Origin: Nitrospira sp. CR1.2
GTDB taxonomy: Bacteria; Nitrospirota; Nitrospiria; Nitrospirales; Nitrospiraceae
Direction of reading: 5' to 3'
DNA: 64,000 nt
Assembly (NCBI GenBank): GCA_014055495.1
Contig: WIAG01000006.1
Coordinates: 1-64,000 of the forward strand
Both the position numbers and the translations under genes were made by a program. Positions 1-64,000 of this stretch are shown here, in pieces. Position 1 is the first letter of the stretch. Each line of letters opens with the position of its first letter. The notes under the pieces are model-generated. The model saw only the letters and a list, made by a program, of their open reading frames with translations, had not been told where the DNA came from and did no database searches.

Positions 1-502
1 TGAGCGAGCGTTCCTGGCTCAGCTTCAAATTGTAGACATCCGACCCACGATCGTCGGTATGCCCTTCGATCACCAGCGAATCGATGCGATCCCGCATAGC
101 GCCGCACAAGAGCGCGGCATAGGTCGGCATGGCATCCGCAAGGAATCGATCGGCGACCATGGAGAGCGTTCCCTTTCCGAACTCAAAGTTCAACAAGGCA
201 TCGGGCACGACAATCTGTACCACATTGGGGTCCGTCGAGTCGGCATCCAGGGATAAATCAAACCGCTGAAAATGGTCCCGCAACACCCCTCTGATGTCCT
301 CAGTCACCCTTTTGTCCACACGCGGCTCCGGCGCGGGGTCGGAGACCGACACCTTCGTCTGCGCGTCGGTTTCAGACACCTTGGTGACATAGGCGCTGAA
401 CAGAAGAATGAAAATGACGGCCAATGACGTCATCAAGTCCGTCACCCCAATGGTCAACACCGACGAATGTTCCGGGGAATCCACCGACGAATGGGTCCGC
501 AT
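1..502 (-). CDS. OmpA/MotB-type peptidoglycan-binding protein, ZorB-like (partial)
   Basis: Reading the minus strand from the ATG at 502 gives an N-terminal membrane protein that runs off the left edge, so the C-terminus is missing. One transmembrane helix lies at about residues 16-38 and has an Asp at position 22 (TDLMTSLAVIF), the position of the proton-relaying Asp in MotB-type stators. After a linker comes an OmpA-like domain ending at the edge with EGHTDDRG and an N-x-LSxxR motif, which binds peptidoglycan. The start lies one base after the stop of the MotA/ExbB-type gene, so the two are co-transcribed and presumably form one inner-membrane complex. The pair resembles ZorB of Zorya; a generic MotB- or TolR-type stator is the alternative. 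Domain call firm, Zorya call inferred. Confidence 0.72.
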   Translation of the reverse strand, partial: MRTHSSVDSPEHSSVLTIGVTDLMTSLAVIFILLFSAYVTKVSETDAQTKVSVSDPAPEPRVDKRVTEDIRGVLRDHFQRFDLSLDADSTDPNVVQIVVPDALLNFEFGKGTLSMVADRFLADAMPTYAALLCGAMRDRIDSLVIEGHTDDRGSDVYNLKLSQERSL

Positions 503-503
503 C

Positions 504-1745
504 TCAGGCCGCCTCCTTCATGGACGCCCCTTGCCGCCAGTTGGCAAACCAACGCAGCCCCAGCATACCCTCATCCGGAATGACGTCCTCAGCCCCCTGC
601 TGCGGCAACTCGTCATCGAATATGGTCGGCTCACGCTCATGCTCAGAAGGAGCCGAGTGGCGCTCCTGCTTGAGATCTTCAACCGAACGGGCCAACGTCT
701 GAATCGCCTGGTTCAAATCTTGGATCGGTGCCGCCATCGTCTGCTGCATGACCCGTGATAATTCTTCAGCCAGACGATCCGGAGCTGCGGCGCGACCACC
801 ATGATCCCGTCGACCCAGCGCTTCCACAGCCTCCCTCAGCGCGATGACAGTGGGATTCAAACGATCGGTCAGGGTCCCGACCAATCGATCACCGAGATCG
901 CCGGGAATCACGCCCTTGCCGGCTAAGGCCTTGGTGGATCCAGCCCCCGGGGTGAAGTTTTCCAGCATTTGCTCCATCGTCCTGCGAGGAAACAGCTCAT
1001 CGACCATCGTCACAAACTGCTGCTGAGTCGTCGCCAGCCGGTGCAAGGCCGACTTCTCGAGCAGCACAAACACATTGGCACAGAGTAATCCCACGATCGA
1101 CGTCAGAAACTTTCCTGCCAACCCATTAATCAGCCCCTGAATGCCGACGATATGGGATCCATCCGCATGCAACTTACTCAGGCCGATGAGAATCGCCAGG
1201 AACGTGAACAACAACCCGCCGCCCGTAATCAACGATGGGAATTGATGGTAGAAGGCCAGATTCAACCGGCTATTCAGCAGATCACGCGGAAAAAATTCCG
1301 CTGCCGTCCGGGTCGCGAACACTTTGGGCTCGATGAACCACGCCGTGCGCTCCACGACAAATGTCTTTCGAAAGTGTAACCAGGCCTGCTCAAGGCGCGG
1401 CTCGCCACGCATCGCCTTGTCCAGCGTGTGGAGATCGTCCAGATCGACCCGTTCTGGTTGAGCGCCGGTTTGGTTCGCTGCTTTCTTGATCTCACTCAGA
1501 TTGGGGACCACGAGCCATTCGGCCTGGAGACTCTTTCGGCTGGCGACGAGGCGTTCCAGGGTGGGCCACACTCGCATGTAACAGGCCTGTCCACTGGAGA
1601 TGGCCGACATCAACCTTCCAGCATGCCAGAGAAACAGGATGATCAATCCACCTGAACCGAGCCAGCTCAGCATCGGGCTGTGAAGTTCACCGAAGAGCGT
1701 GACATCTCGGCTGAAGAATTCCCAGATAGCCATCATGGCGCCCAT
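504..1745 (-). CDS. MotA/TolQ/ExbB-type proton channel protein, ZorA-like
   Basis: A 413-residue membrane protein. Hydrophobic segments lie at about residues 25-43, 168-190 and 198-232, separated by a cytoplasmic loop of about 120 residues, which is the three-helix ExbB/TolQ/ZorA layout rather than four-helix MotA. The second helix carries the glycine-rich signature FPSLITGGGLLFTFLAILIG, typical of the family. After helix 3 comes a cytoplasmic tail of about 170 residues with heptad-like stretches (about 290-365). The next gene encodes an OmpA/MotB-type partner one base downstream, so the two should form a proton-driven complex. Tail length plus OmpA partner points to ZorA of Zorya anti-phage systems, but this tail is shorter than in the best-known ZorA and the effector genes would lie outside the window. 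ATGs at residues 4 and 5 are alternative starts. Confidence 0.72.
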   Translation of the reverse strand: MGAMMAIWEFFSRDVTLFGELHSPMLSWLGSGGLIILFLWHAGRLMSAISSGQACYMRVWPTLERLVASRKSLQAEWLVVPNLSEIKKAANQTGAQPERVDLDDLHTLDKAMRGEPRLEQAWLHFRKTFVVERTAWFIEPKVFATRTAAEFFPRDLLNSRLNLAFYHQFPSLITGGGLLFTFLAILIGLSKLHADGSHIVGIQGLINGLAGKFLTSIVGLLCANVFVLLEKSALHRLATTQQQFVTMVDELFPRRTMEQMLENFTPGAGSTKALAGKGVIPGDLGDRLVGTLTDRLNPTVIALREAVEALGRRDHGGRAAAPDRLAEELSRVMQQTMAAPIQDLNQAIQTLARSVEDLKQERHSAPSEHEREPTIFDDELPQQGAEDVIPDEGMLGLRWFANWRQGASMKEAA

Positions 1746-2002
1746 TCCTCCAGAAAAGATCCACCCGTGCGACCATACCGGGAACCGGTCACTTCAACAA
1801 TCGAGCCAAGGACATCGCCTCATGGAAGAGGCCACAATTCAGTCGGTTGGAAGAGTGCGTACCGGGACGACTGAGGTCACTCGGCAAGAACTGCCGCCAT
1901 AGGAAGGAGGTTTTTGCCGACTCCAGGCAGGTGGATTTAGGCATCCCCCCTGTGTCATGAATATCCAGACGTCTGTGTGAACAACGGGTAAGATAGGTCG
2001 AC

Positions 2003-2332
2003 ATGAGCATTCCGTGGATGGCCGCACTGCAGGTTGCCAGAACGTTGTTACCCGTGGTGGTGGACAACGCCCCTGAGCTGTTGAAGACCATCGGTCGACT
2101 CCGCGCACCCGTTCCCGCCGAGCCACCGGCCACTATCGACCCGGTCGTCTCCGCGCTTCACGAACAGATCGATGCCCATCAACGCACCATCGAGGTTCAA
2201 GCCAACACCATCGAGGGGCTCCAGACCGCCTTGCGCACCACACAACGATCGCTCTCTCTGGCAAGGAGCCTGCTGGTCGCGATTGCATTGCTCTCTCTGG
2301 CGACATTCGCCTACTTTCTTGTCCGCGCATAG
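2003..2332 (+). CDS. small tail-anchored coiled-coil protein, unknown function
   Basis: A 109-residue protein, not recognised as a named family. Residues 1-25 form an amphipathic helix, 33-45 are Pro/Ala-rich, about 47-85 show heptad-like spacing expected of a coiled coil (HEQIDAHQRTIEVQANTIEG), and residues 87-107 form a C-terminal membrane helix. It therefore looks like a tail-anchored cytoplasmic coiled-coil protein. It is divergently oriented from the ZorAB-like pair across about 260 bases and convergent with the pterin-synthase gene. A weak AGGT ribosome-binding site lies before the ATG. Whether it is linked to the ZorAB-like pair cannot be told from the sequence. Confidence 0.6.
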   Translation: MSIPWMAALQVARTLLPVVVDNAPELLKTIGRLRAPVPAEPPATIDPVVSALHEQIDAHQRTIEVQANTIEGLQTALRTTQRSLSLARSLLVAIALLSLATFAYFLVRA

Positions 2333-2504
2333 GACGCACTGGGTCACAGCGAGAGAGGCGCTGTCCGTTGAGCGCCTTGGCAAGAGCCGGAGCGTGACGT
2401 GAACGCGTCTGCTCGGCTGAGCAGAACGGGATGGGTGAAGCGAGATGAGGTCAGAGCCAAGGGCCAGAGGCCGGCCAGGGAATGGACGTGTCAGTTGTTG
2501 CGAC

Positions 2505-3257
2505 TCAACCGGAGTATTCGTAGGAGAGGTCGCGAGTCTGGACCAGCTTAACGAGCTGCAGTCGCCCTGCCGGGAGCGCCGGGACCATTCGGTCCCACAC
2601 GGCTTTGGCCAGATATGCTCCCGTGACGGATGGCGTCGCGAGCGCAATACGGAGATCGTGGCCTTCGAACGGCACCAGGACTCGCTCATGAACCAGCCGA
2701 TCCAGGGCGACAATATCGGTCACCATCCCCGTCTCCCGGTCGATCGGCCCATGCACCGAGACAAACACATCCCACGTGTGTCCGCGGTGGCCTTCATACA
2801 CTGCGGTGAATGAATAGCGTCTGGTGACCGACGCCACATCCAGCCCCGCTTCCGCCGTAAGCTCCGCGCACAAATCCTCGTCCTCATAGAGAGACAACCG
2901 TTGCAAAGTGCCGATGTCGCGCTGAGCGTCGAGCTTGTCCCAAAGCACACGCGCAATGTTTTCGGAGGTCGGAATCTGTTCTTTGAAATAGGGAAGGTCG
3001 AGGTTGAGATGTTTGTGATCAAACTCTTCCAGCACTTGCAACAACACGACCTTCAGATCAAACAGATTCACGACCATGCCGGTTCGTGGATCGACTTCGC
3101 CCGCCACGGTCACTTCCAGCATGTAATTGTGACCATGCCCAGGATCGTTATTGCAGGCCCCGAACATTGCCCGGTTCTTCGCGGCATCCCATTCGGGTTT
3201 GTGATAGCGGTGAGAGGCGCAAAATTCAATGCGCTTATTCAGCAGAACTGTTGCCAT
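2505..3257 (-). CDS. 6-pyruvoyltetrahydropterin synthase / QueD family, tandem two-domain form
   Basis: 250 residues, about twice a single QueD subunit. The first half has the full T-fold signature: zinc ligands H16, H41 and H43 (PGHGHNY), candidate catalytic Cys35, Asp80-His81 (EEFDHKHLN) and Glu99 in PTSEN. The second half (about 145-250) repeats the fold: GHTWDVFVSVHGPIDRETGM parallels GHNYMLEVTVAGEVDPRTGM, but the first zinc His is replaced and the HxH pair is altered, so this copy is probably inactive. Family members make 6-pyruvoyl- or 6-carboxytetrahydropterin (pterin or queuosine routes). Downstream of the DUF3501 gene in the same direction with a gap of about 90 bases, so possibly in that operon. 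Which pterin is made cannot be decided. Confidence 0.85.
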   Translation of the reverse strand: MATVLLNKRIEFCASHRYHKPEWDAAKNRAMFGACNNDPGHGHNYMLEVTVAGEVDPRTGMVVNLFDLKVVLLQVLEEFDHKHLNLDLPYFKEQIPTSENIARVLWDKLDAQRDIGTLQRLSLYEDEDLCAELTAEAGLDVASVTRRYSFTAVYEGHRGHTWDVFVSVHGPIDRETGMVTDIVALDRLVHERVLVPFEGHDLRIALATPSVTGAYLAKAVWDRMVPALPAGRLQLVKLVQTRDLSYEYSG

Positions 3258-3349
3258 AGCGAAGCAGTGCTAGGTTGTACCTGTTACCTGCTGAGCACAT
3301 TGGATCATAAATGAATCCCGACTTAAAAATCACAACTAAAACTCACCAC

Positions 3350-3949
3350 TCACACCCGCACGTCCGCCAACCATTCCTGACGCATGGTCCACGGGACCTC
3401 GACTTCAACATCGTAGCCGGCATGATGAACGGACAGAGCCACGCGCACGGCTGGATCGGCCAGGGCGGTGATCATGGCCGGAGTCGGACGAAATCGCACG
3501 AAATGCACCGCGCTGATTTTTGTCTCATGGCTATGCCCGCCTTCGAATTCCCCGTAGACCAGTTCGCTCCCAGCCCGCAACCCAACCTTCTCGCCATGAT
3601 CGAGTCCCATAAAGCGATCGAGCCACTGTTTCATCGTGTCCGATTCCGTCAGCTCGATCAAGAGCGTCGCGCTCAACTCCCCGGGGGCAGGCATCAGGGC
3701 ATTGTACACATCCAATTCATCCTGAATCTTCTGCGGGTCCACGATGCGTTCCACTCGAATCATTTCTTGCACTTGGAATCGTAGGGTCTCGCGATTCTCG
3801 AAGACGAGCGTGATTTTATCACCCAGAGAGATTCGCCGGCGACGCTTAAGTTCAATAATACTCCGCCGATACGGCTCACGCTGCCGCTCATACTCGTCAG
3901 GACCCAATACATCAGATTGCGCCAACCGTTGCATCATGTCGTTCGTCAC
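3350..3949 (-). CDS. DUF3501 family protein
   Basis: 199 residues, soluble, no signal peptide. The sequence fits DUF3501: an N-terminal basic segment (RRSIIELKRRRRISLGD), a central part with MIRVERI and YNALMP, and a C-terminal beta-rich half ending in a conserved HHAGYDVEVEVP-type stretch. Function is unknown. Its start overlaps the stop of the upstream Fe-S protein gene by four bases (ATGA), indicating translational coupling. Rubrerythrin and a PerR-type regulator precede that gene, so a role in peroxide or oxidative-stress handling together with the Fe-S protein is a fair inference, not a demonstrated one. Confidence 0.82.
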   Translation of the reverse strand: MTNDMMQRLAQSDVLGPDEYERQREPYRRSIIELKRRRRISLGDKITLVFENRETLRFQVQEMIRVERIVDPQKIQDELDVYNALMPAPGELSATLLIELTESDTMKQWLDRFMGLDHGEKVGLRAGSELVYGEFEGGHSHETKISAVHFVRFRPTPAMITALADPAVRVALSVHHAGYDVEVEVPWTMRQEWLADVRV

Positions 3950-5247
3950 TTGTGCCCAACCGGAGATGCCGGCGGATCACTCGGTAATCCATAGGCATCA
4001 CGGACAATTTGAATAGGATGTTGTGTGGACGTTCCTCCGACATGGGCAGCCGCCCCTGCTTGGTCTAATTGCAACCCCGCCAACGGACAATCGGAAGCCA
4101 CCAGGTCTGCCGGGACCTGCTCCACCAGACGGACCGCCTTATGCGCGATCTTCATCGACAGCGAGAAGAATTCCGTCTTGGCCGACCAGGACCCATCATG
4201 GCCGGAGCATTTTTCTATCACGTCAACTTTCGCCCCGGCGCATTCCATCAATTCTTTGGACTTGAAGCCGATGTTTTGGTCTCGTAAGTGACAGGGCATC
4301 TGATAGGCAACCCGACCAGGATTCCTGGTGAAGTCCGTGGCCAGTCCCCCCTCACGCTTGAGCTTCATGAGGTATTCGCAGATGTCGAATGTCTGGCTTG
4401 CGACGCGCCGGGCAGCGTCTCCCTCCAGGAGGCCGGCATATTCACGTTTGATCATCAGGCTGCAACTGGGAGTGGGAACCACAACATCGTAGCCCCGATC
4501 GATCCATGGCTTCAGCGACGCGACCGTCCGTTCTGCCGCCGCCACCATCGCCGCTGTGTCTCCGATGTCAAACGACGGCATCCCGCAGCACGACTGATCC
4601 GGCAACTCCACATGAACATTGTTTTTTTCGAGAACTTGTACGGCCGCTTTGCCGACATCAGTGGACTGATAGTTGACCAAACAGCCGGCAAACAACGCCA
4701 CCTTCTTCCCCGTCGCGGGCTTGCGACCTCTCCCCCACTGCCCCCACCACCGGACAAATGTCTCACGCTGATAGTGCAACACCTGGCGCTCACGGTGCAC
4801 TCCCAGCAAAGACTGCATGAGCCGGCGTACCCATCCCTGTGCGAGTCCCCAATTGACCAACGGCGCACACGCGCTGTTCAGCCGTCCCAGTAGGTCGGTC
4901 CTCGTCAGCAGCCAGTCTCGCCACCTGGTGCCCCGTTCCGCCGCCAGTCGCTTTTTCCAGATCGCCATTAAGAGCGGGAAGTCAATCCCATATTGATGCG
5001 GCGGCGTGTAGGGGCAATGGTTGAAACACAGTTTGCAGTAGTAACACTCATCCACAACGTGGTGATGATCCGGGGGAGTGAATTTCGCCACGTCGCTTTC
5101 ATACTCATCGATTCGATCCAGCAACGTATTGAAAGAGGGACAGAGATTAAAGCAGCGGCGACAGCCGTCGCACACATCGTAAATTCGAAGCGTTTCTTGT
5201 TCCAGCCTCGACGGATCGATGGGTTGGAGTAGACGAAGTTCTTTCAC
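3946..5247 (-). CDS. CCG-domain Fe-S oxidoreductase (HdrD/GlpC-like)
   Basis: Cytosolic electron-transfer protein. Two 4Fe-4S ferredoxin motifs lie near the N-terminus (CDGCRRCFNLCP and CYYCKLCFNHCP), followed by two cysteine-rich CCG domains: one with GCLVNYQS and SCCGMPSF, a second with MPCHLRDQ and a CSG in place of the canonical CCG. This is the layout of HdrD, GlpC and LutA-like subunits that bind an extra cluster in the CCG domains. The second CCG motif lacks one Cys, so cluster binding there may differ. I chose GTG at 5247; an in-frame TTG at 5325 would add 26 low-complexity residues with no visible ribosome-binding site. It follows rubrerythrin by about 110 bases and overlaps DUF3501, suggesting it passes electrons in a peroxide-defence pathway. 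Physiological donor and acceptor are unknown. Confidence 0.85.
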   Translation of the reverse strand: MKELRLLQPIDPSRLEQETLRIYDVCDGCRRCFNLCPSFNTLLDRIDEYESDVAKFTPPDHHHVVDECYYCKLCFNHCPYTPPHQYGIDFPLLMAIWKKRLAAERGTRWRDWLLTRTDLLGRLNSACAPLVNWGLAQGWVRRLMQSLLGVHRERQVLHYQRETFVRWWGQWGRGRKPATGKKVALFAGCLVNYQSTDVGKAAVQVLEKNNVHVELPDQSCCGMPSFDIGDTAAMVAAAERTVASLKPWIDRGYDVVVPTPSCSLMIKREYAGLLEGDAARRVASQTFDICEYLMKLKREGGLATDFTRNPGRVAYQMPCHLRDQNIGFKSKELMECAGAKVDVIEKCSGHDGSWSAKTEFFSLSMKIAHKAVRLVEQVPADLVASDCPLAGLQLDQAGAAAHVGGTSTQHPIQIVRDAYGLPSDPPASPVGHK

Positions 5248-5354
5248 GAAGGAATTCTTGCCCCCTGAGTCGGCCGAGGCAGGATGCGCGAGCGGCGGTA
5301 TCCCGCAGCCCCCATCCTGCCCCAAACACGTCCATGGCCGACATTGGCCTGAAG

Positions 5355-5783
5355 CTATGGCTGCTTCAAGCTATCAAGTCCCTTGGTAAACCGGTTGGCG
5401 TGGGACCGCTCGGCCTTGGCCAACGTCTCAAACCACTCGGCCAGTTCGGAGAAGCCTTCATCACGCGCCGTCTTGGCCATCCCCGGATACATCTGCGTGT
5501 ATTCGTACGTTTCGCCTTCGATGGCGGATTTCAGATTGGCCTCGGTATTCCCAATCGGCACGCCGGTTGCGGGGTCACCGACTTCCTTCAGAAAATCCAA
5601 ATGCCCGAAGGCATGGCCGGTTTCCGCCTCGGACGTGTCGCGGAATAATCCGCCGACATCGGGGTATCCCTCAATATCGGCACGGCGCGCAAAGTAGAGA
5701 TACCGCCGGTTGGCTTGCGATTCCCCGGCAAAGGCGTGCTTGAGATTCTCGTGACTCTTGGTGCCTTTCAAACTGTTTCCCAT
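5355..5783 (-). CDS. rubrerythrin, diiron-only form
   Basis: 142 residues forming a ferritin-like four-helix bundle. The diiron ligands are visible as two helix pairs: E21 ([10 protein letters not shown]), E54xxH57 (EAETGHA), E91/E94 (EGETYEY) and E125xxH128 (KAERSHA). There is no C-terminal rubredoxin domain with CxxC pairs, so this is the short rubrerythrin/sulerythrin type and needs an outside electron donor; the Fe-S protein next door is an obvious candidate. Family members reduce hydrogen peroxide to water. The ATG at 5783 is chosen because a GGGGGAG ribosome-binding site precedes it; longer reading frames extend into the perR gene. It lies just downstream of perR and is probably under PerR control. 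Confidence 0.9.
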
Positions 5784-5818
5784 GCTCCCCCCCTTACATG
5801 AATGGATACTGTTGCTGC

Positions 5819-6271
5819 TTATCCCTGAGACGGAGACGCCTCGCGCCTGCCCGCTCGACAACTCACACAATAGCCGTGAAACTCAACCCGATGACCGAGC
5901 ACGTGAAATCCCCTGGCCTGCCGAGCGGAGATTTCCAACCGATCCAGCTCCTGATCCATCACATCCTCGATCCGACTGCACTGCACACAGACAAGGTGGT
6001 GATGCATGGTGACGTTCCCGTCAAACCGCGCCACCTCGTGCCCGACGTTGACTTCCTGGAGCAATCCGGCTTTTCGCAACACCCCCAGGGTGTAATAGAC
6101 CGTATTCCGCGACATCGTCGGATGCTGCCGCGTCACCATGCGGTACAGATCCTCGGCAGTCGGATGGCTGGTCGTCTCGACTAATGCGGCATAGATTGCC
6201 GCACGCTGACGCGTCACACGAACTGCCTGTCGACGAAAGCGGGCCTCGATTTCCTGCGGATGCAGCGTCAT
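5819..6271 (-). CDS. perR: PerR-type peroxide-sensing Fur family repressor
   Basis: Fur-family winged-helix regulator of about 150 residues. The structural zinc site is two CxxC pairs (C95-C98 and C135-C138). The regulatory-metal ligands H36, D84, H90, H92 and D103 line up one residue off the known Bacillus PerR set (H37, D85, H91, H93, D104); an Asp rather than Glu at the last position favours PerR over Fur. The recognition helix region contains MSRNTVYYTLGVL. Start at 6271 is preferred over the ORF start at 6310 because a perfect palindrome (6289-6301) lies between them, as expected for autoregulation. Rubrerythrin, Fe-S and DUF3501 genes follow in the same direction, giving a coherent peroxide-stress operon. 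Confidence 0.88.
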   Translation of the reverse strand: MTLHPQEIEARFRRQAVRVTRQRAAIYAALVETTSHPTAEDLYRMVTRQHPTMSRNTVYYTLGVLRKAGLLQEVNVGHEVARFDGNVTMHHHLVCVQCSRIEDVMDQELDRLEISARQARGFHVLGHRVEFHGYCVSCRAGRREASPSQG

Positions 6272-6288
6272 GGCATTGGTACCTAGAC

Positions 6289-6301
6289 AGGAATGATTCC
6301 T
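6289..6301. promoter_or_regulatory. candidate PerR operator upstream of perR
   Basis: A perfect 6-1-6 palindrome (AGGAAT, one base, ATTCCT) lies 18 bases before the chosen perR start. Fur-family boxes are typically 7-1-7 inverted repeats, so spacing and place fit an autoregulatory operator. The bases differ from the AT-rich Bacillus PerR box, so this is inference from symmetry and position. Confidence 0.5.
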
Positions 6302-6478
6302 ACATAGCATGCCGTTCTACCCGACGGCAAGACGCGCGCTTGCTCGGTAGGCATTGGGAGAGAACGTCTGCTGCTTCGAACCACACACAGGTGGGGGGAT
6401 CCACTCCCTCGGATCGAAGCTCGAGAGCATGAGAGAGAGTTGGAAAACAATGGCGCCGGGGAAAAAACGCTGCCGAGG

Positions 6479-7036
6479 CTAACGGCCACTGTAGCGTGGC
6501 AACTCCGTCATGATATCAGCGAGGCACTTGTACGCCTGATCTTTCGCCGAAAGCAGTGGCGTCGTGATGGGCCAGGAAATAGCCAGATCCGGATCATTCC
6601 AAATGATGCCACGCTCATCGGCTGGGGAATACACATCGGTGCACTTATATAAAAACCCGGCCTCCTCACTGAGCACGCAGAACCCGTGGGCGAAGCCAGG
6701 CGGAATGTAGAGTTGCCGCATGGTCGTCTCCGACAATTCCGCCCCATACCATTGCCCGAAGGTCGGCGATCCCTGACGGATATCCACCGCCACATCGTAG
6801 ACCGAGCCTTTCACAACTGTGACTAACTTACCCTGGGGGCGTCCGAGCTGATAATGGAGCCCCCGCAACGTACCGCGCACGGACCAGGAAAAATTGTCTT
6901 GCACGAAAGACTTGTCGATCGCCGCCGCGCCATAGCGCGACTCACGAAAAATCTCGACGAACTTCCCCCGAGCATCTCCGAACACATCGGGCTCGATTTG
7001 AAACAGGCCGCTGAGCGGCGTCGGCAAAATCCGCAT
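6479..7036 (-). CDS. rfbC: dTDP-4-dehydrorhamnose 3,5-epimerase
   Basis: 185 residues with the RmlC cupin fold. Conserved signatures are FVQDNFSWS, the catalytic-His motif RGLHYQ (H61) and YIPPGFAHGF. It epimerises dTDP-4-dehydro-6-deoxyglucose at C3 and C5 on the way to dTDP-L-rhamnose for surface polysaccharide. The start at 7036 has a strong AGGAGG site 5-6 bases upstream; the longer frame to 7075 does not. No other rhamnose genes (rmlA, rmlB, rmlD) are adjacent, so it stands alone here. Length is normal for the family. Confidence 0.93.
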   Translation of the reverse strand: MRILPTPLSGLFQIEPDVFGDARGKFVEIFRESRYGAAAIDKSFVQDNFSWSVRGTLRGLHYQLGRPQGKLVTVVKGSVYDVAVDIRQGSPTFGQWYGAELSETTMRQLYIPPGFAHGFCVLSEEAGFLYKCTDVYSPADERGIIWNDPDLAISWPITTPLLSAKDQAYKCLADIMTELPRYSGR

Positions 7037-7208
7037 GAGACCTCCTGGAACAGACCTAGTGGCCATCATACCCAATTCCGTCGAAGGTGGGAACTCGATC
7101 TAGGAAAACCTCGGCGGATAAAACGTTGGCAATGGCTCCGGTAAGGAAACTGCCCGGGAACAATCGCGGCGAAACCCTGGTCTGTGCCTTGAGAGATTCG
7201 ATCAACGG

Positions 7209-7616
7209 TCAATTGTGATCGGAACGGCCGGGTGGCGGAGGCGCGGGCGGATCCGGATACAATTTGTGCAACCGGTCTATGAGTGGTTCTGCAGCCGGGC
7301 TGCTGAGACGTGACGGGTCGCTGGGCGCATGATCCCATGTCAGCGTCGTAATGCCCGCTTCGGCAAAAAGCTGGCGAATCGTCGCCACAACCGCATCAAG
7401 CGTGAGTTCCGTGCCAAAACGAAGGTCCAACACGCGCTCCGCCTGATTGACGGGTGGAGGATCGGTGTTGACCAACGCCCAGCAGGCGTCGAAGACTCTT
7501 CGACGGAGCTCTTCCGGCACGTTCAGCGTCTCCAACCCGGACGTGCAGAGTGCGGACACCACAAGCACAAATTGGAGATCCGGCATGCCGGGACGCTGGA
7601 TATTCAGGGATTGCAT
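7209..7616 (-). CDS. hypothetical protein with proline-rich C-terminus
   Basis: 135 residues, not recognised. The N-terminal 95 residues look globular and helical (VPEELRRRVFDACWALVNT), with no membrane helix or cofactor motif. The C-terminus holds a PPAPPPPG run. It lies divergently from the MoaD-like gene, with starts about 107 bases apart. No clear ribosome-binding site precedes the ATG at 7616. It is kept as a gene because both strands here lack a better candidate and codon use looks normal. Confidence 0.5.
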   Translation of the reverse strand: MQSLNIQRPGMPDLQFVLVVSALCTSGLETLNVPEELRRRVFDACWALVNTDPPPVNQAERVLDLRFGTELTLDAVVATIRQLFAEAGITTLTWDHAPSDPSRLSSPAAEPLIDRLHKLYPDPPAPPPPGRSDHN

Positions 7617-7723
7617 AGTGGTAATATTAGCCGCGGCCGCTGAATCGAGTCAATTTTTCCGCGGTCTCCAGACTCGTCACCTCAGCACTGCGTAACACAT
7701 CGTCGACGGAGGTTTCACAGCGC

Positions 7724-7996
7724 ATGATTACCATCACCCTAATGGGACAACTCCAGACCACGGATGGAGAACGAGACTTGGCCTGCGAACTCCCCGCTCC
7801 GGTTACGGTTCGCCAGGTCATTCAACGGCAGGGCCGTGGTCTTCGCCACATGCTCCAACTGTTACGTGAAAAAAAGGTCTTGGTCACGATCAACAAGCGG
7901 ATCGCGAGCGAGGATTCCATCGTGCAGGATGGAGATGCCGTGCGCTTTGTGGGACATGACGGTGCCGGAGGGAGCGGGCTGGCCCCGTCGTTCTAG
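7724..7996 (+). CDS. MoaD/ThiS-like ubiquitin-fold sulfur carrier protein
   Basis: 90 residues with a beta-grasp fold pattern: ITITLMGQLQ, a central helix (VTVRQVIQRQ), VLVTINKRIA, and a terminal IVQDGDAVRFVGHDGAGG. This fits MoaD/ThiS family carriers that hold sulfur as a C-terminal thiocarboxylate. Unlike standard members it does not end in Gly-Gly: a GG at residues 82-83 is followed by seven more residues (SGLAPSF). It would need trimming to act as a carrier, or it is a non-carrier relative. A GGAGG site lies about nine bases before the ATG. No moa or thi genes are adjacent, so the pathway is unknown. Confidence 0.75.
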   Translation: MITITLMGQLQTTDGERDLACELPAPVTVRQVIQRQGRGLRHMLQLLREKKVLVTINKRIASEDSIVQDGDAVRFVGHDGAGGSGLAPSF

Positions 7997-8044
7997 GAGG
8001 TCGTCCCGTGGGACCTCCGGCTGACGTGAGCGAATGAAACAATA

Positions 8045-8077
8045 AGGCCGGTGCTTTCCTAAGGAAAACACCGGCCT
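8045..8077 (-). terminator. bidirectional hairpin terminator, mainly for HU gene
   Basis: A long inverted repeat (AGGCCGGTG ... CACCGGCCT, with an inner TTTCC/GGAAA pair) lies 26 bases past the HU stop. On the minus strand it is followed by TTATTGTTT, as expected for an intrinsic terminator. It also sits about 50 bases past the MoaD-like gene on the plus strand, where no U-run follows. Confidence 0.8.
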
Positions 8078-8102
8078 GAAAGTCAGCGGAGGAACAGGCT
8101 GC

Positions 8103-8390
8103 TTACTTCTTTCCGAGAATGGAATCTTTGGCCATCTTGGCAACTCGGAACTTCACCACGCGCTTGGCGGGAATCTTGATGGGCTCACCGGTCTGCGGAT
8201 TCCGGCCCATGCGCGCTTTCCGATTGGCAAGGACCAGCTTTCCGATGCCGGGGACGACGAAAGCATTCTTCGCCTCTCGATAGGCGAGCGCGGCAAAGTC
8301 GTCCAGGAGTTGGACCGCCGTCTTCTTCGTAATTCCGGCCTTTCCAGCAAGATGGTCAGCAATCTGCGATTTCGTCATCGACTTGGCCAT
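8103..8390 (-). CDS. HU/IHF family DNA-binding protein
   Basis: 95 residues, normal for HU. The N-terminal helices (MTKSQIADHLAGKAGI) and the DNA-binding beta-arm with the GRNPQTGEPIKIPA signature are clear, followed by RVVKFRVAKMAKDSI. It is a small basic dimeric nucleoid protein that bends DNA. A GGGAGG ribosome-binding site precedes the ATG, and an intrinsic terminator follows, so it is probably monocistronic. HU and IHF subunits cannot be told apart here. Confidence 0.93.
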   Translation of the reverse strand: MAKSMTKSQIADHLAGKAGITKKTAVQLLDDFAALAYREAKNAFVVPGIGKLVLANRKARMGRNPQTGEPIKIPAKRVVKFRVAKMAKDSILGKK

Positions 8391-8590
8391 GCGTTCCTCC
8401 CTTTGAACAACGAATGAAAGTGAACTGACTTGTGCGGGCTGCGATCTATAAACTCGTACGTACAGAGGTGGAGCCGGAAATCTGCGCGTGGTCTGCAGAA
8501 TCAGTCCGAAAACAGGGCGAGAGTGTATCCAAAGCCCTGGGGGCTGTCAAGAGCCGCCATGCAGGGCGCGCGCATCCCGACAGGCGAGAA

Positions 8591-8618
8591 GCACCACGCA
8601 CGCCCTTGCGCGTGGTGC
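8591..8618. other. inverted repeat in the HU / 8686 divergent intergenic region
   Basis: Nine-base arms GCACCACGC and GCGTGGTGC flank a 10-base loop, about 70 bases before the gene starting at 8686. It could be an operator, a transcript hairpin or a remnant terminator. No U-run follows. The rest of 8391-8685 shows no other structure I can support. Confidence 0.4.
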
Positions 8619-8685
8619 AGACCAGAGAGTAGAGTAGCTGGCAACTCGACAGTCGGCGTATCATTCAGCATCACGAGGCGTCTTC

Positions 8686-9243
8686 ATGGCCAGAGAACTT
8701 CCCATACTGCCCTCAACAACCCAACCGGCGGAAGACACCGCGCCTGAGGCGGTCATCTATTCGCGAGTCTTCTGCAAGAACGAAAATGCCCCTCCTCTGC
8801 GGCTACTCGTCGAGTTTCTCAAATCTCGAGGACAACTGCCGATTCTCCCGCCTGATATGAGCGACGCCATGCTGGATGACTGGGCATGGGTTCAGGTGAT
8901 TTTGGGGTATGCGCGCGATCGCAAGCCCATCCAGGTGTTCTGCGTTCGGGATCGCGGCACATATCAAGACCTGTTTGAACAGGAACAGCGGCAGTTCCGG
9001 GAGGACCTCTCTTCCCACGATGATATTGAAGCCAGCCTGGCACAGGAACACGTCACTCGGGCGCGCTTCATACTCACCACGCGCATGCTGGAGGCGGATA
9101 TCACGGAAGACGGGTACGATTTTAACGGCTGGATTCTGGAGTTTTTCCAGGAACACTGCAACGGCATCGTCCAGATCGATCGGCAAGGCTTTTTCTCCCC
9201 AAAGGGGCAACTGATCGTCGATCTTTCCCTGCCGGAGGAATAG
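8686..9243 (+). CDS. hypothetical protein, two-gene operon with cysteine-cluster protein
   Basis: 185 residues, soluble, acidic, not recognised as a known family. It has no signal peptide, no cysteine cluster and a single Cys-containing stretch (IQVFCVRDRG). The start at 8686 is supported by a GAGG site seven bases upstream. The next gene, a YkgJ-type cysteine-cluster protein, begins five bases after its stop, so the two are co-transcribed. The function is unknown; any link to metal handling would rest only on the neighbour. Confidence 0.75.
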   Translation: MARELPILPSTTQPAEDTAPEAVIYSRVFCKNENAPPLRLLVEFLKSRGQLPILPPDMSDAMLDDWAWVQVILGYARDRKPIQVFCVRDRGTYQDLFEQEQRQFREDLSSHDDIEASLAQEHVTRARFILTTRMLEADITEDGYDFNGWILEFFQEHCNGIVQIDRQGFFSPKGQLIVDLSLPEE

Positions 9244-9248
9244 GCACC

Positions 9249-9857
9249 ATGGGGACCGAGGTGTCCTCACCACTCCGCGCTTCCCTGTTTGAGGAGGCCT
9301 CCCTGTGGTTCCGACGTGCTCGCGCCTCGCTGCTTGAGGCAATTCCGTGCGGCCAGGGTTGTTGCGCATGTTGTGTCGGCCTCTTCCCCATCACCCGCCT
9401 GGATGCCCAGGAACTACGGCTTGGTCTCGACACCATCCTCCCTCCGCAACGAACGTCCATCATCGTGCGCGCGACGAGTCAAGTCGACATGATCGAAGCG
9501 AGTTACCCAAGGCTCCGCTCAACACCCTGCCTGGATGAATGGGACGATACGACGCTCGACGCAATGATCGAGCAATTCGCGGAGTTACCCTGTCCTGCCC
9601 TTGGAACCGATGGCAGTTGCCTTGTCTATGCCTTTCGCCCCGTCACCTGTCGCACCATGGGAATCCCCACTGAGTCCAACGGAATCGTTGAGGGCGCCTG
9701 CACCGTCCAAACTGCCGTGCCCATCATCCGCCTCGCGCCGACCCTTCAAGCCGAATCGGTCCGATTGGCCGAGCATGAGGCGGCAGCCTTGTTGGTAGTC
9801 GGTCAAGATCAAGCCCAACCCGGCGACGAACTCCTCCTACCCTACGGATTCCTCTAG
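9249..9857 (+). CDS. YkgJ-type cysteine-cluster protein
   Basis: 202 residues. The N-terminal motif CGQGCCACCVG (about residues 34-43) plus a later CPAL...GSCLVYAFRPVTCR stretch is the UPF0153/YkgJ pattern, thought to bind a metal or Fe-S cluster through conserved cysteines. The biochemical role of the family is not settled. A GGAGG site overlaps the end of the upstream gene. The stop codon forms the outermost bases of a long inverted-repeat element (9854-10052). A second protein of this family is encoded at 21949. Confidence 0.82.
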   Translation: MGTEVSSPLRASLFEEASLWFRRARASLLEAIPCGQGCCACCVGLFPITRLDAQELRLGLDTILPPQRTSIIVRATSQVDMIEASYPRLRSTPCLDEWDDTTLDAMIEQFAELPCPALGTDGSCLVYAFRPVTCRTMGIPTESNGIVEGACTVQTAVPIIRLAPTLQAESVRLAEHEAAALLVVGQDQAQPGDELLLPYGFL

Positions 9858-10052
9858 CCCGCATTGTTCATGACGGTTCGTTGCGCAATCGCCAAGCCGC
9901 CTCGTGAGGTCCGCGGTTCGACGAAAAGTAGAGCCATGCTTGCGGACGCCGGTGAGGCGGCCGGACCGAAAGGGCGAGCCCGCCGCCCGCAGGGCTGCAG
10001 AACAGCGGATCGGCGAGTGCAACAGAAACGCTCATGAGCAATGCGGGCTAGC
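9854..10052. repeat. MITE/REP-like inverted-repeat element
   Basis: Terminal arms of 20 bases match with one mismatch: CTAGCCCGCATTG(T/C)TCATGA at the left end and its complement at the right end. Weaker pairing continues for about another 15 bases. The 199-base element has no convincing ORF and lies exactly between a gene stop codon and the tRNA-Arg gene. Length and terminal symmetry suit a non-autonomous mobile or palindromic repeat. No second copy was noticed in this window. Confidence 0.6.
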
Positions 10053-10117
10053 CACACCTCAACGCCCTAGACAGAGACGGAAACGCTATGCTAATGTGCC
10101 TCCTCTGATCGACGGGG

Positions 10118-10194
10118 GCGCCTGTAGCTCAGCTGGATAGAGCATCAGCCTCCGGAGCTGAGGGCCACAGGTTCAAATCCTGTCAGGCGCACCA
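10118..10194 (+). tRNA. tRNA-Arg (anticodon CCG)
   Basis: 77 bases including an encoded CCA end. The acceptor stem GCGCCTG pairs with CAGGCGC, the D arm is GCTCAGCTGGATAGAGC, the anticodon stem TCAGC/GCTGA encloses loop CTCCGGA with anticodon CCG, and the T arm is ACAGGTTCAAATCCTGT. It reads the CGG arginine codon. A tRNA-Lys follows 49 bases downstream on the same strand. Confidence 0.96.
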
Positions 10195-10243
10195 ATCGCT
10201 CCGTCAGGCACGTCGAGCTTGATACACATAGTGCACACCGGTG

Positions 10244-10319
<76 letters not shown>

Positions 10320-10939
10320 TTTCTTCCCTCAACCCTCTCAACGAGATCAGACTGTAGTCAGCTCTCATGGGTGGTGCCGGGGCCGACCATTGGCACGGAA
10401 CCTTTTCAATCACTCGATTGAGCGCATCGTCCCAATACGACTTTTCGCTCGCAGCCCCCCTTCGCACTCAGCAAACCTTTGTCCAGCGGAACGACGCACA
10501 AATATCTTCCGGAAATCCCACTTCTTCCACAGGCCTCTTCTCTCGTAAGCACTTCTGATCGCCACGGACTATCCAAGGGCGATTGCTTCCGGATCGTACC
10601 GGCCGGCGTCAGCAGTGCCAGACGATCACGCGTCAAAGTGCTCCCCAATCTTTCTGCTTCCGGAAAGTGAACATTCCCAGACCTGAGACTTGGCCCTACA
10701 ATGATTTTGAGAATTGATATCATATTTGGCCTTCACCCTGCTCTGCCTTCTACGCGACCAGGAACTGAACAGTTGGTTTACGTCCCTCGCGAGACGGCAT
10801 TACGGCACTGACCTTACCCATCAGTTCTGGAGCAGCGTGAACGAACCCGCAGGACGGAGCGAGTGGAGCGTCAGACCCTGCTTCACCCGCTCCGTCCTGC
10901 GGCTTCATACAATCCGACGCAGACCGGAAGGAGGATCCC
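10320..10939. other. gene-poor stretch after tRNA-Lys
   Basis: No reading frame here has both a ribosome-binding site and protein-like composition. The longest minus-strand frame (10406-10723, 105 codons) shows no family resemblance. A strong hairpin at 10847-10902 is the only structure I can support. The end of the stretch carries the GGAAGGAGG ribosome-binding site for the zinc-ribbon gene at 10940. Confidence 0.6.
10847..10902. repeat. REP-like palindromic hairpin
   Basis: The left arm CCGCAGGACGGAGCG is perfectly complementary to the right arm CGCTCCGTCCTGCGG, and pairing continues through about 22 bases with two mismatches around a 12-base loop. It lies 37 bases before the zinc-ribbon operon and 525 bases after tRNA-Lys. 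No U-run follows, so it is more like a REP element or mRNA-leader hairpin than a terminator. Confidence 0.6.
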
Positions 10940-11188
10940 ATGAAATGTCCACGATGCGGGGGACATCTTGTAACCGACCAATCCATCGAGTTTTATCAGC
11001 CGGACGTTCGTTGGCGCTGCGTCAACTGTGGAGCTCGCAATGATGTCCCGACTCGCCCCTCTTTACAATTGCTCGCCCGCTCACGCCCCTCGTACGATCG
11101 CCCAATGAAGCATGCAAACTCCGAGAGTCGTCGACTCGACCTCACCGATCGCCGGAAATCAGTCACCCATGCAGGAGCACGTCAATGA
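10940..11188 (+). CDS. zinc-ribbon microprotein
   Basis: 82 residues. The N-terminus holds a rubredoxin-like zinc ribbon, CPRCGG at residues 3-8 and CVNCGA near residue 29, so four cysteines can bind one zinc. The rest is basic and probably disordered (SYDRPMKHANSESRRLDLTDRRK). A strong AGGAGG site precedes the ATG. The stop overlaps the start of a second zinc-ribbon gene (ATGA). No enzyme domain is attached; a nucleic-acid or protein-binding role is plausible but unproven. Confidence 0.72.
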   Translation: MKCPRCGGHLVTDQSIEFYQPDVRWRCVNCGARNDVPTRPSLQLLARSRPSYDRPMKHANSESRRLDLTDRRKSVTHAGARQ

Positions 11189-11361
11189 AAATTTATGATT
11201 GTCCTCGCTGCAGACATCATAGCCTCGTCCCCACAGGAGGCTTCTTATCATGCGAGCAGTGCAGCTATGCCATCACCGCTGCCGCTCTCGCGGTCGAACA
11301 GCGCCTGAGCACGACGCGGTCACACGACACGCAGAAATACTCTCAATCTGCTGCCACCTGA
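11185..11361 (+). CDS. second zinc-ribbon microprotein, coupled to the first
   Basis: 58 residues starting MKIYDCPRCRHHSLVPTGG. Cysteines 6, 9, 23 and 26 form a CxxC...CxxC ribbon. The ATG overlaps the TGA of the preceding zinc-ribbon gene by four bases, so translation is probably coupled. The C-terminal half is Ala/Ser/Thr-rich without clear structure. The paired CxxC motifs in frame and the coupling argue that it is real despite its size. Confidence 0.65.
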   Translation: MKIYDCPRCRHHSLVPTGGFLSCEQCSYAITAAALAVEQRLSTTRSHDTQKYSQSAAT

Positions 11362-11904
11362 GAACGGAAGAGAGAGTTCCTGAGAGGGCACGGCCACACC
11401 ATCAGAATGGAACCTCCGGCCGCTCTGAGCCAATTGCTATCCGCTGTCCCGGTACCAGTCGCATCGCCGAGCTGTCTCCTGCCTGCGTCTTGAGTCGGAG
11501 TCCGCTTCGACTCACACCAGGACACGGTCTTGCGCGGGGCAATGCCGCTTCACAAAAAGCGTCCATGCTCATCGCAGCAATGAGCGGTACGCAAACTCTC
11601 TGGGCACACCTCACGGAAATTCTTTCGATGGAGTTCCTTGGTATTTTCCTGCGGGTCAACTCCAGCGCTCCACAGCGTTATCCAAATCGCATCGTTTTTA
11701 TCGAATCAGATACACCACCAGCACACTTGGCATGAAATGCGCCCTGGTAGGCACATGCATCGCCTTGCGGATCAAGGGAATCGTCGCGTCCCCACCAGTC
11801 GAGCAGAATGGCTTCGGTGGTATGCGAGTTGCTTCTTGCAGGAAACACTACGTCATCAACCACCGAGACAATGTCCATTTCAGCGCAAGTAGGAGGATCG
11901 GATC
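11362..11904. other. gene-poor stretch between microprotein genes
   Basis: Several overlapping frames of 60-160 codons exist on both strands, but none has a ribosome-binding site or recognisable composition. I see no tRNA, strong hairpin or repeat. An AGGAGG site at the right end belongs to the small membrane peptide at 11905. Confidence 0.5.
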
Positions 11905-11982
11905 ATGCTCTGGGCAATTTTCATCGCGGGAACGTATGTGGCAGGAATTTATCTGATCCGCTTGGTGTGGTGGCAGGAGTGA
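11905..11982 (+). CDS. 25-residue single-helix membrane peptide
   Basis: A strong AGGAGG site at 11891-11896 lies eight bases before an ATG that opens a 25-codon frame ending at TGA (11980-11982). The peptide (MLWAIFIAGTYVAGIYLIRL and five more residues, VWWQE) is one continuous hydrophobic helix with an Arg and two Trp at its C-terminal end, typical of small membrane proteins. It is similar in type to subunit-stabilising microproteins, but I cannot assign a partner. The clean ribosome-binding site is the main evidence. Confidence 0.55.
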   Translation: MLWAIFIAGTYVAGIYLIRLVWWQE

Positions 11983-12521
11983 CGAACACTCACACATCGG
12001 CCGTGAAGAGATTCAATCGGCGCTTCGTTTCGGGCAGCCAAGAGAATAGTGCGCCAGCCCCACTATCGTCTTCTCGAATTACGACTCATCCCCCATCAAA
12101 CCCGATTGTCGCATCTGATCGAAGAACGGCACGGTAAGATCGGCGTCTGAGTGGCTTTTTCACAGAATGGGTCGCCAAAGGCCTAGCCCCGATACTGTAC
12201 AAATTCGGGAATGAACAATTCCGCTATTCGTGATCGCCCGCTGCATCCAATGGAGTCGGACGCCCCCAACCTGCCCCTGTCTTGCGATCATGCGCCGACC
12301 CGTATGTCGCGGGTGCGAAACTTCATCCGGCATATTATATAGCAGGTCTCCCCGGCAGTGCCGGTCCTACCACCATCGCCTTTACGCTTCCACCAGAGGA
12401 CGATCCCGGTCAACCGCGCCTGCAGGAGTTCCAGGTCGAGAGCAGAGCCCCCACCAGACCAACACAGTCCCCTCCAAGGCAGGGATGTTGTTTTTTTCTT
12501 GTACGCCCTACACTGCAACTC
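11983..12521. other. gene-poor stretch upstream of PilZ gene
   Basis: No convincing gene or RNA. The PilZ reading frame stays open back to 12282, but the upstream part is Pro/Arg-rich and unlike the domain. A T-rich run (TTGTTTTTTTCTTG) at about 12488-12501 is the only low-complexity feature. Confidence 0.5.
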
Positions 12522-12896
12522 ATGCAGTCCAACATGTCATCATTGATCAAGTCTCAAAGTGACTGCCTCGTCTCAGGAACTACCCTGACATTTCAGCGAT
12601 CTTGCGATCGCCTGGAAACGAGCTGTCCGATCATGTTCGCCGGTGCGCCTGGTATTGGAGAGGGAGTGATCCACAATCTCTCGGAGAGCGGCTGCCTGAT
12701 CGAGTGTGAACGCAAGGTACTGGAGGGTAGTTACGTTACCGTTCGCCTATGGCTGCCTGACCAAGTCCGTGCGCTGGTCATTGAGCTCGCAGCCATCCGC
12801 TGGGTTCGCGAGCACTACTTCGGCATGGAGTTCCTGCGACTTCCCGCTCCGGACCGCAGCCGTCTCTGGCAATTCTTATCTGCCCACCATCGTTAA
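12522..12896 (+). CDS. PilZ domain protein
   Basis: About 125 residues with a single PilZ domain. The RxxxR-type motif appears as RSCDR, and the second motif as NLSESGCLIE (usually D/NxSxxG), followed by the beta-barrel stretch VTVRLWLPDQ and a final WVREHYFGMEFLRL. PilZ domains bind cyclic di-GMP and switch motility, pilus or polysaccharide functions. ATGs at 12522 and 12534 are possible starts; neither has a clear ribosome-binding site. It stands alone, convergent with the cytochrome operon. Possible link to the type IV pilus genes far downstream is only suggestive. Confidence 0.75.
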   Translation: MQSNMSSLIKSQSDCLVSGTTLTFQRSCDRLETSCPIMFAGAPGIGEGVIHNLSESGCLIECERKVLEGSYVTVRLWLPDQVRALVIELAAIRWVREHYFGMEFLRLPAPDRSRLWQFLSAHHR

Positions 12897-12944
12897 TTCC
12901 CTATCTTTCCCATAGACCAGGCATGAGCGTGCCAGGCCTTGACC

Positions 12945-13391
12945 TCATTGCTTGCCAAATGACCGAACATAAATCAGAACCTGCCAGGCTTCCTCTTCGG
13001 TCAAAATCAAAGGAACGAACGACGCCATATCGGTACCGGGACTTCCATTCTTCAAAATCCAGAACAATTCGCCATCGCTTCTCGCCGCCTGCCAGACCTT
13101 ATCGGTAAAATTTCTCGGCAATTTGCCACGTAGTCCTTCAATATCAGCAAGTCCCTTGCCTTCTCTGCCATGACAGGTGGCACAAAACGCCTTTCCTTGA
13201 AAGAGCGTCTTCCCCTTTTCCAGGTTTTCAGCTGTTGCAGGGAGAGGGTTCGTCCAGGTTTTCGCTTCCTCGATCTTGTCGGCTGGCACCCGAGGACGCA
13301 AGACCGCCTGGTCGGTTGCTACCGCCGGTATTGCCCCAACTCCCAATAGGGGAAGACCGAAAATCCACCACTTCCATTGTTTGGACACCAT
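12945..13391 (-). CDS. periplasmic monohaem cytochrome c
   Basis: 148 residues with an N-terminal export signal (about residues 1-26, ending AVATD) and one haem-binding CATCH motif (C70-H74). A downstream Met in SPGTDMASF is a good distal ligand, and the helix EEEAWQVLIYVRSF is typical of class I cytochromes c. It acts as a periplasmic electron carrier. It is the last gene of a three-gene run after a DUF1264 protein and a di-haem peroxidase, so it may shuttle electrons to or from the peroxidase. An AGAGGGG site precedes the ATG. Confidence 0.88.
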   Translation of the reverse strand: MVSKQWKWWIFGLPLLGVGAIPAVATDQAVLRPRVPADKIEEAKTWTNPLPATAENLEKGKTLFQGKAFCATCHGREGKGLADIEGLRGKLPRNFTDKVWQAARSDGELFWILKNGSPGTDMASFVPLILTEEEAWQVLIYVRSFGKQ

Positions 13392-13487
13392 TGCCCCTCT
13401 CTACTGCTTGGTCGGCCCGCGCTCCCGATCAGTTTGGTTGAGGCCAGGCCTCCTCCGGCTGGGAGGAAGCCTGGGCCAGGAAGGCAC

Positions 13488-14006
13488 TTACTTGTCCGAA
13501 TGCCCGGGGAACTTGTGTCCGAGTGATTGCGGGAAGGATACCGTCCCATCCGGGAATTCTTGTCCGGCTTGCCAAAGATGATAGATCACACCGTCGGTTC
13601 CGGCTGCAACTTCCGCCACTTTCGCGGCCTGATCAGGGGGAAGATCGAGGACTTGAACACGACCGGTCGCAATTTCCACCTTGTGGTCATGGAAGTGGCG
13701 ATGCCATTGAATCGGCGGCAATTTCCGCGTGAGATCCTTGGATACGAAGTATTCGATCGCCACTAACTTGGCTTTTGGATCCGGCGAATCAAAGAGCAAG
13801 CACTGCAGAATTTGATCGGAAATACCCTTGCAATAGTGATGGTAGGGACCTCCCGGTTCACCATTCGGCATGAGATGGGGTGCCTGCACATGAATGTCAA
13901 ATCCTTGAACCGGAGACTGTGGCTCACCGCCGACCGCTTTCTGGGGAGCAACTCCCGCACATCCGATCGTAGCCGCCGCTAAGACAGCCAGTAGTCCTTT
14001 TTTCAT
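13488..14006 (-). CDS. DUF1264 family exported protein
   Basis: 172 residues with a signal sequence ending near IGCAG, which could be a lipoprotein cleavage site. The mature part has the DUF1264 signature: HHYCKGISDQILQCLLFDS, LVAIEYFVS, and a WHRHFHDH His-rich segment. The family is best known from plant oil-body-associated proteins; the bacterial role is unknown. The conserved His/Cys residues hint at metal binding. It lies between a di-haem peroxidase and a cytochrome c gene in the same direction, which suggests a periplasmic redox or lipid-peroxide role as inference only. An AGGAGG site serves ATG 14006 or the GTG three bases before it. Confidence 0.8.
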   Translation of the reverse strand: MKKGLLAVLAAATIGCAGVAPQKAVGGEPQSPVQGFDIHVQAPHLMPNGEPGGPYHHYCKGISDQILQCLLFDSPDPKAKLVAIEYFVSKDLTRKLPPIQWHRHFHDHKVEIATGRVQVLDLPPDQAAKVAEVAAGTDGVIYHLWQAGQEFPDGTVSFPQSLGHKFPGHSDK

Positions 14007-14117
14007 CACCGTTGGCCTCCTCTATGGTTTGGTTGGCTTACCGAGTCCGCTCTCAGGACCGGCCTCTTCATACACCATGCTTAGAGTCTGATTCTCAGAA
14101 AACGATTCACAATTCCA

Positions 14118-15188
14118 TCACTGTGGCAATTGTGGCATCGTAAACGTGAGGGGTTCTCCCGTCAGCGCCCGGAGAAATGCCAGAAGGTCGGCCTTTTCCT
14201 CCGGCGTCAGCCCTAAGGGCTTCACGAGGGGACTCACATTGGGATTGCGCCCTCCGCCCTCATTCATAAACTCGACTACTTCCTCCAGCGATTTAAAGGC
14301 ACCGTCATGCATGTACGGAGACGTTTCCGTAATGCTGCGCAGCGTGGGTGTCTTAAATGCACCCTTGTCTTTTTCCGCCCGAGTGACATTGTACCGACCG
14401 AGGTCTTCCTTCATCGGGCCGACCTGGGGCACACCGAGATTGTGGAACTGATTATCAGTCAAATTCGGCCCGTTGTGGCACAGAATGCAGCGAGCCTTTC
14501 CCTTAAAAAGGGCCAGACCTCGAGCGGCTGCCTCGTCCATCGCCTTCTGATCACCCATCACGTATTTGTCGAAGGCTGAGTTCGTTGAAAGAACTGTCCG
14601 TTCATAGGCCGCGATGGCTTCGGCTATGCCCTGCAAATTCACAGCCGTACCGAACACGGCTCGAAATTGTTGCTGGTAGCCCTTGACCTTGCCCAATTTG
14701 GCCACCACATGTTCATGCGTTTCGGCCATCTCAACCGGGTTATGAATAGGCCCGATAGCTTGTTCTTCCAAGGAACGCGCCCGCCCATCCCAGAACTGCA
14801 CATGGTTGAATGCCGAATTGTAGACCGTCGGCGACTGACGTCCCCCAATCCCGCCACCCACCCCGATGGATGTCTGCCGGGAATCCGCAAATCCGGTTCC
14901 CGGATTGTGGCAAAAGGCGCAGGAAATCGCGTTGTTCTTGGAAAGCCGCCCATCGAAATAGAGTTGTTTTCCAAGCTCGATCTTCGCGGCATAATTGAGA
15001 TTGGTGGAGGGGACGGGAACGACGGCGGGGAGCGGACCGATGTCGGGGACGGTCATGCCATCAATTGTCACCGTCCCATGAGGAGCATGACCGGAGGGCG
15101 AAGCCTGCGCGAGGCCATCACCGCCTCCGAACGCACTGACGACTACCAGTACTGTGATTGCGCGAAGCGGCACGGCAACTCGCACCAT
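14118..15188 (-). CDS. di-haem cytochrome c peroxidase (MauG/CcpA family)
   Basis: 356 residues, exported (signal at about 1-28). Two haem c motifs are present: CAFCH (90-94) and CILCH (234-238). Family signatures include GRLSKNNAISC, FWDGRARSLEEQA and PTLRSITETSPYMHDGAFKSLEEV. These enzymes reduce periplasmic hydrogen peroxide with electrons from small cytochromes, or in MauG-type members oxidise protein substrates. The low- and high-potential haem roles fit the domain order. An AGGAGG site precedes the ATG. It heads a run with the DUF1264 and cytochrome c genes. Whether the enzyme is a peroxidase or a modification enzyme cannot be decided. Confidence 0.92.
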   Translation of the reverse strand: MVRVAVPLRAITVLVVVSAFGGGDGLAQASPSGHAPHGTVTIDGMTVPDIGPLPAVVPVPSTNLNYAAKIELGKQLYFDGRLSKNNAISCAFCHNPGTGFADSRQTSIGVGGGIGGRQSPTVYNSAFNHVQFWDGRARSLEEQAIGPIHNPVEMAETHEHVVAKLGKVKGYQQQFRAVFGTAVNLQGIAEAIAAYERTVLSTNSAFDKYVMGDQKAMDEAAARGLALFKGKARCILCHNGPNLTDNQFHNLGVPQVGPMKEDLGRYNVTRAEKDKGAFKTPTLRSITETSPYMHDGAFKSLEEVVEFMNEGGGRNPNVSPLVKPLGLTPEEKADLLAFLRALTGEPLTFTMPQLPQ

Positions 15189-15356
15189 ATCGATGACCTC
15201 CTAGGTGGTTGGCAACAAACCGAACCGATCGCCTCGGTTCAACTCAGGCACGCATTGTACGCACATTTGTGAAGTCGGTCGAGGCTGGATAAGCAGCAAC
15301 AACACAACCTCTGCAACGCCCTGGCGGGAAGAAAAGATTGACGTGAGCCAAAGGGG

Positions 15357-15953
15357 TCAGCGCACGGTAGACCGCATCAAACTGTCCGCTTGGGGAGGAA
15401 GAAACCCCTGATACCCCTGATGCCGCTCGGCCAACTCAAGCACTGAGAAGGGCTGGCCATGGACCATCTCGGGGGCCGTAAAAATCTGTCTCAACGGAGC
15501 TCCCCGCGCACCGACTATCTCCCCGGCAAAGACGACCCCTCTCGTTTTCAACCTGAGAATGGCCTGCTCGATGTCTTCGACCCGCACCGCCACATGGTGC
15601 CACACCCGATCACCGAACTTTTCGACCCACCGAGGAATGATGCTCGTCTGTCCTCTGTCATCTGGATAAGCCTGATCGATAAAAAGCGCCGGATACCCGG
15701 CCCTCCTGTAGACCTTGGCGTACCAATCCTCATAGCGAATCGTCTCATCATACCCGTATCCCAGCCCGATGAACTCCTCCGCTCGACAGTCAATGTCCAT
15801 GGTTCTAATGGTCACGTGATCCATGACCGGCACAAACCCGACCCCGATCTCGTCCAGCGCCTGGCGAAGCAGTTCGGCTGCACTATTATGCGCCAGAAAG
15901 TCGGCGGTCATTCGAGCCAAGACGGCATCGAGTTCAGTGGCTTGCCCCATCAT
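15357..15953 (-). CDS. VOC-fold metalloenzyme, short DUF1338/HglS-like candidate
   Basis: About 198 residues. A metal triad typical of the vicinal-oxygen-chelate fold is visible: H46 in MDHVTIRT, H119/H120 in WHHVAVRV, and E173 in FSVLELAERH. The DHxxIRT motif with an Arg four residues after the His, followed by a hydrophobic PALFID segment, resembles DUF1338 proteins such as HglS, which turns 2-oxoadipate into 2-hydroxyglutarate in lysine breakdown. The two upstream genes (saccharopine-dehydrogenase and ALDH7 families) fit that pathway. It is much shorter than HglS, so a glyoxalase-type dioxygenase is the alternative. Start at ATG 15953 is backed by AAGGAGG; it overlaps the ALDH gene by about 20 bases. 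Confidence 0.68.
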   Translation of the reverse strand: MMGQATELDAVLARMTADFLAHNSAAELLRQALDEIGVGFVPVMDHVTIRTMDIDCRAEEFIGLGYGYDETIRYEDWYAKVYRRAGYPALFIDQAYPDDRGQTSIIPRWVEKFGDRVWHHVAVRVEDIEQAILRLKTRGVVFAGEIVGARGAPLRQIFTAPEMVHGQPFSVLELAERHQGYQGFLPPQADSLMRSTVR

Positions 15954-17493
15954 CGCCTCCTTCTTCCATTCGCCCAAACGTCACGCCCTGCGCTAACGGT
16001 AGCTCCGTTCCCCAATTGATTGTCGTCGTCTGCCGCCGCATATACGCTTTCCAGGCATCGGATCCGGCCTCGCGCCCGCCCCCGGTAGCCTTCTCTCCGC
16101 CGAAGGCCCCACCAATTTCCGCGCCTGAGGTGCCGAGATTGATATTCGCGATTCCGCAGTCACTCCCCATAGCCGACAAGAAGGTCTCACTATGGCGAAG
16201 GTGCTGGGTAAAGAGGGCGGACGATAGCCCTTGCGGAACCGCATTGTGCATGTGGATGGCTTCATCCAGCGTTCGAAAGGTCATCACATAGAGAATCGGC
16301 GCAAACGTTTCTTGCTGGACAATGTCCCAATCATGTTGAGCGCGCACGATCGTTGGCTCAACAAAATGCCCGGGGCCCGGCAACACACGTCCCCCGAAAA
16401 GAATCTCCCCGCCGGCCAGGATCACCGCCTCGAGCGCCGCTTGATACCTCGCAACTGCGTGCGCATCGATCAACGGTCCCATCAAGACCTCGGGCGTCAG
16501 GGGATCGCCGATTCTCACCTGGGCATAGGCCGCTCGGAGTCGAGACACCAACTGCTCATACTGCGACTCGTGCACGATCACGCGTCTCGTACTCGTGCAA
16601 CGCTGCCCCGCTGTCCCGACCGCGCCGAAGAGAATCGCGCGTGTAGCCAACTCCAGATCTGCCGTCTCATCCACAATCAGGGCATTATTGCCGCTTAATT
16701 CCAACAGGCTGCGGCCCAGGCGACGCCCTACTACTTCCGCCACATGCCGGCCCACCGGCACCGACCCGGTAAATGAGATCAAGGGAAGTCGCTCGTCACG
16801 AATCATCCGATCGGCGAGGTCGATCTGATCCGTGGTGAGCAGCTGGAAGACCCCGGGGTACCCGGCGTCTTCCAGCACACGACTGCAAAGATGCTGCACG
16901 GCCAGCGCACAGAGCGGGGCCTTCGGCGAGGGCTTCCAGAGAACCGTGTTACCGGCGACGGCGGCGATGAACGCATTCCAGGCCCAGACGGCAACGGGAA
17001 AATTAAACGCGGTGATCACCCCCACGACACCCAGGGGATGCCATTGTTCGTACATCCGGTGGCGAGGACGCTCCGAATGCATGGTCTGCCCGTACAACAT
17101 TCGGGAGAGCCCCACCGCAAAGTCCGCCATATCGATCATCTCCTGGACTTCGCCGTCACCCTCGGCTTTGATCTTCCCCACTTCCAGGGACACGAGAGTC
17201 CCCAGTGCATCTTTGTGTTCCCTTAGCGCCTGCCCAATCAGACGAATCACCTCGCCTCGCTTGGGAGCCGGCACCTGCCTCCACGAGGCCTGCCGTTGGC
17301 ACAGACTGTCGACGAACATGGTGTAGTCTGCGTCGGAGCAACCAGAGACATGGCCCAATACCGTGCCATTCGACGGATTTCGTGACTCCACCACTCCCGC
17401 ACCCGCCGTAACGGTCCACGCGGGCGAGGAGAGACACCCTCCCGGCTGATCCTGCGACAATCCTAATGACCTGAACAGTTCCGCCGTTGTCAT
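15934..17493 (-). CDS. ALDH7-type aldehyde dehydrogenase (aminoadipate semialdehyde dehydrogenase-like)
   Basis: 519 residues of the NAD-dependent aldehyde dehydrogenase fold. Signatures include ITAFNFPVAVWAWNAF, the active-site Glu in LLELSGNNA, the catalytic Cys near residue 299 in GQRCTSTRR, and the very characteristic GAEIGGAFGGEKATGGGREA, which marks the ALDH7/antiquitin group. Antiquitin oxidises alpha-aminoadipate semialdehyde to aminoadipate. The gene upstream encodes a saccharopine dehydrogenase family protein ending seven bases before it, and the gene downstream is a VOC/DUF1338-like protein, so a lysine/aminoadipate pathway is likely. Other aldehydes cannot be excluded. Confidence 0.9.
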   Translation of the reverse strand: MTTAELFRSLGLSQDQPGGCLSSPAWTVTAGAGVVESRNPSNGTVLGHVSGCSDADYTMFVDSLCQRQASWRQVPAPKRGEVIRLIGQALREHKDALGTLVSLEVGKIKAEGDGEVQEMIDMADFAVGLSRMLYGQTMHSERPRHRMYEQWHPLGVVGVITAFNFPVAVWAWNAFIAAVAGNTVLWKPSPKAPLCALAVQHLCSRVLEDAGYPGVFQLLTTDQIDLADRMIRDERLPLISFTGSVPVGRHVAEVVGRRLGRSLLELSGNNALIVDETADLELATRAILFGAVGTAGQRCTSTRRVIVHESQYEQLVSRLRAAYAQVRIGDPLTPEVLMGPLIDAHAVARYQAALEAVILAGGEILFGGRVLPGPGHFVEPTIVRAQHDWDIVQQETFAPILYVMTFRTLDEAIHMHNAVPQGLSSALFTQHLRHSETFLSAMGSDCGIANINLGTSGAEIGGAFGGEKATGGGREAGSDAWKAYMRRQTTTINWGTELPLAQGVTFGRMEEGGDDGASH

Positions 17494-17499
17494 GATCCG

Positions 17500-18591
17500 T
17501 CAGGAACGAAAGCACTCTCCAAAGCGATTGTCCAACACATCCTGCAGGGGGACATCTTCTTGTCTCACAAAGCCACGATAGTCCGATGGACTTGCCAGGA
17601 CAAGATCGGCGACACAACACAACGACGAGGCAGTAGTCACTTGAATCGCGGACCAGAGCCGCCCCATCAGGATCCGTGGATAGACCTTCTTGACGTAGGT
17701 TTCCTCGAATAGCTCACCCTGCCGGGTCCCGGTCACCGAAGCATAGATCAAGACGACGTCTTGATATGTCTGCGGAATCGCTCGTTCCAGAATGCGTTTC
17801 AGCGTGTCCCGATCCTCGTTCAGTTTCAGATCGTTCATAAGAAATTGAATTTTTTCGCAATGGCCCGGATACCGCAATGTCTTATAGTTCATGGTGCGGA
17901 CCCGTCCCCGATAGGTATCCGCCAGCGTCCCGAGCCCGCCGGATGTATTGAACGCTTCGTACAACAGCCCATCCAACTCAATGGTTTCGTATCCTTCCAG
18001 GGGTTGCAGCCGAACTTCCTGCCCACCCTCGATGCCGACACAGGGGTTCCCATACTCATTCAGGAGCCCGTCTGTGGACCATGTGAGGGAGTATTTCAAC
18101 GCATTGCTCGGATGAACCGGCAGCGCGCCGACACGCATCTTCACATGGTCGATAGAATCGAAGCGGCCAATCAGATCGTTGGTCACGATACTGATAAACC
18201 CAGGCGCCAAACCGCATTGCGGCATGAAGGCCCGATCAGCCCCTTCGCTGATTACCTTCACGCGCTCCGTCACGGCCACGTCCTCAGTCAGGTCAAAATA
18301 GTGCAGGCGATGAGCCCGTGCGAGTTCCGCAACCGCTGGATTGTGGAAATAGGGAAGCCCGGAGAGAACGGCATCAAACCGATGGGAGGTCACATAGGCT
18401 TCAACCGACGCGACCCGACGCACATCCAAGGCACAGGGGGTGACCGTGGAGAGCGCCAATTCATCGATCAGCCGTTTTGGGGCATCCAGGGTCAAATCGG
18501 CCAGGTGAACCTGATATTGCCCCTTGGTCGCCAAGAGCGCTGCAACCAGCGATCCAATTTTTCCGGCCCCGAGCACAAGTACGTGAGGCAT
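17500..18591 (-). CDS. saccharopine dehydrogenase family protein
   Basis: 363 residues. The N-terminus is a Rossmann NAD(P) motif, VLVLGAGKIGSLVAALLA, followed by GLPYFHNPAVAELA and FMPQCGLAPGFISIV, all typical of the saccharopine dehydrogenase/reductase family (LYS9-like C-terminal part: ALKYSLTWSTDGLLNEY). Family enzymes cleave saccharopine to glutamate and aminoadipate semialdehyde or run in reverse. The next gene encodes an aminoadipate-semialdehyde-type dehydrogenase, strongly supporting this reaction. A GAGGT site precedes the ATG. No lysine-ketoglutarate reductase domain or gene is visible nearby, so the source of saccharopine is unclear. Confidence 0.88.
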   Translation of the reverse strand: MPHVLVLGAGKIGSLVAALLATKGQYQVHLADLTLDAPKRLIDELALSTVTPCALDVRRVASVEAYVTSHRFDAVLSGLPYFHNPAVAELARAHRLHYFDLTEDVAVTERVKVISEGADRAFMPQCGLAPGFISIVTNDLIGRFDSIDHVKMRVGALPVHPSNALKYSLTWSTDGLLNEYGNPCVGIEGGQEVRLQPLEGYETIELDGLLYEAFNTSGGLGTLADTYRGRVRTMNYKTLRYPGHCEKIQFLMNDLKLNEDRDTLKRILERAIPQTYQDVVLIYASVTGTRQGELFEETYVKKVYPRILMGRLWSAIQVTTASSLCCVADLVLASPSDYRGFVRQEDVPLQDVLDNRFGECFRS

Positions 18592-18716
18592 TCAGCACCT
18601 CACAGTCATTATACTCTTCCAAGGAAAAAGCACGAGGGGGTCCGAGCGCAAATCACGAAACAATCAGAGCCCTGGCGAGGGGACCGGTGCACGACACTTG
18701 AGTGGAAGTCTATGGA

Positions 18717-19502
18717 CTAGGACGAAGCCAGACGGGAACGGGAAGGATTAATGAGGGGAGACGGCTTTGACGAGGCCCGCAGGGGCTGACTCTCCATCGC
18801 CTCAAACAGCAGACAACACTTGAGGCGGCCACACACGCCCAGCAACTTGGGATCGTCGACCGGAAGCCCCAAGACTCGTGCCTGCTTCACCGTCACCGGC
18901 TTGACCTCTGTCAGAAATGCTGCGCAACACAACACGAGTCCGCAGGTATCAATTCCGCCCAATCGACTTGCCTCGTCACGCACGCCCACTTGACGCATTT
19001 CAATGCGTCCTCCGAACCGGCGCGCGAGCACACGAACCAGCTCGCGAAAATCGATGCGATCATCGGCGGTATAGACAAAGGTCATCTGCCGGCGATGAAA
19101 GGAGCAGAACACCTCGACCAGCTTCATCCTGAGCCCAAGCGCTGCCGCCTGCTCCCGGCAGGCCCTCATGCCTTCCGACGCCAGCCGCTCATACCGGTCG
19201 ATGGTGGCCACATCTTCCGGGGTGGCTTTCCTCACGATCGGCTGCATTACGCGCATGGGCGGGACAAACGGCGTCACCTGCGGAACCCCGTAGACCACAC
19301 CGTAGGTCAACTCGCCGGCAACATCGAGCAACACGCGATCTCCGGCTGCCAACGCTGCCTCTCCGGCATCGAACTTCTTGACCTCGCCTCGGTCACGAAT
19401 CTTTACCCCCACGATCCGCACGACCGAGGGATAGGGAGTTGCCAGTTCCTGTGCGAGCAGTTTGTCGACCATGGGCGGATGATACACCATCCACGCGTGC
19501 AA
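18717..19502 (-). CDS. PSP1 domain protein, RicT/YaaT-like
   Basis: 261 residues. The C-terminal half is a clear PSP1 domain: GGIDTCGLVLCCAAFL, VTVKQARVLGLPVDDPK and GVCGRLKCCL, with the paired cysteines known in Bacillus RicT to help bind Fe-S clusters. In Bacillus, RicT is part of the Y-complex that affects RNase Y and mRNA processing. The start is uncertain: TTG 19502 has a GAGG site seven bases upstream, while ATG 19490 and 19472 lack one. The last 25 residues are Ser/Pro/Arg-rich and poorly structured. The domain call is firm; function in this organism is inferred. Confidence 0.85.
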   Translation of the reverse strand: MHAWMVYHPPMVDKLLAQELATPYPSVVRIVGVKIRDRGEVKKFDAGEAALAAGDRVLLDVAGELTYGVVYGVPQVTPFVPPMRVMQPIVRKATPEDVATIDRYERLASEGMRACREQAAALGLRMKLVEVFCSFHRRQMTFVYTADDRIDFRELVRVLARRFGGRIEMRQVGVRDEASRLGGIDTCGLVLCCAAFLTEVKPVTVKQARVLGLPVDDPKLLGVCGRLKCCLLFEAMESQPLRASSKPSPLINPSRSRLASS

Positions 19503-19709
19503 TTGAAATCCTCAAGCCCCTCCCTTCCGAATCCGACATGGCTCAGTCCCACCGGATCGCTCAATGAGGCCCCTCTCGACCGCAATCACGTAACCACCTG
19601 ATATTGCATGCTATTTAAACTGGGGAGCGCAAAAGGGAAATGTGTTAGGCTATTTCGGGTGCAGAAACAGGGCGCATCAGCGCCCATTGAGAAGGCAGCG
19701 AGGACTACG

Positions 19710-19955
19710 GTGCGAATACCAAATAAAGTCGTTCTTCCATTCGGCTATCACATCATGATCCGCCAGGTCACCGACTCTGAGATGGATCGGCAAGATGCGA
19801 ACGCGGACGGCATTTGGGACAACGAAGCCAAAGTCATCTACATCCGCAAGCGGCTTCCTGTCACGCGCCGACGATATATCCTTGCCCATGAGCTCGGACA
19901 TGCGTGGTTGGACTGGCAACACCGCTACCTGGATGACGGAAAGGCGCGCAGCTAG
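19710..19955 (+). CDS. small HExxH metalloprotease-like protein (ImmA/IrrE-like)
   Basis: About 81 residues from a GTG start with a GCGAGG site upstream; the frame is open further to 19608. The key feature is AHELGHAWLDWQH, a zinc-protease HExxH motif in a helix, preceded by VIYIRKRLPVTRRRYI. This arrangement matches the core of ImmA/IrrE-type or other M78-like peptidases, but no third zinc ligand domain follows and the protein is very short. It could be a minimal peptidase, a truncated one or a domain fragment. No adjacent repressor or mobile element is seen. Confidence 0.6.
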   Translation: MRIPNKVVLPFGYHIMIRQVTDSEMDRQDANADGIWDNEAKVIYIRKRLPVTRRRYILAHELGHAWLDWQHRYLDDGKARS

Positions 19956-20010
19956 TCCCTGAGACGGCGAACCCGGCGCTCCTCCGTGAGTCAGCCGCTA
20001 CGAACCCCTA

Positions 20011-20493
20011 TCAGTGGGCGCGGCCCCTCCCAAGGCGAGTCACCTGATCCCACTCTGTGGCTCGCACCGGCTGAACCGACAGGCGTGACCCCTTCCTCAG
20101 CAACTCCATCCCCTTGAGCCTGGGCTGCCCTCGCAGCACATCAAGCGAAAGCGGCGTCTCGAACTTGTGAACAAACCGGACGTCCACAACATCCCAACGC
20201 GGTTGCTCAGGCCTACTGCCTGGATCGTAGTGCGGATCCTGTGGATTGAACTGGGTCGCATCGGGATAGGCAGTCTTCACCACCTCAGCAATTCCGACCA
20301 CAGACGGAGGATTGGCATTGCTATGGTAAAACAGCACCTGGTCTCCCGGCTGCATCGCGCGCATGAAGTTACGCGCCTGATAGTTCCGCACTCCGTCCCA
20401 CGACGTCGTGCGGTTCGGCAAACGGGCCAGATCGTCGATGGAAAACACGTCAGGCTCCGACTTCATCAACCAATACTGACGCCCCCCGGCCAT
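20011..20493 (-). CDS. EVE domain protein
   Basis: 160 residues. The N-terminus YWLMKSEPDVFSIDDL and the motif WDGVRNYQARNFM, then PGDQVLFYHSNAN and VVGIAEVV, are diagnostic of the EVE domain (THYN1-type). EVE belongs to the PUA-like fold and is thought to recognise modified bases in DNA or RNA. The ATG at 20493 is chosen because an AGGAGG site lies five bases before it; a TTG three bases upstream is less likely. It is divergent from the YdcF-like gene. Its target base is unknown. Confidence 0.92.
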   Translation of the reverse strand: MAGGRQYWLMKSEPDVFSIDDLARLPNRTTSWDGVRNYQARNFMRAMQPGDQVLFYHSNANPPSVVGIAEVVKTAYPDATQFNPQDPHYDPGSRPEQPRWDVVDVRFVHKFETPLSLDVLRGQPRLKGMELLRKGSRLSVQPVRATEWDQVTRLGRGRAH

Positions 20494-20572
20494 CAAATCC
20501 TCCTCACTGCTTGGTGTCTCTACTGCCTCCGTGTATGCTGAACCTCTGCCGGTCAGTCAACTGGGAGTGGTT

Positions 20573-21385
20573 ATGGACCTGACACCCCTGTGGTATGGCG
20601 TGTATAAGGCTTCGAAATATGTCCTGTATCCTCTGTCGTGGATCGTCGTGACAGGACTCTTCACCCTGCTCTTCGCCTGCCTCCCGATCACACCCAGACG
20701 GACGACCTGGGTCAGGCGCTGCGCCTTCTCCACCCTGCTGCTCCTGCTCCTCACCTCAACTCCGATGCTGGCCACAACCTACATCGGAGTCCTCGAATCC
20801 GGGCACCCACCGTTCAAACCGGTTGCCGGATCGAACTTTGACGCCATCGTCGTCCTGGCTGGTGGGATCTATCACAAAGGATCACTGCGGCCATCGGACG
20901 AAGCCAAGGACGCATCCCGCCAACGCACCGCCTGCGGGGCCCAATTGTGGCATCAGGGCCTGGCTCCCACGCTGCTGCTCACGGGAGGTGATGCCACCAT
21001 CTCCCGAGCCGGTCCCTCCGAAGCCAGCGAGATGAAACGATGGGCCCTCCGCCTCGGCATCCCCGAATCTGTCCTGGTGCTCGAGGAGAAATCTCGCACA
21101 ACCTACGAGAACGCGCTCGAAACCAAGGCCCTGCTTGGACCGGCACGCATCCTGCTGGTCACCGCCGCCTACCATATACCTCGCGCCGCGGGCCTGTTTG
21201 AGAAGCAGGGTCTTGTGGTCACGCCGGTTGCCTGCGGATTTCAAGCACAGCACCGGCCGCGCGAAGCATGGGCCAGGGCGACGTTCTACGATTTCATTCC
21301 CACCGTCAACGCCCTATTGCTCACCACGCAGGCCGTCGACGAGGTGATCGGCATCCTCGTCTATTGGATCGCCGGGAAATGGTGA
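20573..21385 (+). CDS. YdcF/ElyC-like DUF218 membrane protein
   Basis: About 270 residues. Two membrane helices lie near the N-terminus (about 20-38 and 50-68), followed by a DUF218 domain: FDAIVVLAGG, LLLTGGDA, VLVLEEKSRTTYENA and ILLVTAAYHIPRA. This matches YdcF/SanA/ElyC proteins, which act at the inner membrane and affect envelope integrity; ElyC influences peptidoglycan/ECA lipid-carrier balance in E. coli. The start at 20573 (MDLTPLWY) with GGGAG upstream is preferred to 20531. Substrate is unknown. Confidence 0.86.
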   Translation: MDLTPLWYGVYKASKYVLYPLSWIVVTGLFTLLFACLPITPRRTTWVRRCAFSTLLLLLLTSTPMLATTYIGVLESGHPPFKPVAGSNFDAIVVLAGGIYHKGSLRPSDEAKDASRQRTACGAQLWHQGLAPTLLLTGGDATISRAGPSEASEMKRWALRLGIPESVLVLEEKSRTTYENALETKALLGPARILLVTAAYHIPRAAGLFEKQGLVVTPVACGFQAQHRPREAWARATFYDFIPTVNALLLTTQAVDEVIGILVYWIAGKW

Positions 21386-21422
21386 GTCCGGCGACGGCCG
21401 GACGACCACCGGTCGGCCGCGC

Positions 21423-21794
21423 TCATTCCGCGGGTGAGTCCCCTTCGAGATACCCGAGAAGCGCCGCGTAGGTCAGTTCCCGGATTCTGGCCTTGGAGGA
21501 GCCCGGCTGACCGAGGCTCGTCTCCAGCCACACGTGGTCCATCACGTGACTGCGGGCCTCGTTACAACGACACCACATCTCATGCAGAAACTCCAACGGC
21601 ATACCGACCTGGACACCCTCCGACTCGATGCGGTCGTCTAAGATCGCTAACAAATCGGCAATGGCATGGTCAGGTTGATACGGCGGCGTCGAAAAGCCGA
21701 AGGCCTGGTGAGCAGAAGTTTCCTGTCTGGCCTGCTCGACCAAATCCCCCATATACTCCTTCAATAACCCGATGATATGACCGGAGACGCGCAT
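21423..21794 (-). CDS. hypothetical protein
   Basis: About 123 residues, helical, soluble, not recognised. Sequence includes GLLKEYMGDLVEQARQET and LEFLHEMWCRCNEARSHVM; no known motif. The frame is open to a GTG at 21842, which would add 16 residues; ATG 21794 seems more likely. It is convergent with the YdcF-like gene and divergent from a YkgJ-type gene. Kept as a gene on length and composition only. Confidence 0.55.
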   Translation of the reverse strand: MRVSGHIIGLLKEYMGDLVEQARQETSAHQAFGFSTPPYQPDHAIADLLAILDDRIESEGVQVGMPLEFLHEMWCRCNEARSHVMDHVWLETSLGQPGSSKARIRELTYAALLGYLEGDSPAE

Positions 21795-21948
21795 CGACAA
21801 CAGAGTATCCCCAACGATCCATGGGGAGCAAGTCCGGCACACCGCGCGGTTGACCCTCGATTCCAGGGTTCTCTATGATAGGCGCCAGCAGAATGGAATT
21901 GGGGTTCGCCGCTCACCACCTCGACGACGACAGTCGGACACCGCGTCC

Positions 21949-22746
21949 ATGAGCAATCAATCCCTGGTGGAACACTTTGAGATTTCCCTGCACACTCCCT
22001 GTGGGGAGGTGTCCACGGCTGTGGGGGTCCCCACGAGTTTCGTGCCGGTCACCGCCATTCTCCCCCTCATGCGGAGTCTCGGCGAGGAGGTGCAGGCGCT
22101 GGAACTGACTCGTGTACGACAGAGCGGCCACACCGTGTCCTGCCACAAAGGATGCGCGGCCTGTTGCCGCATGCTGGTCCCGATGTCAGCGCCTGAAGCA
22201 TTTGCCCTCGCCTACAGGATTGAGCAGCTGGAACAACCAGAACGTAACCGCCTGCTCGCCAAACTCGACCTGACGCAACAACAGCTGGCACGAGCCGGGC
22301 TACTGCCACAGCTCTCCGCCCTGGCCGAGTCTGCTGATCCTCCGAGCGACGAAGCGATTGAGCCGGTGAATAGGGCCTACTATGCCCTCCGTATGCCGTG
22401 CCCGTTTCTGGAGAATGAAGCCTGCAGCATTTATGATGACCGCCCCGCCGCCTGCCGGGAACTCGCGGTCACATCGCCGGCCACAGACTGCCAGAACATG
22501 ACGAGCCACACCATCCGACCGGTGCCCGTAGCCCTTCGGATCGGCACAGCCCTGAGCCTTCTCTGGGCGGACCTGACCGGAACGGCACCCCGGCTGATTC
22601 CACTCCCTCTCGCCGTGACATGGGCGAAACAGCATCACGCTGAGCATGCTCGCCGATGGGCAGGAACGGAGATATTCGAGAAGGCCCTCGATAAAGTCTG
22701 GCGGTACCTGAGTCAGGAGAAGGCCCGCCGCAGCAGTGACGAATAG
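21949..22746 (+). CDS. YkgJ-type cysteine-cluster protein
   Basis: About 265 residues. The N-terminal half holds SCHKGCAACCRMLVPMS (CxxGCxxCC), and the centre has CPFLENEACSIYDDRPAACRE, together the YkgJ/UPF0153 pattern of eight conserved cysteines thought to bind an Fe-S cluster or zinc. The C-terminal 80 residues are extra and helical. The ATG at 21949 lacks an obvious ribosome-binding site; an upstream Arg-rich extension to 21850 looks unlike protein. Function unknown. It is a second, longer member of the family found at 9249. Confidence 0.8.
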   Translation: MSNQSLVEHFEISLHTPCGEVSTAVGVPTSFVPVTAILPLMRSLGEEVQALELTRVRQSGHTVSCHKGCAACCRMLVPMSAPEAFALAYRIEQLEQPERNRLLAKLDLTQQQLARAGLLPQLSALAESADPPSDEAIEPVNRAYYALRMPCPFLENEACSIYDDRPAACRELAVTSPATDCQNMTSHTIRPVPVALRIGTALSLLWADLTGTAPRLIPLPLAVTWAKQHHAEHARRWAGTEIFEKALDKVWRYLSQEKARRSSDE

Positions 22747-22854
22747 GGCGACAGGTTTGAATGTTGTGCGATGAGTGGTAATGACTGAGTGAGCCGTGCT
22801 GTACTCTACAGATAAATCGGAGTTCGACGCTCACGACTTTCAGAAGGAGGATGA

Positions 22855-23475
22855 ATGCAGAACCCCGTGATTGTATGCCTGGATCTTGAGGGCGTGCTGG
22901 TTCCTGAAATTTGGGTCAACTTTGCCGTCAAGACCGGCATCGATGAACTCAAGATTACGACGCGTGAAATGCCGGACTATGACGCGCTCATGACTCGCCG
23001 CTTGAACATTCTGGCTCAGCACGGGTTCACGCTCGCCGATATTCAATCCGTCATCGATGCCATGGGCCCGATGGAAGGAGCCGCCGACTTCGTCGCCTGG
23101 CTGCGTGAACGTGCTCAAGTCATTATCTTGTCCGATACCTTCTACGAGTTCGCTCTCCCGTTGATGCGGCAACTGGGCTACCCCACGATTTTCTGTAACC
23201 AGCTGGAGATCGGAACCAATGGCCGCATCGTCAATTACAAGCTCCGCCAGCCCAACCAGAAAAAACACGCGGTCGCCGCGCTGAAGAACCTCAATTTCCA
23301 CGTGATGGCGGCAGGAGATGCCTATAACGACACCGCGATGTTGGGCGAAGCCCATGCCGGGTTCTTCTTCCGTCCCCCGGACCATCTTCCAAAGGAGTTT
23401 CCACAATTTCCAGTGACGAGGACCTATGCCGAGTTGCAGGAACAGTTTCGGAAAGCGGGGGGACTGAAAGCCTAG
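22855..23475 (+). CDS. thrH: phosphoserine phosphatase / homoserine phosphotransferase ThrH
   Basis: 206 residues, HAD superfamily. The start MQNPVIVCLDLEGVLVPEIW carries the ThrH-specific LDLEGVLVPEIW motif (nucleophile Asp10), followed by ILSDTFYEFALPLMRQLGYP and AAGDAYNDTAMLGEAHAGFF, nearly colinear with Pseudomonas ThrH. It dephosphorylates phosphoserine and can move the phosphate to homoserine, linking serine and threonine synthesis. An AGAAGGAGG site precedes the ATG. It is monocistronic and convergent with recQ. Confidence 0.94.
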   Translation: MQNPVIVCLDLEGVLVPEIWVNFAVKTGIDELKITTREMPDYDALMTRRLNILAQHGFTLADIQSVIDAMGPMEGAADFVAWLRERAQVIILSDTFYEFALPLMRQLGYPTIFCNQLEIGTNGRIVNYKLRQPNQKKHAVAALKNLNFHVMAAGDAYNDTAMLGEAHAGFFFRPPDHLPKEFPQFPVTRTYAELQEQFRKAGGLKA

Positions 23476-23521
23476 AGCACGAGGGCGCCATAGGGAAGGA
23501 CAGGACAGAACCGACACCGGC

Positions 23522-25372
23522 CTACCCCGGCTCAGGATTCACCACGTTCAGCACTCGGCGACCATATCGCTCCACCTTGACCTCGCCGATGCCGGATATC
23601 TCCCGTAAGGCACTGAGCGTCATAGGCCGATGCCCGGCGATCGTGCGAAGGGTCTTGTCGTGGAAGATCACAAAGGGCGCAACGCCTTCTTCCTCGGCCA
23701 GTTCTTTCCGCAGCTGGCGCAGACGTTCAAAGAGTTGCGGATCGACAGATGAGGTGATGGAGCTGTCTTGACCATTGACTCTCGGCGCGAGACTCGATGC
23801 GGTCGCAGACTCGCCCCCCTGACTCACCGCGACAGAGCTGAGGCTTTTCAGCACGTCACGCCCGCTGCGAGTCAGATCTAACGTGGGATATTCCAGGCCT
23901 TCCACCTCTAGATGACCCGAATCAATGAGGGCTTTCACGAGGCGAGTCAGCGCCGTCTTTGTCCTGGCCTGATACATGCCATACCCCGGACAGTCTTCTG
24001 CACCATGGGCCAGCAAGGTTTTTAAACGGCTTCCGCGAAGTATCTCCACGATTCGAGTGATCCCGAATCTCCCCCCGCACCAAGCGACTGCAGCAAGAAC
24101 GGCCTTCGCGCACGCAGCCTCATCGTCGGCAACAGCCGCCCGAACCGGCCGGACGACGACACAACGATCGCACAGCCCGCAGGGCCCGAAAGCTCCTTCG
24201 GCCTCATCACTGAAATATTCAAGGATGGCGAGCTGACGGCAGGTCTGTACCGATACATAGTCCAACATATCCTGCAGCAAGGTCTTCATGCGCTCCACAC
24301 GCGCCGCACTACTCGACTCCTTCGCCGCCTGCTGGATGAAATACTCCTGCGTGGCCACATCCCGCTCATGAAACAGCAACAGGCAGGAGGCAGGCTGTCC
24401 GTCACGCCCGGCCCGCCCGACTTCCTGATAGTAAGCCTCCAGGCTTCCAGGAACGTCGAAATGGACGACCAGCCGGACATCCGACTTATCGATCCCCATC
24501 CCGAACGCATTGGTCGCTGCCAGAACACGCAGCGGCCCGGCGCAAAACCGGTCATGGACCACCCGCCGTTCCTCATCAGACAACCCGGCATGATAGTACC
24601 CGACAGAAGAGTCAGACCGCCCGAGACACGTGGCCACCTCTTCCACTGCGCGGCGGGTGGCACAATAGACCAAAATCGTCCCTGTCTCGCACTCGCGCAC
24701 CATACGCTCCAGCACCGCCAACTTCTCCTGTCGCGAACGGCAGAGACGAACCGAGAGGGCGAGGTTGGGGCGACGAAACCCCGTGACCAGTCGAAGCGGG
24801 TCCTGGAGGGAGAGTCGCTCGCAAAGATCCGCCTGTACACGCGCAGTGGCCGTGGCGGTTAAGGCCAGGCATGGCGGATTTTCAAGCTCGCGGCGGAGCC
24901 GGCCGATGTTCAGATAATCCGGCCGAAAATCATGTCCCCACTGAGAAATACAATGGGCCTCGTCCACGACCAACAAAGACACCCACAAGGATCGCAAGAG
25001 GCGAAGGAAGCGTTCATGCTGCATCCGCTCAGGAGCCAGGTAGAGCAACTGCAGGCGCCGCAGCTTGAGATGGAGCACCACCCGATCCCGTTCCTGCTCG
25101 GTGAGCCCGGAATGAAATGCCGACGCGGCAATATTGCGGGCCTTCAACGCGTTCATCTGATCCTGCATCAGGGCAATCAAGGGGGAGATGACCAGGGTGA
25201 GCCCGGGTAGAATTGTCGCCGGCAGTTGATAACACAGCGACTTGCCCTGGCCGGTCGGCATCACCGCCATCGCATCACGACGAGACAACACGGCATCGAT
25301 GACCTCGCGCTGGCCAGGACGGAATGCGGAAAACCCGAATTGTTGGGCCAGTTGCCTGGTCAGATCATCCAC
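23522..25372 (-). CDS. recQ: ATP-dependent DNA helicase RecQ
   Basis: 616 residues, the usual RecQ size. Domains in order: SF2 helicase core with Walker A MPTGQGKSLCYQLPA, DEAH box VDEAHCISQWGHDF and motif VI QEVGRAGRDGQ; a zinc-binding segment ending CGLCDRC; an RQC winged helix; and a C-terminal HRDC domain (LFERLRQLRKELAEEE ... EISGIGEVKVERYG). It unwinds DNA in recombination and replication-fork repair. The reading frame is intact. It is convergent with thrH and has no operon partner. Confidence 0.96.
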   Translation of the reverse strand: MDDLTRQLAQQFGFSAFRPGQREVIDAVLSRRDAMAVMPTGQGKSLCYQLPATILPGLTLVISPLIALMQDQMNALKARNIAASAFHSGLTEQERDRVVLHLKLRRLQLLYLAPERMQHERFLRLLRSLWVSLLVVDEAHCISQWGHDFRPDYLNIGRLRRELENPPCLALTATATARVQADLCERLSLQDPLRLVTGFRRPNLALSVRLCRSRQEKLAVLERMVRECETGTILVYCATRRAVEEVATCLGRSDSSVGYYHAGLSDEERRVVHDRFCAGPLRVLAATNAFGMGIDKSDVRLVVHFDVPGSLEAYYQEVGRAGRDGQPASCLLLFHERDVATQEYFIQQAAKESSSAARVERMKTLLQDMLDYVSVQTCRQLAILEYFSDEAEGAFGPCGLCDRCVVVRPVRAAVADDEAACAKAVLAAVAWCGGRFGITRIVEILRGSRLKTLLAHGAEDCPGYGMYQARTKTALTRLVKALIDSGHLEVEGLEYPTLDLTRSGRDVLKSLSSVAVSQGGESATASSLAPRVNGQDSSITSSVDPQLFERLRQLRKELAEEEGVAPFVIFHDKTLRTIAGHRPMTLSALREISGIGEVKVERYGRRVLNVVNPEPG

Positions 25373-25565
25373 GGTGAGAACTCAACACGCGCAGTACAAG
25401 ACATGGCAGATGAGTGGAGTATAAGACGCTTAAGGAACCACCGGCAAGCCGCTTGGTGCAGTCATGCGGCAATGGAGGGCACGCGAGCCAACAATCGGTT
25501 TCCTCCCTATCAACCTCTCGACAAACCATCGGCATCGGAAGCCATGAAGCACCCGACTACAAACA

Positions 25566-25598
25566 GAAGCCCCGCCGGGGGTCACCCGGCGGGGCTTC
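25566..25598 (-). terminator. intrinsic terminator after the porin/small-protein genes
   Basis: A 14-base perfect stem, GAAGCCCCGCCGGG paired with CCCGGCGGGGCTTC, around a five-base loop, 60 bases past the stop of the small periplasmic protein. On the minus strand it is followed by TGTTTGT. It probably ends the 27820-25658 transcription unit; the rest of 25373-25657 holds nothing else I can support. Confidence 0.8.
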
Positions 25599-25657
25599 AG
25601 AGGCAGAGACAACCAGGGGGTCTCCCTGGCCGTCTCGCAGAGAGCATCACGGTTCGA

Positions 25658-26089
25658 TTATGGTGCCGTGTAGCTTCCGAACTTCGGCACGGTGTCGCAG
25701 CCTGGCCCCTGATCTTGATTCGCCACGCACAGATGGCGCAACGCACCCTGCGCGGACAGGCGAGCTTCCTTGTGCATACGAGCCTTGCCGTAATTCACCG
25801 CCAGCTTCAACTGGCGCATGGCATCGGCTCCGGCCCCACCGGACTGAGCCTTGCTGAGCCCGTCCTGCAATTTCGCCGTGGCGCTATCGATGACAGATCG
25901 GTCGGATCCCCATCGCTTCGCCAGATCGACGGTCGTCCGCTTACCCAGACCCGGCGCATCGGTCAACTCGACGATGGCATCGTTCACTGCTTGAATCGCA
26001 TCCGCGACCTGAGCCTGCGCAGTGACCGGCTGGCTACCGATCGCCAGCGCTGCGACGCCCAGCGTTACGAACATGAGTTTCTTCATCAT
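25658..26089 (-). CDS. small exported helical protein, unknown function
   Basis: 143 residues with a clear signal peptide (MMKKLMFVTLGVAALAIG ... VTAQA). The mature part is Ala/Asp/Lys-rich and helical, with two cysteines near the C-terminus (HLCVANQDQGPGCD) that could form a disulfide. No family recognised; unlike SmbP it has no His repeats. It follows the porin gene by 75 bases on the same strand, with AAGGAG before its ATG, and a strong terminator follows, so it is likely co-expressed with the porin and may associate with it in the periplasm. Confidence 0.7.
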   Translation of the reverse strand: MMKKLMFVTLGVAALAIGSQPVTAQAQVADAIQAVNDAIVELTDAPGLGKRTTVDLAKRWGSDRSVIDSATAKLQDGLSKAQSGGAGADAMRQLKLAVNYGKARMHKEARLSAQGALRHLCVANQDQGPGCDTVPKFGSYTAP

Positions 26090-26164
26090 GATCTCCTTTG
26101 GCTAAAGCCATCAGCGATCAGCGCACATGCTGTCAGCTGAAAGCTGTAGGCTGACTGCTTCTTC

Positions 26165-27820
26165 TTAGAAGTTCATCCACAGCGACAGATTGGCCCAATG
26201 CTGATTTTGCGTCTGGTTCAGAGTGCTGGTCAAATAGCCACCAGCGAAAATGGTGCCATACGCAGCCTGGAGGGCCACCTTGCCGTCGGCGAACATTCTG
26301 GTATAGGCCACGTCGATTTCGTCGCCGATGTGGGTCTTCGTGTTGTTGGCGTTCGAAAACACGTAGCAACCTTGAGCCCCTCGATACCAACAATCTTTGG
26401 AATTGGCCAGGTTCAGATTCGTGTACCAAATTTCGATATGGTCACGCGCCGAAGGACGGGCCTGCAAGTTGACTGAAGGAGAAAGCATGTTCTTCCACGC
26501 TTGCACATCCATGTATCCCATGTGGATGTGGTTCGTCGGGAAGAAGTTTTCGAACGTGTTGGCGGATTTACATGTTGCCGCATTGGTACAGGTGTTGTTC
26601 CGGCTGTCGCCGGACGCGTAATCGAGATTGAACGCAATGCGGGTCTTCCACGCCGTGTCATAGAACGTGTAGCCGATCCAGTTTCTGGTCGCCCAGGCAT
26701 TGATGTGCAAACACTTCTGTTCGCCTACGCAGGCTCCCGCCTGGCCCATCTGACCAAATTGATAGGCGATTTCGTTGCTGAAATCGAACCCGCCTTTGCG
26801 CACTTCAATCCGGTTTCCGATCATATGCCGGGTCTGATTGGAGTGTTTTGCGGTACCAAGACCCTGCGTCGCGTTGTCCGCCGAACCATAGCGGTTCTGG
26901 TACAACACATAGAAGGGCTCGATGACCATACCAGGCACCATCTTAATCTGGTTGTAGAAAATGAACATGTCGGCATCGCGCTGCGCATCCTGTGCCCCGC
27001 TGCCGGCGATGTTGGCCGCCCCGCTCCCAACGGGAGACGCCTGCCCTAGATCACTCTCCGAATTGCGGAACCAACCCAAATAGCTGTCCCAGTTCTTGGT
27101 TTGGTACGCAAACATTACACCGTCATGTGAATAGCCGGTGTTCGCCCAGTCGAAGTGGCCGAACAGGGAGTGGTTACCGAAGACCACATATTGACGCCCG
27201 ACCTTCACGCTCAAGCCTTGAATGTCTGCTAGATTGCGGACCAACATGTAGGCGGCACGAACGCCCAATCGGCCGCCGTTGCCGGCTCCGCCGGCGCTGG
27301 CACCGTTATGGTTCAAGGGGTCGCCGCCGTTGCCGGCATTGACGGCGCTTCCGTTGCCGCCCCAGACCGCGCTATCGATGATTTCCACATAGAAATTGAC
27401 GTCCGGCGAGAGATCGTACCCGATGCCCAAACGCATCCACTGTTGCACAAAGAAATCGTTTCCTTTGTTCCCGCCACCGGGAGCAGTCCCTCTGGTTCCG
27501 AACGAGTTACAGGTCCCGCCCGCTCCCTGAGCACCGCCGAAACAGGCATTGTTGCGCATTTCCGGACGCACACGCAGATCGGCGCGCATCCAGAGATTCT
27601 TGATGTCGAAGTTCCGACCGATGACCGGATCGTACAGTTCGTACGCTTCCTTTTGCGGCATGTTGCGGGGAATTGCGGGGAGATTGGTGATACGTTCGCC
27701 CGGGGGAAGTTCGAATCCGGCAAAGGCCGGGAGCGACAGACACTGCAGAGCCGTAACTGCCGCAGCGCCAAAGATGGCGGCCAACCGGCCCCATCTGGTC
27801 CGTCCATGGATGCTGTTCAT
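26165..27820 (-). CDS. outer-membrane porin, alginate-export (Alginate_exp) family
   Basis: 551 residues with a signal peptide (about 1-34, ending PAFAG). The mature protein is rich in alternating aromatic/polar beta-strands, for example NDFFVQQWMRLGIGYDLSPD, LSVKVGRQYVVFGNHSLFG and DSYLGWFRNSE, and ends in Phe (LSLWMNF), the usual signal for outer-membrane insertion. The layout fits Alginate_exp/AlgE-like barrels. Gly/Asn-rich loops (for instance GGNGSAVNAGNGGDPLNHNG) and several Cys pairs lie in extracellular loops. In Nitrospira-type bacteria such proteins are taken as general porins; the substrate here is unknown. A strong AGGAGG site precedes the ATG. Confidence 0.87.
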   Translation of the reverse strand: MNSIHGRTRWGRLAAIFGAAAVTALQCLSLPAFAGFELPPGERITNLPAIPRNMPQKEAYELYDPVIGRNFDIKNLWMRADLRVRPEMRNNACFGGAQGAGGTCNSFGTRGTAPGGGNKGNDFFVQQWMRLGIGYDLSPDVNFYVEIIDSAVWGGNGSAVNAGNGGDPLNHNGASAGGAGNGGRLGVRAAYMLVRNLADIQGLSVKVGRQYVVFGNHSLFGHFDWANTGYSHDGVMFAYQTKNWDSYLGWFRNSESDLGQASPVGSGAANIAGSGAQDAQRDADMFIFYNQIKMVPGMVIEPFYVLYQNRYGSADNATQGLGTAKHSNQTRHMIGNRIEVRKGGFDFSNEIAYQFGQMGQAGACVGEQKCLHINAWATRNWIGYTFYDTAWKTRIAFNLDYASGDSRNNTCTNAATCKSANTFENFFPTNHIHMGYMDVQAWKNMLSPSVNLQARPSARDHIEIWYTNLNLANSKDCWYRGAQGCYVFSNANNTKTHIGDEIDVAYTRMFADGKVALQAAYGTIFAGGYLTSTLNQTQNQHWANLSLWMNF

Positions 27821-28073
27821 AGCGTTCCTCCTGTGAATTGGATGGCATCCCGTCGTGTACCCATTTCACTCCGGGTGCCGCCTCTACATCCAACCGCTAT
27901 TGCACGACAAAGCCAACTCGCGCATGCGGGGGTTGGTCTGCCGAACCAGAATGGTGCCCACCATCCGGCTATAACACCGCTTCAGTCCCGAAGCGGACCC
28001 CACGCACCGTCCGGTCTTGTACTGTTGCTGTGGTCACCTCCCTTCACAGCCGTAGAGCGAGTATGAATTGGTA

Positions 28074-28373
28074 TTAGGCCTGCTTGGGCAAACCCGACTC
28101 CTCTGCCCCGTGCTCTACGCCCGATGTTGCATGGTTGATCTGTTCTTCTGCTTCCTTCATTGACGACTCGAAATCCTGCTCCACCATCTTCATTTCCTGC
28201 TGGATCATGTTGAGTTCGGGCTCAACCGTCTTCTTCAGGTCGTCTGCCGTCTCCTTAAACCCTTTGACGGCCTTGCCGACCTGCCGCCCGATTTCGGGCA
28301 ACTGCTTAGGCCCGAACAATAAGAACGCAATGACCAGGATGATGAGAATTTCTCCAGCGCCAAGACCGAACAT
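28074..28373 (-). CDS. Sec-independent translocase TatA/TatB family protein (TatB-like)
   Basis: 99 residues. An N-terminal membrane helix (EILIILVIAFLLFG) is followed by the conserved FGPKQLPEIGRQVGKAVKGF hinge and amphipathic helix, then an acidic coiled-coil-like tail. This is the TatA/B architecture of the twin-arginine translocase for folded proteins. The longer acidic tail and Glu in the N-terminal segment (GAGE) favour a TatB-like role, but TatA and TatB cannot be separated with certainty. It follows a second Tat gene by 93 bases. No tatC is in the window. Confidence 0.85.
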   Translation of the reverse strand: MFGLGAGEILIILVIAFLLFGPKQLPEIGRQVGKAVKGFKETADDLKKTVEPELNMIQQEMKMVEQDFESSMKEAEEQINHATSGVEHGAEESGLPKQA

Positions 28374-28466
28374 GGTGTTCCTACTGAGGGGGTTGTGGTA
28401 AAGACCGGGCGGCGTATCTGCGACAGGCTACTGCCGTCATTCGGTCTGCGTCCTCAGTCACGCAGG

Positions 28467-28751
28467 TTATCCCTGCGTCGTCCGTGGCGGTGGAGCCGCA
28501 GCGGCCTGCGGCGCAGGCGGCCGCGTGGATGGCTGTTCGGATTGCTGGATTTGTGCCGTGGATTGAGTCGCGGTTGGTTCCGTGTCGGTCGCCGTCACAT
28601 CGATGGCATCCGCTTCGTGAACCGATTTCTTGAACCCTTTGATGGCCTTGCCTAATCCCTCGCCAAGTTGGGGAATTTTCCCGGCCCCGAAGATGATCAA
28701 GACAATGATGAGAATCAGCAGCAACTCCATCCAGCCGAACGAACCAAACAT
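28467..28751 (-). CDS. Sec-independent translocase TatA-like protein
   Basis: 94 residues. The N-terminus MFGSFGWMELLLILIIVLII and FGAGKIPQLGEGLGKAIKGF are standard TatA. The tail is Pro/Ala/Gln-rich. With the gene downstream it forms a tatA/tatB pair for export of folded proteins such as Fe-S or cofactor enzymes. A putative promoter with a TTGACT -35 lies about 190 bases upstream. An AAGGAG site precedes the ATG at some distance (about 14 bases). Confidence 0.86.
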   Translation of the reverse strand: MFGSFGWMELLLILIIVLIIFGAGKIPQLGEGLGKAIKGFKKSVHEADAIDVTATDTEPTATQSTAQIQQSEQPSTRPPAPQAAAAPPPRTTQG

Positions 28752-28937
28752 GGTACTGTATGCTCCTTGTTACAGCTGTGCGATTATTCGCACGACGTAT
28801 AGCCACGCCCCGGCGACGACACTGCCGTCTCGTGAAGGAAGTCGTCTGAGATGATCGGGCCTGCGAATCGTGCCTTGTATCTGCATGCTCACGATCCCTA
28901 GAAAAAAACAGGTCTTCTATCCGAAATCGCGGGAAAG

Positions 28938-28964
28938 GCTATAGAATCGACTTTGATTAGTCAA
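28938..28964 (-). promoter_or_regulatory. candidate sigma70-type promoter for tat genes
   Basis: On the minus strand TTGACT (28964-28959) and TATAGC (28943-28938) are separated by 15 bases, shorter than the usual 17. It points toward the tat genes, about 190 bases away. Only a motif match. Confidence 0.35.
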
Positions 28965-28980
28965 GCTCTTTCTCCTACGG

Positions 28981-28999
28981 ACCCCGCGCGGCGCGGGGT
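28981..28999. terminator. GC-rich hairpin after methyltransferase gene
   Basis: Seven-base arms ACCCCGC and GCGGGGT around a five-base loop, 24 bases past the methyltransferase stop. No clear U-run follows, so terminator strength is uncertain. Confidence 0.45.
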
Positions 29000-29022
29000 T
29001 CAGTCCGACCGATCTCCTCAGG

Positions 29023-30507
29023 CTACGGTCGAAAGGCAAAGTGATAGTACTCGATGGGACTCGGCGGCGCGCCGAGGGCCATCATCACCGCCTCACGCTC
29101 GTAGCCGAGTGTCTCTAACTCGACCTGCGCCTGACTCAATTCCTCTTCGGTGACATAGGCAATGGTATCGGGAATCCCGTTCGGCTTGAGCGAAAGCAGA
29201 ATGCCCTGCGCCGATTCACGCTCCTGCGCGGGCATCTCGTGGCGGAGCGGGAAGTCGATCCTGCGCTGATAGGGGCTTTCATAGATGTCGTTCAACACGC
29301 GAATGGTCTGCAAGGTCAGACGATCCAACTCCCAGGCGGGCACTTTTGACCCGACCATCGGATGGCAGGCCAGCACATCCATCAGCGTCATCACGTTCGT
29401 CCCGAGCCGGCTTCCAACGAACTCCCGTTGCGTCTCCACAGTGGTGGTCGCAAGCCCCAGGTGCTTGGCCACCGCCTGGATCAATGCCAGGTTCACCATG
29501 AAACTGTATTGTCCTCCGAACTGACCATAACAGGGCTTGTCGGGATCGTTGAGCACCCGCAGATCAGCCGTCCCGGCGTCGAAACTGCTGAACCCCACGG
29601 CATTCGGCGCCAACACCCGCTTGGCTTCCTTGATTGACGCGCAGGCGCCCAGATTCACCGGCACCAACACCTCGTCATCGATGGCTTTCATAAACTCGGT
29701 GATCGTCTTACGATACGGCACATCTTTCCACTCCACCTTGTGGTACTCGCGCTCCCAGATCAGATCGTCCAGAAACGGCGGAAACGCCTTCAACTTCTCG
29801 ATATCCTTGGCTTCAAAGGCCCGGAGGAACCCGGACCAATCGGCAATGGCCGCCGCCTTCCGTTCATTGAGGTTCGGCCGGAGATGTTCTTCTTCATACT
29901 CCCCGCCCTTTTTCACAATCAGCTTCGTCGCCAACTCATTCCAGAGTTCATTGCAGACGATGCGATCGACAGTCCCGTCGGCAACGGTCGCCAGATTCTC
30001 GACGTCCGCACAGAGCGATTCCACCTTGGACAGATGAGGGGCCAAATCGGGATGGGAGCGTGCCTGCTCCAGGGCAGCAGCCTGGGAATCAACGAGGACA
30101 TACCGTACGCGGGGATAGACCTGACCGGCCTTATCCAGCCGCTGCAGGTGACTGAGAAAACACGCGGCGAGATTCCCGTTGCCCGGCCCCCACTCCATGA
30201 CCGTCAAGGGCGCCGCCAACGCGGGAGAGGGAGCAGCCTCACCGGCGCGTCGAGTCAGCGAGGATGTTGAGGTATTCGCGGCGCGGTCCCGCTTCGTGAC
30301 TTGTTCGAAATAGTCGGCGGCCAGCGCATGGGCCAATCGATAGTCTGCCGACGTGAAGGTCTGATAGAAACTGCGTTGCTGGTCGCCCCGTAGTTGATAG
30401 AACAGAGTATTGATATGCGCCTGCCAGTAATCGACCGGCTTGTACTCCCCGAGCGGTTGAGGCAAGGCGTCGGGATCCTCTACCTGCGTCATCAGGTGCT
30501 GTTCCAT
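29023..30507 (-). CDS. SAM-dependent methyltransferase, MidA/NDUFAF7-like
   Basis: About 494 residues. The SAM-binding motif VMEWGPGNGNLAACFL lies near residue 100, followed by YVLVDSQAAALEQA and a CNELWNEL motif in the place where MidA-type (COG1565) enzymes have a conserved Asn-Glu. MidA/NDUFAF7 dimethylates an arginine of a complex I subunit. The C-terminal half is longer than in typical MidA and its role is unclear. ATG 30507 has a GGGGGA site upstream; the frame continues to 30549. No complex I genes are nearby, so the substrate is unknown. Confidence 0.72.
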   Translation of the reverse strand: MEQHLMTQVEDPDALPQPLGEYKPVDYWQAHINTLFYQLRGDQQRSFYQTFTSADYRLAHALAADYFEQVTKRDRAANTSTSSLTRRAGEAAPSPALAAPLTVMEWGPGNGNLAACFLSHLQRLDKAGQVYPRVRYVLVDSQAAALEQARSHPDLAPHLSKVESLCADVENLATVADGTVDRIVCNELWNELATKLIVKKGGEYEEEHLRPNLNERKAAAIADWSGFLRAFEAKDIEKLKAFPPFLDDLIWEREYHKVEWKDVPYRKTITEFMKAIDDEVLVPVNLGACASIKEAKRVLAPNAVGFSSFDAGTADLRVLNDPDKPCYGQFGGQYSFMVNLALIQAVAKHLGLATTTVETQREFVGSRLGTNVMTLMDVLACHPMVGSKVPAWELDRLTLQTIRVLNDIYESPYQRRIDFPLRHEMPAQERESAQGILLSLKPNGIPDTIAYVTEEELSQAQVELETLGYEREAVMMALGAPPSPIEYYHFAFRP

Positions 30508-30693
30508 GCTGTCCCCCTGTGGAAAGAGAGGAAGTCTAACAGGAAGCAAATTTCACCCGCAACCGGTCTCCGATGATTCCCGAACCCGTCGCACCACGAC
30601 AGCGCCATCCTGATACACCGCCCTTCCCCCCGAACATCCGCTCATCCACGCACTTCCTTGACAGGCCTGCCGAGGCCGGTGTACCAAGGCGGG

Positions 30694-31269
30694 ATGCAGG
30701 TGTTAGGCGTACTTGTCTGCCTCATCGTCCTCCTCTCAGACTCCTCCCTCGGAGCTGAAGACCTGCCCCTCACGCACAATGTGCCGATTCCAGACTTTCA
30801 GAATCGCACCGAGAGCACCAAACCCTACAATTTTGACGCCCCGCCCGAGGGCATGTTCCGCCGCATTGTCCTCGCCGAGGGATTCGATGAAGAACTGGGC
30901 TTTCAACGGACTCATGAAATCGTTCCCGTCAAACCAACCGAGCAGTTCCTCGCCGGCACGAAACCTGTTTTTATCGTCTTCGAGCTTCACCAACACTATC
31001 AATCGTTCCAAGTATTCGGACGCTGTTATCCCGAGCCGGACACTGGAGCCGCGGGACAACAAGTCGTGGCGGAAGACGCCATGTACATCGCCCTGGAAGA
31101 CCAAACCGGCTATCTCACCCTGCTCCCCAAGGAAGGCAGGTGGAACCCCGGCCGCTATAAAGTGGAAATCCACGCCGGCGAACAGGTCAACGACATGAGC
31201 TTGATGGGCACCATGCGCTTCACCGTCTCCGCTTCACCCGACGGATCAGACCCTGCCAAGACGCACTAG
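30694..31269 (+). CDS. exported hypothetical protein
   Basis: About 191 residues with a signal peptide (MQVLGVLVCLIVLLSDSSLGAE). The mature part is beta-rich: PVFIVFELHQHYQSFQVFGR and GRYKVEIHAGEQVND look like an Ig-like fold. No named family was recognised. It stands alone between the methyltransferase (divergent) and the TauE-like permease. ATG 30694 is chosen over 30658 because it gives a clean signal sequence and has AAGGCGGG immediately upstream. Confidence 0.65.
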   Translation: MQVLGVLVCLIVLLSDSSLGAEDLPLTHNVPIPDFQNRTESTKPYNFDAPPEGMFRRIVLAEGFDEELGFQRTHEIVPVKPTEQFLAGTKPVFIVFELHQHYQSFQVFGRCYPEPDTGAAGQQVVAEDAMYIALEDQTGYLTLLPKEGRWNPGRYKVEIHAGEQVNDMSLMGTMRFTVSASPDGSDPAKTH

Positions 31270-31399
31270 CCGCTGTGCACTCAGGTCCCGCCTCGAGCGA
31301 TTCGTTTGCCGGCACCGGAAGCGATTGACGGCGGCTCTGCCCCTAAGCTATACCCACAGCGACCGTGAAGCCCCATTCGCCTGAGGAGAAATCGTTACC

Positions 31400-32131
31400 A
31401 TGCATTGGGATATCCTCGCCACGATCCTCCTGACCACAACCATTCAATCGCTGTTCGGCGTAGGTGTGCTGCTGTTCGGCACGCCGATTCTGCTGGTGTT
31501 GGGCTATGACTTCATCACCACCTTGACCACACTCCTTCCCGTCTCGCTGACCATCAACCTGCTGCAAGTCAGTAAGGACTACCGACAGATCCATCTTCCC
31601 TTCTACCGCCAGATCCTCACCCGTTCAATTCCCTGCGTCATCCTCTGTCTGCTGCTGGTGACGACACGCAAAATGAACATCGGCAGCGTCGTCGGGCTTT
31701 TTCTGATCGTGGCCGCGCTGAAAAGCGTGTATGCCCCGTTTCAACGGGTCATCGAATCACTCGTACGGTACGAGCGCACGTACTTCACCGTGATGGGCAT
31801 GGTGCATGGCTTGACCAATCTAGGCGGCTCACTGCTGACAGCCATCATTCACAGTAAGCCGTACGACAAAGACCAGACCCGCGCCACCACCGCGGTGTCC
31901 TACGGCACCTTTGCGCTCTTTCAACTCCTGACGCTTGGGCTCTCCCTCGGTCCATCGGCCATCGTCACCCCCACGACCGCCTTATACATAGTCGTGGGCG
32001 TGAGCATGTTCCTGGGCACCGACCTGCTGCTCTACAGCAAGATGAGCACGGAGCGATACCGGACCACGTTCGCGGCATTTCTGTTTCTCTCCGGCACCGC
32101 GCTGATTTTCAAATCGGTCTTCCTGCGTTAG
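31400..32131 (+). CDS. TauE/SafE family membrane permease
   Basis: 243 residues, mostly hydrophobic with about seven to eight membrane segments. FGVGVLLFGTPILLVLGY in the first repeat and MVHGLTNLGGSLLTAI in the second match the TauE/SafE signature (paired Gly-rich re-entrant motifs). The family exports sulfite, sulfoacetate or other organic anions. A GAGGAG site precedes the ATG. Downstream, an ABC-type gene follows after about 180 bases. Substrate unknown. Confidence 0.83.
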   Translation: MHWDILATILLTTTIQSLFGVGVLLFGTPILLVLGYDFITTLTTLLPVSLTINLLQVSKDYRQIHLPFYRQILTRSIPCVILCLLLVTTRKMNIGSVVGLFLIVAALKSVYAPFQRVIESLVRYERTYFTVMGMVHGLTNLGGSLLTAIIHSKPYDKDQTRATTAVSYGTFALFQLLTLGLSLGPSAIVTPTTALYIVVGVSMFLGTDLLLYSKMSTERYRTTFAAFLFLSGTALIFKSVFLR

Positions 32132-32285
32132 CCCCTCCTCGGTGCCACACCATCATCATGCGGAGAACCGCCGATTGTCTTGACGGAGGCCGGGATGCCG
32201 GTCTAGACTTCGCGCAGGTCCTGACGATTTCCCGGGTGATGGAGTTCACCGAGAACCGCCGCGCCATTCCGCGTTCGGCTGATAA

Positions 32286-32313
32286 CTCCTACCAGCGCCC
32301 CACGTGGTAGGAG
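32286..32313 (+). promoter_or_regulatory. hairpin sequestering the ribosome-binding site of the ABC-type gene
   Basis: CTCCTACCA (32286-32294) is perfectly complementary to TGGTAGGAG (32305-32313), and the second arm contains the AGGAG ribosome-binding site for the TTG start at 32319. In the folded transcript the site would be masked, which would repress translation until melted or bound. RNA-thermometer-like or protein-controlled access are both possible. Seen in sequence; function inferred. Confidence 0.5.
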
Positions 32314-32318
32314 CGCCT

Positions 32319-34010
32319 TTGAGCCCACAGCCTACAACCAGCCCGGCCTATCCGCAGTATCAGCTGGACCGAGTCCTTCGCGATATCTTCACGCACATCA
32401 GCCTCCTCCTGACACTCGAACGGTCCATGCTCGGTATCATCGCCTCGTATGCCGTGGCGATCGGGCTCTTCCTTCTCTGCGTCCCCATCGCCGTACAGGA
32501 ATTGGTCAGCACCTTTTCCTTTGCCATGGAGCCACGCATGATCTTTACGCTGACTATCTTTGTCGCCAGCTCGCTGACCGGGGTCGCCGCCTTCCGCGTA
32601 TTGCAGGCGCGCGCAGTGGAAACCCTTCAGCAACGGATCTATACGCGGATTGCCATCGCCTTCACGCGGCTGCTCCCACGCCTGCGTGACGACACGTTCG
32701 CACCGCAACAGGCGCATCGATTCATGGAGGCCGACTTGCTCACCCGGGCACTGGTCGCCATGGTGGCGGATCTGTTCAATGTCGCGGTCGTCGGCACCAT
32801 CGGGGTGACCATGCTGATCCTGTTTCACCCCTACTTCACCCTCTACATTCTGATCCTGATCCTCGGCTTTGTCGGACTGCTGACGCTCTTCGGCCGCGGC
32901 GGCTTCTTCATCACCCTTGAGATGTCCCGATTGCACTACCAGATTTTCGGCTGGATTCAAAACATCGCGCACAACCTCCCGCACCTTCGCGCGGCAGGCG
33001 ACAGCCCCTATCTGCTGGAACGCACCGACGGCCTGACCCGCCTCTATGCCCGCGTTCGACAGCGCCGCTCGGATACCTTGACGGGCCGGCAGTATAAAGC
33101 CGCCGCCCTCTGGCAGGTGGTCGGCCACAGCGGACTGATTATTACCGCCGGGCTCCTCGTCGTCGACGGGCAATTGACCGTGGGCCAATTCGCCGCGGCC
33201 GAGGTCCTGGTGGGCAATCTGCTATTGAACATGGACACGCTGGCCCGTCGCATGGTGGCCATGTTTTTCGCTTTCGTCTCCTGCCGGGAAATCGCCGCAG
33301 TGTTTTCGCTGCCGACAGAAGAGGAGCAGGCGAAGGAGAATGTGCCGGAGATGCAGTTCGGAGCCTTGGGGATTCGCCTGACCTGTCGAAACCTGTCTTA
33401 TACCGCTCCGGATGGTTCGACGATATTCGAGAACGTCTCGTTGGAGGTGTCACCCGGGGAGAAAGTGGCGATACTCTGCGGCAGCAACCCCGCAAAGACC
33501 GCGCTGGCCAAGGTGCTGGCCGGGCTTCACCCCCCGACTACGGGTTTCGTCCGGTACAACGAGATGAACCTGGTCGAAGTGAAGCGCAGCTCCATCAGCC
33601 GGGTGCGCGGCCTCATCCTGGATTCGCATCCCACGCTGCTCGACGGCACACTGGAAGATAACATTACGCTGGGACGGCCAGGCATCGAGTATGCCGATCT
33701 CCAATGGGCTTTGCGCTTTGTCGAACTGGACGGGGACATCGATGCACTGCCGGAGGGATTGCACACAGCGGTCTCCGGCTTGGAAGTCACCCTGTCCATC
33801 AGCCAGATTCTCCGCATTCTCGTGGCCCGTGCGATCGTGACACGGCCGCAGGTGTTGATCTTCGACGGGACCCTGCACAACATGCTGCCGACAACGCGCA
33901 CCCTCCTGCTGCGTCGGATTTGTGACAAAGACCAGCCATGGTCGGTCGTGTTTCTCTCGAACGATCCGACCTTCTCAGCCGACGTGGATCGGCGGATTCT
34001 CATCGAATAG
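32319..34010 (+). CDS. ABC-exporter-like protein with degraded ATPase motifs
   Basis: About 563 residues: an N-terminal membrane domain with roughly six helices (about 35-310) and a C-terminal nucleotide-binding domain fold (345-563). Every key motif deviates. Walker A reads CGSNPAKTA (K393 kept, glycines lost), the signature LSGGQ is LSISQ (492-496), Walker B ends VLIFDG with Gly replacing the catalytic Glu (517), and the switch His is Asn (N548). A working ATPase is therefore unlikely; a pseudo-ABC protein, regulator or partner subunit is more likely. TTG 32319 has an AGGAG site; GTG 32304 is an alternative. The frame is intact and glycosyltransferase genes follow. Confidence 0.82.
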   Translation: MSPQPTTSPAYPQYQLDRVLRDIFTHISLLLTLERSMLGIIASYAVAIGLFLLCVPIAVQELVSTFSFAMEPRMIFTLTIFVASSLTGVAAFRVLQARAVETLQQRIYTRIAIAFTRLLPRLRDDTFAPQQAHRFMEADLLTRALVAMVADLFNVAVVGTIGVTMLILFHPYFTLYILILILGFVGLLTLFGRGGFFITLEMSRLHYQIFGWIQNIAHNLPHLRAAGDSPYLLERTDGLTRLYARVRQRRSDTLTGRQYKAAALWQVVGHSGLIITAGLLVVDGQLTVGQFAAAEVLVGNLLLNMDTLARRMVAMFFAFVSCREIAAVFSLPTEEEQAKENVPEMQFGALGIRLTCRNLSYTAPDGSTIFENVSLEVSPGEKVAILCGSNPAKTALAKVLAGLHPPTTGFVRYNEMNLVEVKRSSISRVRGLILDSHPTLLDGTLEDNITLGRPGIEYADLQWALRFVELDGDIDALPEGLHTAVSGLEVTLSISQILRILVARAIVTRPQVLIFDGTLHNMLPTTRTLLLRRICDKDQPWSVVFLSNDPTFSADVDRRILIE

Positions 34011-34123
34011 CCCTGCTGCCCGTCTCCCTGTGCGGGAACTGTTTGACCACTCCTCCGCCCGTTCTGTAAAATAGTCTTCGTGTCGATAGACAACCTGCGG
34101 CCTGAAGGAACTGTTCCCGCTCC

Positions 34124-34885
34124 ATGACTGTAGCGACCCGCCCATGGGCTTCCGTTGTCATCCCGATCAAGGATGAACGCGAGAATCTGGTTCCCCTGAC
34201 TGAGCAACTCGTGAAGGTGCTTGAGAGCCGCGAGGAGTCACGATCGGCGCCGTTCGAATTGCTCTTTATCGACGACGGGAGCTCCGACGGGAGCTCCGAA
34301 ATCCTCGATAGCCTGGCCGCGCAGTATCGTTGGGTCAAAGTCTTTCACTTCGACCGCAACTACGGCCAGTCGGCGGCATTCGATGCAGGGTTCAAACAAT
34401 CGAGCGGGGACCTGGTGATGACAATCGACGGCGACCTGCAGAACGACCCGGCCGACATCGCCACGCTGCTCCCGCTGATCCACCAATTCGATCTGGTCTG
34501 CGGTTGGCGCAAAGACCGGCACGACAATCTGACACGGAAGATTTCCTCCCGAATCGCGAACAGCGTCCGCAGCGCCGTCACCGGCGACCGGGTCCACGAC
34601 ACCGGCTGCTCCCTGAAGCTGTTTCGACGAGCGGTGGTCGACAAGTTGCAACTGTTTGAGGGCATGCACCGGTTCTTTCCCGCCCTGGCCTTGATGCACG
34701 GATTTACCGTCACCGAGGTGCCGGTGCGCCATTACCCACGCGCGCATGGCACGTCGAAATACGGTGTGGGCAACCGACTCTTCAAGGGCCTCTACGACCT
34801 GGTGGCCGTACGGTGGATGCAGCACCGTTGCCTGCGTTACCACTACCGCACGACCGAGACGCCCTCAGCCTCCGCACCGCTATGA
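34124..34885 (+). CDS. family 2 glycosyltransferase, polyprenyl-phosphate type
   Basis: 253 residues. GT-A fold signatures: VVIPIKDERENL, the nucleotide-binding FIDDGSSDG, DRNYGQSAAFDAG and the DxD-type DGDLQNDPADI, ending with HGTSKYGVGNR. This is the dolichyl/undecaprenyl-phosphate glycosyltransferase group (DPM1/ArnC-like) that makes a lipid-linked sugar donor. There are no C-terminal membrane helices. Its stop overlaps the LABN gene start (ATGA), followed by an ArnT-like gene, so it probably loads the sugar that ArnT attaches to lipid A. Sugar identity unknown. Confidence 0.9.
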   Translation: MTVATRPWASVVIPIKDERENLVPLTEQLVKVLESREESRSAPFELLFIDDGSSDGSSEILDSLAAQYRWVKVFHFDRNYGQSAAFDAGFKQSSGDLVMTIDGDLQNDPADIATLLPLIHQFDLVCGWRKDRHDNLTRKISSRIANSVRSAVTGDRVHDTGCSLKLFRRAVVDKLQLFEGMHRFFPALALMHGFTVTEVPVRHYPRAHGTSKYGVGNRLFKGLYDLVAVRWMQHRCLRYHYRTTETPSASAPL

Positions 34886-35181
34886 CACTCGATACCATCT
34901 GGATCATCATTGGATTCCTTGGGCAGGGGATCTTCTTCATGCGCTGGGTTGTCCAATGGATCGCCTCCGAACGCCATGCAGAGAGCCGTGTCCCGACGGC
35001 ATTCTGGTACATGAGCATGATCGGCGGACTGATCACGCTCGCCTATGCGATCTATCGGCGGGACCCGGTCTTCATAGCCGGACAAAGTATCGGCAGTGTC
35101 GTCTACCTGCGTAACCTCATGCTCATCCACCGTCCTAACCATGGCGCCTCCGATACGGCCTCTCCGGCGACCAAATCCTAA
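34882..35181 (+). CDS. lipid A biosynthesis N-terminal (LABN) domain membrane protein
   Basis: 99 residues with three membrane helices: IWIIIGFLGQGIFFMRWVVQW, a middle segment MSMIGGLITLAYAIY and GQSIGSVVYLRNLML. The FxxRWVVQW and FWYMSMIGG motifs are those of the LABN domain, found alone or fused to lipid-A-disaccharide synthases. It overlaps the genes on both sides (ATGA upstream, TAATG downstream), so the trio is a tightly coupled operon. A flippase- or scaffold-like role in lipid A sugar modification is inferred. Confidence 0.86.
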   Translation: MTLDTIWIIIGFLGQGIFFMRWVVQWIASERHAESRVPTAFWYMSMIGGLITLAYAIYRRDPVFIAGQSIGSVVYLRNLMLIHRPNHGASDTASPATKS

Positions 35182-36983
35182 TGAAACCACACATGAACGG
35201 AGAGTTCCCCCCCTTGCAAACCCCTGCGCCGATTATTGACCGCTCCGTCCAGCCGCTTGCGCTCGTGCTATTGCTGGCGATGGCTGCGGTGCTGTTTTTC
35301 GTCGGACTCGGCTCCCTTGGTCTCACCGACCGGGACGAAGGCCGTAACGCCGAAGCCGGCCGCGAGATGTACGAAACGGGCAACTACATCAGCCCCACCT
35401 TCAATTACGAGCCGCGCTTCGCCAAGCCGGTTTTTGTGTATTGGCTGATGACCGGTTCGTACCACCTGTTCGGCGTCAGCGAATTCGCGGCGCGATTTCC
35501 CTCGGCGCTCTTCGGGCTGGGGCTGATTCTGCTCCAATATCTCTTTTTGACGCGGTGCCGGGGACGGATCGTCGGCCTCTTCGGCGCGGCGATGCTGTTG
35601 CTGAACCTTGAGATCATCGGTCTCAGTCGCATGGCCCTGACCGACAGCGTGTTGATCTTCTTCACCACCCTGTCGCTGTATGGCTTCTGGTTGGGTCTGC
35701 ACGGAGAAGGGCATGAGCGCCACTGCATGTGGCTCTTCTATGTCGGCATGGCGCTGGCGACCCTGACCAAGGGCCCGATTGGTTTCCTCATTCCGATGCT
35801 GGCGGTGGGACTGTACCTGTGGAGCACCCGCACTTGGCCGCTGTTCCGTCGTCGCGGGTATCTCCTTCCCGGCCTCATCCTCTTCGTCGCCCTGGCGCTC
35901 CCCTGGTATCTCATGATGCTGAACATTCACGGGGAACGATATACGACATCTGCACAGGGTGATACGATCGGCCGCTTCCTCGGAGCCATGGAAGGGCATG
36001 GCGGTACGCTGCTGTTCTACATTCCCGTTTTCCTGCTCGGATTTTTTCCCTGGAGCGGCTTGCTCCCCTTTGCCTGGTACCAGAGCTATCGGAGCTGGCG
36101 TGAGGCGAAACGGGCCGGAACCCTCCCCCCGAACCAATCCTCCGATGCCGATGCCCAGTCCTCGCCCGATGCGCTCGAATGGTTCGCTGCCGCCTGGGTC
36201 TTGGGAGGATTCGTCTTCTTCAGTCTCTCCTCAACCCGCTTGCCGCACTATATCGGCCCCTTGTTTCCTGCCGCGGCAATTCTGGCGGCTTGTTATTGGA
36301 ATCGCTGCGTGACCGACCATGCGGCGCCGGGTGTCCGGGCCGCGATCCACACCATGACGGCCGTGGGCTCCATTCTGGCACTGGCGTTTGCTCTGCTCCC
36401 CCCGCTCTACGCCAAATTCGCCGGGAAATTGGTGGAAGAGTTTCCTCTGGCTGGACAAGTGACACTGGGGCCAGGCCCCTACGCCGTCGCCTCCATTTTC
36501 CTCCTGGGCATGGGGCTCGTGGCCTATTTCGGGTTGAGCGAGACGCGAAAACCGGCTGCCTTCTGGGCCGCCGGCGGATCACTCGCCCTCGTGGTACTGG
36601 CCGCTACGCAACTGACGTTTCCACTCATCAACCATTTCGTCATCGAGCCCCCGCAACGGCTGGCTGAAGTTGCAGGGCTCAACCTTGAACCCAACGACCG
36701 GCTGATTCTCTACGGGCAACCGCGCCCGTCGCTCGTGTTCTACGCCAAACGCAAAGCCATCGTCGTCCCGAAAGGCGAAGAGGCCAACATCAAGCCCTAC
36801 CTGACTCAACCGGGGCGCACCATGATCCTCTTACCCGCCGCCATGCGCAATCGATTGCCGTTTGAAACGATAGACTACCCCGTCATGCTGGAGCGTTATG
36901 GCTACATCCTGTTGGCCAGCCAGTCGCTGATCCATGTCCCGGAAGAGGCGGAAAAACCTGCGATACGCATTCCCGGCCATTGA
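35181..36983 (+). CDS. ArnT-like PMT-family glycosyltransferase
   Basis: 600 residues, with about 11-12 membrane helices over the first 480 residues and a soluble periplasmic C-terminal part. The first periplasmic loop holds DRDEGRNAEAGREMYETGNY, the conserved acidic motif of ArnT/PMT (GT39/GT83) enzymes that take a sugar from a polyprenyl phosphate. Family members transfer 4-amino-arabinose or galactosamine to lipid A, or mannose to proteins. Neighbouring GT2 and LABN genes favour lipid A. The start ATG overlaps the LABN stop by one base. Confidence 0.9.
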   Translation: MKPHMNGEFPPLQTPAPIIDRSVQPLALVLLLAMAAVLFFVGLGSLGLTDRDEGRNAEAGREMYETGNYISPTFNYEPRFAKPVFVYWLMTGSYHLFGVSEFAARFPSALFGLGLILLQYLFLTRCRGRIVGLFGAAMLLLNLEIIGLSRMALTDSVLIFFTTLSLYGFWLGLHGEGHERHCMWLFYVGMALATLTKGPIGFLIPMLAVGLYLWSTRTWPLFRRRGYLLPGLILFVALALPWYLMMLNIHGERYTTSAQGDTIGRFLGAMEGHGGTLLFYIPVFLLGFFPWSGLLPFAWYQSYRSWREAKRAGTLPPNQSSDADAQSSPDALEWFAAAWVLGGFVFFSLSSTRLPHYIGPLFPAAAILAACYWNRCVTDHAAPGVRAAIHTMTAVGSILALAFALLPPLYAKFAGKLVEEFPLAGQVTLGPGPYAVASIFLLGMGLVAYFGLSETRKPAAFWAAGGSLALVVLAATQLTFPLINHFVIEPPQRLAEVAGLNLEPNDRLILYGQPRPSLVFYAKRKAIVVPKGEEANIKPYLTQPGRTMILLPAAMRNRLPFETIDYPVMLERYGYILLASQSLIHVPEEAEKPAIRIPGH

Positions 36984-36987
36984 CCGG

Positions 36988-38061
36988 TTACTGTAACGGC
37001 ACAAGCCCTTTGAGCAGCTGAACCACCGCCACAGCAGCGAGCAGACCCAGCGCATACACACCTTCCGCACGCAGGGATCGTCCTCCCGCTGACTCGCAGG
37101 CGGGCACGCCGGTGGCGGCAGTCCAGTGCGCCACGCAGAGCAGCGCCGTCAACCCGATCACGACCGGCGCACCGGTGACCACTCCCAGCCCCAGCACTGT
37201 AAGGACATTCGACACTGGTCCTCTGTCCCCGGCTGCGCGAAGGCTCCATCCCATCCGCACCAGCCAGCCATTCCCTATCAGCAGCAGTCCCGCCACGAGG
37301 CACACCGTATCCATCACTGGATCGGCAATCCGGTGGGTGAGCACCCAGAAGCAGCCCGTCAACATCAGCACGATCGGCGCAATGCGAACCAGTGCCATTG
37401 AACCGGACTGTCTCCACTCGCGCAATGGTCCGTTACAGATCGAGCCCACCACAAACCCCAGCGCCATCCCGCCTACCACATCGCCGGGGAAATGAGACCC
37501 TCTCCAGATCCGACTGGCCCCGACCCATGCAGCCAATACGAACGGCACCCAACGCAGGCGAGGCAGTGTCCGTGCCAGAACGGTCACCACGGCGACCGTC
37601 GCCGAGGTATGGCCGGAGGGGAATGAATCCAGCCCAGACTCCAGCGACGGCCACCAGTGCCACCCGCCTGAGTGCGTCAATCGTGGCCTTGGACGGCCGA
37701 TGAGATGTTTCAGGCTGTTCACCACGAGCGCCACCACGCCATGCGCCAGCAAACTGTCCAGCGCCACTCGCACCCATGCCTGCCTCTTGAGAAAGAACCC
37801 GGTGGCTAAGAGGAGGAGGCTGATGGTGATGAGGGTCCCGCCGTTGCCGAGCTTTTCGCCGAGATCGCCTAACGACTGAAGCGCCGACACATCGTGGGAG
37901 CGGAGAAACCTGAGGATGGGAATGTCGACATGAAACAGCGCGGCGAACGATCCAAGCAGCACAAGCGCCGAGAAGATCACCGCCGGAACCGACGGGCAAT
38001 CCGGTGCTGGTTCAGGTTGCGCCGCCGGCGACGCAACCTGCCCGTCACCCGATCCGATCAT
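36988..38061 (-). CDS. PAP2-family membrane phosphatase
   Basis: 357 residues with about nine membrane segments. The three PAP2 active-site motifs are intact: KHLIGRPRP, PSGHTSATVA and SRIWRGSHFPGDV. Such enzymes remove phosphate from lipids such as undecaprenyl pyrophosphate or phosphatidic acid. The C-terminal 130 residues are extra membrane helices beyond the core domain. The start overlaps the stop of the TolB-like gene by four bases. It is convergent with the ArnT-like gene only five bases away, so a link to lipid recycling in the same envelope process is possible. Confidence 0.88.
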   Translation of the reverse strand: MIGSGDGQVASPAAQPEPAPDCPSVPAVIFSALVLLGSFAALFHVDIPILRFLRSHDVSALQSLGDLGEKLGNGGTLITISLLLLATGFFLKRQAWVRVALDSLLAHGVVALVVNSLKHLIGRPRPRLTHSGGWHWWPSLESGLDSFPSGHTSATVAVVTVLARTLPRLRWVPFVLAAWVGASRIWRGSHFPGDVVGGMALGFVVGSICNGPLREWRQSGSMALVRIAPIVLMLTGCFWVLTHRIADPVMDTVCLVAGLLLIGNGWLVRMGWSLRAAGDRGPVSNVLTVLGLGVVTGAPVVIGLTALLCVAHWTAATGVPACESAGGRSLRAEGVYALGLLAAVAVVQLLKGLVPLQ

Positions 38062-39191
38062 GGAACCCAGTCGGCGAGAAACACGTTGAACTCTCCCGGC
38101 TCTTTCGCGTTCCGGTCGGATACCCAGACGAAATGCTTGCCGTCCGGTGAGAACATGGGAAAACTGTTGAACTTCCCGCCAAAGGTCACGCGCTCCAGCC
38201 CCGTCCCGTCCTCATTGACGAGATAGAGGTGAAACTCGGGTCGCCCTCCCTCGTTGCGGGTGTCCACGTTCGACGAAAAGATGACGCGATGGCCATCGGG
38301 GTGGAAGAAGGGAGAGAAATTGGACGCGCCGTTGTTGGTCACCTGCTGTTTGCCGGCCCCATCGGCATTCATAATGAAAATTTCGAGCCGCCCCGGCTCC
38401 ACGAGGTTTTGGGCAAGCAGCGCTTTATACTGATCCAGTTCTTCCTGATTGCTTGGATGCTGGGCGCGATACACGATCCGTTTACTATCCGGCGAGAAGA
38501 ACGCCCCGCCGTCGTAGCCCACTTCGTGGGTCAACCGCCGTGGATGAGTCCCGTCGAGATCCATGGCATAAATATCCAAATCCCCGTCTCGCATGGAGGT
38601 CCAGACAATGGTCTTCCCGTTGGGAGACACCGTGGCCTCCGCGTCGTACCCCGGCGTGTTGGTCAGCCGCTGGGGGTCTTGCCCGTCGATCCGGACGGAA
38701 AACAGATCGTAGTCGTCCAAGGCCCACCGGTATGCCCCACCGTCACGCTTCGGCTTCGGCGGGCAGTTCGGCCCACGCAGGTGAGTGGACGAATACAACA
38801 CCCGTCGATCGCCTGGGAAAAAATATCCGCAGGTTGTGGTGCCGGAACCGGTGCTGACCATCCGAATCTTTTCGCTTCCGAGATCCATCACGTACATCTG
38901 ATAACAGCCGAGCGGGATGTCGGCAGGATGCATCGCGGCGGCAAACGTGTCCTTCATCCAATTATTCGTGGACTGAAAGATGAGCTTGCTTCCAGTGAAG
39001 GAAAAATAGGCCTCAGCATTCTGTCGCCCAAACGTGAGTTGCCGGACATTCGTCAGATGTCGTTCACCCGATAGGGCGGCCGACGGAGCGGGCGTGGCTT
39101 CCTTTGACGCCTCTGCCCATGCCGAACCCGTTGCGGCGGTGGAGAGCACCAGTCCCAGAACTCCTGCCATGAATCGATTACCGTGTTTCAC
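38058..39191 (-). CDS. TolB-like beta-propeller protein, exported
   Basis: 377 residues with a signal peptide (ending GSAWAE). Repeated PD40/WD40-like blades are visible: NGKTIVWTSMRDGDLDIYAMDLDG, SPDSKRIVYRAQHP, FHPDGHRVIFSSNVD and FSPDGKHFVWVSDRN. This is the TolB-type six-bladed propeller, usually binding periplasmic partners. Unlike TolB it has no N-terminal TolA-binding domain. The start is GTG 39191 with GAGGTG upstream, overlapping the M1 peptidase stop by 14 bases. The function is unknown; operon with a metallopeptidase suggests periplasmic protein handling. Confidence 0.82.
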   Translation of the reverse strand: MKHGNRFMAGVLGLVLSTAATGSAWAEASKEATPAPSAALSGERHLTNVRQLTFGRQNAEAYFSFTGSKLIFQSTNNWMKDTFAAAMHPADIPLGCYQMYVMDLGSEKIRMVSTGSGTTTCGYFFPGDRRVLYSSTHLRGPNCPPKPKRDGGAYRWALDDYDLFSVRIDGQDPQRLTNTPGYDAEATVSPNGKTIVWTSMRDGDLDIYAMDLDGTHPRRLTHEVGYDGGAFFSPDSKRIVYRAQHPSNQEELDQYKALLAQNLVEPGRLEIFIMNADGAGKQQVTNNGASNFSPFFHPDGHRVIFSSNVDTRNEGGRPEFHLYLVNEDGTGLERVTFGGKFNSFPMFSPDGKHFVWVSDRNAKEPGEFNVFLADWVP

Positions 39192-41370
39192 TTAACACCT
39201 CTGCGCTCATCCTATCCTCCCAATCTCCCCGTGCTACCACGGCTCCGTCCTGAAACACCACATAACTCTGCCACCCGTAGAAAAACAAGAGCCGAGCGAC
39301 ACGCCCCAATGCCTGCGGAGTCACCCCGTACAGCAGGGTCACCACGCTGCCCGGATGGTCCTCCCGTCTGCACGAAGCCAGGAGCGCCATGCCGGCCCCT
39401 TCAAAAGGCTTTCCATCAACGGAAAAACCGTTGTCGGTCAGCCGAAGATGATCCCGGCACTGCCGCACCGCTGCGGCCGCTGCCGGATTGTCCCGGGGGC
39501 CGCCCAACACCAACCAGGATCCGGCCCGCGCAGCACTCGACACCTCCTCCGCGGCAGCCACCACCGCCGTGCGTGACATGGATGGCTTCGCCGCTTCCTG
39601 CGCGACGATACGCTGCACGATGTCGGAGAACGGCCCCGGCGTTCCCGAGCCCTCCCGCGAAACGGCCACAGTCCGGTGCGCGTCTGTCACATATAGGTTC
39701 AGCATCGGAGCCATGTCGGATCGAGCGATGCGACGAAACAGGTGTACTCCGGGATCCAGCCGTACAGCCAGCGGCTGTTCCGGCACCGCGACGACGACCT
39801 CCTGCTGTGAATCGGCGAGGTGCACCCGCGTCCGGTGGGTACGCCCTTCGCTGAGCACAAACTCCAGTTCGATCGAGACACGGTAAGGCATCCCCCGTTG
39901 AGCGAGATGCACCACCGCCTCAGTTTTGCCTTGTTCCCCGGCCATAGTGCGGGGCGACTGCACACGCACACCCGACAGCACGATGTCCGGCGCACCGGCC
40001 CGTTCAATCCACTGGGCAAAAAACCACCGGAGAGTGCGGCCGGCCGCCTCCTGGAAAATCCGCTCGAGATCGTCCCAGTCTGCCACGGCACCGAGATATC
40101 GCTCCGGAATCTGCCTTATGCCCCTCCAGAACGCCTCCTCGCCCACTTCCTGGCGAAGGGCGTGAAACACCATGGCGCATTGCTGATAGCCGATGGCGTT
40201 GTCCTTTTCATCCTGCTTCTGCGAAAACTCCTTCACGGGATATCCCTCGCCGGGACGCACGTAGACGGCATACCCCAGCAGCATCAACCGCCGCTGCTCG
40301 CGCGCCTGAACCGCGTCGCCCGTGAGTTCATGGTAATAGTAGTTCGACAAATACGTCGTCAGCCCCTCCACCCAATTCCCACGACTCACCCGGTTGAACA
40401 CCCCGTTGCCGATCCAGGAATGGACGATTTCATGCCCCAACGCATAGGGCTGGGTATAGTGCCGCTTGATCACCCCGCTCCCTAACAGCGTAAACGACGG
40501 CATGCCCAGGCCGCTGGGAAAAAAATTCTCGACGACCGCGAACTGCGTAAACGGATAGGGGCCGAGCAGTGGGATATAGGCATCGAGATAGCGGGCCGAC
40601 GCATCGAGATACTCATCCGCCAGCGCCGCTTCATCCGGAAACAGATAGGTGGCCAGGAGAACTGTCTGACCTGATTGCGCGTTCCAGGGACGGGTCTTGA
40701 CCACAAATCGGTTGGCGACCACCGTCAGCGCTTCACTCTTGGTGGAGACTATCCAGTGTGCGGGATCGGATTGGGCCGTTCCTTGCGTGACGGCGGACCA
40801 TCCTTCCGGCACCGTGATCCTCACGTCGTACGTGGCCAACGAATCGTCGAGGTCGGGGTACCACTGGCTTTCACTACTCAAATAGACTCCCTCCGGGCCG
40901 ATGTGACCGGAGGTCTCGCTCGGGGTGACAAACCGCAGGTGACGCGGATCACGGGGAGGATCGTCGATGACACCACGGTAGGAGAATTTCAACCGCACCC
41001 GGTTGTCATCCACGCCGCCATCCGGCTGCGAGAGGATAACTCGCGGCAGCGCCGTCCCAACGGCCACATTCTCCCTTCTGAACATAATCTCGGGAGCGGA
41101 CTCGCAGGGGTCCTGACAGTGGGTGACGTCCTCGATCCGTTCCAGCTCCAGAGCGGGCCCGAGAGAAAACGCCAACTCTTGCCCGGCGAGCCCTCCGCGC
41201 ATGGTCAGACAATCCGTCGCGATCAATTGATGGGAGTCCGGACGTAGTTCGAGGGTGAGTTGATGGTGTTCAATCGACGGGACCTGGGAAGGAGGCTGTG
41301 CCGCTGCGAGCGCAGGAACGAGACAGGAGACGAGGAGACTGAAACGGAAGAGGCGATACAACCAATTCAC
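39178..41370 (-). CDS. M1 family metallopeptidase, exported
   Basis: 730 residues with a signal peptide (ending LAAAQP). The zinc site is clear: HEIVHSWIGN near residue 311 and the third ligand Glu in NWVEGLTTY, 18 residues downstream, the M1 HExxH-x18-E arrangement. The exopeptidase GAMEN motif is not obvious, so substrate type is uncertain. The C-terminal 280 residues form beta-rich domains and an end part of unknown role. GTG start. It heads a run with the TolB-like and PAP2 genes. The enzyme would act in the periplasm or outside the cell. Confidence 0.88.
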   Translation of the reverse strand: MNWLYRLFRFSLLVSCLVPALAAAQPPSQVPSIEHHQLTLELRPDSHQLIATDCLTMRGGLAGQELAFSLGPALELERIEDVTHCQDPCESAPEIMFRRENVAVGTALPRVILSQPDGGVDDNRVRLKFSYRGVIDDPPRDPRHLRFVTPSETSGHIGPEGVYLSSESQWYPDLDDSLATYDVRITVPEGWSAVTQGTAQSDPAHWIVSTKSEALTVVANRFVVKTRPWNAQSGQTVLLATYLFPDEAALADEYLDASARYLDAYIPLLGPYPFTQFAVVENFFPSGLGMPSFTLLGSGVIKRHYTQPYALGHEIVHSWIGNGVFNRVSRGNWVEGLTTYLSNYYYHELTGDAVQAREQRRLMLLGYAVYVRPGEGYPVKEFSQKQDEKDNAIGYQQCAMVFHALRQEVGEEAFWRGIRQIPERYLGAVADWDDLERIFQEAAGRTLRWFFAQWIERAGAPDIVLSGVRVQSPRTMAGEQGKTEAVVHLAQRGMPYRVSIELEFVLSEGRTHRTRVHLADSQQEVVVAVPEQPLAVRLDPGVHLFRRIARSDMAPMLNLYVTDAHRTVAVSREGSGTPGPFSDIVQRIVAQEAAKPSMSRTAVVAAAEEVSSAARAGSWLVLGGPRDNPAAAAAVRQCRDHLRLTDNGFSVDGKPFEGAGMALLASCRREDHPGSVVTLLYGVTPQALGRVARLLFFYGWQSYVVFQDGAVVARGDWEDRMSAEVLSETR

Positions 41371-41403
41371 CCTTCACCGACACCACAAGGTGGAAGGTGA
41401 AGA

Positions 41404-42189
41404 TTAACACTCCCGGCAGACCATCACAAGCTGGACGGCCATCAAGACGCGTTCCAGATCCAAGGGCTTCTCCAACACCTCATGCGGCCCCAGCGCCCAG
41501 GCCTCGGCCAGCAATGAATCGTTGTGATGCCCACTGAAAATAATCGTTCTTCCCGCATAGTCCCGGGCAGCCAACGCCTTCAGAACCTCCACGCCATTCA
41601 TCTCCGGCATGGCAAGGTCGAGTATCAGCAAGTCAGGGGCCGATTCCTCCACCAGGCGCAAGGCTTCACGGCCGTCTTTGGCCTCACGCACGCGATAGCC
41701 ACGCAGACTCAGGAAACGGACCAGCAAATCCCGCGCCATCACATCGTCATCGACGACGAGGATCTGTTCCTCCGGCGCCTGCTCCATGGCTTCTCCCGCC
41801 CGTGATGCTGCGGCGGATGCCTCGCGCCTCGCCTGCTGTGCTACCCGATGCACCGCACCGATGAGCACGTCGAGCGACAACCCTTTTCTGAAAAAATCTG
41901 TGACACGCAATTTCCGAGCGTGATTTTCCAATTCCTCGGTTGCACCGCCTCCCAGCATAATCACCCCCGCACGAGGATCGAGCGTTCGCATCTCCTTGAG
42001 CACAGCCAGCCCATCCATCTCCGGCATACGGAGATCCACCAGTGTCACGAGGGGTCGGAGTTGCCGAAACAGTGCCACCCCTTCGCGCCCGCTGGTGGCC
42101 GTGCTGACCTGATACCCCTGACGCGCCAACGCCATCTGCAACAGGTCGCAGTGCAACCGATCATCATCAATGACCAACAACGTGCTCAT
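41404..42189 (-). CDS. tandem receiver-domain response regulator without output domain
   Basis: 261 residues with two REC domains. REC1 has LLVIDDDRLHCD and VDLRMPEMDG with the phospho-acceptor Asp near residue 52; REC2 has ILVVDDDVMARD and ILDLAMPEMNG with its Asp near 195 and the conserved Lys (VLEKPL). They are joined by an Ala/Glu-rich linker (about 118-140). No DNA-binding or enzymatic domain follows, so it likely works through protein contacts, as a phosphate sink or relay. Its kinase is not in the window. A GGGAG site precedes the ATG. Confidence 0.88.
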   Translation of the reverse strand: MSTLLVIDDDRLHCDLLQMALARQGYQVSTATSGREGVALFRQLRPLVTLVDLRMPEMDGLAVLKEMRTLDPRAGVIMLGGGATEELENHARKLRVTDFFRKGLSLDVLIGAVHRVAQQARREASAAASRAGEAMEQAPEEQILVVDDDVMARDLLVRFLSLRGYRVREAKDGREALRLVEESAPDLLILDLAMPEMNGVEVLKALAARDYAGRTIIFSGHHNDSLLAEAWALGPHEVLEKPLDLERVLMAVQLVMVCREC

Positions 42190-42343
42190 AGACTGCTCCC
42201 GATTCTGTGCAATGCCCGGTACCGCCGAGGCTCCGCTTCGCCGGGAACCCGGCAGAATCAGCCTAGCATGGGCGCAACGGGATGAGAAGAAATTGAAGGA
42301 AAGCGTTTGTGAAGGCGGAAGCGCCGCCGGTCAGGAGGGAAGG

Positions 42344-43258
42344 TTAAAATAATGCGTCAACAAACGCCTTGGCGTCAAAGTCCTGTAAATCCTCGACCGA
42401 TTCCCCGACTCCGATCAGACGAACCGGGATCTTAAAGGTATCGGCGATGGCAACCACGATCCCGCCCCGCGCCGTTCCATCCAATTTGGTGAGGGCGATA
42501 CCTGTTACGCCGACCGCGTCGTGAAACTGTCGTGCTTGGGCAATGGCATTCTGACCAACCGCGGCATCGAGCACAAGCAGGACTTCATGGGGAGCGCCGG
42601 GACACTCTTGCGCGATCACACGTTTTATCTTTCTCAGTTCGTCCATCAGGTTGGTCTTGGTGTGCAACCGGCCGGCGGTGTCGATGAGCACCACGTCGAC
42701 TCCACGCGCCTTTGCGGCGGTGATACCGTCGTAGGCAACGGCCGCCGGATCGGCACCGGGTCGATGGCGAATGACCTCCACCTTGATGCGGTCCGCCCAC
42801 ACCTGGAGCTGATCGATCGCTGCCGCGCGAAACGTATCCCCAGCCACAAGAAGCGGAATCTTGCCCTGTTGGCAAAACCGCTGGGTGAGCTTGGCCACGG
42901 TGGTCGTCTTCCCGACGCCGTTAACCCCCACGGCCAGGATGACGAACGGACGCGGCCCTTGGGTCACGAGTTGTTCCATCGAGGCGGATTGCGTTGGAAG
43001 CAGGATATCCAGCACGGCCTTACGCAGCAGTTCGCGAACTTTCTCGGAGTCGGAAAAATTGCCCCCGCGCATCTGCGTACGCAATTGCTCCATCACGCGG
43101 TCCACGACCGGCATGCCGAGATCCGCGCTGATCAGGGCCACCTCCAGCTCGTCCAAGAGAGCCGGATCCGCTGCGCGCCCGAGCAGTCGGTCGAGGTGCC
43201 CCGTAACCGCATCACGCGTTTTGGCAAGCCCCTCGCTCAGTTTCTGAAACCAACCCAC
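42344..43258 (-). CDS. ftsY: signal recognition particle receptor FtsY
   Basis: About 304 residues, the NG GTPase core: helical N domain (VGWFQKLSEGLAKTRDAVTG), G1 GVNGVGKTTTVAKL, G3 DTAGRLHTKTNLMDEL and G4 TKLDGTARGG. It docks the SRP-ribosome complex at the membrane. The start GTG 43258 has GAGGTG upstream; the extra residues to 43321 look spurious. There is no long acidic A domain, as in many non-enteric FtsY. Intact reading frame. Confidence 0.95.
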   Translation of the reverse strand: MGWFQKLSEGLAKTRDAVTGHLDRLLGRAADPALLDELEVALISADLGMPVVDRVMEQLRTQMRGGNFSDSEKVRELLRKAVLDILLPTQSASMEQLVTQGPRPFVILAVGVNGVGKTTTVAKLTQRFCQQGKIPLLVAGDTFRAAAIDQLQVWADRIKVEVIRHRPGADPAAVAYDGITAAKARGVDVVLIDTAGRLHTKTNLMDELRKIKRVIAQECPGAPHEVLLVLDAAVGQNAIAQARQFHDAVGVTGIALTKLDGTARGGIVVAIADTFKIPVRLIGVGESVEDLQDFDAKAFVDALF

Positions 43259-43329
43259 TGCGCACCTCGTAAGTCTACCTGCCCCGGCACTACCCGCACT
43301 GACCGTCAGGCCGTGCATCATACCCGATC

Positions 43330-43788
43330 TTAATCGCCGGACACCAATAATCTCGGGATTCGGCCGACGGCACGGAGCACAGCCCGCTCACGCCGAGTCA
43401 TTCTTCTCGCTTCCCGCTCGCTCCGCTCATGGTCGTAGCCGCACAAATGCAGAATGCCGTGAATCAACAGCACCACGAGTTCATAGTCGACCCCTCGTTG
43501 ATGTCGACGGGACTGCCGAAGCGCCTGGGGGAATGAAATGACCACGTCCCCGAGCAGCGCAGATGGCGGCCCTGGGCCTTCCCTGGTCGCGAACGCAAGG
43601 ACATCGGTTGTTTTGTCGCGCTGACGAAACAGTCGATTCAGGCGACGCATCCGAACGTCACCGATAATGTCGAGACTGAGCACCGCTTGGGACTCCCCAA
43701 CGAAATCCAGGATACGGCAGGCAAGTTTGTTGAGCTGGTCGAGGCGGAGGCGCCGCCGCCGAAGCCGCATGCCGACGATGACCGGCAT
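43330..43788 (-). CDS. ybeY: endoribonuclease / rRNA maturation factor YbeY
   Basis: 152 residues. The diagnostic zinc motif HGILHLCGYDHERSE is present, after FRQRDKTTDVLAFA. YbeY trims the 3' end of 16S rRNA and supports ribosome quality control. Its start overlaps the stop of phoH (TAATG), the common bacterial pairing. Length is normal. Confidence 0.95.
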   Translation of the reverse strand: MPVIVGMRLRRRRLRLDQLNKLACRILDFVGESQAVLSLDIIGDVRMRRLNRLFRQRDKTTDVLAFATREGPGPPSALLGDVVISFPQALRQSRRHQRGVDYELVVLLIHGILHLCGYDHERSEREARRMTRRERAVLRAVGRIPRLLVSGD

Positions 43789-44846
43789 TAATGCGATTGG
43801 CCCCAGGATCCTGGCTGTGACGGATTGGACTGAGGAGCCTTGGAGTCCTGTCGCTGGCTTTTGGATGGTTCACTTCTTCGCGAGGGAGGAAGGTGTGTCG
43901 GAGTGGCGGCATGGCGATCGTAGGCCTTGATGATTTCTTGCACGAGGCGATGTCGAACGACATCTCGCTCATCGAAATACACAAATTCAATTCCCGCAAT
44001 GCCCTGAAGAATACCCCGTACTTCGATGAGCCCAGAGACGCGATCCGAGGGCAAATCGATCTGCGTGATATCACCCGTGACGACGGCTTTCGAGTGAAAA
44101 CCCAGGCGTGTGAGGAACATCTTCATCTGTTCGGCGGTGGCGTTCTGGGCCTCGTCCAAAATCACAAACGAGTCGTTGAGCGTACGTCCGCGCATGAACG
44201 CAAGCGGAGCGATTTCTATATCTCCCCGATCGATCAACCGGTTGGCCCGCTCCATATCCATCATATCGAACAGTGCGTCATAAAGAGGGCGAAGGTATGG
44301 ATTGACCTTGGCGTACATGTCACCCGGCAGATACCCCAACTTTTCCCCGGCTTCCACCGCCGGGCGGGCAAGAATAATGCGACTGACGTCCTTTTTCATC
44401 AGTGCACTCACCGCCATCGCCATCGCCAAGTACGTCTTGCCGGTTCCGGCCGGACCGATTCCGATCACGATGTCGTGTTTTTCGATGGCCTCGAGGTAGT
44501 GCTTCTGCGTGGGTGTCTTCGGAACGATGAAGCGTTTTCTAGTAACGATAGGAGAGGCGCTGAAGAGCAGCTCTTTGAGCGAGGCATCCTGGTTGTGGCG
44601 GAGCACGGTCAGGGCATGGCTAATATCATCTGATCTGAGCTCATAGCCTTCATTGGTGAGTGCGGCGAGTTCGTTGAGGACTCGTTCGGCCTGTTTCACA
44701 GTCTCAGGCGTCCCTTCGACCGTGACCTCTTCGCCCCGCGCCGAACATCGCACGCCGAATTCCTCCTCAATCAACTTGAGGTGGCGATCGTGGTGTCCAA
44801 AGAGGACCGCGGTGTTCGTCCCTTCCCGTAGTTTGATCTTCCGCAC
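43788..44846 (-). CDS. phoH: PhoH-like ATPase
   Basis: 352 residues. An N-terminal KH-like segment (residues 15-60) is followed by the PhoH ATPase: IVIGIGPAGTGKTYLAMAMA (Walker A), GYLPGDMYAKVNPYLRPLYD and ILDEAQNATAEQMKMFLTRLG. It is an RNA-linked ATPase of uncertain exact role that is usually next to ybeY, as here. GTG start. The C-terminal 40 residues are Ser/Pro-rich and not conserved. Confidence 0.94.
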   Translation of the reverse strand: MRKIKLREGTNTAVLFGHHDRHLKLIEEEFGVRCSARGEEVTVEGTPETVKQAERVLNELAALTNEGYELRSDDISHALTVLRHNQDASLKELLFSASPIVTRKRFIVPKTPTQKHYLEAIEKHDIVIGIGPAGTGKTYLAMAMAVSALMKKDVSRIILARPAVEAGEKLGYLPGDMYAKVNPYLRPLYDALFDMMDMERANRLIDRGDIEIAPLAFMRGRTLNDSFVILDEAQNATAEQMKMFLTRLGFHSKAVVTGDITQIDLPSDRVSGLIEVRGILQGIAGIEFVYFDERDVVRHRLVQEIIKAYDRHAATPTHLPPSRRSEPSKSQRQDSKAPQSNPSQPGSWGQSH

Positions 44847-44965
44847 GCCGGTGTCGAGAACTCCTTTCGCCTGATCGTTACGAGCATTCTAACAAACAGC
44901 GAAAGTCCGGGACAAGATCGGGACAAGCATGTGAGCACGGGAGGATATCTACCTCCCGCAGACCG

Positions 44966-45964
44966 CTACCCCTGAGGCAACACTTGCGCCGACGACTGGG
45001 CCGCCGAGGGGATAGACAGCTCGAATTCTTGCCACGCCGCCCCCCCCTGCCCGTCGTCTGCCATAACCTTCACACGGTGGGTGCCGGTCACACCGGATAG
45101 AAGTTTCCATGTCACCTGTCCGGTTGCCGTATCGATCGTCATTCCAGGGGGCCCTGTCTCCAACGCATACGTGACGCTATCTCCGTCCACATCCTTTGCT
45201 TGCACGAGATACTCATACATCTCTCGATTCGTCAATGGGGCAGGATCCGATACAATCAGCGGCGGCGTGTTCCCCAAGGCGCTGGGCGCTGAACGAGCCG
45301 GAGCGGCAGCCGCATCTTGATCCCGCGCAATCACCTCGACCACGATGACATCCTTCCTGCCGAATCCCGTCGTGTCGAGGACGCTTTCCTCGCCTTCTTG
45401 GATCTGCTTGTCATTTCTCCACCAGCGATACATGTACCGGATCTCATCGCGATCAGGGTCGACAGCGTCTACCTTGGCGTGCACCCGATTTCCATTTCCC
45501 GGAGACTCCGCCTCCACCACCACATGGGCGATTAGCGGAGGAGTATTCACGACAGTCACCGGCTCCGTACGATAGAGTGCGCTTTCCGACTGACCATCTG
45601 TGGCAATCACCTCAAGCGCAACTCGATCTCCCCGTTTGACGTGGCTTGGAGCCAATTCCATGGCGGTCGCACCCAGTACTGGCACCTCATTGACGATCCA
45701 TTGAAATCTTGTCGTCGGTTCCGTCCCGTCCGGATCATCTGCTACGACATGCGCCGTAATAGGTGCCGCAAGCACAAGAGGATTCGGCACAATCGTCACG
45801 AGACGAATCACGGGAGGATGATTACTCTTCACCCCACCCCCGACCGCCGGTCCGTCCTGGGGAGAGGAAGAACAGCCCCAGCACGCAACAACCATCAAGG
45901 CCGTCAGCGGCAGTCGTGAGAGTGAGATACAATTTCTCCAGACAGTCTTCACTGGTTCGTCCAT
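44966..45964 (-). CDS. Ig/cadherin-like repeat lipoprotein linked to PilY1
   Basis: 332 residues. A lipoprotein signal ends in VACWGC, so the protein should be lipid-anchored. The mature part contains about three beta-sandwich repeats marked by VNTPPLIAHV, NTPPLIVSDPAPL and the Cadherin/He_PIG-like DSVTYALETGPPGMTIDTAT. Its ATG overlaps the 3' end of the PilY1 gene by 16 bases, implying coupled translation. It may help fold, anchor or present PilY1 at the outer membrane; this is inferred from coupling only. Confidence 0.8.
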   Translation of the reverse strand: MDEPVKTVWRNCISLSRLPLTALMVVACWGCSSSPQDGPAVGGGVKSNHPPVIRLVTIVPNPLVLAAPITAHVVADDPDGTEPTTRFQWIVNEVPVLGATAMELAPSHVKRGDRVALEVIATDGQSESALYRTEPVTVVNTPPLIAHVVVEAESPGNGNRVHAKVDAVDPDRDEIRYMYRWWRNDKQIQEGEESVLDTTGFGRKDVIVVEVIARDQDAAAAPARSAPSALGNTPPLIVSDPAPLTNREMYEYLVQAKDVDGDSVTYALETGPPGMTIDTATGQVTWKLLSGVTGTHRVKVMADDGQGGAAWQEFELSIPSAAQSSAQVLPQG

Positions 45965-48900
45965 GAGAAAAATCTGCTCCGCGGGTCAATCGCGACAGGA
46001 ACGCTGATATTTGACCCCAGGGTCCCACCCCCTGTCGTACAGGTCGCACAATCTCCAAAGTTCCCCTGGCTCATGTTGATCAGGAGCCCGAACGGACTTC
46101 CACCGTCCCGGCCGGACCCCATATGTACCACCACGCCGAAGGCCAATCCTTCACCAAGGGAGCCGAACTTGTTAACCATCTGGTTCGCACCGGCTCCGGT
46201 CGTCCCCAGAATGGGCTCCTGATACGCACTGCCCGTTTTATAGAACAGCGCCCACAGCCGGCTGGTCCCGGAGGAGACGCAGATGTCGTTGGTCGGGATA
46301 AACGTGGGGAAAAACACCACCCCTCCGAACACCGTCGGACTACTCACCGCCCGCTCTCCGATGCCGTAGGCAGCTGGAATCGTCGGCGGATTGGCAGGCT
46401 CCACCAGCTTGGTCACCCACCCATCCTTGCTTTGCACAAGACCGATCAAGCCCGCGAAGGTGGTCGCACCGGTCACACCGGATACCTGATTGGTGCCGCT
46501 TGCCAACCCACAATCGCCGACACCAACCACACACACCGTAGCATTCGACACATCCACAAGATCATTATCCATGCAGCTCAGCGCGCCAGCTGACTGATTG
46601 CATCCAGTGTTGAGCACAGAATCTTTCATCCCTACAAAATACTGAGTAGAGAGATCTGTCTTGTCGGACTTGCTGTAATAACGTCCGCTACCCACGAACA
46701 CCCACACATTCGCGGCATCATCCACTGTGACGGAGGGTGCACTCGCAACAGGCCCCATCTCCGCTCCAGAGGCAAACGTATCCAACATTTCCGTCGGCAC
46801 GCGTGCGGAGCCGGATGCAATGCCCCATTGGGCAGGATTCGTGACAGTGCCGAACTTCGACGTGGCTCCCCCGGCCCCCATCGTCAATCGATAAATCTTT
46901 CCTCTCCATGGAAGCGCGCCATCATGAATGACACGACCGAAATAGACGACGTCGTGGCGATAGTCGAGATCGCGATCCAACGCCGTGATGTCGCCGATAT
47001 AGGAATTCCACGACCCCACTGAATACGATGTCACCAGAGCATTACTGCTCCCTGGTCCCGTTGCCAGATCTATCGCAAACACTTTCGCGCTCTGCGTCAC
47101 GCTGGCGTCGTACCCGGTCGGACCAGACCCCACGACCATGTACCATTTCGCATTAGTATTGCTGGCTTTCGCATCGGCGGCTGGATTTACCCGAACCACG
47201 GCAGGCACGCTGGTCGTCAACCCCAAACTCGGGCTACTGAACGACCAAAGCAACTTGGGCGCATCGGGATTGGTGATATCCATCGCGAAGTACGAGCTAT
47301 AGAAGGTGTAGTCCGTGCCGCTGATATTGACCGTCATCGGAGGCGCACCGGTTCCCGCGGTACACGCGCCACAACTTCCCCCCATCCTAAATCCGCCGAT
47401 CAGAATTGTGCCCCAGCCGTTGGGATGGTCGGTATCCGCGGTAAAGATGCGCACATCGGCCACCTTGAGAGGCAAGTCCACATAGTAGACATGTTGATAG
47501 TCGGCCCGGCTGAGGAATTCGAGCTGCGGGAGGAGCTCATAGGGCACAAACCCCCATAACTCGTCACCAAGCGCCGGTCCACTGGAGTTATCTGCGGGGG
47601 CTGTCGTAAACCAGCCGTGTTCGATGGTATTGGCAGGCGCAGACGCACTCGCGTCATCCCCGGGATGGTAGTACCCGGCGTTGAAGGCGTGCAGCATCCC
47701 GTCGTTGCCGCCGACGTAGGCCACCTGTCGGCGGTTGTACCACTTCTGAAGAAACGCGGAATAACTCTGATCCCCGTAGATCGCGTCGTGCCGGTCTCGA
47801 GGCCCCGCGACCACCGTCGGTGTCGAGTGGATCACATCTCCAAGCTTCCACACTTTCAAGGTTCCGCTTCCGGCAGGCACCTGCAGACGGCGATCTCTGG
47901 TCGACGCCTGCTCGGCGCAGGTGGCCACATCGCAGCCACGCACGAAGTTGATAATCTTCGTCCCTTCCGTGCTCGATGCGGCACGAAGGTAGGGGCGAAG
48001 CGTCGGCTCATTCGCCGTCGAGAATGCGATCTGCTCCCCGGAGTCGACCACGCCGTCATGATCGGAATCGACCCATGTCAGGATGGTGCGGGTGGTGGAG
48101 TCTTTCAACGCCAGTTGCTTCCCGGCTTCCCAAATCGGCAAAATATCGCTCAATGCCTGCCCGCACGGATTGCAATCCGCCGTCGTCACCGCGCCATCGC
48201 TGTTCTGATCGTTCGGCAATCCATCGCCATCCGAATCTACATATTTGTCGACTTTCACCGAATTCGACGCGGAGTCAAAACGGGTCTTGATGATTTTGTC
48301 GACTTTGTAGTCGAGACGGCCGTCCTGATTTGTGTCCTCCCGGGTATTGCCGAACGTGTCAATGAACAGGGCCTGCGTATAGCCGGTCCATTTGACATCG
48401 CTCAGTGTCGAAGGTTCGATCGTGCTGGGGAAGAAATACGATTGATAGAGAGCGCCTTCACCGGTCGACGCCGTGGCCAACACCGAGACGGAGGAACCTG
48501 AGGCACTTCGTCGGAGAATACTCGCGATCGTGGCAAGCAGCTTATCCTGAAGGTCGTCGACGTTGGAGGACTCGAAATAGGCGTCAGGGATCCCGTCGGG
48601 CGTGGCCGCTCCCGTGAGATTGTTCTCCTTGTCCCATTCATTGGTCTGTGGGACACCGTCATTGTTGGAATCCTCAAACCCTCCCAACCGAGCGGCTTGA
48701 GCCAAGATCCCGCGACCATTGATGTTGCCGAATGCAAAGAAGGAGTACACCGTCAAACTCTGCGTGCCGGCGATGCAATGCCCGGTCACCGATAAGCCAG
48801 CAATCGTACCGTCACTCGTACCGCTGCAAGGGCGCAGATCGGTTGTGTGGGCCCAATAGGCGACATCGTCTAAGTAGTGGCTGCCGCTGTCGGCATAACT

Positions 48901-50352
48901 CGTCTTATGCTCGGCCAACAGATCACTGAAGGGAGTGGCGGCGTGTGTATTGCAAGTGGTATCGATGGTACGCGGCGGCGCGGCGCCATCGCTCCCGGTG
49001 CAATGCTGCCCATGATGGGCATGCGCATAGTCCTGCAAGGCCGTCGGGATATTCTGATCTTGCGTCGGTTCACCGTCGGTAAATACGATCACAAACGTCC
49101 GACAGCAAGCCACGACCTGAGAAGTCGAAGACCAAGGCGGAGTATGGTTTTGCCCGAAGAAATACGGGTCGCGGCCACAGGCACTGGTGATATAGCCGGC
49201 AGGGCACGTTTCAGACCCAACCAAAGCCGTGATTTCACTCGTGCCGATTGACCCGGCACCGCTCGTGGCAAAATTCACACCGTTGGAAACGCCACCCGAA
49301 AACGCGATCGGATACACATAGCCCGTCGTGAACGTGGATTGGATCTGCGCGACATAGCGCGCGGTTTCATACAGAGCTTCACTGAGCGGGGTCCACGTGG
49401 AAGGGTAGGACTCCTGCACGGCATCGACCATAGCCGCTGTGTTCGTCGTAAACGTCTCGACGTCGCCGTCGGCCCAATCGATCGATTGGCGAGACCCGGC
49501 ACCAACCAGCATGCGCGCACCTTCACTGCTCGACTTAAACTCAACCAGCCCGAACCGCGCTTTGCTGCCGATCTGTTGAATGACCCCGGTCGGTTCCGTC
49601 GTGTATCCAACCTTCAGGTGATACTTTCGAACACTGTAGGAGTCCCCGCAGTTGCTATTGAAGCTTGTATCGTTCTCGACGCAAAAGTATGCATCAGATA
49701 CATGGATGGAAATCGTCGCGGGACTACTGGTTCGGTCGGCCAACGGAATACGGCCGACATACGTATTGGCCCCGGTACCGCCGCCATAGTTGACGTCGGC
49801 GCGTTCGGTACTCACTCCGCTGGCCTGCGCACGAACGGTCTTGAGGGCGGGCGTGCCGCTGGTCGGACAGGTTCCGTCGGTAGCTCTCGCGCTGGCACAA
49901 TCTCCCCCGATCATCGCTCGCTTCACCGCATCGAACCGGCGCAAGGTGGCCCAGTTGAGAAAATTGCCGTCCCATTCCGTATCCGGACAGGCCGTCGACA
50001 ATGCCGCCTTGCCAGTCCCACTCTCAAACCGAGTATCGGTCGTGTTGTAGGTGTAACAGCGTGACGAATCGAAGTATCCGGAATATCGCGTGGTATCGGT
50101 CCAGGTGGTGGTCGTGGACGTGCTTCCGTCCGCCAACGTTCCGCATGACGAAGACTCGCAGGCGCGGTTGCTCATACTGCCCGAGTTGTCCATTACCACG
50201 ATGATATTAGGTGTCGTCGCGCTTGAGACAAATGGCGGCACCGCGGTGTAATCCGCATTGGAGACGACCGCTGCCGCATCGCCGGGCCCACACAGACCGG
50301 AACCGACACTACCGGCAAGTATCATCAGCAAGACAAGAGTTCGACGATTCAT
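45949..50352 (-). CDS. pilY1: type IV pilus tip adhesin/assembly protein PilY1
   Basis: 1467 residues with a signal peptide (about 1-28). The N-terminal von Willebrand A-like domain has a MIDAS motif, D55-x-S57-x-S59. The central region has acidic calcium-loop motifs: DSNNDGVPQTNEWD (about 558), DTNQDGRLD (about 670), DSDGDGLPNDQNSDG (about 705) and DSDHDGVVDSGEQ (about 760). The C-terminal third is the conserved PilY1 beta-propeller (VAYVGGNDGMLHAFNAGYY). PilY1 primes pilus assembly and acts as a tip adhesin. A GAGGAGG site precedes the ATG. Minor pilin genes lie directly upstream, a classic arrangement. Many Cys residues suggest disulfides. Confidence 0.93.
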   Translation of the reverse strand: MNRRTLVLLMILAGSVGSGLCGPGDAAAVVSNADYTAVPPFVSSATTPNIIVVMDNSGSMSNRACESSSCGTLADGSTSTTTTWTDTTRYSGYFDSSRCYTYNTTDTRFESGTGKAALSTACPDTEWDGNFLNWATLRRFDAVKRAMIGGDCASARATDGTCPTSGTPALKTVRAQASGVSTERADVNYGGGTGANTYVGRIPLADRTSSPATISIHVSDAYFCVENDTSFNSNCGDSYSVRKYHLKVGYTTEPTGVIQQIGSKARFGLVEFKSSSEGARMLVGAGSRQSIDWADGDVETFTTNTAAMVDAVQESYPSTWTPLSEALYETARYVAQIQSTFTTGYVYPIAFSGGVSNGVNFATSGAGSIGTSEITALVGSETCPAGYITSACGRDPYFFGQNHTPPWSSTSQVVACCRTFVIVFTDGEPTQDQNIPTALQDYAHAHHGQHCTGSDGAAPPRTIDTTCNTHAATPFSDLLAEHKTSYADSGSHYLDDVAYWAHTTDLRPCSGTSDGTIAGLSVTGHCIAGTQSLTVYSFFAFGNINGRGILAQAARLGGFEDSNNDGVPQTNEWDKENNLTGAATPDGIPDAYFESSNVDDLQDKLLATIASILRRSASGSSVSVLATASTGEGALYQSYFFPSTIEPSTLSDVKWTGYTQALFIDTFGNTREDTNQDGRLDYKVDKIIKTRFDSASNSVKVDKYVDSDGDGLPNDQNSDGAVTTADCNPCGQALSDILPIWEAGKQLALKDSTTRTILTWVDSDHDGVVDSGEQIAFSTANEPTLRPYLRAASSTEGTKIINFVRGCDVATCAEQASTRDRRLQVPAGSGTLKVWKLGDVIHSTPTVVAGPRDRHDAIYGDQSYSAFLQKWYNRRQVAYVGGNDGMLHAFNAGYYHPGDDASASAPANTIEHGWFTTAPADNSSGPALGDELWGFVPYELLPQLEFLSRADYQHVYYVDLPLKVADVRIFTADTDHPNGWGTILIGGFRMGGSCGACTAGTGAPPMTVNISGTDYTFYSSYFAMDITNPDAPKLLWSFSSPSLGLTTSVPAVVRVNPAADAKASNTNAKWYMVVGSGPTGYDASVTQSAKVFAIDLATGPGSSNALVTSYSVGSWNSYIGDITALDRDLDYRHDVVYFGRVIHDGALPWRGKIYRLTMGAGGATSKFGTVTNPAQWGIASGSARVPTEMLDTFASGAEMGPVASAPSVTVDDAANVWVFVGSGRYYSKSDKTDLSTQYFVGMKDSVLNTGCNQSAGALSCMDNDLVDVSNATVCVVGVGDCGLASGTNQVSGVTGATTFAGLIGLVQSKDGWVTKLVEPANPPTIPAAYGIGERAVSSPTVFGGVVFFPTFIPTNDICVSSGTSRLWALFYKTGSAYQEPILGTTGAGANQMVNKFGSLGEGLAFGVVVHMGSGRDGGSPFGLLINMSQGNFGDCATCTTGGGTLGSNISVPVAIDPRSRFFSWTNQ

Positions 50353-50429
50353 GCGTTGTTCCTCCTCATCTCAAACAGGACAACAGCCGTGGCGTTTCGG
50401 CTACGAGTTGAGACAAGACCTTTCATGCG

Positions 50430-50750
50430 CTATTGCGGCAACGTGACCACCATCTTATCGATGTGGCCTTCTTTCAGATGAAACTTCACGAGCGAGGTGG
50501 GAAGAATTCGCTCCACTTCGAGGGGCTCCATCTCGTGAGTCACGACCACCACCGCGCTCTTCAAGACATACGTTCGGCCGTCAATCCGAACCGTCGATCC
50601 CTGAACCTCATCAATCACACCGGATTGAAACCCGACGGTCGAAAACAACATCGGCTCCCGGCTTTGCTCGGTATCGGCATAGGCAGAATGTGATCCCATC
50701 GGCACCAATGTCAGGATCCCGAGTACGACCAGGAACATCGTGTGCGCCAT
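50430..50750 (-). CDS. small exported protein in the pilus operon
   Basis: About 106 residues with a signal peptide (MAHTMFLVVLGILTLVPMG ... AYAD). The mature part is a beta-rich small domain, for example GVIDEVQGSTVRIDGRTYVL and VKFHLKEGHIDKMVVTLP, which looks like a compact OB/SH3-like barrel. No named family recognised. It lies between the PilX- and PilY1-type genes, so a pilus-linked role is likely. ATG 50750 has GGGAGAGAG upstream; the frame extends to 50804 inside the PilX gene. Confidence 0.7.
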   Translation of the reverse strand: MAHTMFLVVLGILTLVPMGSHSAYADTEQSREPMLFSTVGFQSGVIDEVQGSTVRIDGRTYVLKSAVVVVTHEMEPLEVERILPTSLVKFHLKEGHIDKMVVTLPQ

Positions 50751-50764
50751 GACTCTCTCCCTTC

Positions 50765-51415
50765 TCAGCCGATTTTTTTCACACAGGTGTCGCCAAGCAA
50801 ACATCCGTACACCGACGTCACCGTGCTACTCGAGCCGGTCGCCGCATTCGTCGCCGTGCAGGTGATGCGGTAGACAAATTCCGTCGAGATCACTCCACTC
50901 CCTTGTCCGTCTTTGGACCGGGCATACAGACGGTCAATGTCGCCGTTGACCATAAATCCAGGTACATTCGTCATGACAAAATTGGGCTCCGTCTCGGCAG
51001 AGTCGGCATAGTTTTCGGCCAGCGTCCCCGTCGGCGCGGGTGAAGGAAGAGGCGAGGTCCCGTAGATCTCTTGCGAGAGAATCGTGGCATTAGCCGCAGG
51101 AACGGGGCCTGTCGGCGCAATGAATGCTGCCGGAAGGACGCCAGGAGGTGACAACGTTTGCTGAATGATATTCACCCCAAGGCCTTCACACGAATCCGCT
51201 GCCGCCACCACAGCCTCGGTCGTGCGAAAAAACCCTGCCATCCGGTTTTCCATGCTGGTCACCGTGATCGAGGCGATGCCGAGTATCGACAGAATCAACA
51301 ACATCAACATGACGGTCAGCAACGCGATGCCTTGCTCCCCCGTCATGGCGGTGTTGGTCAACATCCGTTGCCCGGCAGCTGTGGCCGGTCGAACATTCAT
51401 GGCCGTATCTCTCAT
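50765..51415 (-). CDS. PilX-type minor pilin
   Basis: 216 residues. The prepilin-like N-terminus has GEQGIALLTVMLMLLILSILGIASITVTSMENRMA: a Gly before the hydrophobic helix and the PilX_N signature SxENRMAG. After processing by PilD it would join the minor-pilin complex at the pilus tip. It starts inside the stop of the PilW gene (TAATG). The C-terminal half has paired cysteines. The lack of Phe at +1 is normal for PilX. Confidence 0.87.
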   Translation of the reverse strand: MRDTAMNVRPATAAGQRMLTNTAMTGEQGIALLTVMLMLLILSILGIASITVTSMENRMAGFFRTTEAVVAAADSCEGLGVNIIQQTLSPPGVLPAAFIAPTGPVPAANATILSQEIYGTSPLPSPAPTGTLAENYADSAETEPNFVMTNVPGFMVNGDIDRLYARSKDGQGSGVISTEFVYRITCTATNAATGSSSTVTSVYGCLLGDTCVKKIG

Positions 51416-52518
51416 TACAGATTCCTCGGCTGGATCGTGCGGATCACCACCCGCCTTCGTTGCTGTTGATACGTCTGTGCGTCATAACCGGCATCCGCCG
51501 ATGGATTGTGATCACCGACGATCACCGGGCCGGTCGTGTTGACGGCTTTGGTTCCCTTCTCATCTAAGCCGTCGTCTGTTTTCGTCGGCCTCACCACCAG
51601 GCTCACCTGAGCCATTCTGATCTTGTCCGGCGTCCTGGGCGTGATCGCCCACGAGCCATTGGAAACAAAGTCCCCTTGCGAGAAGGTTGGGAAACCGCCT
51701 GAAGAAGACCCGTCCTGATCATCGATCACGCCGTCAGGATAGAGCGGATTGGGCGCGGCTTGGTTACACCCGTCACAAGCATAGGTGATCTGCATATCCT
51801 CCACGCCATCGACGAGCGGCACATTGTCTCGAACCAGACAGGGTGCATCACTCCCGCAAATGGCCGGCGTATTGGTGATGATTTGGTATCGCACACATTG
51901 CATCAAGTACACCGGAGTGCCGATAGGGAATTGCCCACTCACGTAATTCCCCGTGCCGAATCCGATGGTCGTCGCGCCGATGGTCTTGACGGTTTTTGAG
52001 AGTGCGCCTCCGATCGAAACGGTCGAATTGACCACCATACCCTGAGCGACCATCGCTGTAATGGCAGTTCCTGACAGGGTTATCGAATCTTCCAGTGCCA
52101 CCGCGTTGGCTGTGCCACCTGCCGCGGCCGTGAGGGTCCATCCAGTGGTATTCATGACCGGTAGAACCATCGAGATGCCATCAGGCCCGGTATCCGCAGC
52201 ATTTGGGGATTGATCCTGCGGGAGGAGTCCCACGGGTTTGGTCACCGCTCCGATCGTTGCGTTACAGGAGCCGACCGCCGTACTCGATGGATCGGTGGCG
52301 TTGTAGTTGTATCCCGCAAGTTTGATATCTCGACTGAGGAGATCGATGGCCAACCGGACGTTCTGCTGCGTGTCCGCCACCTGACTGTTTACAACATTGG
52401 CGCGATTCGACGTCACGACCGTGGTCATCACCGCCGCCACGATCACCACAGTGATCAACACCGCGGCCATCAGTTCCACAAGCGTAAAGCCCTGTTGATT
52501 TCCTGTCACTCGACGCAT
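51415..52518 (-). CDS. PilW-type minor pilin
   Basis: About 367 residues. Prepilin leader NQQG before FTLVELMAAVLITVVIVAAV, then a PilW-like body with QNVRLAIDLLSRDIKLAGYN. Cysteine pairs (YACDGCNQAAP) are near residue 250. It forms part of the tip initiation complex with PilV and PilX. Start ATG 52518 has GGTGGAG upstream; 52536 is a longer option. It lies 20-30 bases after the PilV gene. Confidence 0.88.
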   Translation of the reverse strand: MRRVTGNQQGFTLVELMAAVLITVVIVAAVMTTVVTSNRANVVNSQVADTQQNVRLAIDLLSRDIKLAGYNYNATDPSSTAVGSCNATIGAVTKPVGLLPQDQSPNAADTGPDGISMVLPVMNTTGWTLTAAAGGTANAVALEDSITLSGTAITAMVAQGMVVNSTVSIGGALSKTVKTIGATTIGFGTGNYVSGQFPIGTPVYLMQCVRYQIITNTPAICGSDAPCLVRDNVPLVDGVEDMQITYACDGCNQAAPNPLYPDGVIDDQDGSSSGGFPTFSQGDFVSNGSWAITPRTPDKIRMAQVSLVVRPTKTDDGLDEKGTKAVNTTGPVIVGDHNPSADAGYDAQTYQQQRRRVVIRTIQPRNL

Positions 52519-52538
52519 GGTCGTGCTCCACCCCATAT

Positions 52539-53060
52539 CTATTCAGGCGCGATAATCGTGGTGAATATGGCAGTCTTGTTGCGCGACGTACTCACATCCG
52601 TCCTTCTGGTCTGCCAGTTCAGGGTGACGGTGACCAGGAAACGATTCATCGTCACGGGGTTCGTCGTGGGATCAGGATCGAGGCGAGTGGCTGTCACAAT
52701 GCCGACCGCCGCCTGGAGACCGGAGTTGGTCACCAAAGTCGACCATTGCGTACAGTCGCCGGCAGCCATACGTTGCGCACTGACGCTCTGTGGACAGGCC
52801 GCATTTGTGGCAGTATTGTGGTAATCCAATACGCGTTGGCGGTTATTCTGAATGCGCTCCGTCATATCCGCCGCGAGGTTCGTCACGCGCGACATGTCGT
52901 TGGCATCCACATTTTTTCCCAACGCCATTCCCGACAACCCCGCCAATCCCAACAGGCCGACCGACAACACCCCTGCCGCGACCATCGCTTCCAACAGGGT
53001 AAAGCCTCCTTGCTGGCGCGCTGTGCGTGGAGATTGTGCGCTATCGATTCCTCTATGCAT
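52539..53060 (-). CDS. PilV-type minor pilin
   Basis: 173 residues. Prepilin leader RQQGG before FTLLEAMVAAGVLSVGLLGL, then DMTERIQNNR, a PilV-family marker. Processed by PilD and added to the pilus tip complex. It begins 10 bases after the FimT/GspH-type gene and is followed by PilW. Intact and of normal size. Confidence 0.9.
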   Translation of the reverse strand: MHRGIDSAQSPRTARQQGGFTLLEAMVAAGVLSVGLLGLAGLSGMALGKNVDANDMSRVTNLAADMTERIQNNRQRVLDYHNTATNAACPQSVSAQRMAAGDCTQWSTLVTNSGLQAAVGIVTATRLDPDPTTNPVTMNRFLVTVTLNWQTRRTDVSTSRNKTAIFTTIIAPE

Positions 53061-53070
53061 CGTTCAGCCT

Positions 53071-53592
53071 CTAGGGACAGGTCGCGCGGGCACACCAATT
53101 CACTTTGCCTGCCGGTGTGATAACCAGCGAATAGACTGTGCCCTGCTGGGACACCAAGGTCAGAAGTCCCGCCCCACTCAGCCCTTGCCTCGTGAATTGC
53201 ACCGTGGGGCCGCCGGTAAATCCGACGATCGCCTGGGGCAGGACGATGGGAGCGAGCGCCCCCCCGAAATCCACATTCACCCTCCCAGAGACCAGAGACA
53301 GCGTCACGGTGACGGCAAGGTTGCGGTTCATTGCCGCCATCCTGGCCAGAGTGAGACTTCCGGCAAGTTCGGTTGTGCCTTGCTTCAACTGATACCGAGC
53401 ATTCCATTGGAGATAGTTGGGAACGGCGACCATGGCCAAGATGCCTACGATCGCAACCGCGATCATCACCTCGATGAGGGTGAACCCCACCTGAGAACGG
53501 GCGGCAGTAATTCCTGACTGATGGCGGCGGCTACACATAGCGACAGGCAGATGAGCAAGTGCCATGCCGATAGCGCCATACGCGAGACTCAT
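53071..53592 (-). CDS. GspH/FimT-type minor pilin
   Basis: Up to 173 residues. The prepilin motif is SQVG before FTLIEVMIAVAIVGILAMVA with Glu at +5, then NARYQLKQGTTELAGSLTLARMAAMNRN typical of GspH/FimT/FimU. The start is uncertain: 53592, 53565 and 53538 all give unusually long leaders without a good ribosome-binding site. It heads the first minor-pilin operon (fimT-pilV-pilW-pilX-small protein-pilY1-lipoprotein). Confidence 0.85.
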   Translation of the reverse strand: MSLAYGAIGMALAHLPVAMCSRRHQSGITAARSQVGFTLIEVMIAVAIVGILAMVAVPNYLQWNARYQLKQGTTELAGSLTLARMAAMNRNLAVTVTLSLVSGRVNVDFGGALAPIVLPQAIVGFTGGPTVQFTRQGLSGAGLLTLVSQQGTVYSLVITPAGKVNWCARATCP

Positions 53593-53894
53593 CGCAACCC
53601 GTTGATATATCAGTCTTGTTCCTTGAACGAGGCGTACAATTCCGCGCGTTTCATAATCCTACAGATGACAATTTTTGTCGGGATGTTTTCGATCTTGTTC
53701 CCGGAAGGTGCACCGAATCATGGCTGAGGATCACACCTCGATGAGGCACCGATAGGTATGACACGGAGCTGGAGAAAGGGGATGTCTCGAAATGTTGGCC
53801 GCACGATTGCGCTTGGCCGGATGGTCTTAGACACGTATTGGAAAGGACTAGTCTGCGTCGGAAGACAGCATGTCAGTGTGCGAGAACAGCCCCC
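53593..53894. other. intergenic stretch between pilB and the first minor-pilin operon
   Basis: Both flanking genes are on the minus strand. A short palindrome GACAATTTTTGTC at about 53667-53679 lies 75 bases before the pilin operon and could be an operator. No sigma54 -24/-12 pair was recognised. No ORF or RNA gene is supported. Confidence 0.4.
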
Positions 53895-55694
53895 CTATTT
53901 GATGGCCACCGCTCGCACCTGCTTGTACGTTGTGATCCCCTGAAGGACTTTTTCGATACCGTCTTGGAGCAATGTCCTCATGCCTTCACTTTTGGCAAGA
54001 GCCGACAATTCACCCGTGCGAGTTCGCGCCTGAATCAACGCCTTCATGCGATCAGAGACCACCATGAGTTCATGAATAGGTACCCGCCCGCGATAGCCGC
54101 TGTGATTGCACGCCTCACACCCACGCCCACGGTACAGCATAAGCGACGTCTCTCCACCAGCGTGAACGCGCTCCCACTCTCCGGCGCCAAACGCCTGGAC
54201 TAACTCCTCATATTCGTCACGAGTGGACCGGTACGCCTCACGACAATTGGGGCAGATACGCTTGCACAACCGCATAGCCAACACACCTAGCATGGCATCA
54301 GAAAAATTGAAGGGATCACACCCCAAATCGAGCAATCGCACGACGGTTTCCACGGCGCTATTCGTATGGATGGTGCTGAAGACCAGATGTCCCGTCAGGG
54401 AGGCTTCAATAGCGATATCGGCCGTTTCCTTGTCCCGCATTTCTCCGATCATGATCACGTCCGGATCCGCCCGTAAAAACGCCCTCATGGTGGTTGCGAA
54501 TGTCAGGCCGATCTTCGGATGAACCTGTACCTGTCGTAAGCCGTCCTGCGTAATTTCGATCGGGTCTTCCGCCGTCCAGATCTTTCGTTCGTCCGTATTG
54601 ATCGATGCCAGAATAGCGTGCAAGGTCGTGGTCTTGCCCGATCCCGTCGGCCCTGCGCACAACACAATGCCGTGCGGCTTCCCGGCCAACGCGCTGACCA
54701 ACCGACGCGTTTGATCACTGAACTCAAGATCGTCAAGGCGCCGAGGCCCATTCGCACTCAAGAGCCGTATGACCACATCTTCATTAAACCCCGCGGTGGG
54801 GAGCGTCGCGACACGTAGTTCAATTTCCTGCCCAGTACTCAGTTTGAATCGAATCTTTCCATCCTGAGGCTTTCTCCTTTCTGCAATATCCAGACTGGCC
54901 ATGATTTTCACCCGAGACACAATCGCACGGCGATACGCAGCCGGAATCTTCATATAGGTAAAACAGCTGCCGTCGACGCGGAATCGCACCGCCGTTTCCT
55001 TCCGATCGGAATAGGGCTCGATATGGATATCGGAGGCGCCGCGGCGATACGCCTCCGCAATAATCTGGTTCGCCAGGCGAACAATGGCCGAATCGTTTTC
55101 CGTGATGGCCGCAATAGTCGCATTCTGCTGTTCTTCCAACTGGGCTTCACTCACCAGCTCACCAAGGATGTCATTGATCGGATCACCGACCTCTCGTCCG
55201 GACACCTCACCGAGGACACGCTCAATGTCGGCTCGCAGGCCGACACGGTAAGAGATCGCCTGCCCGGGAAATGCCCGCCGAATATCGAGGAGCTTATCGG
55301 AATCGTGAGGGTTGTCGATCAGCACATCGACGCCCGAGTTGTGACGACGGAGCGGAACCCAATGATTCATTCTCAGATAATCGAAGCTCAAATTTTTCAA
55401 TAGCTCACGCTCAACGACTATCTGTTCATCATAGTCAAGAAAGGGACACCGATAGAATTCGGCCAACGCGGCGCCGATGGCCGGTTTGGGGATTCGATAT
55501 CGATCCATGAGGCACGTGGCGACATCAAGCCGTTTGCGTACCGCTTCCGACAGAGCGACTGCCAGTTCCTCCTGCCGAAGGAACCCCTGTTGAACAAGCT
55601 GGTCATAACGGCCACGGCAGGGCATTTCCTGTGCACGTGAAACGGATTGATTTGCTCCTCTGAACGCCAGTGCGGGTACAGTTGCAGGATTCAT
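53895..55694 (-). CDS. pilB: type IV pilus assembly ATPase PilB/GspE
   Basis: About 599 residues. Order: N-terminal PilB/T2SSE_N domain, then the ATPase with Walker A AGPTGSGKTTTLHA, Asp box EDPIEITQDGLRQVQVH, Walker B MIGEMRDKETADIA and His box LVFSTIHTNSAVETVVRL, then the four-cysteine zinc motif CPNC ... CEAC. It powers pilus extension from the cytoplasmic side of the inner membrane. ATG 55694 (MNPATVPAL) with AAAGGA upstream is preferred to the longer frame. It sits between the two minor-pilin clusters. Confidence 0.93.
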   Translation of the reverse strand: MNPATVPALAFRGANQSVSRAQEMPCRGRYDQLVQQGFLRQEELAVALSEAVRKRLDVATCLMDRYRIPKPAIGAALAEFYRCPFLDYDEQIVVERELLKNLSFDYLRMNHWVPLRRHNSGVDVLIDNPHDSDKLLDIRRAFPGQAISYRVGLRADIERVLGEVSGREVGDPINDILGELVSEAQLEEQQNATIAAITENDSAIVRLANQIIAEAYRRGASDIHIEPYSDRKETAVRFRVDGSCFTYMKIPAAYRRAIVSRVKIMASLDIAERRKPQDGKIRFKLSTGQEIELRVATLPTAGFNEDVVIRLLSANGPRRLDDLEFSDQTRRLVSALAGKPHGIVLCAGPTGSGKTTTLHAILASINTDERKIWTAEDPIEITQDGLRQVQVHPKIGLTFATTMRAFLRADPDVIMIGEMRDKETADIAIEASLTGHLVFSTIHTNSAVETVVRLLDLGCDPFNFSDAMLGVLAMRLCKRICPNCREAYRSTRDEYEELVQAFGAGEWERVHAGGETSLMLYRGRGCEACNHSGYRGRVPIHELMVVSDRMKALIQARTRTGELSALAKSEGMRTLLQDGIEKVLQGITTYKQVRAVAIK

Positions 55695-55761
55695 CACACC
55701 AGTTCCTTTCTCACGATCTGCGGCTGAAATTCTACGGCATGGACGTGCACTTCCATGCGAG

Positions 55762-57249
55762 CTATAGTTTGGCCTGCCAACTGCCAGGCGCAACGAACAC
55801 CAGTGGCAGCCCCTGCACGAATCCCTCGCGAAGATCATGGTTGTACCAGACCTCTAACGTGTCCGATCCGTTGGTTCCATCCGCAATCGTGCCCTGCGCT
55901 ACCACTCCGCCATAAACCTTGACGTGCCCCGCATATCGCACGTCACCCGCCGCATACAACACACCCTGCAAATGGATGCCCGACAATTGCACGGGAATTC
56001 TCGCCCCAAGCGAGGGTTGGTCTTCAGGCGGTGGACTCAGCGCGGGAACGGCCCTTCCCGCTGGACCCGCCTTCCAGAACACATGGGCATTCACGATGAA
56101 AATGCCCTCCGCATAGTCCTGATCCAGCACTATCGAGCCCAAGTTATCGAGGCGAGGCGGCATTCCATCGAGCGTATCCACGAACACGAGCCCTCGATGA
56201 TCTCCTGGCCCTTTTGAGGCGAATACCTCCGATGCGGGGCGTCCTAATCCCGGCTGAATCACCCCGCCCGGATACAGCAACCCGTCCCGATCGATCCCAT
56301 ACCATTGACCAAACTGCATGGCCATTCGCTTTAACGCTTCATACTCCCACTGATCCACCTGAACACCGGGGATCGGTTCCTGATGAGCCTGCACATTCAA
56401 TGGCACATCCGGCCAGGCTTCGGCAGGGAGTTGGGCAAACCTCGCTTCTCCCCCGATCTTGATGTTGAGCCACCGATCGATGCGTTGCCCCATCTCGCCA
56501 TAAGCCTGCCCCGTTACCGGCGCAAGGGCACTCTTCACCGGCACCTCGCTCGGCTTTGGAAACTGAGCCGGGCCACGAACGATCATCTCCCCCCAGTGGG
56601 CAAACACAACGCCGAGGCTCGATTCACCCAACTGATGCCCTAGCGCACCGCTCTGCAAGGGAGCATGCAGGGCCGGAACGGTATAGGCTCCGAATTCCAC
56701 GGACACTGTTTTCGTTACCCGAGCAGCGTGGCCGGCCCCTGCCGTCACCTCCACCGTACACAGCAACCCGGGTCGCGTCGCCCCGTACACTCGTAGTTTG
56801 AGAATCTTGGCCAACCCCTTGAGGGACTTAAACCACCCCGTTTGGGGATCGTTCAACAAGTAGTCGTGCTGAGGATTAGCCGCATCGAAGACTAGGTCTG
56901 GCTGAGTAACGGTTCCCACGAACTGGGCACGCCCCTGCGCGTCGAAATATGAGGGATCGCCCTGTGCAGTGACGAATCGCTTCCTGAACCATGTCGTCCC
57001 GACCTCCTGCGGCACAAGCGACGGATCGTGAAACCATCCCATCGCGACATCAACAGCCGATTCCGCCGCGTGATGGGCGAGGCGCTCTTCCTGCAGAACG
57101 CTGGCCCCGACAACCTCTTGTCCAGCGAGATGCATGGAGGTCATCCCCAACAGCGTCAACAAACACACCACCATCAACACCGCCAACAAGGCGATCCCAC
57201 GCTCATCCTGCTGTGTACCCACAATTCGCTGCCCATTGCTCCTGTTCAT
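55762..57249 (-). CDS. long PilX-N domain pilus protein
   Basis: 495 residues, about twice the size of usual PilX pilins. The N-terminus has DERGIALLAVLMVVCLLTLL and SMHLAGQEVVGASVLQEERLAHHAAESAV, the PilX_N helix pattern. The long remainder is beta-rich and ends in a repeating-turn region (LSGIHLQGVLYAAGDVRYAGHVKVYGG) resembling the terminal domain of large pilus-tip proteins. It is the last gene of the second minor-pilin cluster. It may cap or decorate the pilus; that is inference. No cysteine cluster. Confidence 0.8.
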   Translation of the reverse strand: MNRSNGQRIVGTQQDERGIALLAVLMVVCLLTLLGMTSMHLAGQEVVGASVLQEERLAHHAAESAVDVAMGWFHDPSLVPQEVGTTWFRKRFVTAQGDPSYFDAQGRAQFVGTVTQPDLVFDAANPQHDYLLNDPQTGWFKSLKGLAKILKLRVYGATRPGLLCTVEVTAGAGHAARVTKTVSVEFGAYTVPALHAPLQSGALGHQLGESSLGVVFAHWGEMIVRGPAQFPKPSEVPVKSALAPVTGQAYGEMGQRIDRWLNIKIGGEARFAQLPAEAWPDVPLNVQAHQEPIPGVQVDQWEYEALKRMAMQFGQWYGIDRDGLLYPGGVIQPGLGRPASEVFASKGPGDHRGLVFVDTLDGMPPRLDNLGSIVLDQDYAEGIFIVNAHVFWKAGPAGRAVPALSPPPEDQPSLGARIPVQLSGIHLQGVLYAAGDVRYAGHVKVYGGVVAQGTIADGTNGSDTLEVWYNHDLREGFVQGLPLVFVAPGSWQAKL

Positions 57250-57270
57250 GCGTTTCTTCCTTCTTCCTGG

Positions 57271-58047
57271 TTACATCCGAATCGCGATGTCTCTCGAAAG
57301 CACCAATCCTTTCGTCCCTACCCCCATCGTCACTTCGACTCGCACTACCTCTCGCATATCTTCCGTCACCCTTCCGTCCCTGTCGAAATAGCGCAGCTGA
57401 AACTGACGTACATCGCCCAACAGCGTACTCACCCCACCATCCACCTCGCGCATCACTCGCAGCAGTCCATCTCCTTGAGGTTTCACGTAGTAGTGCACGC
57501 GATTGAGTAGAAAAACGGCGCTATGGATCTGAAACTGCTCAGTTGGCGGAGCGACGAGCGTCAACACATGCTTCCTGCCGTCCGAGGCCAGTTGATGCCA
57601 AGCACAGTGCGTCGCTGAACACAGCACAATCTGCTTTCCTCTTGGCCAATCGGTGCCATCCTCCACCATCAGGTCCTGCAGACCGGGGCTCGCACTCTGC
57701 GTCAGGGTGGTCGCAGCACTCCCTAAATTCGCGAAGAACTCCGCTTCATTCGTGTTCGCTTTGAGAAACGGCGCCTCGCCACCCAACACCCCGCCTGCAG
57801 CCAAACGTAGCTCGCTGCACAGCACATCCATCCCCAGCCGCAATTCTTGGTTGCCGATCATCGAGACCTGCTGGTGGCTCAACCGAGCACCATAAGCCGC
57901 AGCGGCCTGGATCGCAGCTGCAATCCCCACAGTGCTGATTACTAAGGCGATGAGCAGTTCAATGAGGCTGATTCCGGCCGAACCAAGACGCTGGATCGCC
58001 TTTGCTTGCACTAAGGAACTCGGCCAGTGTTTTGCCGCGTTCATCAT
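57271..58047 (-). CDS. PilW-type minor pilin (second set)
   Basis: 258 residues. Prepilin-like region GSAGISLIELLIALVISTVG with Glu at +5, then LGMDVLCSELRLAAGG, a PilW-like helix. Start overlaps the stop of the PilV-type gene (ATGA). Together with the FimT, PilV and long PilX-type genes it forms a second, complete tip set, probably giving a different pilus tip. Residue +1 is Ile rather than Phe. Confidence 0.83.
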   Translation of the reverse strand: MMNAAKHWPSSLVQAKAIQRLGSAGISLIELLIALVISTVGIAAAIQAAAAYGARLSHQQVSMIGNQELRLGMDVLCSELRLAAGGVLGGEAPFLKANTNEAEFFANLGSAATTLTQSASPGLQDLMVEDGTDWPRGKQIVLCSATHCAWHQLASDGRKHVLTLVAPPTEQFQIHSAVFLLNRVHYYVKPQGDGLLRVMREVDGGVSTLLGDVRQFQLRYFDRDGRVTEDMREVVRVEVTMGVGTKGLVLSRDIAIRM

Positions 58048-58571
58048 GATAATGCGTGCAGGCCGACATAGCGCGGATTGGCCCGAACCGTGCGAACCCG
58101 CACCTCACGTTCCTGTCCCCTCACCGTCCGGAAGATTGCTCGCGCTTCAATAGTTGCGAGACTGGCGGTGTCGGGCTGTCGGCCACGATTAAATTCCACC
58201 GTCCACACCAACCGAATGTTTGAGCGCGTCATGCTTGCCGTAAAGATTCCATCTCCACTCGTCAGGTCCTCCTGTGTTCCGTCGTCACGCATGACCGATT
58301 CCGCCGTCCCGTCTTGATCCAAGTCATCCGTCAGTAACTGTTGCCACGGGAGGCTGCGCTTCTGCTCCACCCGAGACTCCACCAGCGCCAGTGCCGTCGT
58401 CGTCAGCGCCCCGCGCTGAAGGCCTTGCTGCGCCCACTCACACATCGCAATCGTTCCTATCACACCGATGGAGAGCACCACCAAGGCCACCATACTCTCG
58501 ACCAGGGTGAATCCGCCTATTCCCTTCACCGTAACACCGTGCTTCAGGATCCTCACCATCACAGGGTTCAT
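58044..58571 (-). CDS. PilV-type minor pilin (second set)
   Basis: 175 residues. Prepilin motif GIGG before FTLVESMVALVVLSIGVIGT with Glu at +5. A calcium-loop-like DDLDQDGTAE lies near residue 82. The gene overlaps its neighbours on both sides by four bases (ATGA), so the set is translationally coupled. PilV-type is assigned by order and helix, with GspI as an alternative. Confidence 0.83.
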   Translation of the reverse strand: MNPVMVRILKHGVTVKGIGGFTLVESMVALVVLSIGVIGTIAMCEWAQQGLQRGALTTTALALVESRVEQKRSLPWQQLLTDDLDQDGTAESVMRDDGTQEDLTSGDGIFTASMTRSNIRLVWTVEFNRGRQPDTASLATIEARAIFRTVRGQEREVRVRTVRANPRYVGLHALS

Positions 58572-59005
58572 GACACCACCACCCGTCCCGTCAGACTTAC
58601 CGTGAGCTGGTGTATCACCCGGTGCGAATCGACCAGCACCATGGTCGTGGCCGTTGCCGAGCGTCCACTCGGCTGAAAGACGATTTCGGGGCGCGTACTC
58701 ATTGAGTCGACGACCGTCCCTGTTCGTCCAAACTCATAGCGACGAAGCGCGCGCTGGTCACAGTCCATGCATTCAGTCCTCAACTCGGACTGCTCCGCGT
58801 TCACCACCACTCGAACACGCTCATGCCGCGCCATCGCCAGCTGTCTGGCCATACGCAATTCAGACGCAATTTCGGTCACCGCCGCACGTTGCCGATGTTT
58901 GGCCACCAACGCCGCCCAGGCAGGCACGCTTAACCCCATCATCACGGCCAACACCGCGAGCACCACACACAGTTCCACCAGAGTCACTCCACGTTCATTC
59001 ATACC
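58568..59005 (-). CDS. GspH/FimT-type minor pilin (second set)
   Basis: About 145 residues with a very short leader: MNERG before VTLVELCVVLAVLAVMMGLS, Glu at +5. The body ASELRMARQLAMARHERVRV fits GspH/FimT. ATG 59005 has an AAAGGAG site 7 bases upstream; the longer frame to 59062 has none. It heads the second minor-pilin operon. Confidence 0.85.
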   Translation of the reverse strand, partial: GMNERGVTLVELCVVLAVLAVMMGLSVPAWAALVAKHRQRAAVTEIASELRMARQLAMARHERVRVVVNAEQSELRTECMDCDQRALRRYEFGRTGTVVDSMSTRPEIVFQPSGRSATATTMVLVDSHRVIHQLTVSLTGRVVVS

Positions 59006-59293
59006 CACTCCTTTCGTCGAGCGCGTAGAGCGATTCCAAGTTCCATGCCGTTGCCTGGCCACACGTCACGCGAAGGACGACGGTACCGCCGTCCTCGCAG
59101 AACACCACGGGAACATGCCGGGATTTTCAGAAACGACGGACGGCTGGACGTCCACCACCACCGGAACCCACCGCAGGCAGCAGGCAGGTACAATTGTGAA
59201 CTGTTCCCAATCAGATACAGGCCCACATCGATTCAGATACAGGAGATGACTTGACGAATGCCTGGGAACTGGCTCTGCAAGCCAGCTCACGGG
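59006..59293. other. intergenic stretch with hairpin, between pilD and second pilin set
   Basis: A 22-base near-perfect palindrome (AGGACGACGGTACCGCCGTCCT, one mismatch) lies at 59074-59095, about 70 bases upstream of the second pilin operon start. It could be an operator or leader hairpin. No ORF is supported elsewhere in the stretch. Confidence 0.4.
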
Positions 59294-60070
59294 TTATGAT
59301 TGAGGAATGGCGATCAGAGACCAATACCAATCGAGGAGCGGCTGATGAAACAGGAGCGCCAGGAGAGAGCCTGCGGCAAGGAAGGGGCCGAAAGGGATAT
59401 ACTGATCACGACGCATGATTCCAAGAGCGATCAGCCCAACACCAACAGCGGAGCCAAGAAATGATCCGATCATAATGGCCAACAATACCGGCTTCCATCC
59501 GATAAATGCGCCGACCATGGCCATCAGTTTGATATCACCGCCTCCCATGCCCTCTTTTCCAAACACATACGGGCTCACCCACGCCAACGCCCAGAGGAGC
59601 CCTCCACCCAGGAGCATGCCAAACAACGAGTCCACCAAACCGATGGGCAGAATCACAGCGGCACAGAGCAGTCCGATGACGATGCCCGGCAACGTCACCG
59701 CATCGGGAATCATCGTGTATGAAAGGTCGGTTCCGGTAATGACGATCAGCGCGGAGAACAAGCCTGCGTAGACATAGGCCTCCCCCGCAAATCCAAATAT
59801 CCAAAACATTGCCAGATACCCGAGGGCATTCGCGGCCTCCACCAACGGATATCGGATCGCGATAGGCACTCCGCAAGCGCGGCACCGCCCCCGCAAGGCC
59901 AGATAGCTCACGATCGGAATATTGTCGTAGATCGCAATCGGCTTCTCACAGAATGGGCAGCGAGAGGCGGGCCATGCCACGGACTCTTCACGCGGCAATC
60001 GATGGATGCACACATTGAGAAAGCTGCCGATGACGGCCCCGAACAAGAACACGATCACATATGACATCAT
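59294..60070 (-). CDS. pilD: prepilin leader peptidase / N-methyltransferase PilD
   Basis: About 258 residues, largely hydrophobic with about eight helices. The N-terminal domain has the two CxxC zinc pairs (SRCPFCEKPI and CRACGVPI), and the peptidase aspartates lie in GTDLSYTMIPD and KEGMGGGDIKLM. It cuts the short leaders of all the prepilins here and methylates the new N-terminus. Start is ATG 60070 or 60067; no strong ribosome-binding site. A TATAAT -10 lies on this strand at 60126-60121, about 50 bases upstream. Confidence 0.94.
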   Translation of the reverse strand: MMSYVIVFLFGAVIGSFLNVCIHRLPREESVAWPASRCPFCEKPIAIYDNIPIVSYLALRGRCRACGVPIAIRYPLVEAANALGYLAMFWIFGFAGEAYVYAGLFSALIVITGTDLSYTMIPDAVTLPGIVIGLLCAAVILPIGLVDSLFGMLLGGGLLWALAWVSPYVFGKEGMGGGDIKLMAMVGAFIGWKPVLLAIMIGSFLGSAVGVGLIALGIMRRDQYIPFGPFLAAGSLLALLFHQPLLDWYWSLIAIPQS

Positions 60071-60186
60071 GAGCAAGCTCGCAGCAACCGACCTCGGACG
60101 GGTCTTCTCAGCAACAGAAAATTATACGTATTGAAACCTAATATAATAAGACCAGAAACGCCAGAGCTATCAGCCGGCGCTTTTCA

Positions 60187-60216
60187 TTTACAAACGCCAG
60201 AGGCGCTGCGTATAAT
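60187..60216 (+). promoter_or_regulatory. sigma70-type promoter for the LuxR-type gene
   Basis: TTTACA (60187-60192) and a perfect TATAAT (60211-60216) with an 18-base spacer, about 70 bases before the ATG at 60288. One mismatch to the -35 consensus. Motif match only. Confidence 0.6.
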
Positions 60217-60287
60217 CCGGCATCGATTTGGGCACGGGAGGTCGCAGACCTCAATCTGTGAATTGCCTTTACCCGAAGTGGAGCTAG

Positions 60288-60578
60288 ATGTACATGTCGA
60301 CAGCCGCCAGGACCACCAAGAGTCGAACCAAAGCCGTAGTCGCTGATCCGATTATCCTCCCTCGCAAACGACGCCCGGAAGCGCTGACCACCCGGGAGCA
60401 AGAAATTCTTGAGCTCATCTGGACCGGATTTAAGAACAAGGAAATCGCGCAGCGCCTCAAAATCAGCGTCAAAACCGTTGAGGCCCATCGGGCCAACATG
60501 ATGAAGAAGATCCGGGTCTCCAATACCGCCCAACTGCTCAAGGCTGCCATTCAAGGGAAAATGTTGAAGCTCCGCTAA
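60288..60578 (+). CDS. stand-alone LuxR-type HTH transcriptional regulator
   Basis: 96 residues. After a basic N-terminal segment (about 1-30) it holds a single GerE/LuxR DNA-binding domain: LTTREQEILELIWTGFKNKEIAQRL and KTVEAHRANMMKKIRVSNTAQL. There is no receiver or autoinducer domain, so activity is presumably set by expression or partners. GGAG lies five bases before the ATG. It is divergent from pilD and convergent with the TrmH-type gene. Confidence 0.9.
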   Translation: MYMSTAARTTKSRTKAVVADPIILPRKRRPEALTTREQEILELIWTGFKNKEIAQRLKISVKTVEAHRANMMKKIRVSNTAQLLKAAIQGKMLKLR

Positions 60579-60588
60579 CCCGGCCACC

Positions 60589-61365
60589 TTACACCGTTCC
60601 GCCCCTCCCCTCTCGACGCTGGCGCACCGCTTCATAGAGGACGATGGCTGCCGAAGCCGAAACATTCAGGGAACTGACTTTCCCCAACATGGGAATCTGT
60701 GCCGCGTCATCACAGGCAGCACGAACACCGGGACGCACGCCCTTCCCCTCTCCCCCAAACACCAATGCAATGGGGCCTCGAAAGTCGAGCTGTGTATACG
60801 ACTTCGGAGCCTCAGCATCCAACGCGTACACCCAGACGCCCGTGCTCTGAAGACGCTCAATCCATCGCGACAGGTTTGATACACGGCCTACGGGGATATG
60901 GTCGACGGCCCCGGCTGAAGCCTTGGCGACCACACTGGTCAACCCCACCGCACGACGTTCCGGAATGAATACGCCCTGGGCCCCTGAGGCGTCAGCCGTT
61001 CGGAGAATCGCGCCTAAGTTATGCGGATCCTCAACCCCGTCCAGCAGAACCAGCAGCGGAGTGTGGCCGGCCGCCAGAGCGGAAGCGAGGATATCCTCAG
61101 GTTCCGCATAGGGTTTCGCGGCCACCAACCCGACGACACCCTGATGGTGGCCACCTGGAACAAGGCGATCCAGTGCCGCGCGGGGCTCGACATACACTGG
61201 GACCCGCCGTTCCCTGGCCAAGCGCACGATTTCGCCGAACTGCCGATCGGTCCCCAGCACTGACAACCGTTGAAGCGGACGAGCCCCGGCGCGGAGCGCC
61301 TCGCGCACGGCATGGAGACCGTAAATCAGCTCCGGGGAATTATCGCTTCCAGCGGCTGGTGCCAT
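60589..61365 (-). CDS. rlmB: TrmH-family 23S rRNA 2'-O-methyltransferase (RlmB-like)
   Basis: About 258 residues. An N-terminal substrate-binding domain (ELIYGLHAVREALRAGARP) is followed by the SPOUT domain with DGVEDPHNLGAILRTADASG, LVFGGEGKGVRPG and MLGKVSSLNVSASAAIVLYEA, the trefoil-knot SAM site. RlmB methylates G2251 of 23S rRNA in E. coli. ATG 61365 has GAGG nine bases upstream and lies within the 3' end of cysS, so the two are coupled. Confidence 0.9.
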   Translation of the reverse strand: MAPAAGSDNSPELIYGLHAVREALRAGARPLQRLSVLGTDRQFGEIVRLARERRVPVYVEPRAALDRLVPGGHHQGVVGLVAAKPYAEPEDILASALAAGHTPLLVLLDGVEDPHNLGAILRTADASGAQGVFIPERRAVGLTSVVAKASAGAVDHIPVGRVSNLSRWIERLQSTGVWVYALDAEAPKSYTQLDFRGPIALVFGGEGKGVRPGVRAACDDAAQIPMLGKVSSLNVSASAAIVLYEAVRQRREGRGGTV

Positions 61366-62800
61366 CTGGCCGATCCTCAATCGTCACGCCCTGGGACGCC
61401 AACTCGGCTCTGAGCTGGTCGGCAAGCTTGTAATTCTTAGATTGTTTCGCGGCGAGCCGCGCAGCAATCTTCGCACCGATCTCCTCATCCGACAGGCCCG
61501 CCTTCTCGCCAGCAGATGTCCCTGAAGCGGTCCGCTTCGGCTGGCTCTTGAACTGCCAGTCGTCGGATTGCAGGAGACCCAGCACCGCACCCACTCTCCG
61601 AAACTCTTCTCTAACGAGGCGACGCGTGTCACCGGACAATCCGGCATCGAGCGCCTTATTGGTATCCCCGCGTAGCTTTTGCAGAGCAGCGACAGCGCTG
61701 GGCGTATTGAGATCGTCATCCATGGCATCGACAAAGGCCTGCCGCGCTCGCCCCATTGTCTCGCGCAACGGCAGATCGGCACTTCCCCGATCAGGAGCCG
61801 TCTCCTTGAGTCGGTCGAAAAGATCGTAGAATCCGTTGAGGGCATTCTTCGCTTCCGCCAGACTTTGATCGGAAAAGTCCAACGGACTGCGATAGTGCGT
61901 GGAGAGCAGAAAGTACCGCAACATCTCCCCCGTGACGGCATCGGGCCATTCAGACTTGTCGAAAATTTCGCGAATGGTAAAGAAATTCCCCAAGGACTTG
62001 GACATCTTCTCTTGATTGATCTGCACAAAGCCGTTGTGCACCCAATACCGCGCGAATTCTTTACCGGTCGCTCCGCACGATTGCGCGATCTCGTTCTCAT
62101 GATGCGGGAAGATCAAATCCATCCCGCCGCCGTGAATGTCGAAGGTTTCGCCAAGGTGTCGCATCGCCATCGCCGAGCATTCGATATGCCAGCCTGGGCG
62201 ACCGGGACCCCACGGGCTGTCCCAAGATGGTTCACCGGGCTTGCTTCCCTTCCACAGGGCAAAATCCATGGGGTGACGTTTGCGTTCATCTACGTCCACA
62301 CGCGCGCCCGCCTGTAAATCATCCATCTTGCGCTTGGAGAGGCGACCATACACCGGGTACCGATCCACTTGGAAATAGACATCCCCTTCGACACGATAGG
62401 CCATTCCCTTGGCCACCAAGATCTCTACCAGGGCGATGATGTCGGCGATGTGCGCCGTCGCCCTCGGCTCAAGGGTCGCCCGTCGAACCCCGAGCTTGTC
62501 CATATCGTCGTAGTACGCCTGGATGTACGTGGTCGTGATACGCTCGCAACTGACCCCTTGTTCATTGGCGCGCTTGATGATCTTGTCATCGACATCGGTG
62601 AAGTTCTTGGCAAACTCTACGGCCAAGCCGGAGTATTCCAGGTACCGGCGCAACACATCGAAGACCAACGCACTGCGGGCATGCCCGATATGGCAATAAT
62701 CGTAGACCGTGACTCCGCACACATACATGCGGACCTTCCCTGGCACCATTGGTTCAAACAGGTCTTTGTTGCCGGTCAGCGTATTGTAGACACGTAACAT
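61340..62800 (-). CDS. cysS: cysteinyl-tRNA synthetase
   Basis: 486 residues, the usual length. Class I signature CGVTVYDYCHIGHARSALVF (HIGH), zinc ligands including HIECSAM, and KMSKSLGNF are all present. It charges tRNA-Cys in the cytoplasm. The C-terminal DALR-like part is followed by a helical tail. The gene overlaps rlmB at its 3' end and lies nine bases after the DedA gene. Confidence 0.97.
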   Translation of the reverse strand: MLRVYNTLTGNKDLFEPMVPGKVRMYVCGVTVYDYCHIGHARSALVFDVLRRYLEYSGLAVEFAKNFTDVDDKIIKRANEQGVSCERITTTYIQAYYDDMDKLGVRRATLEPRATAHIADIIALVEILVAKGMAYRVEGDVYFQVDRYPVYGRLSKRKMDDLQAGARVDVDERKRHPMDFALWKGSKPGEPSWDSPWGPGRPGWHIECSAMAMRHLGETFDIHGGGMDLIFPHHENEIAQSCGATGKEFARYWVHNGFVQINQEKMSKSLGNFFTIREIFDKSEWPDAVTGEMLRYFLLSTHYRSPLDFSDQSLAEAKNALNGFYDLFDRLKETAPDRGSADLPLRETMGRARQAFVDAMDDDLNTPSAVAALQKLRGDTNKALDAGLSGDTRRLVREEFRRVGAVLGLLQSDDWQFKSQPKRTASGTSAGEKAGLSDEEIGAKIAARLAAKQSKNYKLADQLRAELASQGVTIEDRPDGTSRWKR

Positions 62801-62809
62801 GGTCCGTCA

Positions 62810-63445
62810 TTACTCCAGAGACGCACGGCGCTTCGGCCAGTGTGACCAGAGAAAGTACCCGAGGCCCACAGCAAGACACAAGCCGATCACCAGATCCGCA
62901 TGATGGAAATACTGATGCAACTGATTCCAGTGCTCCCCCATCTTCAATCCCACATACGCTAACGCATAACAAAAGGGCATCGCGCCGACAAAGGAATAGA
63001 GCACGAACTTTGTCACGTCCATTCGCGCAATGCCCGCTGGAAGGGAGATGAATGTTCGCACCACCGGCAAGAGCCGGCCGATCAACACCGCAGCCTCGCC
63101 ATGTTTAGCAAACCAACGGTCGGCCAAATCGACGTCATGCGGGGAAATGAGTACATACCGACCGTACCGCTCGACAAACGGTCGGCCACCCCATACCCCC
63201 ACATAGTAGGCGACCAGCGACCCGAGCACATTCCCGATCGCGCCGGCCAGCGTCACGCCCAGCAAGGAAAATTGTCCGGTGGAGACCAGGTAGCCGGAGA
63301 AGGGCATAATGATTTCACTCGGTAGGGGAATGCAGGCACTTTCGATCGCCATCGTCATCACGATGCCGGTGTAGCCGAACGTCGAAATCGTCGCAATGAC
63401 AAATCGACCGAGCACCTCAATTAACCATTCGATCAGGCCGCTCAT
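62810..63445 (-). CDS. DedA family membrane protein
   Basis: About 211 residues with five to six membrane helices. Family motifs: ESACIPLPSEIIMPFSGYLV, GAIGNVLGSLVAYYVGVWGG, FAKHGEAAVLIGRLLPVVRTFISLPAG (the conserved Gly-Arg-xx-Pro-xx-Arg). DedA proteins act as lipid-carrier flippase-like transporters, including undecaprenyl phosphate recycling. The ATG at 63445 overlaps the surE stop (ATGA). The long frame to 63643 is spurious. Confidence 0.92.
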   Translation of the reverse strand: MSGLIEWLIEVLGRFVIATISTFGYTGIVMTMAIESACIPLPSEIIMPFSGYLVSTGQFSLLGVTLAGAIGNVLGSLVAYYVGVWGGRPFVERYGRYVLISPHDVDLADRWFAKHGEAAVLIGRLLPVVRTFISLPAGIARMDVTKFVLYSFVGAMPFCYALAYVGLKMGEHWNQLHQYFHHADLVIGLCLAVGLGYFLWSHWPKRRASLE

Positions 63446-64000
63446 GCGTGAGACCTCCCCGGCACACGCCGCCGTCCCGGGACGGGACGCGAAAGCTCCC
63501 CCTCCCAGGCTTTGAAGTGGTCCAGCACGGCGTGGTGGGTCGTGTCGAGGCGGATGGGTGTCACGGAGACCATCCGGCGCGCCAAGGCTTCGTGATCGGC
63601 GTCTTTCTGCCGACTCCACGATTGCCGAGTTCCGGCAATCCAATAGTACTTCCGCCCCCTCGGATCAACTTTCTCCACGATGGGATTATTGAACCGCCGC
63701 CGACTGAGGCAGGTCACCTTGACGCCCTTGATTCCACGCAAGGGAACATCAGGGATATTCACGTTCAGGATGGTTTCCGGCGGCAACCCATGCGCCAATA
63801 CTGCTGATGCCACTCGAGCGGCATATCGGGCTCCGACTTCGAAGCGAAATGTGGTTTCACCCTCCTGAGAGACGGCCACAGAAGGAATACCGAGAATCGT
63901 TCCCTCCAAGGCACCCGACACCGTGCCGGAATACATGACATCATCACCGAGATTCACGCCGCGATTGATCCCCGACACGATGAGCGCTGGCTGGTCCGGC
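63442..64000 (-). CDS. surE: 5'-nucleotidase SurE (partial)
   Basis: The 3' part of the gene; the start is beyond the right edge, so the N-terminal DDG metal motif is not seen. The window holds IVSGINRGVNLGDDVMYSGTVSGALEG (the SurE metal/nucleotide loop) and ETILNVNIPD, both diagnostic. SurE removes 5'/3' phosphates from nucleotides. It continues rightward past 64000; the ORF tail ends with a basic SRPVPGRRRVPGRSHA stretch. Its stop overlaps the DedA start. Confidence 0.93.
   Translation of the reverse strand, partial: PDQPALIVSGINRGVNLGDDVMYSGTVSGALEGTILGIPSVAVSQEGETTFRFEVGARYAARVASAVLAHGLPPETILNVNIPDVPLRGIKGVKVTCLSRRRFNNPIVEKVDPRGRKYYWIAGTRQSWSRQKDADHEALARRMVSVTPIRLDTTHHAVLDHFKAWEGELSRPVPGRRRVPGRSHA

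Follow-up and report, generated by a model that had tools for sequence, protein, structure and literature searches.

Transport driven by ATP is the defining property of ABC exporters, and the view that the membrane domain of such a protein can function alone has so far been argued from artificial truncations (LmrA-MD and MsbA-MD). A gene of Nitrospira sp. CR1.2 raises the question of what an exporter does when its ATPase has been lost in nature. This gene lies in a window of 64,000 nucleotides, the whole stretch of DNA that was analysed, to which all coordinates given without a contig or locus name refer. Known ABC pumps do not work without ATP, whereas the family to which this gene belongs probably does. 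With a natural, strictly conserved family that retains the exporter fold and HlyD-TolC partners and has lost its ATPase, in one branch along with the entire domain, the question can be put to a direct test. These proteins also suggest that most of the genomes examined from the main nitrite-oxidising family encode an envelope system not yet described.

A half exporter with a degenerate nucleotide-binding domain

The open frame at 32319-34010 (+) encodes 563 residues and starts at a TTG codon closely preceded by an AGGAG ribosome-binding site. Pfam recognises ABC_tran at residues 371-516 (E 4.8e-11). The top NCBIfam matches, which span both domains, are to exporters of peptides and of type I secretion (NHLM_micro_ABC2, 1.3e-42; LssB, 3e-34; HlyB, 7e-27), all of them far below the curated cut-offs. 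The sequence fits descent from either kind of exporter. The Pfam model for the ABC membrane domain does not match the protein, which may explain why this domain had escaped notice.

A structure model built from a 50-sequence alignment (mean pLDDT 80.6) contains six long membrane helices (residues 35-66, 72-121, 129-169, 173-218, 230-282 and 288-329) and a nucleotide-binding domain (NBD). The protein is thus predicted to meet the type IV ABC exporter architecture, a six-helix membrane domain fused to a C-terminal NBD. In Foldseek searches, the best match of the model is HlyB in the HlyB/HlyD complex (8dck; TM 0.88, 2.7 A, 20% identity), followed by 8voz (TM 0.88) and 6rai (TM 0.84). The features of the gene are as follows.

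32319..34010, + strand: the gene under study, a group A pseudo-ABC half exporter of 563 aa
32406..33338, + strand: membrane domain, six long helices (from the structure model)
33354..34007, + strand: degenerate NBD, residues 346-563
33480..33503, + strand: broken Walker A, GSNPAKTA (canonical GxxGxGK[ST]), residues 388-395
33621..33623, + strand: Q-loop position, Asp435 (LDS) replacing the usual Gln
33792..33806, + strand: broken signature, LSISQ, residues 492-496
33864..33869, + strand: end of Walker B (LIFDG), Asp516-Gly517, with Gly replacing the catalytic Glu
33876..33878, + strand: D-loop His520, a new residue fixed in the family
33960..33965, + strand: switch position, Asn548-Asp549 (SNDP), canonically His-Arg

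The initial annotation had noted that Walker A, the signature, the Walker B Glu and the switch His are altered together in an intact frame. All of these residues are present as described, and the observation proves larger than first stated: the D-loop reads LHNM rather than the usual SALD, and the Arg that follows the switch His has also been lost, with Asp549 in its place. The protein is best regarded as a complete half-size ABC exporter whose ATPase site cannot be used, a conclusion inferred from sequence alone, without biochemical support.

Conservation and selection across the family

The alterations are shared by the whole family. Of 108 different members aligned, among them named proteins from N. 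defluvii and N. moscoviensis, 105 possess an NBD, and in every one of these the full GxxGxGK[ST] motif, LSGGQ, the Walker B Glu and the switch His are each absent. As a result, the requirement for functional ATPase motifs is failed throughout (0/105). The replacements are themselves conserved: Gly occupies the Walker B Glu position in 103/105, Asn or Thr the switch His position in 102/105, and the D-loop His is found in 104/105. By comparison, eight ordinary ABC exporters of this and related genomes, aligned in the same manner, all retain the Walker A Lys, the Walker B Glu and the switch His. Nine residues have become newly fixed in the family (N414, R430, W463, R509, G517, H520, R527, W541 and D549), and at these positions the eight ordinary exporters carry other residues. 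Some canonical residues persist, namely the Walker A Lys in 93 of the 105 and the Walker B Asp in 70. In the aligned group A copies (the window gene and its orthologues), the Walker A Lys and Ser/Thr and the Walker B Asp are all retained. In f3, the sister family, Walker A can no longer be recognised (TESQRL).

Comparison of the window gene with its orthologues gives dN/dS values of 0.04-0.07 for the membrane domain and 0.08-0.17 for the NBD; for two paralogues, B and C, the values are 0.03-0.10 across both domains. Recent decay can be rejected because the substitutions are conserved and dN/dS is low. The altered NBD reflects long-standing purifying selection, not chance.

The proposal that the gene is under selection for a non-hydrolysing role is therefore well supported at the sequence level by the conserved substitutions, by dN/dS of 0.04-0.17 and by a branch that has dispensed with the NBD (see below). 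All orthologues and paralogues examined conserve the altered residues. Orthologues with intact motifs, which would have refuted the proposal, were looked for, and none were found among the members with sequences examined (41 relatives, 396 phylum genomes and 79 named loci). A tree with ordinary exporters as the outgroup resolves the family groups clearly; its root was left uninterpreted, as one outgroup row is a spurious long-branch frame.

Distribution

Besides the window gene (A), the genome of Nitrospira sp. CR1.2 encodes two further copies of the family, C and B, which lie next to each other at C138:21379-24806 and are 47% and 53% identical to A. Orthologues of A were detected in 18 of 25 genus genomes (own genome included; 80-100% identity), and the C/B type in nearly all of the 25. 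A profile search at E<=1e-70 recovered the family from 111/396 genomes of the phylum, comprising about 100 of 110 Nitrospiraceae (tallied from the results table) and 11 genomes of f3. At this threshold, the family was not found in phylum genomes outside these two families. The profile search was limited to the phylum, and coverage beyond it rests solely on a scan of the genome collection with two peptide patterns. No description of the family was found in the literature searched (Nitrospira degenerate ABC proteins, pseudo-ATPase exporters and ABC-less HlyD-TolC systems).

In one genome (G009), from a fragmented assembly, the orthologues of A (C270:12515-14191) and C (C1022:2497-4125) each contain an in-frame TAG, which could represent either assembly error or loss.

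Operon partners and copies without the NBD

In the Nitrospira sp. CR1.2 genome, the C and B genes follow those for an HlyD-family adaptor (478 aa) and a TolC-family protein (513 aa), and precede one for a small membrane protein (278 aa). This HlyD is the only one of its type in the genome. The arrangement is widely conserved. In a tblastn census, 45 of 51 B/C loci have HlyD, 48 have TolC and 44 have the small membrane protein, and every missing HlyD or TolC coincides with a contig edge. Both HlyD and TolC accompany all f3 members (11/11 loci in the same type of census). Members of the B/C type and of f3 thus meet the HlyD adaptor and TolC criteria for type I secretion; the window gene does not (0/21 loci).

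The small membrane protein, which carries a four-helix-bundle sensory module, lies at the end of the HlyD-TolC-C-B operon (for example L045:7856-8692). A second match to it, 30% identical, occurs within a 656-residue frame at G000:C3:89474-90097.

Three f3 genomes belonging to one genus (G208, G220 and G369) encode a protein of only 339-348 residues that ends after the membrane domain. In all three, the gene sits directly after those for HlyD and TolC and is closely followed by a proton-antiporter-like (DabB-type) gene, leaving too little room for the lost domain. The model of the shortened protein again has HlyB of the HlyB/HlyD complex as its top match (TM 0.74-0.78). Since the three genomes represent one genus, the loss of the NBD was probably a single event.

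At these three loci (L191:5346-12001, L192:4438-8462 and L193:3510-6750), the DabB-type gene lies on the same strand and is followed by a further gene. At L191, a gene for a DabA-type inorganic carbon transporter comes next.

Genomic neighbourhood of the window gene

Neither HlyD nor TolC was detected near group A genes at any of the 21 loci in the tblastn census. Instead, a cassette of ArnC-like, LAB_N and ArnT-like genes lies downstream at 19/21 loci. In the window, the neighbouring genes are as follows.

31400..32131, + strand: membrane protein upstream of the group A gene, without Pfam support for TauE (11/21 loci)
34124..34885, + strand: ArnC-like family 2 glycosyltransferase, downstream in 19/21 loci
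34813..35181, + strand: LAB_N domain membrane protein of the same ArnC/ArnT-like cassette
35181..36983, + strand: ArnT-like (PMT) glycosyltransferase of the same cassette as the ArnC-like and LAB_N genes

Two statements of the initial annotation about these neighbours did not hold in their original form. The upstream gene had been called a TauE-type permease, but Pfam gives no TauE match even at E<5. The downstream genes had been described as lipid A modification genes; they can be called only ArnC/ArnT-like, as their matches fall far below the curated cut-offs. The suggested connection with polymyxin and lipid A has synteny with these genes as its sole basis.

Also upstream of the pseudo-ABC gene, at 19/21 loci, is a conserved gene for a small, probably secreted protein without a Pfam match (30658-31269 in the window). 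A few genes upstream, the window also encodes an alginate-export-type outer membrane porin (PF13372; 26165-27820).

Comparison with known systems

The best structural matches of the family are the ABC exporters of type I secretion (HlyB, PrtD and LssB/LapB; PDB 8dck, 5l22). Like these, the pseudo-ABC paralogues are encoded with HlyD- and TolC-family proteins. Unlike them, the family has no ATPase motifs and in three genomes no NBD, and the 563-aa protein has no N-terminal peptidase-like domain and a membrane domain that Pfam does not recognise. The family therefore resembles an ABC exporter or type I secretion system but fails a defining test, the ATPase, and is counted as a variant rather than a member.

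Exporters with one degenerate site are common, the other site being kept (PMC7756269). Heterodimeric exporters such as TmrAB, TM287/288, BmrCD and TAP share with the Nitrospira family the exporter fold and a degenerate site; however, they keep one complete catalytic site per dimer, which no pseudo-ABC member offers. Tripartite pumps of the EmrAB-TolC type combine an HlyD-family adaptor and TolC and are driven without ATP. Their inner-membrane part is an MFS protein, whereas that of the Nitrospira family is an ABC-derived domain. Kamneva et al. (2015) described type I secretion-like SecA_DEAD / HlyD / M50 loci that have a second SecA and no ABC ATPase (PMC4452313). Those loci contain no ABC transporter homologue, while the pseudo-ABC genome has one SecA only. 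SecA_DEAD as a substitute motor is ruled out by this single match in the whole genome.

A functional precedent comes from LmrA and MsbA, which retain proton-dependent transport without their NBDs (PMC6155054, PMC4979069). In both truncated proteins, the membrane domain works without the ATPase and depends on key membrane carboxylates: E314 (TM6) of LmrA is needed for proton-coupled transport, and a D41 (TM1)/E149 (TM3)/D252 (TM5) triple mutant of MsbA is inactive (PMC6155054, PMC4979069). LmrA-MD and MsbA-MD are artificial constructs, whereas in the Nitrospira family the same change has been made by nature.

Proposed mechanism

The reading favoured here, likely (probability roughly 0.65) and without biochemical support, is that these proteins form a family of HlyB-type half exporters that lack an ATPase and work without ATP hydrolysis. 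At the sequence level, the conserved loss of catalytic motifs, the newly fixed residues, purifying selection, operon linkage and the loss of the NBD in one genus are all established; the steps that follow are not. The ATPase would have been lost before the divergence of the families that carry the pseudo-ABC exporter. The core form would supply the inner-membrane part of a trans-envelope conduit with HlyD and TolC, encoded in the gene order HlyD, TolC and pseudo-ABC, often with a second pseudo-ABC and the small four-helix-bundle membrane protein. The membrane domain is inferred to be the working part, and the dead NBD, where kept, may act as a dimer scaffold or regulatory platform.

How such a protein might be driven is more speculative. 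Ten charged residues are invariant in every covering sequence (E34, E61, E137, R143, D151, H170, D237, R247, R250 and E295), and these positions are not common to ordinary exporters. E61, D151 and E295 are invariant in 108/108 and H270 is present in 105/108; on the model, they fall in TM1 (E61), TM3 (D151), TM5 (H270) and TM6 (E295), an arrangement reminiscent of the key LmrA and MsbA carboxylates. Coupling to a proton or other ion gradient might involve these four residues. This remains a hypothesis only, because residue-by-residue equivalence to LmrA or MsbA has not been shown: hhalign against MsbA aligned only the NBDs, and no correspondence to LmrA E314 or MsbA D41/E149/D252 is claimed. 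Passive gated conduction is an equally speculative alternative, and the fixed charges could possibly serve partner contacts instead.

Group A is a paralogue that, on this reading, left the HlyD-TolC operon and now stands beside the ArnC/LAB_N/ArnT-like cassette. In the envelope glycosylation step of that cassette it might be the transporter or provide a platform; alternatively, it might associate with the other copies. A conduit role is indicated by linkage for the paralogues only, and group A is tied to it by homology alone. Group A also provides a point against the main reading, as its retained Walker A Lys/Thr and Walker B Asp leave weak nucleotide binding possible. The initial annotation had offered a channel, scaffold or sensor; sequence cannot choose among these or an ion-driven transporter.

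A bolder reading, rated less likely than not, joins several of these claims: Nitrospira and its relatives would possess a natural ATP-independent trans-envelope exporter, ion-gradient-driven or freely gated, that feeds HlyD/TolC, its NBD reduced to a scaffold and discarded in one lineage.

Alternative explanations

The family might bind ATP without hydrolysing it, as a slow switch that opens or closes the membrane part, much as degenerate sites act in CFTR or in heterodimeric exporters. The retention of the Walker A Lys and Walker B Asp in many members, and of Lys, Ser/Thr and Asp in all aligned group A copies, is consistent with this, as is the finding that the LmrA ion current starts on ATP binding without hydrolysis (PMC6155054). 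However, the P-loop glycine pattern and LSGGQ are gone in all members, and since Walker A is unrecognisable in f3 and the whole NBD is absent in three genomes, nucleotide binding is no family-wide requirement; the switch is unlikely. It is also doubtful that the protein is no transporter at all, but a scaffold or an assembly or sensor subunit that holds in place HlyD-TolC in the case of the paralogues, or the glycosyltransferase cassette in the case of group A. The lost motor, the conserved partner linkage and the sensor-like four-helix-bundle neighbour in the B/C operon favour such a role, but the full exporter fold and the unusual fixed charges have been kept, seemingly beyond the needs of a simple anchor.

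The remaining explanations carry less weight. An ATPase that uses substitute catalytic residues could draw on the surviving parts of Walker A and the Walker B Asp in many members and on the new H520, N548 and D549 fixed near the former site, but all catalytic elements have changed at once and one genus dispenses with the NBD, making this very improbable. Equally hard to sustain is the proposal that the protein supplies the degenerate half of a heterodimer, its partner being an intact exporter encoded elsewhere. Heterodimeric exporters do commonly have a degenerate half (PMC7756269), yet the nearest candidate partners, B and C, are just as degenerate, the intact exporters of the same genome are only ~24% identical and lie on other contigs, and loss of Walker A, Walker B and the signature in one half would damage both composite sites. 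Finally, the in-frame TAG in the orthologue from G009 is the one point in favour of a decaying pseudogene, a possibility all but excluded by low dN/dS, the intact frames of the other orthologues and the conservation of the altered residues.

Additional paralogues and neighbouring genes

A further paralogue group, D (L127:9935-14481; also L129, L112 and L136), adjoins genes for a PAS sensor kinase and/or an NtrC-type response regulator, and these neighbours hint at a possible regulated or sensing role. In one genome only (L113:11950-19209), a frame for a 2420-residue RHS-repeat/kelch protein lies directly downstream of the pseudo-ABC gene.
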